Source: Candidatus Gastranaerophilales bacterium (GTDB lineage Bacteria > Cyanobacteriota > Vampirovibrionia > Gastranaerophilales > Gastranaerophilaceae). From it: a stretch of DNA of 37,584 nt. A model generated the notes under the pieces. The model did no database searches. It had not been told where the DNA came from and saw only the letters and a list, made by a program, of their open reading frames with translations. The stretch spans positions 1 to 37,584 of the forward strand of contig CANQLJ010000016.1 in the NCBI GenBank assembly GCA_947624685.1, in the 5' to 3' direction. This document shows positions 1-37,584 of this stretch, one piece after another (position 1 is the first letter of the stretch; each line of letters begins with the position of its first letter). The translations under genes and the position numbers were made by a program.

Positions 1-811
1 TTAGCCCCCCCCCCTCGGGAATAACATGTGCGTAACCGAAGCCCTCATGCTCTATTGAAGCAGAGGAATCTTTATCGGCGAGGCCAAAATTTTCTATTTT
101 GACATTTTTTAAATTATTTAATTCGAGCGTTTTTAAAGCAAGATTATAATTTACATTCGAAGCTTCAAATGAAATAATACTGCTTGTCGGAAAAAATTCC
201 CGAAATATTAAAACACTATCTGCCAAATAACAACCCACATCAATAATTGTTTTATCTTTGATATAGTCTTTATTTTTAATTGCGTCGCAGCCGTTTTTCC
301 AATAAAATACCGACGGTTCAAAATAATTTATGGGCAATTTATATTTACCGTTTTCAAAGTGATCTTTGACCTTTTTGGAGGCTTTTTTAAATTTTCTTAT
401 TTTGTCTATTGTTTCAAGTTCATCTGTATCATAAATATCAGAATTTAAAACGGTTTTATAATAATATAATTTATCCAATCTTTCTAAGATTTTTTTAGCA
501 TTTTGACAAGCGTCAAAGCTGAGGTTTTTTAATAAATCATCAACATTTTTCTTATGTTCCTCAAGTGTCATATCATCTCGTTTTTTAGAATCCTCCATAT
601 GGGTATTAAACTTTAAAACACCTTCCAAATCCGATATAAGCCCCCATACTTTTTGCTCTAAAGCAAACATCATCCATCTTGTTTCTTCATTTTCCCTTCT
701 CAATTGAAGATATTTTGATTTAACGGCAAAACGAATCCCAAAAATAGTAACAATTTTGTGTTTTTTTCTTTTTTCATTTTTTATCGAAAATATCTTCTCT
801 AAAAACTTCAT
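1..811 (-). CDS. FkbM-family methyltransferase, 3' end beyond window
   Basis: Open from ATG at 811 to the window edge (270 codons). A TAGGAGAG ribosome site sits just upstream of the ATG. Residues ~195-260 read as the start of an SAM-methyltransferase fold of the FkbM type: DVGCYLADSVLIF, then IISFEASNVNY, then LKNVKIENFGLAD. These enzymes usually O-methylate sugars. The first ~190 residues are a charged, helical extension starting with a short IFGIRF motif also seen in other proteins here. A G10 tract encodes Gly267-269, just after HVIPEG. With 10 Gs the frame stays open to the edge; with 9 Gs it would stop at once (GGC TAA). Family call is fairly sure; the true C-terminus and the ON length cannot be seen. 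Confidence 0.8.
   Translation of the reverse strand, partial: MKFLEKIFSIKNEKRKKHKIVTIFGIRFAVKSKYLQLRRENEETRWMMFALEQKVWGLISDLEGVLKFNTHMEDSKKRDDMTLEEHKKNVDDLLKNLSFDACQNAKKILERLDKLYYYKTVLNSDIYDTDELETIDKIRKFKKASKKVKDHFENGKYKLPINYFEPSVFYWKNGCDAIKNKDYIKDKTIIDVGCYLADSVLIFREFFPTSSIISFEASNVNYNLALKTLELNNLKNVKIENFGLADKDSSASIEHEGFGYAHVIPEGGGL
5..14 (-). repeat. Poly-G tract (G10 on minus strand) in FkbM gene
   Basis: Ten consecutive C on the plus strand, read as G10 inside the FkbM methyltransferase. It is followed by CTAA, so loss of one G gives an immediate stop. This is the first of five G9-G10 tracts in the window and is typical of slipped-strand phase variation. Confidence 0.85.
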
Positions 812-892
812 AATCTCTCCTAATATCAATTAAATTAAACAATTAACTTAATTCTAATCCATTCAATAAATTAAATCAAATACTTAACCAAA

Positions 893-1855
893 CTATAATT
901 GCGAAGCAACTTCGCAAGTAGTCTTTCCGATTGGGATACATCTTTTACAAGCGTCCTGATAAGGTTTTTTATAGAAATTAATCAAATCGTCTCTAAGGTT
1001 TTTTGATGATAAAATTTCAACATAATCATCATTTTGAATAATATTTAATTCCCGAGCGCTTGAAGCTTTTGAACAAACTTCGATTTTGCCGTTTAGTATC
1101 TGGGTGCAGTTCACTCTTTCGCAGGTGCGAAATTTTTCTTTTGTCGTTTCAATATCGCTATCCGCCTCGTTTTTAAAGCCTTCTTCGCTGCACCAGGCGA
1201 TAGAATCAACAAATTGATATTTAACATTTATTTTATCTAAGGTGTTTTTTATCTCCTCGGGCTTTACTATATTTTTAAGATTTTCATTTGAAGTGTAGTT
1301 TGAGATGAAAAAATAGACTTTTTTATTATATTTTTTTAGCACATCAAGAGTTTTTTGATTCGGAATAATTGTTGCATTTGTTGTAATTCGAACAAAATTA
1401 ATCTTATCCTGTTCAAGCGCATAAGATAATATCTCGCTAAAATTCGGATGCAAAAGAGGTTCCCCCCCTAAAAGCACAAAATGATTTATCATATCGACAT
1501 CAGATAAAATCTTATCAAGATTTGATTTGAATTCATCTAAACTCACTATAATATGACAGTTGTTGTTGAATTTTGGAATCAAAGCGTTGCATTGGCTGCA
1601 TTTTAGGGTACATCTTGTGGTAATAGCGTATTCGATTTGAGGAATCGAAAATTTATTTTTAAGATAAAAATTTTCAATTTCTTCATTTGTAAATTCATTT
1701 AAAATCTGTTCTTTTTTCAAAGGATTTAAGAATTTTCCCTCTTTAAACCACATAAATTTCAAGCTTTGAATTGCAAATTTTATTTTTGCGTTTTGTTCAA
1801 AATATCTTTTATAAAAAGAGGGCTCGATATTGTATTTTTCTTTTAAAGGGAGCAT
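893..1855 (-). CDS. Radical SAM enzyme (paralogue 1)
   Basis: 320 aa from ATG at 1855. The frame is open further upstream to 1942, but that would overlap the preceding gene, and 1855 gives a length matching the paralogue next door (318 aa). Cys82-x3-Cys86-x2-Cys89 (TRCTLKCSQC) is the 4Fe-4S/SAM motif and LLGGEPLLHP is the SAM-binding GGEP motif. The C-terminal third has spaced cysteines (CERVNC, EVCSKA, CKRC) like a SPASM/twitch auxiliary-cluster region. The N-terminus (FYKRYFEQNA, LKFMWFKEGKF) is shared with the next gene only. The substrate is unknown; in this setting it may modify a sugar or a peptide. The GGEP codons contain a G7 run, short of the other tracts. Confidence 0.85.
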   Translation of the reverse strand: MLPLKEKYNIEPSFYKRYFEQNAKIKFAIQSLKFMWFKEGKFLNPLKKEQILNEFTNEEIENFYLKNKFSIPQIEYAITTRCTLKCSQCNALIPKFNNNCHIIVSLDEFKSNLDKILSDVDMINHFVLLGGEPLLHPNFSEILSYALEQDKINFVRITTNATIIPNQKTLDVLKKYNKKVYFFISNYTSNENLKNIVKPEEIKNTLDKINVKYQFVDSIAWCSEEGFKNEADSDIETTKEKFRTCERVNCTQILNGKIEVCSKASSARELNIIQNDDYVEILSSKNLRDDLINFYKKPYQDACKRCIPIGKTTCEVASQL

Positions 1856-1893
1856 ATAATGCCTACTTTCCGTGTTTAAAATTGAATTACTTT

Positions 1894-2850
1894 TTATTTT
1901 TCCTGCAGGGCCGGTTTGACCGTTTTGTCGGACAAAATACAATATTTACAAGAATCCGAAAAAGGTTTATTGAAAAATTTTATTAAATCTTCTTTGAGAT
2001 TTTTGCTGTTTAAAATATCGATATAATCATTTGTATCAATAATTCCCAATTCTCTTGCAACAAGGGCTTTAGAACAAATGTCAAATTTTGAATTCAATAT
2101 TTGAGAACATTTAATTCTATAGCAATTTTGCGCTTTGTTGACTGTGTCAATATCATCTTGCGCAGTTTTTGACATTCCTTTTTCTTCAAGCCAATTCCAG
2201 CTATCTACCATTTGAAATTTGATATTATTTTTATGCAAAATTTCTTTTATTTCTTCATACTTAGATAGCTTTGATAATTCCGAATTAGCAGAATAGTTGC
2301 TCAAAAAGACATAGATTTTTTTATTATATTTATTTAAAACTTCAATCAGTTCGTCGTTTGGAATTATTGTTGCGTTTGTTGTGAGCCTTGTTATGGAGAT
2401 TTTTTCTTGTCTTAGCGCATAATCAAGCATCTTGGCTAAATTCGGATTAATCAAAGGTTCGCCCCCTAAAATTATAAGGGTTCTAAGCGAATTCAATGCC
2501 ATCAATAAGCTATCGAGCTGATTTTTAAAATCTTCAAAAGTCATATCAATGTGTTTAACTTTGTTTAATTGAGGAATTAAAGCGCAGCAATCAACACATT
2601 TTAAGCTGCATTTTGTCGTAATACAAAATTCAACTTGAGGCAGGTTTAATCTGCCGCAATTAAAATCTTCAATTTCTTCTTGAATATATTTTTGCAGTGT
2701 TTCATCTTTTTTCATCGGATGGATGAACTTGCCTTCTTTAAACCACATAAATTTAAGCATATCAACGCTTAATCGATTTGTTGCGTTTTGCTCGATATAT
2801 CTTTTATAAAACGTTTTTGATATTTCTTGTTTAGTAATTGTTTCTTGCAT
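1894..2850 (-). CDS. Radical SAM enzyme (paralogue 2)
   Basis: 318 aa, ATG at 2850 preceded by AAGGAAAATA. Cys81-x3-Cys85-x2-Cys88 (TKCSLKCVDC) and LGGEPLINP mark the radical SAM core; C-terminal cysteines (CYRIKC, FDICSKA, CKYC) suggest a second cluster. It is clearly a tandem duplicate of the downstream gene: same N-terminal block (FYKRYIEQNA, LKFMWFKEGKF), same order of motifs (TTNATIIPN, SNYS, ARELGII). It lies 8 bp after a GT2 gene in the same operon. Likely a cytoplasmic enzyme in the pathway that makes or tailors a glycan unit; exact reaction unknown. Confidence 0.85.
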   Translation of the reverse strand: MQETITKQEISKTFYKRYIEQNATNRLSVDMLKFMWFKEGKFIHPMKKDETLQKYIQEEIEDFNCGRLNLPQVEFCITTKCSLKCVDCCALIPQLNKVKHIDMTFEDFKNQLDSLLMALNSLRTLIILGGEPLINPNLAKMLDYALRQEKISITRLTTNATIIPNDELIEVLNKYNKKIYVFLSNYSANSELSKLSKYEEIKEILHKNNIKFQMVDSWNWLEEKGMSKTAQDDIDTVNKAQNCYRIKCSQILNSKFDICSKALVARELGIIDTNDYIDILNSKNLKEDLIKFFNKPFSDSCKYCILSDKTVKPALQEK

Positions 2851-2858
2851 TATTTTCC

Positions 2859-3536
2859 TTATTTTCTTAACTTAGCTCTTAAAATTGACGCATAGTCTTT
2901 AAATTCGCGATTTTGTTGCATTTTTCCAAAGTTTGTCATATGGAGTCTTCTTTTTGTCGAGATGAAATCGATTTTTTTAATTTTTAAATTATTCTGAATC
3001 ATCTTCGTCTGCCATTCTATTATCTCGCCCGCCTTAAGGGATTCGTTGAAACAGCCTATAATATCAAACACATCTTTTTTCATTAAAATTGCGCAGGTAA
3101 ATAAACCATAATAGGCTTGAGGCTTGGCAATTGTTTTTTGTTTTTCTTCTTGCGAAATATCATCGGATATAAAATCCTGGACTTTTGCTTGAATAGCATA
3201 TAATGAAGAATCTTTTTTAAATTCATCCAAAAAAAGATTCAATGTGTTTGGGTTCATTATATCGTCGCTATCGCAAAAAATGATATAAGAACCTTTTGCA
3301 ATTTTTAAAGCTTGGTTTTTAGCGACAACCGGGCCTTTTGATATTTCGTTTCTTATAACAACACAATTAAATTTTTTTGCAATTAACCCTGTGTTATCAT
3401 TTGACCCATCATCAACAAGGATTATTTCAATATCGGCATTTTGGTTTTTTATTGAAATAAGTAAATCTTCAAGATATTTTTCGCCGTTTTTACAAGGGAT
3501 TATAACTGAAATCATCGGAGACGATATAGCAGACAT
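2859..3536 (-). CDS. Family 2 glycosyltransferase
   Basis: 225 aa GT-A fold: ISVIIPCKNGEKYLEDLL, then VDDGSNDNTG, then the DxD-type CDSDD. This is compact, with the catalytic domain and a short tail. The ATG at 3536 overlaps the stop of the upstream GT2 (TAATG), so translation is probably coupled; an internal ATG at about 3515 (MISVIIP) is an alternative start. It resembles its upstream neighbour in length, in the NG(E)KY..I/L motif and in the C-terminal RRLHMTNFGKMQQNREFKDY block, so the pair look like an old duplication. Donor and acceptor sugars cannot be told. Confidence 0.85.
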   Translation of the reverse strand: MSAISSPMISVIIPCKNGEKYLEDLLISIKNQNADIEIILVDDGSNDNTGLIAKKFNCVVIRNEISKGPVVAKNQALKIAKGSYIIFCDSDDIMNPNTLNLFLDEFKKDSSLYAIQAKVQDFISDDISQEEKQKTIAKPQAYYGLFTCAILMKKDVFDIIGCFNESLKAGEIIEWQTKMIQNNLKIKKIDFISTKRRLHMTNFGKMQQNREFKDYASILRAKLRK

Positions 3537-4306
3537 TATGCAGCCTCCTTAATTTCAAAGATGAAATCAAGAAGGGAGGTTACTCTCTCTCTCTCTCTTA
3601 CTGCCGCAACGGTTTTGAGGTTATCTTGTTTTTCTTTATCCATATCTGAATTAATTTTTATTCTCTCTCTTAAAACTTTTATATAATCTTTGTACTCATC
3701 TTTTTGATTTGTTCTTCCGTAGTTTAAATCGTGGATTCTTCTTTCGCAGGAGACAAAATCAATCTTTTTTATTTCAAATCCGAATTTTTTTAAACGATTT
3801 GTTAAATCAATAACATCGCCCGTTATAATATCTTCTCGAAAATCGCCAATCATGTCAAGTATGTCTTTTTTAAACATAGTTGAACCCGTTAAAATTCCCC
3901 AAAACGGTTCTTTTTTGCAAAAGCGGATTTGCTCCGGCGTATCGGGTGAGCAAAAGTCTTTTAATTTTGCCATAATTATTTTAACGTTTTTATCTTTTTG
4001 AAATTCGTCATAAAGACGCTTTAAAGCACCGGGGGCCAATTTGTCGTCCTGGTCGATTGTGAGCCAATAATTACCTTTTGATAGTTTAATACCTTTGTTT
4101 TTGCCCGCAACTTGGCCTTTTCTTTTTTCATTAACGTAGACGAAGCAGCCCATAGAACGCGCAATTTTTGCCGTAGAATCACAAGAAACATCATCAATGA
4201 CTATTATTTCAACAGGCATGTTTTGAGATTTTATGCTCTCTATTGTTTCTTTGATATATTTTTCCCCGTTAAAAGAAGGAATAACAACTGTTATTAAATC
4301 TTGCAT
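3536..4306 (-). CDS. Family 2 glycosyltransferase with (AG)8 repeat near 3' end
   Basis: 256 aa. ITVVIPSFNGEKYIKETI, IDDVSCDSTA and TIDQDDK are the GT2 nucleotide-sugar motifs. The C-terminal part (CERRIHDLNYGRTNQKDEYKDY) matches the downstream GT2, then an extra tail of about 35 residues follows. The tail holds an (AG)8 run that codes RERERV. Changing the run by one unit either way gives a stop within a few codons and would uncouple the overlapping start of the next gene. The gene follows an 86-bp gap with no clear signal after the AKR/radical SAM gene. Donor and acceptor unknown. Confidence 0.85.
   Translation of the reverse strand: MQDLITVVIPSFNGEKYIKETIESIKSQNMPVEIIVIDDVSCDSTAKIARSMGCFVYVNEKRKGQVAGKNKGIKLSKGNYWLTIDQDDKLAPGALKRLYDEFQKDKNVKIIMAKLKDFCSPDTPEQIRFCKKEPFWGILTGSTMFKKDILDMIGDFREDIITGDVIDLTNRLKKFGFEIKKIDFVSCERRIHDLNYGRTNQKDEYKDYIKVLRERIKINSDMDKEKQDNLKTVAAVRERERVTSLLDFIFEIKEAA
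3583..3598 (-). repeat. (AG)8 dinucleotide repeat inside GT2 gene
   Basis: Eight CT units on the plus strand, (AG)8 in the coding strand, in frame as R-E-R-E-R-V. Loss of one unit reads SNLPS then stop; gain of one unit gives GAG TAA. It is long enough to slip during replication. A weaker CT4 run lies at 3663-3670. Confidence 0.75.
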
Positions 4307-4392
4307 AATTATTTTGGCTTCTAATTTACATCCGCGTATTTATCAAGCAAAATAATTATATAATAACCCGTTTTTAGCGCACAAGTTTAGAA

Positions 4393-5862
4393 TCATTGTT
4401 TTTTACAATTATTAATCTGTTGTGCGGGCAATAATATTTTTTCATAATTTTTCATATCACAGCAGCCGCATATATCAAATTCTTCTGCGCTTATGAATTT
4501 ATTAAAATCATCGCAAGTAAAGTTTTTCTTTTTGAAATCCAGCATTTCATAGTCGAATTTCTTTCCGGCTTCATCGTTAATATAAACGGCACGCGCGCAA
4601 GGGTACATTTTTCCGTTTGAAAGCATCATACAGTATTTAAAGCTACATCTTTCGTAATTTGATTGCGCAAGATTTTTGTCAATGTCTTTTGGCTCTTTTA
4701 TGACAATTTCGGGCTGCTGCCACCAATAGTAGCTTTCGACAAAATTGCAAATAATGTTGTTATCTTTACATAATTGGACAATTTTTTCAAAGTTTTCTTG
4801 CAGCTTAGGGACATTTTTTGAATAATTTGAAATATAAATTGATGCGTTTTTTGCTCCCTTTAGTTCTTTAATTAATTCATCGGATGGAATAACGGAAGCG
4901 TTTGTCACAATTATTGTTCTTTCGATTTTTCTTTGTTTCTTTGAGTATTTGACCATTTTTGCAATGTCTTTATTTAAAAGAGGCTCCCCGCCCAACAAAA
5001 CCATATCATACACGCGATTGACGTTTTTTGTTAATGTATCAATATAGTCCTTAAATTCAAGAAAATTCATCGTGTGAAGGTTTTCTTTTTTATAATAAGG
5101 AATCATATGGGCACATTGGGCGCATTTAATGGTGCAGATATTTGTCACTTGGACGTTTTGGTGAGCGATTATGGCTTTTTTTGCGTATTTTAGACGCAAT
5201 TTTATAAAATAATCCTGAAGTTTTGTATATTTTTTATAACCGTATAATTTTTGAGAAACGTGGATTTGATTGAAGATATAGTCTCTGTCGCTTCTGTTTG
5301 CGTGTTTTCTTTCAAGAGATGTTTCTATATCATAATTCGGGATAACATTATTTTTATAGCGATAAAATCGCATATCAAGAGATTTTTTAAATAAAGGAAT
5401 GATACCAAAAAGATAATATTTCTTTTTGTGGGAATTGTTTCTGTTTTTAGCGTTATTGCATATTTTTTTGCTCTTTAAGATGGGGATAAAATTAAATAAA
5501 TAAAAATTTTCTATGTCATTATTAAAAGAGCTTATTTTAAATTTCATTATGGGCAAAAAGCCGAATAAATAGAGCTTTGAAACATCGGGGGTTTTATTTT
5601 TCCATTTAATAAGGGGCAAAAGAAAATTGAATTGAACTTTTTTTATGACTTCTTTTTTATATAGTTCATTTTCAAGCATCCAGTAATTAAAAATGCAATC
5701 GGGTGATTTTAAAGGATTGACGGGTCTTGCGTTTAGTGTATCGAGTTTTTCCATATCTTTTGGTGATACATTAAAATCTAAGACTTTTAGATCTTTTATA
5801 TTTAAAACATCATCAGAAGAAATAACGACACTATAGCCTTTTTGAAGATTCCAGCGAATCAA
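4393..5862 (-). CDS. AKR C-terminus fused to radical SAM enzyme (downstream half of a phase-variable gene)
   Basis: Read from ATG at 5862 this is 489 aa, but the frame is open back to the poly-G tract at 5955-5963 with AKR-like sequence (DEISKKYNKNYNEILIRW). Residues 1-~65 are the AKR barrel end (LIRWNLQKGYSVVISSDD). Then come three copies of a [LFY]YLF[GN]F/IIP motif (~95-165), and a radical SAM domain from ~230 with CTIKCAQC (C-x3-C-x2-C), LLGGEPLLN and a cysteine-rich end (CSFKYC, PCARA, CGCC). One extra G in the tract would join it to the AKR half upstream (5949-6656) into a 754-aa AKR-radical SAM protein. As written the join is broken, so this is probably the OFF state. Internal initiation at 5862 cannot be excluded, but no clear ribosome site is seen there. 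Confidence 0.8.
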   Translation of the reverse strand: MIRWNLQKGYSVVISSDDVLNIKDLKVLDFNVSPKDMEKLDTLNARPVNPLKSPDCIFNYWMLENELYKKEVIKKVQFNFLLPLIKWKNKTPDVSKLYLFGFLPIMKFKISSFNNDIENFYLFNFIPILKSKKICNNAKNRNNSHKKKYYLFGIIPLFKKSLDMRFYRYKNNVIPNYDIETSLERKHANRSDRDYIFNQIHVSQKLYGYKKYTKLQDYFIKLRLKYAKKAIIAHQNVQVTNICTIKCAQCAHMIPYYKKENLHTMNFLEFKDYIDTLTKNVNRVYDMVLLGGEPLLNKDIAKMVKYSKKQRKIERTIIVTNASVIPSDELIKELKGAKNASIYISNYSKNVPKLQENFEKIVQLCKDNNIICNFVESYYWWQQPEIVIKEPKDIDKNLAQSNYERCSFKYCMMLSNGKMYPCARAVYINDEAGKKFDYEMLDFKKKNFTCDDFNKFISAEEFDICGCCDMKNYEKILLPAQQINNCKKQ

Positions 5863-5948
5863 AATTTCATTATAATTTTTGTTATATTTTTTTGAAATTT
5901 CATCCGTGATTTCGTTTTCAATATAGCCAATGTTGTCTTGTTCAAATC

Positions 5949-6656
5949 TTATAGCCCCCCCCCAACGGAGTTTAAGAGTTCGTCATTTTTTTCAAATATA
6001 TTTTCAACACTTTCTATTACACTCATACAATTAATGTTTCTTTGTTTACACCAATTTACAACTTCATTTTGCTGCCATTGAAACGATAATTCAAGCTGAT
6101 TTACAAAGGGGAGAATTTTTGCGGTTTTTAAAAGTTCTTCAAGATGAAGTATCGAAAAATTAGCAACGCCTATATTTTTTATTTTTCCTTCGCTATAACA
6201 TTTTTCAAGTCCGCGCCAGGTTTCGCTGTTTATTTTTTTCCATAGGCCGTCTTTTGCTAAATTCGGGTAAGGGATTAAATATAAATCAATATAATCGAGC
6301 CCCAAGTCCTTAAGAGAGTTTTCAACCGAAGCAATTGCTTCATTATAGCCCATTTTTTGGTGCGGGTCTAATTTACAGGTTATGAATAAATCTTGTCTTT
6401 GAACAACTCCCTCGCTGATACTTTCTAATATCCCCACAGCAATTTCTCTTTGTCTGTATTGATATAGCGAAACATCAATATAGCGAAATCCCAGTTTTAT
6501 TGCATCTTTAATTTTCTTTGTCATCTCCTTGCCATCGGCGCCATAAAATAATTGCGCACCACAAAGGGACATTGGTTTTATTATATTATTTGTTTCATCT
6601 TTAATTTGTTTTTGAGATTGTGCATCAGATTGTTGAAGGGTATTATCTAAAATCAT
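5949..6656 (-). CDS. Aldo/keto reductase, truncated by poly-G tract (upstream half of AKR-radical SAM gene)
   Basis: 235 aa as written, ending VGGGL-stop directly after G9. It covers the N-terminal ~3/4 of an AKR (TIM-barrel NADPH oxidoreductase): LGFRYIDVSLYQYRQRE, FITCKLDP, LDYIDLYLIPYP, IKNIGVANFSILHLEELL, INQLELS-like (VNQLELSFQ). The Asp, a Tyr and the Lys of the tetrad have candidates, but the usual His of LIHWP is Pro (LIPYP). With G10 instead of G9 the reading continues as GGGAIRFEQDN into the AKR C-terminus and radical SAM domain (4393-5862). Upstream ribosome site is weak (GGATG, 12 nt away). It is the third of three tandem AKR genes. Confidence 0.85.
   Translation of the reverse strand: MILDNTLQQSDAQSQKQIKDETNNIIKPMSLCGAQLFYGADGKEMTKKIKDAIKLGFRYIDVSLYQYRQREIAVGILESISEGVVQRQDLFITCKLDPHQKMGYNEAIASVENSLKDLGLDYIDLYLIPYPNLAKDGLWKKINSETWRGLEKCYSEGKIKNIGVANFSILHLEELLKTAKILPFVNQLELSFQWQQNEVVNWCKQRNINCMSVIESVENIFEKNDELLNSVGGGL
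5955..5963 (-). repeat. Poly-G tract (G9) splitting AKR-radical SAM gene
   Basis: G9 on the coding strand codes Gly232-234, then CTA TAA stops the AKR. The frame needed for the downstream half differs by +1, so G10 (or G7, G13) gives the fused 754-aa product. The tract is preceded by TCCGTT, the same six bases that precede the tract in the PEP mutase gene. Confidence 0.9.
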
Positions 6657-6698
6657 AACTTATAAACATCCTTATTTTGAATTTTAAACTTTAATATT

Positions 6699-7703
6699 TT
6701 AAACGCTGTCGTCGGTAATTACTCTTAATATCGGAATATTTAAAAAGAACCATTTGGTCTTGCTCCATCTGTATTTTTTCATTTTAATCAAAGGAATAAA
6801 TCCAAAAAGATTATAGGTTCTTGTGTATACTTTGGGTCTGTATTCTTCGGCGTTGGGGTCAGGGTGTGCGAGTCTATATTTATATCCCGCATCTTCATAA
6901 CGATACATTCCAATATCAAGAGAATCGATATATTTCATTTCTTCATCAGACAATTCAAAATCATATATGTCAATGTTTTCCTTTATTTCATCAGCATTTT
7001 TTGATGAACATATCGGGATATATCCTTTTTGTAAGCACCATCTGAGTGCGACTTGGGCAAATGATTTATTGTGTCTTTGACCGATTTCTTTTAAAATGAA
7101 TTCGTCTTGGATATACATAATGGGGCTGTATGCTTCAATTGCGATTTTTTTATCTTTCAGATAATTAACAAGTTCGCAGCGCAAATTCTTTGGATTTACG
7201 CTGATTTGATTTACCATGGGTTTAATTGTCGCATAGTTCAAAAGATGAACAAAGTGCTCTTGAGAGAAATTAGATACACCGATGATTTTGACCTTATTTT
7301 CGCGATAGAGCCTTTCAATTGCTCTATAGGTATCGGCAACATATTTTTTCCATAACGGATCAAAATCCCAAGGATAATGAATTAAAACCATATCGATATA
7401 GCTAAAACTCAAGTCATTCAACAGCCCTTCGACAATTTTAATTGTTTTATTATAGCCCGGCTCGGAAATTTTTAAGGTCAAAAATAAATCTTCTCTTTTT
7501 ATGAGCTTGTTTTCGATACAATAGTTGATGCCTTTTGTTACGCCATCTAAGTTCATATAATCAACAGCTAAATCAAAATGCTTGTAGCCTTGTTTTACGG
7601 CTTCAATTACGGTATCGCAAACGAGCTTATCGTCATTTAATCTTCCTGTACCAAAAGCAAGATTGGGGATTTTTATATCATTAATCGTGAAAAATTTATC
7701 CAT
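6699..7703 (-). CDS. Aldo/keto reductase with intact catalytic tetrad
   Basis: 334 aa, ATG at 7703 behind AAGGAG. A full-length AKR: IPNLAFGTGRLND, YKHFDLAVDYMN (Asp, Tyr), FLTLKIS (Lys), DMVLIHYPWD (His), IKIIGVSNFSQEHF (VKIIGVSNFS), MVNQISVNP, ALRWCLQKGYIPICSSKNADEI. All four tetrad positions are filled, unlike the AKRs on both sides. The last ~60 residues are an extension with the motif YNLFGFIPLIKMKK and WFFLNIPILRV, shared in style with other glycan proteins here. Probably a soluble NADPH-dependent carbonyl reductase acting on a sugar intermediate. Second gene of the putative recombinase-switched operon. Confidence 0.88.
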   Translation of the reverse strand: MDKFFTINDIKIPNLAFGTGRLNDDKLVCDTVIEAVKQGYKHFDLAVDYMNLDGVTKGINYCIENKLIKREDLFLTLKISEPGYNKTIKIVEGLLNDLSFSYIDMVLIHYPWDFDPLWKKYVADTYRAIERLYRENKVKIIGVSNFSQEHFVHLLNYATIKPMVNQISVNPKNLRCELVNYLKDKKIAIEAYSPIMYIQDEFILKEIGQRHNKSFAQVALRWCLQKGYIPICSSKNADEIKENIDIYDFELSDEEMKYIDSLDIGMYRYEDAGYKYRLAHPDPNAEEYRPKVYTRTYNLFGFIPLIKMKKYRWSKTKWFFLNIPILRVITDDSV

Positions 7704-7712
7704 ATTATCTCC

Positions 7713-8558
7713 TTAAACATTAATTCCAAAAGGGGGCCATGTTTGGTTGTTTTCAATATCTAAAGAATCAAGAAAATCCATATCTTCTTTTGACAAAGAA
7801 AAATCAAAAATATTCATATCTTCAATCAAATGTTCTTCTTTTGTTGTTCTTGTCATGCATAATCGCTCGTGTTGTATGTGCCATCTTAGAATCAATTGAG
7901 CGGGCGATCTGTCGTATTTTTGGGCAAGCTTTATGATATTGTCGTCATAGCAAGCTTTGCCATATCTCATACTTGCCCAGGTTTGAACTATGATTGAATT
8001 TTGTTTGGTAAAATTCTCAACGTCTTTTTGTTGAAAATAAGGATTTATCTCCAATTGATTAATCATTGGCTTGATTTTTGCTTCTTTTAATAAAAGCTCA
8101 ATATATTTTATTGAGCAGTTTGAAATTCCGATTACTCTTATTTTATTTTCTGAGTATAATTCTTCCATTGCTCTATAGCTGTCGAGAAACAAAGTTTCCA
8201 CTTCAGCGCTATACCAGGAAGGGTAGCGGATTTGATATATGTCAATGTAATCGGTATCTAAATTTTCACAGCTTTTTTTAAAACATTCTTTTGTGTCGCT
8301 ATAGCCTTGATAATAGCTTTCAACTTTGGTGGATAAAAGAATGTCTTCTCTTTTTATTATGTTGTTTTTGATGCAGTTTTTAACCCCTATCCCAAGGCTC
8401 ACTTCATTTTTAAAGCCGTTTGAAGTTTCAAGAAGCCTCACGCCGTTTTCAATCGCCGTGATAACTGTTCTTTCACATAAACTCCCGGGCTCGAGATGAT
8501 GTATGCCAAAACCTAAAACAGGCAGTTTTACGCCATTTTCGAGTTCTATATGGTTCAT
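7713..8558 (-). CDS. Aldo/keto reductase-like protein with degenerate active site
   Basis: 281 aa from ATG at 8558 (MNHIELENG, the normal AKR start); the open frame extends to 8633 but that part lies within the inverted repeat region. Barrel motifs are present: LPVLGFGIHHLEPG, LDTDYIDIYQIRYP, IRVIGISNCSIKYIELLL, MINQLEINPYFQ, ILRWHIQHERLC. Catalytic positions are altered: DTA..Y is ETSNGF (Asp to Glu, Tyr to Phe) and the His of LIHWP is Arg (QIRYP); only the Lys (STKVE) stays. It may therefore be a structural or binding paralogue rather than an oxidoreductase. First gene of the operon, starting 18 bp beyond the left inverted repeat; its ribosome site is weak (AAGAAAG). Confidence 0.85.
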   Translation of the reverse strand: MNHIELENGVKLPVLGFGIHHLEPGSLCERTVITAIENGVRLLETSNGFKNEVSLGIGVKNCIKNNIIKREDILLSTKVESYYQGYSDTKECFKKSCENLDTDYIDIYQIRYPSWYSAEVETLFLDSYRAMEELYSENKIRVIGISNCSIKYIELLLKEAKIKPMINQLEINPYFQQKDVENFTKQNSIIVQTWASMRYGKACYDDNIIKLAQKYDRSPAQLILRWHIQHERLCMTRTTKEEHLIEDMNIFDFSLSKEDMDFLDSLDIENNQTWPPFGINV

Positions 8559-8575
8559 TTTACGATTCTTTCTTA

Positions 8576-8584
8576 TGCTACAAT
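8576..8584 (+). promoter_or_regulatory. Possible extended -10 promoter for the recombinase
   Basis: TGCTACAAT fits TGnTATAAT in 5 of 6 core bases and points into the cassette; no good -35 is seen. The matching place in the right repeat reads TGCAACAAT, which is worse, so only the left end could fire inward. A transcript would begin near 8591, ahead of the ribosome site at 8632. Confidence 0.35.
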
Positions 8585-8603
8585 TTTTGCAAAATGTTGC
8601 ATG
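8576..8603 (+). repeat. Left inverted repeat / recombinase site
   Basis: TGCTACA arm (8576-8582), 12-bp core, TGTTGCA arm (8595-8601). Its bases 8580-8603 are the exact reverse complement of 9208-9231. The outer arm also contains an extended -10-like element (TGCTACAAT). Confidence 0.85.
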
Positions 8604-8647
8604 GAAAAAAACAGTTAGTTGCACAAACATCAAGGAAGGAAATGGAA

Positions 8648-9192
8648 ATGACAGCAGTGGAACCTATTCGTTGTAAAAAAAAATTACAAAAGTTGAAAAA
8701 ATACTAATAAAACACAACTACAGAGATTTTGTTTTATTTAAACTTGGAATTAATTGCGGGCTAAGGATTTCAGACATATTGGCGTTGAATGTCGGAGATG
8801 TCAAAAACAAAAATTTCATAATTTTGACTGAAAAAAAGACGGGTAAAATAAGGAAAATTCCCGTGAATCTGCTTTTAAAAAATCTTTTAAAGACATACAC
8901 AAAAAACAAAACCAACAATATGCCCCTTTTTGCAAGCATGCATTCGGGAAAAAGATTGGACAGATTCTGTGTCTATAAAATAATCAAAAACGCCTGCAGA
9001 AAAGCGCAAATCGAGTGCAATATCGGAACGCATACTCTGAGAAAAACGTTCGGTTATCATTATTACAAAAAATACAAAGATATTGCCATGCTCCAAAAAA
9101 TATTCAATCATTCATCCCCAAGCGTAACGTTGAGATATATCGGAATCGAGCAGGAAGATATTTACAAAAGTTATATTCACTTTTTACTTTAG
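8648..9192 (+). CDS. Small tyrosine recombinase, frame broken at A9
   Basis: The start ATG at 8648 lies 8 nt after AAGGAAGG (an ATG at 8642 is too close). The N-terminus reads MTAVEPIRCKKK, then the A9 run at 8675-8683 takes the frame to a stop at 8704. In the frame reached by a -1 shift (or one more A) it continues ITKVEKILIKHNYRDFVLF and on to the stop at 9192, about 181 aa in all. Catalytic set is complete: Arg (GLRISDIL), Lys (TEKKTGKIR), HxxR (HTLRKTFGYH), His (FNHSSPSV) and Tyr (LRYIGI). It has no separate arm-binding or core-binding N-terminal domain of normal size, like other short phage-type recombinases. Probably acts on the inverted repeats that flank it. The broken frame may be ribosomal slippage, phase variation or a dead gene. 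Confidence 0.8.
8675..8683 (+). repeat. A9 run / possible -1 slippery site in recombinase
   Basis: TGT AAA AAA AAA in the start frame contains A-AAA-AAA, the best known -1 slippery heptamer type. The downstream catalytic frame is exactly the -1 frame. A tenth A made by polymerase or replication slippage would give the same product. Confidence 0.55.
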
Positions 9193-9204
9193 TTATGATA
9201 TTAT
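9176..9204 (+). promoter_or_regulatory. Candidate invertible promoter
   Basis: TTCACT (9176-9181), 17 bp, then TATTAT (9199-9204) preceded by TG one base upstream (an extended -10). It overlaps the recombinase stop codon and ends just inside the right inverted repeat, so transcription would begin near 9211. It now reads right, into the terminator at 9287-9322. After inversion it would read left, with a leader of about 45 nt, into the AKR gene at 8558. Boxes are seen; activity is inferred. Confidence 0.5.
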
Positions 9205-9207
9205 CAT

Positions 9208-9235
9208 CATGCAACATTTTGCAAAAATTGTTGCA
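9208..9235 (-). repeat. Right inverted repeat / recombinase site
   Basis: TGCAACA arm (9210-9216), 12-bp core, TGTTGCA arm (9229-9235). Bases 9208-9231 pair perfectly with 8580-8603 in inverted orientation. Confidence 0.85.
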
Positions 9236-9286
9236 CAGAAAAGTTATATGTAATAATTGTATATGCAATAATTTTCAAAAAAAATT

Positions 9287-9322
9287 AAAAAGGTGCTTTT
9301 GTTTTGTATTAAGCACCTTTTT
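9287..9322. terminator. Bidirectional rho-independent terminator
   Basis: AAAAAGGTGCTT (9287-9298) pairs with AAGCACCTTTTT (9311-9322) over a 12-nt loop. T-rich runs follow on both strands. On the minus strand it ends the long operon that finishes with the DUF1796 gene; on the plus strand it stops anything leaving the recombinase cassette. Confidence 0.8.
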
Positions 9323-9380
9323 TATTTATTTGTTCTTATTTATCGCGACTGCGGGGTTTTTGCCGTATTTAATAGATATT

Positions 9381-10118
9381 TTAGCTAAAATAGTATATCT
9401 CGCTAATCAAATTGAACCAATCTATTAGCCCCCCCCCAAGGTTAGTGTTGTCATCTCGGGCAAATTTTTTGACAAATCCGACACTGATATTTTGGTTGCT
9501 ATATGAAGTCAGAAGCGCTTTTTCATCATCATTAAAACATCTTTTTTCAAAGACGCACAGAAGTTTATAATCTTTATTGGAACAATTTTTGTTTAATATT
9601 TCATTAATTTTTTTAATGTAGTCAATATCAAGTTCGAGCGAAGTTTTGATGATTTTTATTACAAAAAGAATTCTTTTGTCGCTATTTATAAGGTTATGAG
9701 TTTTATTTGCCAAATGAGAAATTTTATTTTTAAGATTATTTTTGATTTTTTCAATATCGCAATTTTGAATATTTTCTCTAAGCTCTTTTTCTTCGTTAGG
9801 GTGGAAGCTAAAACCCGTCTTTAAACCCCTCATCATCCCCCAGGGTAAAATTTCAAAGTCACAATCAGAATAATAAACGGGGTTGTCGAGCGAATTTAAA
9901 AAACCGATTCTGTCTGATATATAAAGCCAGCTATACAGATAATGGTTAAATTTATTTTTCAAAATACCTTTTATTCTAAATGACGTTTCGCAATTATATC
10001 CAAGGCTCATAACCTCATCAAAACGAGGGGTTTTAAAACAATTTTTCAGCGCAAAAAATATCTCAAGCGAATTTAATCTCACTGTTTTTAAAAATGTCTC
10101 AAGTTTTTTTATGTGCAT
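9381..10118 (-). CDS. DUF1796-type putative cysteine peptidase family protein, with poly-G tract
   Basis: 245 aa, ATG at 10118 behind AGGATA. EVMSLGYNCETSFRIK (with the Cys proposed as nucleophile in the papain-like DUF1796 family), HYLYSWLYISDRIGFLNSL, the DCDFEILPWGMM block and LFVIKI fit that family, common in capsule and LPS gene clusters; biochemical role unproven. G9 codes Gly228-230 close to the C-terminus, followed by LIDWFNLISEIYYFS, which looks like a natural family ending, so G9 is probably ON. G8 gives an immediate stop; G10 gives a different 8-residue tail. Last gene of the long phosphonate/GT operon, just before the terminator. Confidence 0.75.
   Translation of the reverse strand: MHIKKLETFLKTVRLNSLEIFFALKNCFKTPRFDEVMSLGYNCETSFRIKGILKNKFNHYLYSWLYISDRIGFLNSLDNPVYYSDCDFEILPWGMMRGLKTGFSFHPNEEKELRENIQNCDIEKIKNNLKNKISHLANKTHNLINSDKRILFVIKIIKTSLELDIDYIKKINEILNKNCSNKDYKLLCVFEKRCFNDDEKALLTSYSNQNISVGFVKKFARDDNTNLGGGLIDWFNLISEIYYFS
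9429..9437 (-). repeat. Poly-G tract (G9) in DUF1796 gene
   Basis: Nine G on the coding strand between CTT and CTAATAG. In frame as written. The sequence after the tract (GCTAA) is the same as in the FkbM tract at 5-14. Confidence 0.9.
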
Positions 10119-10157
10119 TTTATATCCTTAAACAAAAATCATTAAATAAAATCAAGA

Positions 10158-11096
10158 TTAATTCAGAAGTTTTTCTTTTTTATCCGAAATGTTTTTTCTT
10201 TTTCGAAAAAGAGCATAAACTCTATATTTATATAATTCTTTGATGGAAGAAAATTCATATTTTGATTTTATGACATCTAAAAAAGGGGTTATTTTGGCAT
10301 ATTTCCAAAAGTCTTCGACATTTTTTGTATCCGTATATTTTGATATATCATTCACGTTTATATCAGGGCCAAAAGACCAAGGTTTAAGTTTTGATGCAAA
10401 ATGCCTTATCACAATATTATCCCTGGGACTTGTTACGACATCAAAATCCAAATAGTTATATTTAATATCAAAAGCTTTGTAATTAAGGTCAAAATATTTG
10501 TTTAAAAGCGTTTCGTCGGCATGGAGAATTTTATTTCTGTATTTTTTTTCAATATCAAATAATTTTTTTGTGACGTCATTTTCAATCCATTTTTGAACAT
10601 CGATTAACAATACGCCCGCATTAAAATATCTGTAGTCTTCACTTAAATCAACAAGATGCGAAGTATCAAGGCAATAGTGTTTTCGATTTTGCGCCCAAGC
10701 GGCACCTAAGATATAATTTTCCATATCAATATCATATAATTCTTTAATATCACCCAATGCCACAATATCAACATCAAGATAGAGAACTTTTTTTAATTGG
10801 GGTTTTAATTTTGGAATTAAAAATCTGTTGTAGGTGGAAATAGAGATATAATTTTCACTGTTTGTGTAAGCAATATCACTAAATTCTTTATCGGAATCGA
10901 TTTTAATAAATTCGATATTAAAGTTGTTAAATGATTTTTTCAGTTCAAGTATTTTTTCTTTATTTATTTCGGAGATAAAGCTATCTAAGATATAAAAATC
11001 AATATTGGATTTTGTGTTATCACAAATTGAAGCAATTGTTGTTGCCACAAAAGGCGAATAGTTATCGTCGGATGATAAAAATATCGGGATATTCAT
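10158..11096 (-). CDS. Family 8 glycosyltransferase (copy A)
   Basis: 312 aa. IPIFLSSDDNYSPFVATTI starts the GT8 fold, Asp108-x-Asp110 (LYLDVDIVALGD) binds metal and sugar nucleotide, FNAGVLLIDVQKW and HADETLLNKYF follow, and a late IRHFASKLKPWSF holds the usual His. Probably a galactosyl- or glucosyltransferase for LPS or capsule. Residues 2-128 are identical, at DNA level too, with the second GT8 gene 1.9 kb away; the rest is clearly different. That pattern points to recent gene conversion or duplication with a swapped acceptor half. It begins one base inside the stop region of the upstream GT2 and is followed by 39 bp before the DUF1796 gene. Confidence 0.88.
   Translation of the reverse strand: MNIPIFLSSDDNYSPFVATTIASICDNTKSNIDFYILDSFISEINKEKILELKKSFNNFNIEFIKIDSDKEFSDIAYTNSENYISISTYNRFLIPKLKPQLKKVLYLDVDIVALGDIKELYDIDMENYILGAAWAQNRKHYCLDTSHLVDLSEDYRYFNAGVLLIDVQKWIENDVTKKLFDIEKKYRNKILHADETLLNKYFDLNYKAFDIKYNYLDFDVVTSPRDNIVIRHFASKLKPWSFGPDINVNDISKYTDTKNVEDFWKYAKITPFLDVIKSKYEFSSIKELYKYRVYALFRKRKNISDKKEKLLN
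10717..11093 (-). repeat. 377-bp exact direct repeat, copy A
   Basis: Identical over its length to 12643-13019 and in the same orientation; flanking bases differ at both ends. It spans codons 2 to ~126 of GT8 copy A, that is the donor-binding half. Homologous recombination between copies would delete 1926 bp. Confidence 0.92.
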
Positions 11097-12109
11097 TATT
11101 GTTTTACCTTTGGGTTTTGTCTTATAACATTGTTGTGTAATTTAGTGAGCATATATTTTACGCCGTAATTTTTATTTAAAGCATTATCAAAATCATTCAT
11201 AACTTCATCAAACATCTCAAGTTCAAAAGGATAATAAACATCTTTGCTGATTTTTATAATGTCTTTTATTTTTGTAAAATATTTTTTTAACGTCAAATAC
11301 TGTTCAAGGTTTTTTTGACCGGGCAAGACCCCAAAAATCATCATCCTGACATTATTTAATCTGTTTATTAAATTGTTTTCAATATAATAATCGGCAATTT
11401 TATTTAATATTGTCATATTGGAATCAAAGTTCTTTTTCTCACCACAAAGTTCATTTGTGATGCTTTTTTCGCGAACAAGATAGTTATAGCGACTTTTTTC
11501 GATAATACATAATTTATCCAGATGTATGTATGTTATGGCTTGAAAATACAAATCTTCGTATAAATAGCCGTTTGGAAATTGCGCGTTAATCCTATTAAGA
11601 AACGACTTTTTCCACAAATGTGCCCAAGTGTTCCAAACGTAAGTCATTATGGCTAATTTTGCTTCGATGATTTTTGGCCCTTGTTCATTCAGCGCTCTTT
11701 CTCTAAAAAAGTTTTCTGCGATATTGTTTTTTGCACCAAAAACATTTATTGCGGTATTTAAAACAACTTCGCAATTCGTTTCTTCGATTGCTTCGACCAT
11801 TTTTTCAATGTAATTGGAATCTATCCAATCATCAGAATCAAGAAAGTAGATATAATCCCCATCTGCGATTTTAAGTCCGGAGTTTCTTGCGGCAGAAAGG
11901 CCTTCGTTTTTTTCTTTGTTGATAATTATGATTCTGTCATCTTTTTTAGAATAATCTTTTAATATTTTTATGGAATCATCGGGCGAACAATCATTAACAC
12001 AAATAATTTCAAGATTTTTATATGTCTGATTAATTACACTATCAAGACATCTTTCAAGATATTGTTCAACATTATATACAGGGATTATTACAGACACTTT
12101 TTTATACAT
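11096..12109 (-). CDS. Family 2 glycosyltransferase
   Basis: 337 aa. VSVIIPVYNVEQYLERCLDS, INDCSPDDSIKIL (CVNDCSPDDS), GLSAARNSGLKIADGDYI and FLDSDDWID are textbook GT2 motifs of the bacterial capsule type; the YLYEDLYFQ block downstream holds the likely catalytic acid (ED). The C-terminal ~100 residues are variable. The start overlaps the stop of GT8 copy B by 8 nt and its stop touches the start of GT8 copy A, so the three are translated together. It lies between the two 377-bp repeats and would be lost in a repeat-mediated deletion. Confidence 0.88.
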   Translation of the reverse strand: MYKKVSVIIPVYNVEQYLERCLDSVINQTYKNLEIICVNDCSPDDSIKILKDYSKKDDRIIIINKEKNEGLSAARNSGLKIADGDYIYFLDSDDWIDSNYIEKMVEAIEETNCEVVLNTAINVFGAKNNIAENFFRERALNEQGPKIIEAKLAIMTYVWNTWAHLWKKSFLNRINAQFPNGYLYEDLYFQAITYIHLDKLCIIEKSRYNYLVREKSITNELCGEKKNFDSNMTILNKIADYYIENNLINRLNNVRMMIFGVLPGQKNLEQYLTLKKYFTKIKDIIKISKDVYYPFELEMFDEVMNDFDNALNKNYGVKYMLTKLHNNVIRQNPKVKQ

Positions 12110-13028
12110 TTAAAAACCCCTTAGCTTTATTTTTTTCTTGTATAATTAACGCTACTTTTCGTTTTCTTAAATTATCTTTTTGCAATTGTATGTTTTGGAC
12201 TTTTGAATATAGTTCATCATAGAAGGGTGTTTTTTTTGCATATTTCCAAAATTCAAGCATATTATCCATCAAAAGAGAGTTATTTGAAAGACAAGGGTTA
12301 TATTGCCAAGGTTTTATATCGGTATTAAAATGACGAATTACAATATCATTTATGTTTGTTTTTGCTTGGGTCATAAGGTTAAATTTTTGGGATAAAATTT
12401 TGTAATTGTTATTAAAAATGATGTTTAATATATCTTGATCGGCATATTTTAATTTACCTCTATAGTTATTTTCAACTTCAAGTGCTTTATTTAAAATATC
12501 ATTTTTTACCCAATATTGATTATCCAAAACAAATACCCCGGCATTAAAATATTTATGATTTTGCGCTAAATTCAGTCTATTTTTTGTTTCTTTATCTTCC
12601 TGTTGAGTAATAAAGCTTTCGGGAATTGCGGCAAAATGATAGTTTTCCATATCAATATCATATAATTCTTTAATATCACCCAATGCCACAATATCAACAT
12701 CAAGATAGAGAACTTTTTTTAATTGGGGTTTTAATTTTGGAATTAAAAATCTGTTGTAGGTGGAAATAGAGATATAATTTTCACTGTTTGTGTAAGCAAT
12801 ATCACTAAATTCTTTATCGGAATCGATTTTAATAAATTCGATATTAAAGTTGTTAAATGATTTTTTCAGTTCAAGTATTTTTTCTTTATTTATTTCGGAG
12901 ATAAAGCTATCTAAGATATAAAAATCAATATTGGATTTTGTGTTATCACAAATTGAAGCAATTGTTGTTGCCACAAAAGGCGAATAGTTATCGTCGGATG
13001 ATAAAAATATCGGGATATTTTTTTCCAT
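12102..13028 (-). CDS. Family 8 glycosyltransferase (copy B)
   Basis: 308 aa from ATG at 13028 (MEKNIPIF); two ATGs further up (13037, 13046) overlap the upstream gene. The N-terminal half equals copy A (DVD metal motif, LYLDVDIVALGD). The C-terminal half is different: HFAAIPESFITQQ, FNAGVFVLDNQYW, YADQDILNIIF, IRHFNTDIKPWQY. All GT8 hallmarks are present, so both copies should be active but may use different acceptors. Tightly packed between the GT2-HAD gene and the GT2 gene. Confidence 0.87.
   Translation of the reverse strand: MEKNIPIFLSSDDNYSPFVATTIASICDNTKSNIDFYILDSFISEINKEKILELKKSFNNFNIEFIKIDSDKEFSDIAYTNSENYISISTYNRFLIPKLKPQLKKVLYLDVDIVALGDIKELYDIDMENYHFAAIPESFITQQEDKETKNRLNLAQNHKYFNAGVFVLDNQYWVKNDILNKALEVENNYRGKLKYADQDILNIIFNNNYKILSQKFNLMTQAKTNINDIVIRHFNTDIKPWQYNPCLSNNSLLMDNMLEFWKYAKKTPFYDELYSKVQNIQLQKDNLRKRKVALIIQEKNKAKGFLNV
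12643..13019 (-). repeat. 377-bp exact direct repeat, copy B
   Basis: Partner of 10717-11093. The left border falls in the codon after Glu126 (same residue, different third base beyond it), and the right border is a few bases from the start codon. Confidence 0.92.
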
Positions 13029-13029
13029 T

Positions 13030-15522
13030 TTATGCATAAACTCCAATTTTTTCTTTAAATTCCTGTGCCCAGTCGCTATTTAAGCTGCGGTAGCTTTTTG
13101 CTTGTATATCTTGCGGATGTTTGATTAAAGATAGGTATTTTATATCATTATCAGACAAATTTTTCCAATAAGAACAGATGATTTCATAAGCAAAATTCAA
13201 ACAATCCCAATAACAGGCGGGTTTAAAAAATTCCATAAAATCATCAACAAACATCATTTCGCCATTAAATATTTCTTTAAATGAATTTTGTTTTATTTTG
13301 TCAAATTCACTTATATTACTATCATACACGGGTTTATTATCTTTTATATCAACAACAAGGGGTTCCATTGAAGTTAAAAAATGTTCAATTAAATCCCAAT
13401 TAAACCCAACAGTATAGTTGTATTCCCGAAATAAACAGATGCTATTATAGTTTGGGTTTGGTTTTTGAGTTAAATACATCCCTAAGATAAATTTATCACC
13501 GAAAAATTTTTCAACCAATCTTTGAGCCGAAAAGTTATCCGTACAAGCATCAACCACGCCGATTCGAGAACCATTTAGCTTAATTGAATTCATATAATTT
13601 TTATATTCGTCAAAAGTTTCTTTATTATAGTTTATCGGATTAAGGCATTTTTGTGCAATTTGGCGCTGAGCGTAGATATAGTGGATTTTGGGTGAATTTT
13701 GGGTTTTAGGAAAGGGATATTTATCAAATATCGCTTTAATCGGATAGCAATCGCGCGCAATAAAAAATAAATCCGAAAACGCACAATATTTTGAAATATC
13801 ATTTATTGATTTATATAACGCCATAACCAAAGGCCCCGCAACCATATAACCGAGATTATGCCAGTAACCTAAGTTTTTATAGTTATTATCCGATGATTTA
13901 ATCTTATTATAAGCCATATACGCTAAGGCCGCGGGAAAATCCGACTCGTGCTTTCGATAGAAATTATTTGCCGTTTTATATAAAGAAGAAGATTGATAGT
14001 CGTTATTTGTTTCAAAATAGTATGCACTTAGATTATTTTCTATTGCCATCATAAAATCGGATTTTTTATTGTCGCCGATGTGTAAAATATCATTAGGCGA
14101 AACATCTAAATCTTTTATTACATATTTATACATCTTGCCAGATGCTTTGCAAACTTTGGTTTGCGATGAAACATATAATTTTTCAAAACCTTTAAAACCG
14201 TTTTTCTTTAATAATAAACTTAAAAATTCGCTATCATAGTACATATCAGAGGTTATGATAATTCTTTTATTTTTAGATTTTGCATAATTAAAAATCTCAA
14301 GCATTTCTCCGTTTGGCTTGATTAATTCCATTTCGAGCTGTTGTTCAAGCTTTTTTGCATTAGGGTATTTAGCTTGAAGATTTTTATAAATGTCATCATA
14401 AGTAATATCTTCGACATTTGGATTTTTTAGAATATTCAGCCTTCGCATCATATCTTCATTATGAGTGCGATTAGAATAGAAATCTTTTAAATCGTATGCT
14501 TTTTGCATATAAAAAAATAAATCATCAGGCTTTAAAAAAGGTCTGAATAAAAGAGTATCAAAAATATCAAAAGAAATTATTTTATGTTTATCAATTTGAG
14601 ATTTTAAATCTTCTATTAACCCTAAATCTCTAATCATATCGTATAAACCGCAGCCGAAATTAAGGGTATAAGATAAAAAATTGTTGAAGTTTTTGATATT
14701 TTTTATAATTTTATAAAACTGTTCTTTTGCATAATTAAAAAATTCGTCTTTATTATATTTAGCGGTATCATTATATACAATATTTGCCCAATAGCCGACA
14801 ACAAAATTATAGCTTTCGCTTGAAATAGTTTTAGAATTGTTTGCAATGTCAACAATCATTTTCAAGCCTTCGAATTTATCGACAATTTGTTTAAACGACA
14901 TCACGCGAGATGTCAAAGAATCGGGCCTCTTTGTAACAATGAGATTCAATTCGTCAATAAGCGAAATTTTATTTGCATTTAATGCACAACTAAACGCAAA
15001 AACCGGATCTTCCATATCCGATATTAGCGGGAATTTGATTTTATTTTCTTTTATTAATTCCGACTTAAATATGGCGCTTGTGTATGTCGCACAAAAGTTA
15101 TTTTTATCCAGCCTTATTTTATCATTTATTGCTTTATCAATAAAACCTGTGTCGCTATTTTTATAGCATCCTTTTATAATATCCGAGTTTTCTTCTTTGG
15201 CTTTTAAATATAATTTTTCATAAAAATCGTTTCTCTCAGGGTAATCATCACTATCTAAAAAGGCAATAAATTCGCCTTTTGCTTCATTTATACCAAGGTT
15301 TCTGGCGTTTGATGCGCCTTTATTTTCTTTCAGGTCAAGGTGTTTTATTCTTTTATCTTTTAGAGCGAATTGTTTTACAATTTCAAAACTTTTATCGGTC
15401 GAACAATCGTTAATACAGATTATTTCAATGTCGAATAGCGTTTGATTACAAACGCTATTTAGACATTTAGTTAAATATTTTTCCGTATTATAAACAGGTA
15501 TTATAACCGATAATTTAGGCAT
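13030..15522 (-). CDS. GT2-HAD fusion protein
   Basis: 830 aa. Residues 1-~260 are a GT2 domain (LSVIIPVYNTEKYLTKCLNS, INDCSTDKSFE, NKGASNARNLG, FLDSDD, then DMEDPVF). Residues ~315-500 form a HAD-type domain: FDIFDTLLFRP (Asp nucleophile and acid), IIITSDMYYD, SQTKVCKASG with the Lys, and HIGDNKKSDFMMA. The remaining ~330 residues have no motif I recognise (FFIARDCYPIKAIFD, GVVDACTDNFSAQRL). Such large GT2-HAD proteins recur in capsule loci; the HAD part may remove a phosphate or bind a phosphorylated acceptor. Its stop lies 1 bp from the GT8 start; upstream it is 3 bp from the PqqD-like gene. Confidence 0.85.
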   Translation of the reverse strand: MPKLSVIIPVYNTEKYLTKCLNSVCNQTLFDIEIICINDCSTDKSFEIVKQFALKDKRIKHLDLKENKGASNARNLGINEAKGEFIAFLDSDDYPERNDFYEKLYLKAKEENSDIIKGCYKNSDTGFIDKAINDKIRLDKNNFCATYTSAIFKSELIKENKIKFPLISDMEDPVFAFSCALNANKISLIDELNLIVTKRPDSLTSRVMSFKQIVDKFEGLKMIVDIANNSKTISSESYNFVVGYWANIVYNDTAKYNKDEFFNYAKEQFYKIIKNIKNFNNFLSYTLNFGCGLYDMIRDLGLIEDLKSQIDKHKIISFDIFDTLLFRPFLKPDDLFFYMQKAYDLKDFYSNRTHNEDMMRRLNILKNPNVEDITYDDIYKNLQAKYPNAKKLEQQLEMELIKPNGEMLEIFNYAKSKNKRIIITSDMYYDSEFLSLLLKKNGFKGFEKLYVSSQTKVCKASGKMYKYVIKDLDVSPNDILHIGDNKKSDFMMAIENNLSAYYFETNNDYQSSSLYKTANNFYRKHESDFPAALAYMAYNKIKSSDNNYKNLGYWHNLGYMVAGPLVMALYKSINDISKYCAFSDLFFIARDCYPIKAIFDKYPFPKTQNSPKIHYIYAQRQIAQKCLNPINYNKETFDEYKNYMNSIKLNGSRIGVVDACTDNFSAQRLVEKFFGDKFILGMYLTQKPNPNYNSICLFREYNYTVGFNWDLIEHFLTSMEPLVVDIKDNKPVYDSNISEFDKIKQNSFKEIFNGEMMFVDDFMEFFKPACYWDCLNFAYEIICSYWKNLSDNDIKYLSLIKHPQDIQAKSYRSLNSDWAQEFKEKIGVYA

Positions 15523-15525
15523 TGA

Positions 15526-15996
15526 CTATACTTCGACTTTCTTTTCGCGTTCTTTTGTTTCTTCTTTTGTATAGCCGATTGAATCTTTTTCGGGAGTCCA
15601 ACCTGTTTCTTCTTTAACTTCATGGATAGGATCAGCCAAAAGAAGTTCTTGCGCATCATTATATTCTTTTAATTCGAGCACAAAAGAATCTTCTTTTGCA
15701 AGCTGTTCGTTGATATTCACATCATTACTTGATGAAGGAGCTTCAAGAAGCACTTCTTTTTCTATCATCGCGTCAATAAACATTTTAAAATTAGCTTCAA
15801 AATCACTCGGCAATTGAGGAATCTTTTTAATTTGCGCTAAAATATCTTCGACACTAGCACCTGACACAATATTTTCATATACATTTGTTGCAAAAGAATT
15901 CATCCCGTAATATATTCCCGTTTCGGAATTAATTATAATTGCAATTCCATCTGTAATATCAGCAAACATTTTGCTTTCGTTCAATTGATAGTTCAT
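15526..15996 (-). CDS. PqqD-family (RRE-like) protein with acidic C-terminal tail
   Basis: 156 aa, ATG at 15996 behind GGAGAG. Residues 1-~95 fit the PqqD fold: DITDGIAIIINSETGIYYGMN, then ATNVYENIVSGASVEDILAQI, ending at MIEKEVLL. Such domains bind peptides for modifying enzymes. Residues ~105-156 are an acidic, low-complexity tail with EYNDAQELLLADPIHEV and ETGWTP. I believe similar DPIHEV...GW tails recur in PqqD proteins of the so-called HPr-rel-A systems, but could not check. The neighbours (HprK-like, nucleotidyltransferase) fit that system, whose role is unknown. No separate small precursor gene is seen here, so the tail could itself be the substrate (inference). Confidence 0.75.
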   Translation of the reverse strand: MNYQLNESKMFADITDGIAIIINSETGIYYGMNSFATNVYENIVSGASVEDILAQIKKIPQLPSDFEANFKMFIDAMIEKEVLLEAPSSSNDVNINEQLAKEDSFVLELKEYNDAQELLLADPIHEVKEETGWTPEKDSIGYTKEETKEREKKVEV

Positions 15997-16007
15997 TTTT
16001 CTCTCCT

Positions 16008-17498
16008 TTATTTTATCAACTCTATTGTCTTTGTATTTTCATATTTTAATACAGAAATTTTATAATTGCATTCAATTGCAAACTCAGGGTTAATATATGC
16101 CCTTTGTTCATTTTTGAGGGTGTTATTTAGCATCGATTTAGAATTTAAAAATTCAATTAATTTATCTGTTTCATTAACTAAACTCATTGGCATGTTTTTA
16201 ATCGTTGCCATAGCTTTAATTATATTTTCTTTTGAAGCACCGTTTAAAAGGTTTTGATAAATCGCACTTGCAAGCTTGTTCATCGTATAAATCGTGAAAG
16301 TTTTTGTATCGATTACATTTGTAATATCAAATGTCGTATCGATTAAAAGTTCATCTAATTCATTACAAACGGTGTTTTTATGTTGATAATTTTTCAAAAA
16401 TTGCCTTAAAAATTCGGTATTTCTTTCTATGTCATTACAGAGATTAATTTTATAGAAAGGAAAGTCTTTAACCATATCAAAAAGTTTTTTTATAACGCAA
16501 GAGTCGTTTATATCTTGCATTTGACAAACTGTCGATTGAATCAATTGTACGATGGCTCTGCCTTTTTCTTCTTTTGAACATTCACGGATGCTCGGATCTT
16601 TATCTGAGACTATCTCAGGAAACATACAGAATTTAATAGGATAGTTCTTTTTAAATCTATCGTGGAAGTTTTTTATGCTTATAACGTATTTATCTTTCCT
16701 TGCATTGTTAAAAAGGAATCTTGAATCTTTAAGCTCGTCAAATAATTCGTTATACATTCTTGGGGATAAAGTAATTATTGAATAAATCGGATGAGCATAA
16801 AGAGAATCGTCTTTTTTTTGAAGCGTTAAATAATCATCACTTACATATTCAAAACCTCTCATCATAGATAACACCGTGAGAGTGGATTTTCCTCTTTGGC
16901 CTCGTGCACAAAATAAGATTCCGTTATCATTAAAACCTATTGAAGCACCATGGACCATATTAGTATTATTTGATTTCAATATTCTGTTAAAATGCTGAAC
17001 AAAGATATGCCCTTCTTTAATTATTTCTTCGGGGTCTAAATCTTTTGTGGCATAATAATAGGTATTATTTTCCGCATCAATTGCACTAAATATATGATTC
17101 CAAAGAGTGTTTGAAATTATGGGATTAATTTTAGAATAATCTTGATCAAAGACAAATAATTCAACCCCTTTTGTCTTGCTTGCAATCATTTGCACTCTTA
17201 ATTTGATGTTCTTTTTAGGGTCAGCTTTGTCAGTTATGTTGCCCACAAAAAGGTCAATATCTTTTTCATGCCAGATTTTTAAAGTCGCATCAAATTTTTC
17301 GCAATTGTCTTTTAGAACATAATCAAGCTGTTTTTCAACCAAATGGATAAAATCTTTTGAATAACAGATTAATTTAACGATTTTTACTCCCAAATCGAGA
17401 TATTTAACGTATTGTTGTTTATAATTTGTTTCTAAATAATTATCAAGATTTAAGAACATTTGTCTTTTTTCTTCTTTAGTCGGATTATCAATTCTCAC
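16008..17498 (-). CDS. HPr kinase-related protein with C-terminal PqqD-like domain
   Basis: 496 aa. Residues ~190-300 carry an HprK-like P-loop: ILFCARGQRGKST (Gly200 to Thr206), a following FEYVSDDYLTL (Asp pair as in HprK Walker B) and HPIYSIITLSP. True HprK has a different, shorter N-terminus; here ~185 residues of unknown fold precede the kinase part. Residues ~385-465 look like a second PqqD domain (FDITNVIDTKTFTIYTMNK, YQNLLNGASKENIIKAM). Relatives of this kinase phosphorylate lasso peptides in some bacteria; in glycan loci the target is unknown. It sits 11 bp from the PqqD gene and 9 bp from the nucleotidyltransferase gene, as a unit. Confidence 0.75.
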   Translation of the reverse strand: MRIDNPTKEEKRQMFLNLDNYLETNYKQQYVKYLDLGVKIVKLICYSKDFIHLVEKQLDYVLKDNCEKFDATLKIWHEKDIDLFVGNITDKADPKKNIKLRVQMIASKTKGVELFVFDQDYSKINPIISNTLWNHIFSAIDAENNTYYYATKDLDPEEIIKEGHIFVQHFNRILKSNNTNMVHGASIGFNDNGILFCARGQRGKSTLTVLSMMRGFEYVSDDYLTLQKKDDSLYAHPIYSIITLSPRMYNELFDELKDSRFLFNNARKDKYVISIKNFHDRFKKNYPIKFCMFPEIVSDKDPSIRECSKEEKGRAIVQLIQSTVCQMQDINDSCVIKKLFDMVKDFPFYKINLCNDIERNTEFLRQFLKNYQHKNTVCNELDELLIDTTFDITNVIDTKTFTIYTMNKLASAIYQNLLNGASKENIIKAMATIKNMPMSLVNETDKLIEFLNSKSMLNNTLKNEQRAYINPEFAIECNYKISVLKYENTKTIELIK

Positions 17499-17507
17499 GG
17501 CTTTATT

Positions 17508-18698
17508 TTACGCTCCTATATAGTGTTTTTCATTGAATTTTAATATCATTCTTGCCATAGCAGGATTTTTTCGAAATAGCGAAAGTTTTAAAATGAAATA
17601 CTTGGGTTTCAATTTAAGATACTGTTTAAAATTATCAAAACTGTTGAATATATCTTTGATTTTCAGATTATGGCCTTTTTGTTTCATATTCCAGAGGAAA
17701 AACCTTTGATATGTTAAAAGTGTGCAATAATTATTCACCTCTTTTTCAAAAAGCTTGTCTTTTTGAAGCTTTTCGGGCAAAAGATTTTCGACAAGCTTGT
17801 TTATGAATTTTACGGCAAAACAAAACTGAAGCTGGGTTTTTGTTTTTTTGACATTTTCTATAACAATATCCCAATTAAAATCTTCTTTAGATTCAAGAAG
17901 ATATTTAACATCAAACAAAGTGAACAACACTCCATGCCAGCTTGTTTTGTTGGTCAAGTTCCTTGTTAAATTGACAAGAGAAATAAACAATAAATCTTCA
18001 TTAGAAGGAACAAAAGTCTCTATTTCAAAAACTTTTTCTTTTCTTGCTCTTTTAAATAAATCATCGTTAATACTTTTTTCACATCCCGTATCCATATAGA
18101 TATATTTATGAATATCCATAATTCCTTCATCGAAATCTTTAGGGTGTAAATCGGTGCTATGAATGTCAAAATCGCAATCATAGCCCATTTTTAGAGCAAT
18201 TTGACCCGCTTTTTCATAGTCTTTTTCTCGAACCAATATGTCAATATCTCCCATTACACGGGAAAATTCCGGACGAAGATACTTCATTGCCCCGCCTTTA
18301 AAGATTAATACTTCAATATTTTCTTTTTGAAGTTCGTGACAAATTTTTATATAATGCGAAATTAATTTCATGTTTTGAAATTTATAATAGTTTAAAAGCC
18401 CTCTTAATCTTGGGCCGACATAATCGGGATAATAAAGATTAGGATAAAGTTTCATAAAATAAGAAAGCATCAAAGATTTTGCACTTCCTTTAACTTCAAT
18501 ATCCCAATCTTTTAATATATCATCGAGCTGCTGCTGGGTAGGGTTTTTTGAAAATGCCATTTTAATTAATTTTTCATCATTTTGGCTCATAAGCTCGGAT
18601 TTAAAACCCTCAATAAGCCAATCTACAATATTATCGGGCGAAAAATTGCTTTGGTTATTTTTTATTAATTTTAAAATATTACATTTATCTTCTAACAT
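17508..18698 (-). CDS. NTP_transf_5-type nucleotidyltransferase
   Basis: 396 aa from ATG at 18698, 4 bp after the GT2 stop; a longer frame to 18737 would overlap that gene by 35 bp. IEVLIFKGGAMKYL (~128-141) and RVMGDIDILV (147-156) are the nucleotidyltransferase-fold motifs of the PF14907 type, with two metal Asp (DID). The HKYI after them fits too. In lasso-peptide clusters, this family works beside an HprK-like kinase to extend phosphate or nucleotide groups; here it pairs with HprK-like and PqqD-like genes in a glycan operon. Cytoplasmic, no membrane segments seen. Confidence 0.78.
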   Translation of the reverse strand: MLEDKCNILKLIKNNQSNFSPDNIVDWLIEGFKSELMSQNDEKLIKMAFSKNPTQQQLDDILKDWDIEVKGSAKSLMLSYFMKLYPNLYYPDYVGPRLRGLLNYYKFQNMKLISHYIKICHELQKENIEVLIFKGGAMKYLRPEFSRVMGDIDILVREKDYEKAGQIALKMGYDCDFDIHSTDLHPKDFDEGIMDIHKYIYMDTGCEKSINDDLFKRARKEKVFEIETFVPSNEDLLFISLVNLTRNLTNKTSWHGVLFTLFDVKYLLESKEDFNWDIVIENVKKTKTQLQFCFAVKFINKLVENLLPEKLQKDKLFEKEVNNYCTLLTYQRFFLWNMKQKGHNLKIKDIFNSFDNFKQYLKLKPKYFILKLSLFRKNPAMARMILKFNEKHYIGA

Positions 18699-18702
18699 AG
18701 CG

Positions 18703-19650
18703 TTATATCTTTTTCTCCATAATCTTAATGAATCCAAATAGATAATATTTGGCGGTTTTTAAGCTTTCTTTTTTAATTATAAGAGGAAAACAACTGCAGG
18801 GAAAATGCCCTTTGACAGCCCAGAATTGCTTATCTTTAATATCGGCGTTATTTTCTTTCAAAAATTTCAACACTTCTTGGCATGCTCTTTGTTTATCAAT
18901 TTTTGTTTTTTTAAGATGAGTTTTTTTCTTGTTATTAACTGTTGAATCGGGGTTTCTGAAATAATAATAGTTTATATCAGGTACACTTACCATTGCATCA
19001 GAATAATAAAGCGCTTGGATTGTATATAATTTATCTTCGCAATAGACATCTTCAGGCCAAACAATATTGTTTTTTTCAAGCATTTGCCTTCTGTAGATTT
19101 TATTTGTGGGGCAAGGGTTTTTTGCCTGATTAGACAGGTCAATTTTATCCTGCAGAGATTTAACAAAAGTCTCTTTTTTAATATTCAGTCGGTATTTTGT
19201 TTTTCCGTTTCCGATTCGAACGTTTGTGGCAAGAGCTATGTCGCAATCGTATTTCTTTGCGGCATTATATAATTTTTCAAAATAATCTAAATCCACCCAA
19301 TCATCGGAATCAACATAACCGATATATTCGCCTTTGGCAATTTTTAGAGCGGAATTTCTTGCGGCTCCTTGTTTTTTGTTTTCACTATGAAAGATGACTT
19401 TTATTCTTTTATCGTATTTTACAAAAATATCTAAAATATCTTTTGTCCCGTCACTTGAAGCATCATCAACAACAATTATTTCAATATCTTTTAAAGTCTG
19501 CTTTAAAAGCGAAAATAAACACTTTGCAATATATTTTTCACTGTTATAAGCAGGGACGATTATTGATACCTTTGGATAATCAATACCTTCAAAACATCCG
19601 ATTTTTTCTAATTTTGATATAATATCTTTTTTACTCAGATTCATTTCCAT
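18703..19650 (-). CDS. Family 2 glycosyltransferase
   Basis: 315 aa from ATG at 19650 (MEMNLSKKD); the frame is open to another ATG at 19674 and also has one at 19644, so the exact start is unsure. VSIIVPAYNSEKYIAKCLFS, VVDDASSDGTKDIL, KQGAARNSALKIAKGEYI, YVDSDDWVDLDYF and the acid in YCEDKLY are complete GT2 signatures. The end is KYYLFGFIKIMEKKI, one of several copies of a hydrophobic [YF]xLFGF motif in this island. Located between LicD and the nucleotidyltransferase; a 130-bp noncoding gap precedes it. Confidence 0.85.
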   Translation of the reverse strand: MEMNLSKKDIISKLEKIGCFEGIDYPKVSIIVPAYNSEKYIAKCLFSLLKQTLKDIEIIVVDDASSDGTKDILDIFVKYDKRIKVIFHSENKKQGAARNSALKIAKGEYIGYVDSDDWVDLDYFEKLYNAAKKYDCDIALATNVRIGNGKTKYRLNIKKETFVKSLQDKIDLSNQAKNPCPTNKIYRRQMLEKNNIVWPEDVYCEDKLYTIQALYYSDAMVSVPDINYYYFRNPDSTVNNKKKTHLKKTKIDKQRACQEVLKFLKENNADIKDKQFWAVKGHFPCSCFPLIIKKESLKTAKYYLFGFIKIMEKKI

Positions 19651-19780
19651 TTTAATAATTCTCAAGATGACCATCTGACGAATTTTATCTTTAGCCAGGT
19701 AGTTTAAATTCCGCTTAATGATAATCTACCATAAACAAAGAATTATTGATAGAATTATTAAAAAAATGAAATATTTTGTA

Positions 19781-20851
19781 TCAAAATTCCATAAAAATCT
19801 CATCAATTTCTTTGGCATTTTTTTCGATAAATTCTTCGTCAAATGTATCTTTTATGGACCTATGGGCGGCAAGTGTATTTGGATAATCAAGATAATTGCC
19901 ATAGAAAAAATTTAGGTGTTTTTCGGTATTATTCGGAACATATAAATTATATCCTTCAAAAGGAAGCCTTTTTAGAGGAAAAATATCATCATAATTTACA
20001 AATCTTTTTCTGAATGGCAAAAATTCATAGTTTGTTATAATTGTATTACCGCACCCGCCATATTCTTCTATGGGCGAAGGGGTTTTATTATCAAGAATAA
20101 TTTCTTTTACAATATCATTTTCTATATTCATTAATGACTTGATTTTACCTGACATATAATCGGGAAAATAATTGTTATAAAATATATCTTGAGCTTTTTT
20201 GATTTTTTCTAAAACCATATCTTGATCTTGTTTTGAAACGATTGGTTTATAAAATCTGTCATAAGGGAATATATCAATTTGCCAGAGGCTTTTAATCACT
20301 CTGTTACAAACAACATATTTATAACCGTAACCTTCATTAAACAAAAAACCGTATTTTGAAAGTTCATCTTTTAATATCGGCCAAGCTTCAATTAAATCTT
20401 CTCTCAACATTGCAATATCTATATCATCATCCCAAGGGATAAAGCCTTTGTGTCTGTATGCACCGAGCAGTGTGCCCGAATCAAGCCAATATTTAAACCC
20501 ATGGGCTTCAAGGATGCTTGTTACAATTTTGAGGATTTTTGCATCAGCGAGCTGGTATCTTCTGACCTTGCCTTTTAGGGGTTTAATATCTCTTATATCT
20601 ACATTGTTTTTGATATAATCGAGCAATTCTTTATTTTTTTCATAAGTAAGGTAATATTTTTTATAGATTTTTCTATAGTTTCTGTATTTGAATTTAAAAA
20701 ATAAAATCTTTAAAAAATAATCTTCGTCATTTCTTTCATAAACAAATAACCAACTCTTTTTAATTCGTATCCTCAGCCCAAAAACTATAAAAAGAAAATG
20801 TTTTGGGGTAAGTTTTATTGCAAATATATTTTCTAATATTTTTTTAATCAT
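19781..20851 (-). CDS. LicD-family phospho-/phosphono-transferase
   Basis: 356 aa. Residues 121-150 carry the LicD nucleotidyltransferase-fold core: YWLDSGTLLGAYRHKG then FIPWDDDIDIAM. LicD enzymes move phosphocholine or related CMP-activated headgroups onto cell-surface sugars. Because the operon starts with phosphonate biosynthesis genes including a cytidylyltransferase-like domain, the natural guess is transfer of a CMP-activated phosphonate to the glycan (inference). The N-terminus (FLFIVFGLRIRIKK, then basic and aromatic stretches) may touch the membrane. It overlaps the 84-aa gene upstream by 8 nt. Confidence 0.87.
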   Translation of the reverse strand: MIKKILENIFAIKLTPKHFLFIVFGLRIRIKKSWLFVYERNDEDYFLKILFFKFKYRNYRKIYKKYYLTYEKNKELLDYIKNNVDIRDIKPLKGKVRRYQLADAKILKIVTSILEAHGFKYWLDSGTLLGAYRHKGFIPWDDDIDIAMLREDLIEAWPILKDELSKYGFLFNEGYGYKYVVCNRVIKSLWQIDIFPYDRFYKPIVSKQDQDMVLEKIKKAQDIFYNNYFPDYMSGKIKSLMNIENDIVKEIILDNKTPSPIEEYGGCGNTIITNYEFLPFRKRFVNYDDIFPLKRLPFEGYNLYVPNNTEKHLNFFYGNYLDYPNTLAAHRSIKDTFDEEFIEKNAKEIDEIFMEF

Positions 20852-21098
20852 AGCACCCTTTTAAACAACCTTTAATTTTTTCATTATATTTTTTAACATC
20901 ATCAATTGAAGCTACTTCAAGAATTTCTTTTAGAATTTCTAAATCGTCATAGCATTGCTTAGATTCTCTGTAGTGTAATTTATATATATTTTTATATCTT
21001 ATAAATTTAATTGTTTTATTAAACAGCCTTAGTTCATAATAGTTTGGGGTTTCAATCCAGCTGAAATTTTTTCTTTTTCTTTTATTTTCCGTATTCAT
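20844..21098 (-). CDS. Small basic protein of unknown function
   Basis: 84 aa, translationally overlapped with LicD (8 nt) and 42 bp after the phosphonate fusion gene. No family recognised. It has YELRLFNKTIKFIRYKN near the middle, which resembles the LF-type motif found at the N-termini of LicD and FkbM here, and a Cys pair at the end (GCLKGC). It might be a split-off N-terminal piece of a LicD-type or GT-type protein. No strong ribosome site. Likely real because of the tight packing. Confidence 0.55.
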   Translation of the reverse strand: MNTENKRKRKNFSWIETPNYYELRLFNKTIKFIRYKNIYKLHYRESKQCYDDLEILKEILEVASIDDVKKYNEKIKGCLKGCYD

Positions 21099-21140
21099 TT
21101 TTATTTAATAAGCCCTCATTTAATTATCCAAACGCCGCTT

Positions 21141-23282
21141 TTATATCCAAAACAAATCCATATTAACCTTAACAGGGTTATTTTTCAACCTCTCCATATT
21201 CACAGCATTTTTTAAAAAGTCTTTATCTATGATATTTAATTTTGAAAAATCATATTCAATATCTAATTTATCTAAAAGATTCTGCCAATAGAGCGTAAAA
21301 TCATCTGTTTCAAGAATATTTAATATTTCTTTCATCGTATTTTTAACATATTCAACCCCTCTTTTATCAATGCAATTTTGATTATTTACGCTGTAGTTTT
21401 GAATGAATAAATCTTTCATTGATAATGAAACGCTATGGCCATGGGGGATATTGTATTTTGTGGTAATTGCATACGATAGCGCATGGGCTGCTGTTGTTCT
21501 TGAGATATTTATGGCTTTGCCTGATAAATTAGCGGCTTTCATCATAATTTGCGCGTTTAATCCTTCATTTACGTAAGAGATGATATTACCCTTACATAGT
21601 TTAATAGCTTCTTTTGCGTAATTTTTACTTTCTATAGTTGAACCTACGGCCCAGAAGCTTTCAAGCGCCTGACAAAAAGTATCGAGTGCGCCACAGGCTC
21701 TTAAGTATCTTGGGTTATCTAAAACAAATTGACAATCAACAATAGCGCAATCGGGCAGAATCGTTTTATCATCAAGCGAAATTTTTTTACCCTCTTTATA
21801 TAAAACCGCAAATTGTGTAGCTTCAGAGCCTGTTGCGCAAGTTGTCGGAATTGCGATTAATTTTGCATTTGTTTTTGTATAATATTTATATGCTTTTGCA
21901 AAATCAATGACGCTTCCGCCGCCAATAGCCGCAATTGTGTCATAATTAAATTTTATTTTTTCTATTGCAATTTTTAGCTCTTCTTCTTTGGGGTTTGTTG
22001 TAAAATCGTTGTAATAAAAAACATCAAACCCACTGAGTTCTTTTTGAACTATGTTTTTTATTTTTTCAAAAGATTTTTTGCCCCTGAAAACAAGAACTGA
22101 TTTTGTGTTATATGATTTTAAAACCGAAGGAAGCATATTTATTGCGCCATCATATACAAAACTTATTTGATTTAAGTTATCCATAAATATTTCTTTATTT
22201 TCGACAGGTTTTTCTTTGGGCCTTCCCAGGTCTTTTCTTGCGCCGCATTTGACTTTTATTTCTAAAAGCGCACAGCCGTCGTATTTTATAAAATCATCTA
22301 AAACACTATTTAATTCATTTTTTGTTTGAGCGCAAAAGGCTTTTTTATATCCGCAATTAAGCGCAATATTAGTTACGGAAGAATTATTGATAACGGTCGG
22401 TTGAGAGCCGACGGAATCATGCGCTTGGTTATTAAATACGATATGTTTAAAATTATTCAATTTTTTTGATGCAATGACACAAATAGCTCCCATATGCATC
22501 AAAAACGCTCCGTCTCCATCAAAACAAAAGACGTTTCTGTTTGGTTTATTAATGGCTATTGCAAGCGCAATTGAAGAAGCATGGCCCATTGAACCCACGG
22601 TTAGAAAATCATATTTATGGGATTGATTTAATTTTTCTCTGATTTCATAGACTTCTCTTGAAATTTGGCCCGTCGTAGAAACAATTACATCATTAATTGA
22701 AAGCGATTTTATAACACTTTCGATTGCTTCTTCACGGCTCAATTCAAAGTTATTTTGTCTTTTTGTTTGAAGCTCATATTTTTCAAACGTTCCTTTTTTA
22801 ACTATAAAAGCGTAGGGCTTTTTTGTTTCTTTCATATAGTTTATTGCTTTTTCAATTTTTGTTTTTGCTTCATTTACACTATCGGGTAATATCGAATATT
22901 CTATCCCCATTGCTTCAAGCAGCTTATTTGTTACTTTTCCTTGTTTAATGTGCTGGGGTTCATCTTTTATACCGGGTTCGCCGCGCCAACCTATTAACAT
23001 TAAAACGGGGATATTATAGACTTCTTCATCAATCAAAGATAAAAGCGGATTAACGCAATTTCCGAGTCCGGAATTTTGCATATAAACGCAGGAAATTTCT
23101 CCCGTCGAAAGATAACACCCCGCAGCAAGAGCGATAGCGTTTCCTTCGTTTGCCGTAATTGTATGATTCAAGCTATAATCGCTTATATAGGCGCAAAAAT
23201 CCTTTAATAAACTATCGGGAACGCCCATAAAAGAATTAATATTATTTTCTTTTAATATGTTAAACAGCTCACCTGGCTTCAT
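21141..23282 (-). CDS. Phosphonopyruvate decarboxylase fused to iron-type alcohol dehydrogenase
   Basis: 713 aa. Residues 1-~365: thiamine-diphosphate phosphonopyruvate decarboxylase ([53 protein letters not shown], and [11 protein letters not shown] for ThDP/Mg). Residues ~370-713: group III iron-type alcohol dehydrogenase ([51 protein letters not shown] with metal His). The first converts phosphonopyruvate to phosphonoacetaldehyde; the second most likely reduces it to 2-hydroxyethylphosphonate. Fusing both avoids release of the aldehyde. Its ATG overlaps the PEP mutase stop (ATGA). Confidence 0.88.
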
Positions 23283-24599
23283 TTTGCCCCCGGAATCAGA
23301 GTTATAATATCTTTTATCTTCATACAGTATTTATCTGACGCTTCTTTAGACCTATGGTTTTCAAGGATGCTTTTTGCGGTATTAACCATAGCCGGATATG
23401 CCGAGCGCAAAAGGTGATTAGCGTAAATTACGATATTAACCCCGTTTTCAATAAGTTCTTTTTCATATACATCGCAATACGACGAAGGCACAACAACAAG
23501 AGGCTTTCTGTTTGGTAATTGATTATATAATTTACAAAATTGTTTAACTTCGTCAAATGTTTCTTTTCTTGAATGAATCATAATGCCGTCCGCTCCGGCA
23601 TCTAAATAGGCTTTTGCTCTTAAAATAGCGTCATCCATTCCTTTTTCCAAAATCAAACTTTCAATTCTTGCTATAATCATAAAGTTTTGAGTGATTTGAG
23701 CATGCTTTCCGGCTATGATTTTTTTGCAAAAATCTTCAATATTATCTTGATTTTGAACAACTTGATTACCGAATAGAGAATTTTTCTTTAAACCAATCTT
23801 ATCTTCAATGATAACGGCAGAAACACCCAAACGCTCAAGAGTCTTAACAGTGAAAACAAAATGTTCGACAGGCCCGCCGTTGTCGCCATCATAGATAATC
23901 GGTTTTGTTGTGACTTCTAAAATATCATTAAGCGCGGCCATTCTTGATGTCGTATCAAGATAGCCAATGTCGGGCCTTGCGCAAGCGGCACTTTGAGTAA
24001 GCGAAGAAATCCAAATGCCGTCAAATTCGATTTTTTTGCCGTTTTGTTCAACAAAAGTATTTTCGACAATCAATCCGCACAAGCCGTTATGGGCTTCCGA
24101 TATAACAACAAGGTCTTTTGAATCCAAAAGTCTTTTTAAGCGGTAACTTCTGATTTCGGGGGTTGTACCCACTTCTTTTAATATTGAATTTAATTTTGTG
24201 GAAGAAATTCCTTTTGTATAGGGTATGTCGATTACTTTTCCTCCCCATTCTTTCATTACTTCAAGGATTCTTGCTCTTGTTGAAGCTTGAACGCCTGTTT
24301 TCCAGTCGTCTCCGTGTAATACATAATCGGGCTTGATTTTTAATAAATTCGGTACGTAATCAAGAGTTTCCTGTGCAATTACTTCATCGACACCTTTAAC
24401 GTTTTCAACAATAACTTTCCTTTGTTCAAAGGACATGTAAGGTAGTCGTTTATAGCTTGCAATCGCTCTATCGGTCAAAAGACCAACTACTAAAGACCCC
24501 CCCCCCAACGGAATCTAAAATTTTTCTTGCTTCGCTGATGATATTTAAATGGCCCGGATGCAATAAATCTGCACTCATTGCAATATAAACTTTTTTCAT
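23279..24599 (-). CDS. Phosphoenolpyruvate mutase with N-terminal cytidylyltransferase-like domain; frame-broken by poly-G tract
   Basis: ATG at 24599. Residues 1-34 ([18 protein letters not shown], HxGH motif) begin a nucleotidyltransferase domain; G10 then shifts the frame to VFSSWSFDR-stop, so as written the product is 43 aa. With G9 it continues [19 protein letters not shown] and on to 439 aa. The rest of the cytidylyltransferase domain ([13 protein letters not shown]) leads into a PEP mutase barrel from ~150 ([24 protein letters not shown]) with the signature [10 protein letters not shown]. It makes the C-P bond of phosphonopyruvate, entry step for all the operon's phosphonate chemistry; the N-domain may make a CMP-phosphonate. 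Relatives usually have a much shorter loop where Gly32-34 lies, so the tract looks inserted. Residues downstream of the tract are intact, arguing for a switch rather than decay. Confidence 0.87.
24497..24506 (-). repeat. Poly-G tract (G10) in PEP mutase gene, out of frame as written
   Basis: Ten G on the coding strand at codons 32-35. G9 joins the HPGH half to the rest; G10 stops after nine more codons. Preceded by TCCGTT as in the AKR tract. Confidence 0.92.
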
Positions 24600-24654
24600 T
24601 ACTTTATAAAAACCTCTCAGCAAAACTATTTTTAAAATATCATCTTGTTTTAGC

Positions 24655-24660
24655 ATTATA
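24655..24660 (-). promoter_or_regulatory. Possible -10 box of the phosphonate/GT operon
   Basis: A consensus TATAAT on the minus strand in a 102-bp gap, giving a leader of about 48 nt to the ATG at 24599. No clear -35 at 17 bp; the region is very AT-rich, so this is weak. A GAGAGG stretch lies 13 nt before the ATG. Confidence 0.35.
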
Positions 24661-24701
24661 CAACAAAAATATAAAATATAATACATTGTTAAATTATATT
24701 G

Positions 24702-25058
24702 CTATTTAATTAAATTGGAAAGCTTAAGGCCTTTTTGAGCAAACTGCAAAGCCTCAAGATAATATTTCTTTTCAGCGTCCGATATTGCGCTATTTATAAT
24801 TTGTAATGATTTTAGAGTTATTTTATCGGGCATGGAAATATCTTCAAGCGAAATATCTTCAAAATTACGAATATCAAAATTGAAAATTTGAGCCAATTTT
24901 TTAATTATTTGATAATTGGGCATGTGATAGCCTTTTTCAATTCTTGACAAGTGTTTATTATCTATGCCGATTTTTTCCGCAAGCTGTTCTTGAGTCCAAC
25001 CTCTGGCTTTTCTCATTTTTTTAATTTTATAACCCAAATTTTCTTTATTTTCATTCAT
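24702..25058 (-). CDS. XRE-family transcriptional regulator
   Basis: 118 aa. Residues 8-62 are a Cro/C1-type helix-turn-helix: LGYKIKKMRKARGWTQEQLA, then KIGIDNKHLSRIEKGYHMPN, then IIKKLAQIFNF. The C-terminal ~50 residues are helical with no sensor domain that I know. It faces away from the plus-strand DHHW/MBOAT operon and stands just upstream of the phosphonate operon, so it is placed to control either or both (inference). Confidence 0.85.
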   Translation of the reverse strand: MNENKENLGYKIKKMRKARGWTQEQLAEKIGIDNKHLSRIEKGYHMPNYQIIKKLAQIFNFDIRNFEDISLEDISMPDKITLKSLQIINSAISDAEKKYYLEALQFAQKGLKLSNLIK

Positions 25059-25209
25059 AACAACTCGCTTTCTTTAATTTTCAATAAAAATTTCAAATAA
25101 AAAAACTTGAGAATAACGATTATTAAAATTAAAAAATTCTTGAAAAATGTAGAAAATAAAAAATGTTTATGCAAAAATTAAAACATTGTTTTAAATAAGG
25201 ATATTTTTG
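25059..25209. promoter_or_regulatory. Divergent intergenic region between XRE gene and DHHW gene
   Basis: 151 bp, extremely AT-rich. It must hold promoters for both sides. I see TTGAAA (25140-25145) on the plus strand without a good -10 at 17 bp, and a small perfect palindrome AATAA-CGA-TTATT (25112-25124) that could be an operator for the XRE protein. AAGG at 25197-25200 is the ribosome site of the DHHW gene. Confidence 0.35.
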
Positions 25210-26865
25210 ATGAAAAAAAGAACAATATTAGCTTTTATAATAACAGTTATTGTTATTATTGCCATAAATAGAAGTTGGTTTGTTTTTGAGCCGATATCGG
25301 TTGATTTTGATATTTTATCAAAAGGTAAACACAATATCGAAGTCCAATTAAATAAAAAAAATGATGATGAATTTAAAAAAATAAAAAAAGAAGACGCTGA
25401 TTTTGATTTAGATGAAACTAATAAATTTACTCTAAGCATAAAAAGAGCAAAAAAGCCTAAAAAAATCAGAATAATTATTTCATGCAACGGAAATTCAAAC
25501 CTCATAACAATTAAAAAAATTCAAATAAATAATGTTGAATTAGATAATTTAAAAAAGATGGATGTTTTAGGAGCCGATGTTTTAAATGGCAAAAATCAGG
25601 AACTTGTTTTAAAACCTGAGAGTGATACCGTTATTTTAACTTATCCCGAAACTCTAAAAACTAAAGCAAGGATTAAATTTAATTTTGAACTGTTTATTAT
25701 TATTTCAATTTTAACTTTTCTTTTTGCTTATAAACTTACAAATTACAGCGCTGAATTTAATACAATTTATAAAAAATCAAAAATAGAAATAATTTTTCTT
25801 TCAATATTTTTTATTTTTCTTTTTGTTCCTATGTCATACATAGATAACAGGGCGATTTCAAAAAAGGAAAACAGAACTCTGGCAAAATTAGCTCCGTTAG
25901 TTGATAAAGAAGGGCAAGTTAATTTTAATTTTACAAAAAGTTTTGATGCTTGGTTTAATGACAGATTTAATTTAAGAGAAAATTTTATTGAATTTTATAA
26001 TAAAAAATTCATTATAAATAAAAATTGGAAAACAAAAGATGTTTTAAAAGGCAAAGATAATTGGCTGTTTTTAGGCTGGCAGGAGTCAAGAACAAGCTAT
26101 ACTAATCAAAATTTATTTCCGCAAGATGAACTTAAAAAATTAGCTGATTATTTAAGCTCTATTGATACTTATTGCAAGAAAAATAATAAACACTTTTATT
26201 TTCTGATTACTCCCGATAAAGCAAGGATATATCCTGAATACTATCCTGATGATATAAAACCCGTCGGGTCAATGTCTTTAGCTCAACAAATTGTTGAATA
26301 TTTAAACAAAAATACAAATGTAAAAGTTATTTATCCTAAAGACAAGTTGATTTCAAAAAAGGGTGATGAGCTGCTATATTTTAAACAAGATACCCATTGG
26401 ACACCTTTAGGCGCTTATATTGCGTATTTAGAGCTGATGAAAGAAATTAAAAAAGACTATAAAGATATTAATATCTACGAAGCAAAAAACTATATAAAAA
26501 AAGATAATGTCGGAGATTTATACAACATGACTTTAAAAAGTCTAAGAAAAAAAGATACAACATTATATAAAATGCCCGATATTAACAACGAGTCATTATG
26601 CAAACAGAATATTAAAAATTCAGATGAATTGATTACTTGTTTTAATGATAAAAACCCAAATATTAATTTAGTTTCATACAGGGACTCTTTTACAACTTCT
26701 TTAGTTTCTTACTATTGCGAAAGCTTCAGAAGCGCAAGATATCTTTGGAAATATGATGTTAATTTAGATAGCTTAAAAGAAGCCGATGTTGTCATTCTTG
26801 AAGTTGTTGAAAGACTTATACCTAAAATCTTAAACGCTGTAGAGGAAAATAATTATGCTGTTTAG
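25210..26865 (+). CDS. DHHW / AlgX-like acyltransferase partner protein
   Basis: 551 aa from ATG at 25210, nine bases after AAGG. N-terminal membrane helix (ILAFIITVIVIIAI), a small domain to ~155, two more hydrophobic helices (~160-178, ~195-212), then an AlgJ/AlgX-like SGNH domain. Asp394-Thr-His396-Trp is the DxHW motif and Ser493 (SYRDSF) the likely nucleophile; DNWLFLGW is another family mark. Such proteins finish O-acetylation of extracytoplasmic polysaccharide together with an MBOAT channel, the next gene, which it overlaps by 11 nt. The order SGNH then MBOAT is typical. Confidence 0.85.
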   Translation: MKKRTILAFIITVIVIIAINRSWFVFEPISVDFDILSKGKHNIEVQLNKKNDDEFKKIKKEDADFDLDETNKFTLSIKRAKKPKKIRIIISCNGNSNLITIKKIQINNVELDNLKKMDVLGADVLNGKNQELVLKPESDTVILTYPETLKTKARIKFNFELFIIISILTFLFAYKLTNYSAEFNTIYKKSKIEIIFLSIFFIFLFVPMSYIDNRAISKKENRTLAKLAPLVDKEGQVNFNFTKSFDAWFNDRFNLRENFIEFYNKKFIINKNWKTKDVLKGKDNWLFLGWQESRTSYTNQNLFPQDELKKLADYLSSIDTYCKKNNKHFYFLITPDKARIYPEYYPDDIKPVGSMSLAQQIVEYLNKNTNVKVIYPKDKLISKKGDELLYFKQDTHWTPLGAYIAYLELMKEIKKDYKDINIYEAKNYIKKDNVGDLYNMTLKSLRKKDTTLYKMPDINNESLCKQNIKNSDELITCFNDKNPNINLVSYRDSFTTSLVSYYCESFRSARYLWKYDVNLDSLKEADVVILEVVERLIPKILNAVEENNYAV

Positions 26866-28270
26866 TTCAATGACTTTTGTTTTTATGTTTTTACCGATTG
26901 TTCTTTTGTTATATTTAATAACTAAAAAAGAACTGCATAACCCTATTCTTTTAGCTGCAAGTATATTATTCTATGCTTGGGGAGAACCTAAGTATCTTGC
27001 GATAATGCTTTTAACAATCATCATTAACTATTTTGGTGCAATTTTAATTGATAAAAATAAAAGCCCTCAAAATAAAAAGCTTGTCTTGATTTTAACAATA
27101 ATAGCAAACTTATCATTTTTAGTTTATTTTAAATATTTTGATTTTTTAATTAATAATTTTAATCACATTTTCCATTCTAACATTCAATTGCTTAATATCA
27201 TCATGCCGATTGGTATATCTTTTTATACTTTTCAAGCACTATCTTATGTTATTGATGTTTATAGAGGTGAAGTTAAGGTTCAAAAAGATATTTATAAATT
27301 AGCGCTATATATTTGCCTTTTCCCTCAGCTTATAGCTGGGCCTATTATAAAATACCACGACATTGCTTCTCAAATTGAAGATAGAGAAGTGAATTTTGAT
27401 AAGGTAAACTTTGGAGTTAAAAGATTTATCATAGGTTTATCAAAGAAAATGTTAATCGCTAACACTCTTGGAGCTGTTGCAGATAAGATATTTTCTCAAA
27501 ATCCCGATAGTTTTTCTCACTTGACTGCTTGGATTGGGGCTATATCATATACATTTCAATTGTATTTTGATTTTTCAGGATATTCTGATATGGCAATCGG
27601 TTTAGGGCTCATTTTTGGTTTTAAATTTATGGAAAACTTTAACTATCCTTATATATCAAAATCTATTACCGAATTTTGGCATAGATGGCATATATCGCTA
27701 TCCACCTGGTTTAAAAATTATGTCTATATTCCCTTGGGAGGAAACAGGAAAAATAAACTTACAACAATAAGGAACTTAGGAATTGTTTTTCTTTTAACGG
27801 GTATCTGGCATGGGGCAAATTGGACTTTTGTTGTTTGGGGTTTGTGGCATGGAATGTTCATTATTATTGAAAAACTTTTAAATATTAAAGAGTTTGATAA
27901 AAAACCTCACCCGATAAAAATAAATATCCTAAGACATATTTATTGTATTTTAGCTTTTGTAGTTGGCTGGGTAATTTTTAGAGCGGACAATTTAAGTTAT
28001 GCCATAAAATATTTAGCTAATATGTTTTTTGTGCTTCATTCGGATAAGAATAATTTTATCTATTCAATGTCATATTACGTTGATAGAATTGAAATAATAA
28101 CTTTTATTGTTGCAATATTGTGCTCAATTCCGTTATTTAAAAATATGATTTATTTAAAACATAAGATAGTTAGAATAGTTGTTAATATTTGGTTATTGCT
28201 TCTATTCTACCTTTGCGCCGCAACAATTGCAGCAAATACGTATAATCCTTTTATTTATTTCAGGTTTTAA
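26855..28270 (+). CDS. MBOAT-family O-acyltransferase (AlgI/DltB/PatA-like)
   Basis: 471 aa, polytopic. MLFSSMTFVFMFLPIVLLLY opening, PIGISFYTFQALSYVIDVYRGE, FPQLIAGPIIKYHDI, YTFQLYFDFSGYSDMAIGLG, ITEFWHRWHISLSTWFKNYVY, and TGIWHGANWTFVVWG with the conserved His319 of MBOAT enzymes. It carries acyl groups (probably acetyl) from the cytoplasm across the inner membrane for transfer by the DHHW partner upstream. Full length for the family, no tract. Followed by 145 bp without a gene. Confidence 0.93.
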   Translation: MLFSSMTFVFMFLPIVLLLYLITKKELHNPILLAASILFYAWGEPKYLAIMLLTIIINYFGAILIDKNKSPQNKKLVLILTIIANLSFLVYFKYFDFLINNFNHIFHSNIQLLNIIMPIGISFYTFQALSYVIDVYRGEVKVQKDIYKLALYICLFPQLIAGPIIKYHDIASQIEDREVNFDKVNFGVKRFIIGLSKKMLIANTLGAVADKIFSQNPDSFSHLTAWIGAISYTFQLYFDFSGYSDMAIGLGLIFGFKFMENFNYPYISKSITEFWHRWHISLSTWFKNYVYIPLGGNRKNKLTTIRNLGIVFLLTGIWHGANWTFVVWGLWHGMFIIIEKLLNIKEFDKKPHPIKINILRHIYCILAFVVGWVIFRADNLSYAIKYLANMFFVLHSDKNNFIYSMSYYVDRIEIITFIVAILCSIPLFKNMIYLKHKIVRIVVNIWLLLLFYLCAATIAANTYNPFIYFRF

Positions 28271-28337
28271 TATGTGTTAATTTTTTTTAATAAATTAATG
28301 ATAGGGAGTTATTTTATGATAGAATCGAACACATATT
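28269..28337. repeat. Short inverted repeat in intergenic gap
   Basis: AATATGTGTT (28269-28278) and AACACATATT (28328-28337) are exact inverses 49 bp apart, with a T8 run between. The gap 28271-28415 otherwise shows no gene. It may hold the promoter of the next operon or simply be a chance or relic repeat. Confidence 0.4.
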
Positions 28338-28415
28338 AACGGCAAAAACAAATCAGAAATTTAGGAATTAGAAAAAAGGAATTAGAACGAATTAAAAATC
28401 TAGAAAACGGAAAAA

Positions 28416-30473
28416 ATGGATGTAAAAGAAGGAAGTAAAAATAAAATATTTAAGTATATTTTTTTAACGATGTTAGCCGTTAAATTACTTGTTTTAGGCA
28501 TGTTTTCATCGGATTATCAAAATATTTTATTTATTCCTTTTGTAAGCCACTTTGTTGAATTTTTTGATAATCCTTGGAATTGGGCCTATCAGACAAACGC
28601 TTCGGTTGAATTTCCCTATCATCCTTTGATGCTATACGCTTTTTCACCCGGCGCCTTTTTAATAAAATTATTTCATATTAATAATATATTTTTATCGAAT
28701 TTTTTGTTTAAAATACCGATATTGCTTGCGGATTTAGGAATTTTTTATTTATTTTTAAAAAGCACAAAAAACAAATACTGCTGTTTGATATATTATTTTT
28801 GTTCGCCCGTGATACTTTGGGCTTCTTATATGCACTCTCAGCTCGATATTGTACCTGTTGCAATATTATTTTATTCTTTTTATCTTTTAAAGCGAAAGAA
28901 AATCAACCAAGCGACAATTTGGTTCAGCGCCGCCTGCTGTTTTAAATTAAACGCCATACTTTTACTTATGATATTTTTAATTTATCTTTATAAAAATTCC
29001 GATAAAACAAAAGCAATTTTATCTGCGCTATATTTTTCCGTAATCTATTTTTTAATTTCGGCACCTTTTATATTAAGCGAAGGGTATCAAAAACTTGTTC
29101 TTTTTAATCCGAAACAAAATTTATTTTTTAATTTGCAGGTTGATTTGGGACAAGTCGCAATATATATCCCACTTTTGTGTGTTTTGCTTTTGTATTTCAG
29201 GTTTATGTCCTACAAAAAGATAAACAACAGTCTTCTTGATTCATTTTGCTGCCTTGTAATTTCGACATTTTTAATTTTTATAAAGCCGGCTTCACCCGCT
29301 TGGCATATTTGGCTGATACCTTTTATCGTTCTTTTTGTGATTAATTTTTCGCAAAAAAACAAATATATTTTGCCCGTTTATGTGATGTTAAATATAGTTT
29401 ATTTAGTATATTTCATTTTCTTTCATATCGGAGACTATTGCGATTTGACGTTTTTAAGTCATACGATAAATCTAAAAATAAATAACGAATTTTTAAGCAA
29501 CTGCGTTTTCACTCTTTTAGAATCCATAATGATTTCAATTATATATTTAACCTATAAAATCGCTATCAAAAGTAACTCCATATACAAAAAAGAAAGAGCC
29601 GTCTTAATCGGAATATCGGGAGACAGCGGTGCGGGCAAAACCACGCTTTTAAACGACTTGCAAATGGTTTTGGGGGATAATCTTTTGGCCTTAGAGGGCG
29701 ATGGCGCCCATAAATGGGAAAGAAAAAGCCAAAACTGGAATCAATACACCCATCTTGACCCGAGGGCAAATTTCTTGCATCAGCAAATGGAAATGCTCAA
29801 TAGTCTAAAGAACTTTAAAACAACATTTTATCGAGAATATGACCACAACAGCGGGTGTTTTGAAATTAATCAAAAAGTTCAGCCGAGACAATTCATTGCA
29901 TTATCGGGTTTGCATACTTTTTATTTACCTAAAATGAGAAAAATATTAGATTTAAAAATCTATCTTGACACCCAAAAAGAACTTCAAAAATGCTGGAAAA
30001 CGCAGCGCGACATTAAAGAAAGAGGACACAAAAAAGATAAAATCGCTCAATCCATCATAAAAAGAGAAAAAGACGCAATTAAACATATCGCGCCCCAAAA
30101 AGCCTTTGCAGATATTATAATCAACTATTTTGTTGATGATATTTCTATTCTGACTAAGGGGGGGGGGAAGCCTAATTTTCTTAAGCTTAGGATAGATTTT
30201 GATTCCAGCATATGTATAGAAAAATTATCGGCATTTTTGAAAAAGAAAAATGCTTGTTTTGAGTGGGATTATTCGGATGATTTAAAAACCCAATATATAA
30301 TTTTACATTCGCAAAAAGGATTGGATGGGTTTTTTGACATTATCGAAAAACAAATTGATAATGCCGATGAAATATTATGCCCGAATTTTCACTTCTTTGA
30401 CGGATATAGAGGAATAATTCAATTTATTTTACTTATGATTTTAGCTTCGAAAATGAAAGAAAATAATGATTAA
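28416..30473 (+). CDS. GT-C-like membrane protein fused to uridine kinase-like P-loop kinase, phase-variable
   Basis: 685 aa. Residues 1-~385: about ten hydrophobic helices with a PIG-M/mannosyltransferase look (YHPLMLYAFSPGAF, HSQLDIVPVAILFYSFYLL, KPASPAWHIWLIPF). Residues ~390-685: P-loop kinase of the uridine kinase/PRK type (IGISGDSGAGKTTLL, LEGDGAHKWERKS, LSGLHTFYLP, KIYLDTQKEL). G10 codes part of Lys581 and Gly582-584 within the kinase region; the following ~100 residues (KLRIDFDSS, HFFDGYRGIIQFILL) look like a native end of that family, so G10 is ON. G9 or G11 truncates soon after. It probably phosphorylates a sugar or polyol, while the membrane half transfers a glycosyl unit. HAD, aldolase and nucleotidyltransferases follow. 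Confidence 0.75.
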   Translation: MDVKEGSKNKIFKYIFLTMLAVKLLVLGMFSSDYQNILFIPFVSHFVEFFDNPWNWAYQTNASVEFPYHPLMLYAFSPGAFLIKLFHINNIFLSNFLFKIPILLADLGIFYLFLKSTKNKYCCLIYYFCSPVILWASYMHSQLDIVPVAILFYSFYLLKRKKINQATIWFSAACCFKLNAILLLMIFLIYLYKNSDKTKAILSALYFSVIYFLISAPFILSEGYQKLVLFNPKQNLFFNLQVDLGQVAIYIPLLCVLLLYFRFMSYKKINNSLLDSFCCLVISTFLIFIKPASPAWHIWLIPFIVLFVINFSQKNKYILPVYVMLNIVYLVYFIFFHIGDYCDLTFLSHTINLKINNEFLSNCVFTLLESIMISIIYLTYKIAIKSNSIYKKERAVLIGISGDSGAGKTTLLNDLQMVLGDNLLALEGDGAHKWERKSQNWNQYTHLDPRANFLHQQMEMLNSLKNFKTTFYREYDHNSGCFEINQKVQPRQFIALSGLHTFYLPKMRKILDLKIYLDTQKELQKCWKTQRDIKERGHKKDKIAQSIIKREKDAIKHIAPQKAFADIIINYFVDDISILTKGGGKPNFLKLRIDFDSSICIEKLSAFLKKKNACFEWDYSDDLKTQYIILHSQKGLDGFFDIIEKQIDNADEILCPNFHFFDGYRGIIQFILLMILASKMKENND
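30158..30167 (+). repeat. Poly-G tract (G10) in GT-C/kinase gene, in frame as written
   Basis: AAG GGG GGG GGG AAG. With G11 the reading goes GAA GCC TAA; with G9 it stops nine codons later. The only tract on the plus strand. Confidence 0.92.
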
Positions 30474-31149
30474 AGGTATATTACTTGACATAGATAATAC
30501 ATTATATGACTACGACAAAACCCACAAAAAAGCAATGGAGCGAATAAGGGGCGAAATATCGTCTTTTTATAATATCGATGAATTTAACGGTGCTTTTTTA
30601 AAAGCAAGAGATGAAATACACAAAAATTTAATCAACAGCGCATCATCTCATAACAGACTTTTATATTTTCAAAGAGCGCTTGAAATGTTGAATCATAAAA
30701 ATATCTTATTCGCATATGATTTATATAAAATTTATTGGGATGAATTTATAGAAAATATTGAACTTTTTGATAATGTGATTGAATTTTTAAATAAAAATCA
30801 AGATAAAAAAATCTGCATCGTAACCGACTTGAGCGCTAACATACAATATCGAAAAATAAAAAAAATGAATATTTCAAAATACATTGATGCCATTGTCACA
30901 AGCGAAGAAGCGGGCATCGAAAAACCCGATAAAAAAATATTTCAAAAAGCATTGGATAAAATCCGCCTTGAGCCAAAAGAAGTCTGTATGATTGGAGATT
31001 CTTATCAAAAAGACATTTTAGGAGCAAAAAACTTCAATTTAAAAGCTTATTTATTGCACAAAGAAAATCAAAAACCGCCAAAAACCAATGATTACAAAGG
31101 TTTTAATTCATATAAAGAACTTATTGAATTGATAGAGAGGGAAAAATAA
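30466..31149 (+). CDS. HAD-superfamily phosphatase
   Basis: 227 aa, overlapping the kinase gene by 8 nt. Asp9-x-Asp (LLDIDNTLYDYD) is motif I, IVTDLS motif II, KPDKKIF motif III with Lys, and MIGDSYQKDILGAKN motif IV. A helical cap is inserted after motif I (type C1). Substrate is likely a sugar phosphate or polyol phosphate made by the neighbouring kinase and aldolase; not provable from sequence. Cytoplasmic. Confidence 0.88.
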   Translation: MIKGILLDIDNTLYDYDKTHKKAMERIRGEISSFYNIDEFNGAFLKARDEIHKNLINSASSHNRLLYFQRALEMLNHKNILFAYDLYKIYWDEFIENIELFDNVIEFLNKNQDKKICIVTDLSANIQYRKIKKMNISKYIDAIVTSEEAGIEKPDKKIFQKALDKIRLEPKEVCMIGDSYQKDILGAKNFNLKAYLLHKENQKPPKTNDYKGFNSYKELIELIEREK

Positions 31150-31157
31150 AAAATTAA

Positions 31158-32198
31158 ATGAATGAGGAAATGAAAAATTTTATAAAGCTTTCAAAGTACT
31201 TTGGCTGCCGCTTTGATGTAACACAGGGAGCCGGGGGCAACACTTCGGCAAAATCAGATGACGGTTCAATGCTGATTAAAGCTTCGGGCGTTTATTTATC
31301 TGAAATATCGCAAAACTACGGCTATGCAAGAGTTGATAATTTAAAAATTTCTGAAATTTTTAAATTAAATATCGAAACAAAATCAAAAAAAGAAAAAGAT
31401 GAAATAGCATCAAACTTGGTTAATAGCGCAAATTACACAACAAAATTCCGCCCGAGCATCGAAACGCTTTTGCATTCAATATTAAAAAAATACACTCTGC
31501 ACTCCCACCCAATCGCCTTAAATGCAATTACTTGCAGAAAAAATTGCAAAAAAATTCTTGAAAATATATTTAAAGATGAAGATATTTCATTTGTTGAATA
31601 TAAAACTCCCGGTTTTGAACTCGCATCAGAATTAAAAAAAGTCTACAATGGAGAAAAAATCATATTTTTAAAAAACCACGGTCTAATTGTAAGCTCCGAT
31701 AGTGCTAAAGAAGTGATTGATATAACAGAAGGAATCTTGGAAAAAATTGAAAAATTTCTAAAAATAGATTTTACAAAATATAAATTAACAACACAAATAT
31801 ATAATATGCTTGAAAATCTTGGGTTATACGATAAAACTCCATATTTATGCTCGGATATATTTTTAAATAACAATATAAAAAATAAATACATCTATTCGCT
31901 TCCGTTTTGCCCCGACAAAATGGTCTATTGCGGATATAAGACATTAAATTTGAATTGTGAGGATGATATTAGGCAATATCAAAAAGCATATTTTGATATA
32001 CCCAAAGTTGTGATTTATAAAGACAATTTATTTTTTATTGCAAATAACACAAAAAAAGCAAAAGAAGCCGAAGATGTCTTAAAATCGCACCTTATGAGCT
32101 TAATTTTATATAAAGATAATGAAATAGATTTTTTAAAAGATGAAGAAATAGGCTATATAGGCAATTGGGAAGCAGAAAAATACAGGAGTAATCTATGA
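31158..32198 (+). CDS. Class II aldolase/adducin-family protein
   Basis: 346 aa. QGAGGNTSAK is the phosphate-binding start of class II aldolases (FucA/AraD type), TLHSHPIALNAIT gives the two metal His and FLKNHGLIVSS the third. The C-terminal ~140 residues after the aldolase domain are extra (LPFCPDKMVYCGYKTL). This longer form is known from capsule loci as a bifunctional-looking aldolase, often beside a kinase and nucleotidyltransferase. Could cleave or build a short-chain sugar phosphate. Stop overlaps the next gene (ATGA). Confidence 0.85.
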   Translation: MNEEMKNFIKLSKYFGCRFDVTQGAGGNTSAKSDDGSMLIKASGVYLSEISQNYGYARVDNLKISEIFKLNIETKSKKEKDEIASNLVNSANYTTKFRPSIETLLHSILKKYTLHSHPIALNAITCRKNCKKILENIFKDEDISFVEYKTPGFELASELKKVYNGEKIIFLKNHGLIVSSDSAKEVIDITEGILEKIEKFLKIDFTKYKLTTQIYNMLENLGLYDKTPYLCSDIFLNNNIKNKYIYSLPFCPDKMVYCGYKTLNLNCEDDIRQYQKAYFDIPKVVIYKDNLFFIANNTKKAKEAEDVLKSHLMSLILYKDNEIDFLKDEEIGYIGNWEAEKYRSNL

Positions 32199-33883
32199 TA
32201 AACGATTTGAACAATTTTAAAAATAAATTAAAAGAAAAATTAATAAATCCGCAATATAACAAAAAAGACTACTGTATGATTTATTTTTGGGCGGTAATTA
32301 TTTTTACTCTGATCTACAAAATGATTACGATGCCCGGGTTTTTGTTTGGAGGCGAAGTTTGGGCAGAATATGCCACAAACTATTATCCAGCCAATTTGCA
32401 TATCGCAATAAAAAACATCTTTGAAACGGATGCAGGGTATTGGTCTTTTATATTAAGATTCATTGCCTTTTTTGGCGCGCTTTTTAAACTAAGCCCAAAA
32501 ATCATACCTTATTATTATTCATGGAGCGCCATTTTAATTATTCCGCTATTTTTCGCTCCATTTTGTTTGAACAGCTTCAGAAAAATCGTCCAAAGCGATT
32601 TATTCAGATTCATAATATGTATAGCTTTTGTAATTATCACCGATTTTGAAACATCGACTTTCATTAATTTTTCATATTTCAGCATATTTTTTATAACGAT
32701 AATTTCAGCTTTAGCGCTAGTTGAAGGCAAGAAAGGAAAAATCCCTTTATACAGCTATTTTATTCCTCTTTTTATCGTGACGAAACCGAGCGTTCTTTCC
32801 GTAATTCCCATAATGGTTGTTATATCGTTTTTTGCAAACAGAAGATATAAAATTATCACTTTTTTATCCTTCGGTTTATCGATTGCACAAGGATTAAGGC
32901 TCCTTCGAAGCTTTAATCACGGAATTTTAGCATCGCTTCAAAATGAGAGTATGAATTTTTTTGATAAAATTATTTTCGGTATAAAAAAATTTATTGATAT
33001 GATGCCGTTTTTTACCTTTGGCAATATATATAAATGCCACAATCACACTCTGACAATTATTCTTGGCTTATTAATTATTTCAATTATACTGTTTTTTGGC
33101 GCTAAATTATATTTAAAAAACAAGAAAAATATTTCTATATTAGTCCCAATTGGGTTTTTGCTGGCTTTTTTAAATATTTTAATTTTATATTTCAGTATCC
33201 CCGAATTACCAAGACCAACCTCAAGCGGTATTTATATCACAAGACACGTTATAGCATCCATTACGGGGGTTTTATTTATTATCATCGGATTTTTAGAAAC
33301 CTTAAACAAAAAATATAAAAACATCGGACTTATGATTTTTATAATATATTTTTCGCTATGCTGGTTTAAGACAGGTTTACACTATGCAAAACAAACAAAT
33401 TCTCCATACTTATATAATTCAAAATGGATAGAATTATCTTCTAAAATTGACGGAAAACAAGATATTTGTATACCTATCAACCCTTATGGCTGGGTGTATA
33501 TGCAGGGAAAATGCAGCATAGTTAAAAGAAGTTTTATCTATAAAAATTATGAATTTATAGAATATCAAAACGATGTTTTCCCGCTCGATTTAGATTTGTC
33601 GCACAAGCAAATAACTTCTTTTGTTGTGCTTGTTCGATCGAAAGACAAAAAGAATAAGGAAATTAAAGCAAGCGCAAATATAACCTACAAAGATAATAAA
33701 ACCATACACGCCGAATCAAAAAGCAAAATCCACAAAACCGGAGGAACAATAATGTTTTTTGTACCCGAAACAAAAGTCCCTCCGAAAAACATATCTTTTG
33801 AATTCAGCGAACCGGTTGAAATTTTATATACCGATAATGAAGCAAATATTTTATGGTTTGCAAATTGGACAGAGGAAGAATAA
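32195..33883 (+). CDS. Polytopic membrane protein, GT-C- or polymerase-like
   Basis: 562 aa. A cytoplasmic basic start, then about ten hydrophobic helices to ~425, and a C-terminal soluble domain (~430-562) rich in beta strands (GGTIMFFVPETK, ISFEFSEPVEILY). The first loop after helix 1 holds FGGEVWAEYATNYY with acidic residues, where GT-C enzymes keep their catalytic Asp/Glu. It might be a lipid-linked sugar transferase or an O-antigen-type polymerase. I do not recognise a named family. Start overlaps the aldolase stop and its own stop overlaps the next ATG (TAATG). Confidence 0.65.
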   Translation: MINDLNNFKNKLKEKLINPQYNKKDYCMIYFWAVIIFTLIYKMITMPGFLFGGEVWAEYATNYYPANLHIAIKNIFETDAGYWSFILRFIAFFGALFKLSPKIIPYYYSWSAILIIPLFFAPFCLNSFRKIVQSDLFRFIICIAFVIITDFETSTFINFSYFSIFFITIISALALVEGKKGKIPLYSYFIPLFIVTKPSVLSVIPIMVVISFFANRRYKIITFLSFGLSIAQGLRLLRSFNHGILASLQNESMNFFDKIIFGIKKFIDMMPFFTFGNIYKCHNHTLTIILGLLIISIILFFGAKLYLKNKKNISILVPIGFLLAFLNILILYFSIPELPRPTSSGIYITRHVIASITGVLFIIIGFLETLNKKYKNIGLMIFIIYFSLCWFKTGLHYAKQTNSPYLYNSKWIELSSKIDGKQDICIPINPYGWVYMQGKCSIVKRSFIYKNYEFIEYQNDVFPLDLDLSHKQITSFVVLVRSKDKKNKEIKASANITYKDNKTIHAESKSKIHKTGGTIMFFVPETKVPPKNISFEFSEPVEILYTDNEANILWFANWTEEE

Positions 33884-35520
33884 TGAAAATAATAATACCT
33901 ATGACAGGCCAAGGCCAAAGATTCATTGATGCAGGATATAAAACAATTAAACCCCTGATTGAAGTGGACGGAAAACCAATTATAGAACATGTTGTAAATT
34001 TGTTTCCAAACGAAGAAGATTTTATCTTTATATGCAATTCAAAACATCTTAAAGAAACAAATCTGAGGCAAGTCTTAAATAAAATTAAACCAAAAGGAAA
34101 AATAGTCGAAATTCCTCCCCACAAAAAAGGGCCCGTTTATGCGGTTTATCAAATAAAAGATATGATTGACAATGATGAGGAGGTTATAGTTAATTACTGC
34201 GACTTTGGAACGTATTGGGATTATAAGGACTTTTTAAATCATACAAGAACAAGAAACGCCGATGGCGCAATCCCGTCATACAAAGGCTTCCATCCTCATA
34301 TGCTCGGGAAAATCAACTATGCTTTTATGAGAGATGAAAAGCAATGGATGCTTGAAATAAGAGAAAAACAGCCCTTCACAAATAACAGAATGAATGAATA
34401 CGCTTCAAACGGAACCTATTACTTTAAAAAAGGGAGCTATATAAAAAAATATTTTAATCAATTAATGGAAGAAGACATAAATTTAAAAGGCGAATACTAT
34501 GTCAGTATGGTCTATAACCTTATGGTTAAAGACGGCCTAAAAATCTCAATATATGAAATTCAACACATGCAACAATGGGGAACGCCCGGTGAATTGGAAG
34601 AATATAAAGATTGGTCAACATATTTTGAACAATTAACAAAAATAAAACCGAACAATAAAATATATGATGCAATAAAATTAATACCCTTAGCCGGGCGCGG
34701 GAAAAGATTTTTTGATGCGGGGTATAAAACAGCAAAACCTTTAATTGAAGTAAGCGCAAAACCAATGATTATCCAAGCGGCTGAAGCCATGCCAAAATGT
34801 TCGAGAAATATTTTTGTATGTCTTAGAGAACACATAGAAAAATATCCCCTAAAACAGGAAATTTTAAAAAACTATAAAGATGCAAAAATTGTCGAATTAA
34901 ATGAAGTTACAAAAGGTCAAGCTTGCACTTGTGAAATAGGGCTTAAAGATGAAGATATACAAAAGCCTCTTTTTATCGGTGCATGCGATAATTCAATGAT
35001 AATAGATTATGAAAAATTAGATAATGAAATTGAAAAATCCGACATATTGGCTTTCACGTTTAAAAATAATCAAGCAAGCACTAAAAACCCAAACGCCTAT
35101 GGCTGGGTCGAAGTCGATGATGATAATAACGCAAAAAAAGTCAGCGTAAAAATTCCAATATCAAATAATCCCATAAACGACAATGCTATTGTCGGCGCTT
35201 TTTATTTTAAAAAAGCAAAATATTTTTTGGAATGTTTAAATTATCTTTATCAAAACGACATAAAAGTCAACAATGAATTTTACGCAGACAGCACAATTGA
35301 AGCGGGAATCAAGCTTGGCTATAAAACAAGAGTTTTTGTTGTTGATAAATATGTATGTTTCGGAACGCCTGATGATTACAAAACATTTGTTTCATATCAA
35401 AGTCTTTTTCACAAGCTTAAATATCACCCCTATACGCTTGATAAAGACATAAATTTTAATCAGGAAAAATTTGAACAGTATGATAAAAAGTATCGCGATT
35501 TTAAACAGGAAAATATATAA
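33883..35520 (+). CDS. Tandem double sugar nucleotidyltransferase
   Basis: 545 aa from ATG at 33883, eight bases after AGAGGAAG. Two homologous RmlA-like halves: residues 1-~255 (IIIPMTGQGQRFIDAGYKT, KPLIEVDGKPII, NYCDFGTYWD) and ~265-545 (IPLAGRGKRFFDAGYKTAKP, LIEVSAKPMI, GACDNSM). Each half has the loop GxGxRF and a Lys-Pro-Leu motif, so both may be active, perhaps activating two substrates or working as an intramolecular pair. Such doubled enzymes sit beside aldolase/HAD/kinase genes in glycan loci. It probably makes an NDP-activated sugar or polyol from the upstream products (inference). Confidence 0.82.
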   Translation: MKIIIPMTGQGQRFIDAGYKTIKPLIEVDGKPIIEHVVNLFPNEEDFIFICNSKHLKETNLRQVLNKIKPKGKIVEIPPHKKGPVYAVYQIKDMIDNDEEVIVNYCDFGTYWDYKDFLNHTRTRNADGAIPSYKGFHPHMLGKINYAFMRDEKQWMLEIREKQPFTNNRMNEYASNGTYYFKKGSYIKKYFNQLMEEDINLKGEYYVSMVYNLMVKDGLKISIYEIQHMQQWGTPGELEEYKDWSTYFEQLTKIKPNNKIYDAIKLIPLAGRGKRFFDAGYKTAKPLIEVSAKPMIIQAAEAMPKCSRNIFVCLREHIEKYPLKQEILKNYKDAKIVELNEVTKGQACTCEIGLKDEDIQKPLFIGACDNSMIIDYEKLDNEIEKSDILAFTFKNNQASTKNPNAYGWVEVDDDNNAKKVSVKIPISNNPINDNAIVGAFYFKKAKYFLECLNYLYQNDIKVNNEFYADSTIEAGIKLGYKTRVFVVDKYVCFGTPDDYKTFVSYQSLFHKLKYHPYTLDKDINFNQEKFEQYDKKYRDFKQENI

Positions 35521-35523
35521 AAA

Positions 35524-35940
35524 ATGTTTGATTTAAAGCTAAAAAAACAATTAATAAGATTTATTATTTCAGGCTGCTTGGCGGTTTTTGTCGATTGTAT
35601 GTTTTATTATATTTTGTCTTATTTTCTTGATATTTCGATAGCAAAAGCAATATCATTTCTAATCGGAACAATTGCCGCTTTTTTGATGAACAAATATTAT
35701 ACATTTGAACAAAAGAAAAAAAGCTTTTTGGAAGCAATAAAATTTTTATCGTTATATTTATTTTCGCTTGGTGCAAATGTTGTTGTAAATAAGCTCAGTT
35801 TTATAATCCTTCCCTATGTTTTTGATAATTTTGAAATAAGAAAACTTTTTGCATTTTTATTTGCGACAGCAACAAGCACGATTATAAATTTTTTGGGACA
35901 AAAATTTTGGGTATTTAGGTTAAAGGAAGAAAAACAATGA
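35524..35940 (+). CDS. gtrA: GtrA-family membrane protein
   Basis: 138 aa, four membrane helices: LIRFIISGCLAVFVDCMFYYILS, ISIAKAISFLIGTIAAFLMNKYYTF, FLSLYLFSLGANVVVNKLSF and a last one with TATSTIINFLGQKFWVF. The NKYYTFE and N.LGQKFWVF marks are those of GtrA proteins, thought to flip or handle polyprenyl-phosphate-linked sugars. Next to a dolichol-phosphate-type GT2, as usual. The stop overlaps the GT2 start. Confidence 0.9.
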   Translation: MFDLKLKKQLIRFIISGCLAVFVDCMFYYILSYFLDISIAKAISFLIGTIAAFLMNKYYTFEQKKKSFLEAIKFLSLYLFSLGANVVVNKLSFIILPYVFDNFEIRKLFAFLFATATSTIINFLGQKFWVFRLKEEKQ

Positions 35941-36638
35941 AACTCTCGGTTGTAATACCTTGTTATAACGAAGAAAAAAACATCCCTTTGCTTATAAAAA
36001 GGTTTGATGAAGTTATAAAAAGAGACGATATAGAAGTAATAATCGTCAACAACGGCTCAAGTGACAACAGCGAAAAAATATTAGATGACTTGGCGCCAAA
36101 ATACGCTTTCATCAAAATAGTCAAAGTGGAAATTAATCAAGGCTACGGTTATGGCATTTTGGAAGGTTTAAAACATGCAAAAGGAGAGTTTATCGGCTGG
36201 AGCCACGCAGATATGCAGACAGATCCCAATGACATTATAAAAGCGCTTGATATAATTGAATCTCAAAAAAATAAAGAAAAGATTTTTGTAAAAGGTAACA
36301 GAAAAGGGCGCTTGTTGTGCGATAATTTTTTCACTTTTGCAATGGGCTGCTTCGAAACGATTCTTATGGGCAAATTCTTGTGGGACATAAACGCACAGCC
36401 TAATATCTTTTCAAGAGAACTTTTTGATAATTGGAAAAACCCTCCCTTTGATTTCGCTCTGGATTTATTTGCGCTCTATCAAGCCGTTAATCAAAAATAT
36501 AACATAATCCGCTTTAATGTATTTTTCCCAAAAAGAATCCATGGCGCTTCGCATTGGAACACAAGCCTCGGCGCAAAATGGAAGTTCATCAAAAGAACAA
36601 TGGATTTTAGCTTTAAATTAAAAAAGGAATTGAAATAG
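35937..36638 (+). CDS. Polyprenyl-phosphate sugar transferase-like GT2
   Basis: 233 aa. LSVVIPCYNEEKNIPLLIKR, VNNGSSDNSEKIL, NQGYGYGILEGLKHAKGEF and the acid motif HADMQTDPNDI match dolichol-phosphate mannosyltransferase-like GT2 enzymes. No C-terminal membrane helices, so it pairs with GtrA upstream (overlap ATGA). It likely loads a sugar onto a polyprenyl phosphate for use by the GT-C-like enzymes of this operon. Confidence 0.88.
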   Translation: MKLSVVIPCYNEEKNIPLLIKRFDEVIKRDDIEVIIVNNGSSDNSEKILDDLAPKYAFIKIVKVEINQGYGYGILEGLKHAKGEFIGWSHADMQTDPNDIIKALDIIESQKNKEKIFVKGNRKGRLLCDNFFTFAMGCFETILMGKFLWDINAQPNIFSRELFDNWKNPPFDFALDLFALYQAVNQKYNIIRFNVFFPKRIHGASHWNTSLGAKWKFIKRTMDFSFKLKKELK

Positions 36639-36687
36639 GCCAATAGCGTATAAATAATCCCAAATTTTAAATAACGAAAGGTAAAAT

Positions 36688-37278
36688 ATGACAGAACTCA
36701 TTGCCCATAGAATAAACACAATCGAACAATTAAAAGCGCTTCCGAGGGAATACGGGGTCGAGCTCGATTTGAGAGACTGTGGAGATGATTTAATAATCGC
36801 GCATAATCCTTTTGAAAAAGGAGAAAATTTTGAACAATATCTGAAAAATTACGCCCACGGAACAATGATAATAAACGTAAAATCCGAAAGAATCGAACAT
36901 CGGATTTTGGAATTAACAGAAAAATATAATATTGAAAAATATTTTTTCTTGGATAGCTCAATTCCAATGATATACTTGCTTTCAAACCAAGGCAATAAAA
37001 ATAGCGCCGTTCGTTTTTCCGAAATTGAGCCCATAGAGCTGGCGCTGAGTATGAAAGAGCGCGCAAAATGGGTCTGGGTCGATTGTTTCACACAATTGCC
37101 CATCAATAAAGAAAACTATAAAATTTTAAAAGAAGCGCATTACAAGCTCTGCCTCGTTTCGCCGGAATTGCAAGGCCATAGGGAAGATATTTTGGAATAT
37201 AAAAATTACTTAGCCTCAAACCATATCACTTTCGATGCAATATGCACAAAGGCAGAAAACTTTACCATGTGGCGATAA
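36688..37278 (+). CDS. Short glycerophosphodiester phosphodiesterase-like protein
   Basis: 196 aa, AAAGG ribosome site 5 nt before the ATG. LIAHRINTIEQ (His-Arg), GVELDLRD (Glu-x-Asp) and IAHNPFE (His) fit the GDPD active site order, but the protein is shorter than usual (~240+). The remainder (INVKSERIEHRILEL, KYFFLDSS) still follows the TIM-barrel plan. These compact GDPD-like proteins appear in capsule clusters with unknown targets. It is set apart from the previous gene by 49 bp and is the last gene seen. Confidence 0.75.
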   Translation: MTELIAHRINTIEQLKALPREYGVELDLRDCGDDLIIAHNPFEKGENFEQYLKNYAHGTMIINVKSERIEHRILELTEKYNIEKYFFLDSSIPMIYLLSNQGNKNSAVRFSEIEPIELALSMKERAKWVWVDCFTQLPINKENYKILKEAHYKLCLVSPELQGHREDILEYKNYLASNHITFDAICTKAENFTMWR

Positions 37279-37403
37279 GTATGCAGGGGTCGGTCGGATC
37301 TTTGCACCCCTTGTGACGCCATGACACCCTTCGCGTTGGTTTTGATTAAGTGTACAGGATTTTAATTTTTTCAGATGCTCAGAATCCTAGCATTTACATA
37401 TAG

Positions 37404-37431
37404 TGTCATTCCGAACTTGTTTCGGAATCTG
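37404..37431 (+). repeat. GTCATT...AATCTG palindromic repeat 1
   Basis: GTCATT, CCGAAC, TTG, TTTCGG, AATCTG. The arms can fold. It belongs to the same framework as the next repeat but with different, compensating stem bases. Confidence 0.75.
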
Positions 37432-37461
37432 GACAAGTATAGTAATTTATAAAAAACCACC

Positions 37462-37489
37462 CGTCATTGCGGGCTTGACCCGCAATCTG
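37462..37489 (+). repeat. GTCATT...AATCTG palindromic repeat 2
   Basis: GTCATT, GCGGGC, TTG, ACCCGC, AATCTG. Perfectly folding stem. This form is widespread in alphaproteobacterial and some other genomes. Confidence 0.8.
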
Positions 37490-37518
37490 TTGAGTGTGTA
37501 ATCTTTACGTGTTTGTTT

Positions 37519-37575
37519 GTTCACTTTTCTTTCTTTGTCTCTCAAGCGCCGAAATACAAAGAAAGAAAAGTGAAC
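37519..37575. repeat. 20-bp perfect inverted repeat (long hairpin)
   Basis: 37519-37538 pairs perfectly with 37556-37575 (purine/pyrimidine-rich CTTTTCTTTCTTTG arm) around a 17-nt loop. No T run follows, so it is not a classic terminator; it may be a dispersed repeat or mobile-element end. Confidence 0.7.
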
Positions 37576-37584
37576 CGAAAAGAA

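Follow-up and report, generated by a model that had tools for sequence, protein, structure and literature searches.

Can a promoter be flipped by a recombinase whose own gene travels in the same segment, and does such a device control the operon beside it? The question is raised by a locus in a Candidatus Gastranaerophilales bacterium, an uncultured gut organism, on a stretch of 37,584 nucleotides (the window) that is one entire contig of the 2.0-Mb genome. A first-pass annotation of this stretch had proposed a switch that is off as assembled and would be turned on by inversion. We consider an invertible-promoter cassette carrying its own recombinase the best explanation of the locus, with a probability of about 0.75.

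Results

Two matching sites bound a recombinase gene

The arms of the two sites (Table 1) are 36 nt each, 89% complementary and 604 nt apart. Twenty-eight base pairs of them pair with a single mismatch and 24 bp match exactly (8580-8603 and 9208-9231), which bears out the annotated 24-bp perfect inverted repeats with two arms and a 12-bp centre: the sites have the form TGCAACA-N12-TGTTGCA, and the N12 centre is the same in the left and right copies. The inverted-repeat score of 25 is far above chance, as 20 Markov shuffles peaked at 13-21, and the 37.6-kb window contains no second inverted repeat of such size. A search of the 2.0-Mb genome places the 22-bp core at these two sites only, and a search of the viral collection for it gave nothing.

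Table 1. Features of the cassette, its presumed target operon and the related site pair
Feature	Position	Strand	Remarks
Left recombination site (inverted repeat)	8568-8603	-	core 8576-8601
Right recombination site (inverted repeat)	9208-9243	+	core 9210-9235
Putative invertible segment between the sites	8604-9207	.	
Gene for a small tyrosine recombinase, with a -1 frame break near the A9 run	8642-9192	+	RBS AGGAAGG 8633-8639
A9 homopolymer, where the reading frame breaks	8675-8683	+	
Outward promoter-like element	9176-9204	+	TTCACT-17-TATTAT, extended -10 TG; 3 bp inside right site
Terminator-like stem, strong on both strands	9278-9331	.	in the promoter's present path
First AKR gene of presumed target operon	7713-8558	-	start codon 17 bp from left site
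Rest of presumed target operon	893-7703	-	AKR, AKR-radical-SAM, two GT2 glycosyltransferases, two radical SAM proteins
C23 invertible-promoter candidate	L256 9480-9659 (G000:C23:24479-24658)		window's site arms

The 604-bp segment does hold a tyrosine recombinase, as annotated: the product matches PF00589 (Phage_integrase) at 66.9 bits, above the gathering score of 27.1 (E=2.4e-18). It consists of the catalytic domain only, without an N-terminal domain, and the catalytic residues R42, K66/K69, H131, R134, H157 and Y166 are each 99-100% conserved in an alignment of 177 rows. Its scores of 29.0 and 36.6 bits against NCBIfam PRK09870 and PRK09871 lie far below the respective cut-offs of 221 and 222 bits.

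The earlier reading of this gene as functional did not hold, since its frame is shifted by one base at a poly-A run. From the start ATG at 8642 the frame stops at TAA 8705-8707, and the remaining 171 codons, up to the stop at 9190-9192, are read in the -1 frame; alignment with other cassettes places the shift at the A9 run, upstream of all the catalytic residues. The break may reflect genuine loss, a tract of variable length, slippage in transcription or a mistake in the assembly. Given the break, the copy is either locked now or reliant on slippage or an enzyme in trans; present-day flipping needs one of these two or a frame-intact subpopulation. A paralogue on contig C12 of the same genome (49% identity) was considered as a second cassette and rejected because no repeat pair lies near it.

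The frame break, which is missing from the four further cassettes described below, speaks for the main rival explanation, a relic: a former invertible promoter now locked by the break, with the operon silent or driven from elsewhere. The relic reading is the less probable of the two, though it has real weight. Against it, the 171 codons are still open and contain every catalytic residue, so any loss would be recent; the arms and centre of the sites are intact; and contig C23 keeps another pair of sites whose arms are the same. Slippage at A runs can rescue such frames in other AT-rich genomes. The relic and the working cassette have a common history and differ only in whether this copy still flips.

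A promoter-like element faces away from the adjacent operon

The outward extended -10 promoter at the right end and the bidirectional terminator past the right repeat, both called in the first pass, are present as consensus matches. The stem folds well on both strands, with z values of -3.1 and -4.8. The minus-strand operon does begin close beyond the left repeat, the 17 bp being counted from the 28-bp repeat to the end of the AKR ATG at 8558. When the segment is reversed in silico, the extended -10 comes to lie about 48 nt ahead of the AKR start. What defines an inverton, inverted repeats around a promoter beside a gene start, is found here, with the promoter recognized by its consensus.

The repeats might instead mainly regulate the recombinase gene, as operators or as its promoter, with an independent promoter serving the AKR operon. 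Two features suit this idea: TGCTACAAT in the left site, which could serve the recombinase as an extended -10 in the present orientation, and a weak promoter-like site on the minus strand at 9224-9195. We regard it as very unlikely, because the present orientation has no good promoter directed at the AKR start and because start codons by the sites recur on both sides of two of the further cassettes (L084 and L177) and on C23.

Across the genus, the AKR operon has matches of only 32-38% identity, so there is no orthologous locus to be seen in the other orientation, and the AKR homologues of other genomes have no repeat pairs upstream. Within the operon, the AKR and radical SAM open reading frames at 4393-6656 look like one fusion gene split at a C9 run (5955-5963). 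This is one of five poly-G/C runs of 9-10 in the window, the others being at 5-14, 9429-9437, 24497-24506 and 30158-30167, where 0.06 runs of at least 8 are expected at 30% G+C. Several of the runs fall where glycan-type genes break frame, many other contigs of the genome also have runs of at least 9, and the pattern looks like slipped-strand phase variation.

Segments beside related recombinases are reversed between genomes

The recombinase family is present in 240 of 383 genomes of Gastranaerophilales. An inverted-repeat pair, counted at a score of at least 16 within 600 bp, lies beside or around the gene at 86 of 182 non-redundant loci, compared with 1 of 182 when the flanks are Markov-shuffled; the loci are those that matched two queries best, and the proportions are therefore valid for close relatives only. 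The first relatives examined had no repeats directly around the gene and had pairs adjoining it instead. The same is true of most relatives, in which the pair lies beside the gene and flanks a segment of 77-340 bp. In the final set of 189 loci, 72 pairs are downstream of the gene, 13 upstream and 5 around it, and the relatives hold four further cassettes and about 80 related switches. The five cassettes with the gene inside fall outside the large clade of the downstream type, yet do not form one clade.

Several pairs of near-identical loci differ in the orientation of the adjoining segment. L185 and L017, whose recombinase genes are 88% identical, align collinearly over 200 bp, then in reverse over about 140 bp, and then collinearly once more. 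The segment is also reversed between L143 and L126, with a collinear flank on one side only, and a shorter reversed stretch separates L013 from L035. In these alignments homologous segments next to related recombinases are reversed, which shows that segments adjoining members of the family invert. An enrichment of extended -10 elements in the adjacent segments as a class is unconvincing (4 with 8/8 matches, 1.9 expected), and the promoter argument therefore rests on the cassettes and on a conserved promoter-like stretch found reversed.

Further arrangements were seen among these loci. At L110, L146, L165, L199, L209 and L232 two recombinase genes stand in tandem with the repeat pair between them; the second gene is 31-37% identical to the query and starts about 50-60 bp past the segment, so that an invertible promoter may control it. 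L045, L050 and L069 have two overlapping repeat pairs with a common site, giving three sites downstream of one recombinase, and multi-segment inversion is possible there. At L021, L092, L093, L095 and L104 the contig ends less than 100 bp downstream of the recombinase, and mixed orientations might have broken the assembly. The generic pattern CAACA-N12-TGTTG was too loose for mapping further sites, with 74 matches against 49 for the control.

In the four further cassettes with the gene inside (L099, L139, L177 and L084, the last being the same as L042), the order is repeat, recombinase, outward -10-like element by the far repeat, and repeat, and the distance from arm to arm is 583-598 bp. The centre of the site is identical within each cassette's pair and differs between cassettes. 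The match to TGnTATAAT is 8/8 in L084, L139 and L085, a relative of the L084 cassette, and 7/8 in the window; in L099 and L177 it is a weak 6/8, which does not exceed that of shuffles. L084 and L177 are flanked by divergent genes or operons whose starts are no more than about 20 bp from the repeats; inversion there would change which side is transcribed. On one side of L139 is a prepilin-like gene. L041, a close relative of L084, and L042 have the same orientation. L085 has mismatched site centres and looks locked, a precedent in favour of the relic explanation.

A compact unit of repeats and recombinase could also be a small mobile element, with the repeats as transposon ends, the recombinase as transposase and the neighbouring genes incidental. 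One genome (G283) carries two such cassettes, and distant relatives occur on phages and plasmids, as this explanation would have it. We nonetheless judge it improbable: the ends vary from one cassette to another, whereas both sites of a pair have the same centre, as for paired recombination sites; most relatives keep the pair beside the gene, around a short segment that is reversed between genomes; start codons abut the sites; and the window's genome has a single copy. No empty site of the cassette was seen.

The proposed off and on states are thus well supported in their anatomy and logic, by the cassettes of the same layout, by the family segments reversed between genomes and by the outward -10-like element next to the repeat. 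The earlier proposal is borne out only in part, however: the recombinase frame is broken, and a reversed joint was seen neither for the window cassette nor for any of the five cassettes.

A second site pair lies on another contig

With three or fewer mismatches allowed, the window's arms match one other place in the genome, the pair on C23; a reversed control pattern had no match. The pair, ATGCAACATTTT-ATATG-AATTGTTACAT and its partner, bounds a 124-bp segment located 22 bp upstream of a gene for a 744-aa AKR-radical-SAM protein. The homologue of this gene in the window operon is in two parts, with 49% and 32% identity, and the C23 gene is unsplit. The TATAAT of the C23 segment is directed away from its AKR gene. 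No recombinase of the family lies within 9.5 kb on one side of the pair, and on the other side the contig ends after 0.7 kb. These features suggest that the window recombinase may act in trans on the C23 sites. On the same reading, the two loci would have the same arms but would not recombine with each other, since the 5-bp centre is different.

Discussion

In the mechanism that we propose, the small tyrosine recombinase would bind the arms of both inverted sites, and strand exchange within the identical centre would flip the 604-bp segment. With the promoter pointing rightward, as in the assembled state, transcription would run into the two-way terminator and the AKR operon would be off; with the promoter pointing leftward, RNA synthesis would begin some 40 nt ahead of the AKR start codon and the operon would be on. 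We infer that the window copy flips, that the leftward state is the on state and that the operon depends on the cassette promoter. A more elaborate version, in which the cassette flips both itself and, in trans, the C23 promoter, and the recombinase is gated by poly-A slippage, would coordinate related operons through two layers of phase variation; we offer this as a tentative idea that is probably wrong in at least some part.

The closest parallel in working is Salmonella Hin with hixL and hixR, where the recombinase gene and a promoter lie in the flipped segment and the neighbouring operon is on in one orientation (PMC5903667, PMC9368917). The window cassette likewise has its recombinase gene inside the segment along with an outward promoter, but Hin is a serine recombinase acting at hix sites with a Fis-bound enhancer, whereas the window has a tyrosine recombinase, TGCAACA-N12-TGTTGCA sites and a segment of 0.6 kb. 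The Escherichia coli fim switch resembles it in its invertible promoter and in the catalytic-domain-sized tyrosine recombinases FimB and FimE, to which the NCBIfam similarity is weak, but fimB and fimE are outside the switch and the window gene is between the sites. Since one defining character of each is absent here, we place the cassette in neither the Hin nor the FimB/FimE family. Invertons of gut Bacteroidota and Clostridioides have short inverted repeats around a promoter beside surface-related genes, and in these invertons (PhaseFinder-type, RecV) the tyrosine recombinase is nearby or in trans (PMC11892184, PMC5903667); they belong to other lineages, and the window recombinase differs in sitting inside the segment. 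The window cassette is a variant of the invertible promoters, Hin-like in its working, with a tyrosine recombinase in place of the serine enzyme.

A 2018 study of such switches gave the serine enzyme Hin as its example of the layout with the recombinase inside (PMC5903667). Our literature search, of incomplete coverage, found no description of a tyrosine recombinase inside its own invertible segment, and no report of invertible switches in Gastranaerophilales. At about 0.65 kb, the cassette is a compact example of a tyrosine recombinase encoded within the segment that it would flip, and its relatives point to numerous promoter switches in Gastranaerophilales. A cassette flanked by two divergent operons would act as a toggle built from one promoter, and existing metagenome reads make switching in this lineage testable.
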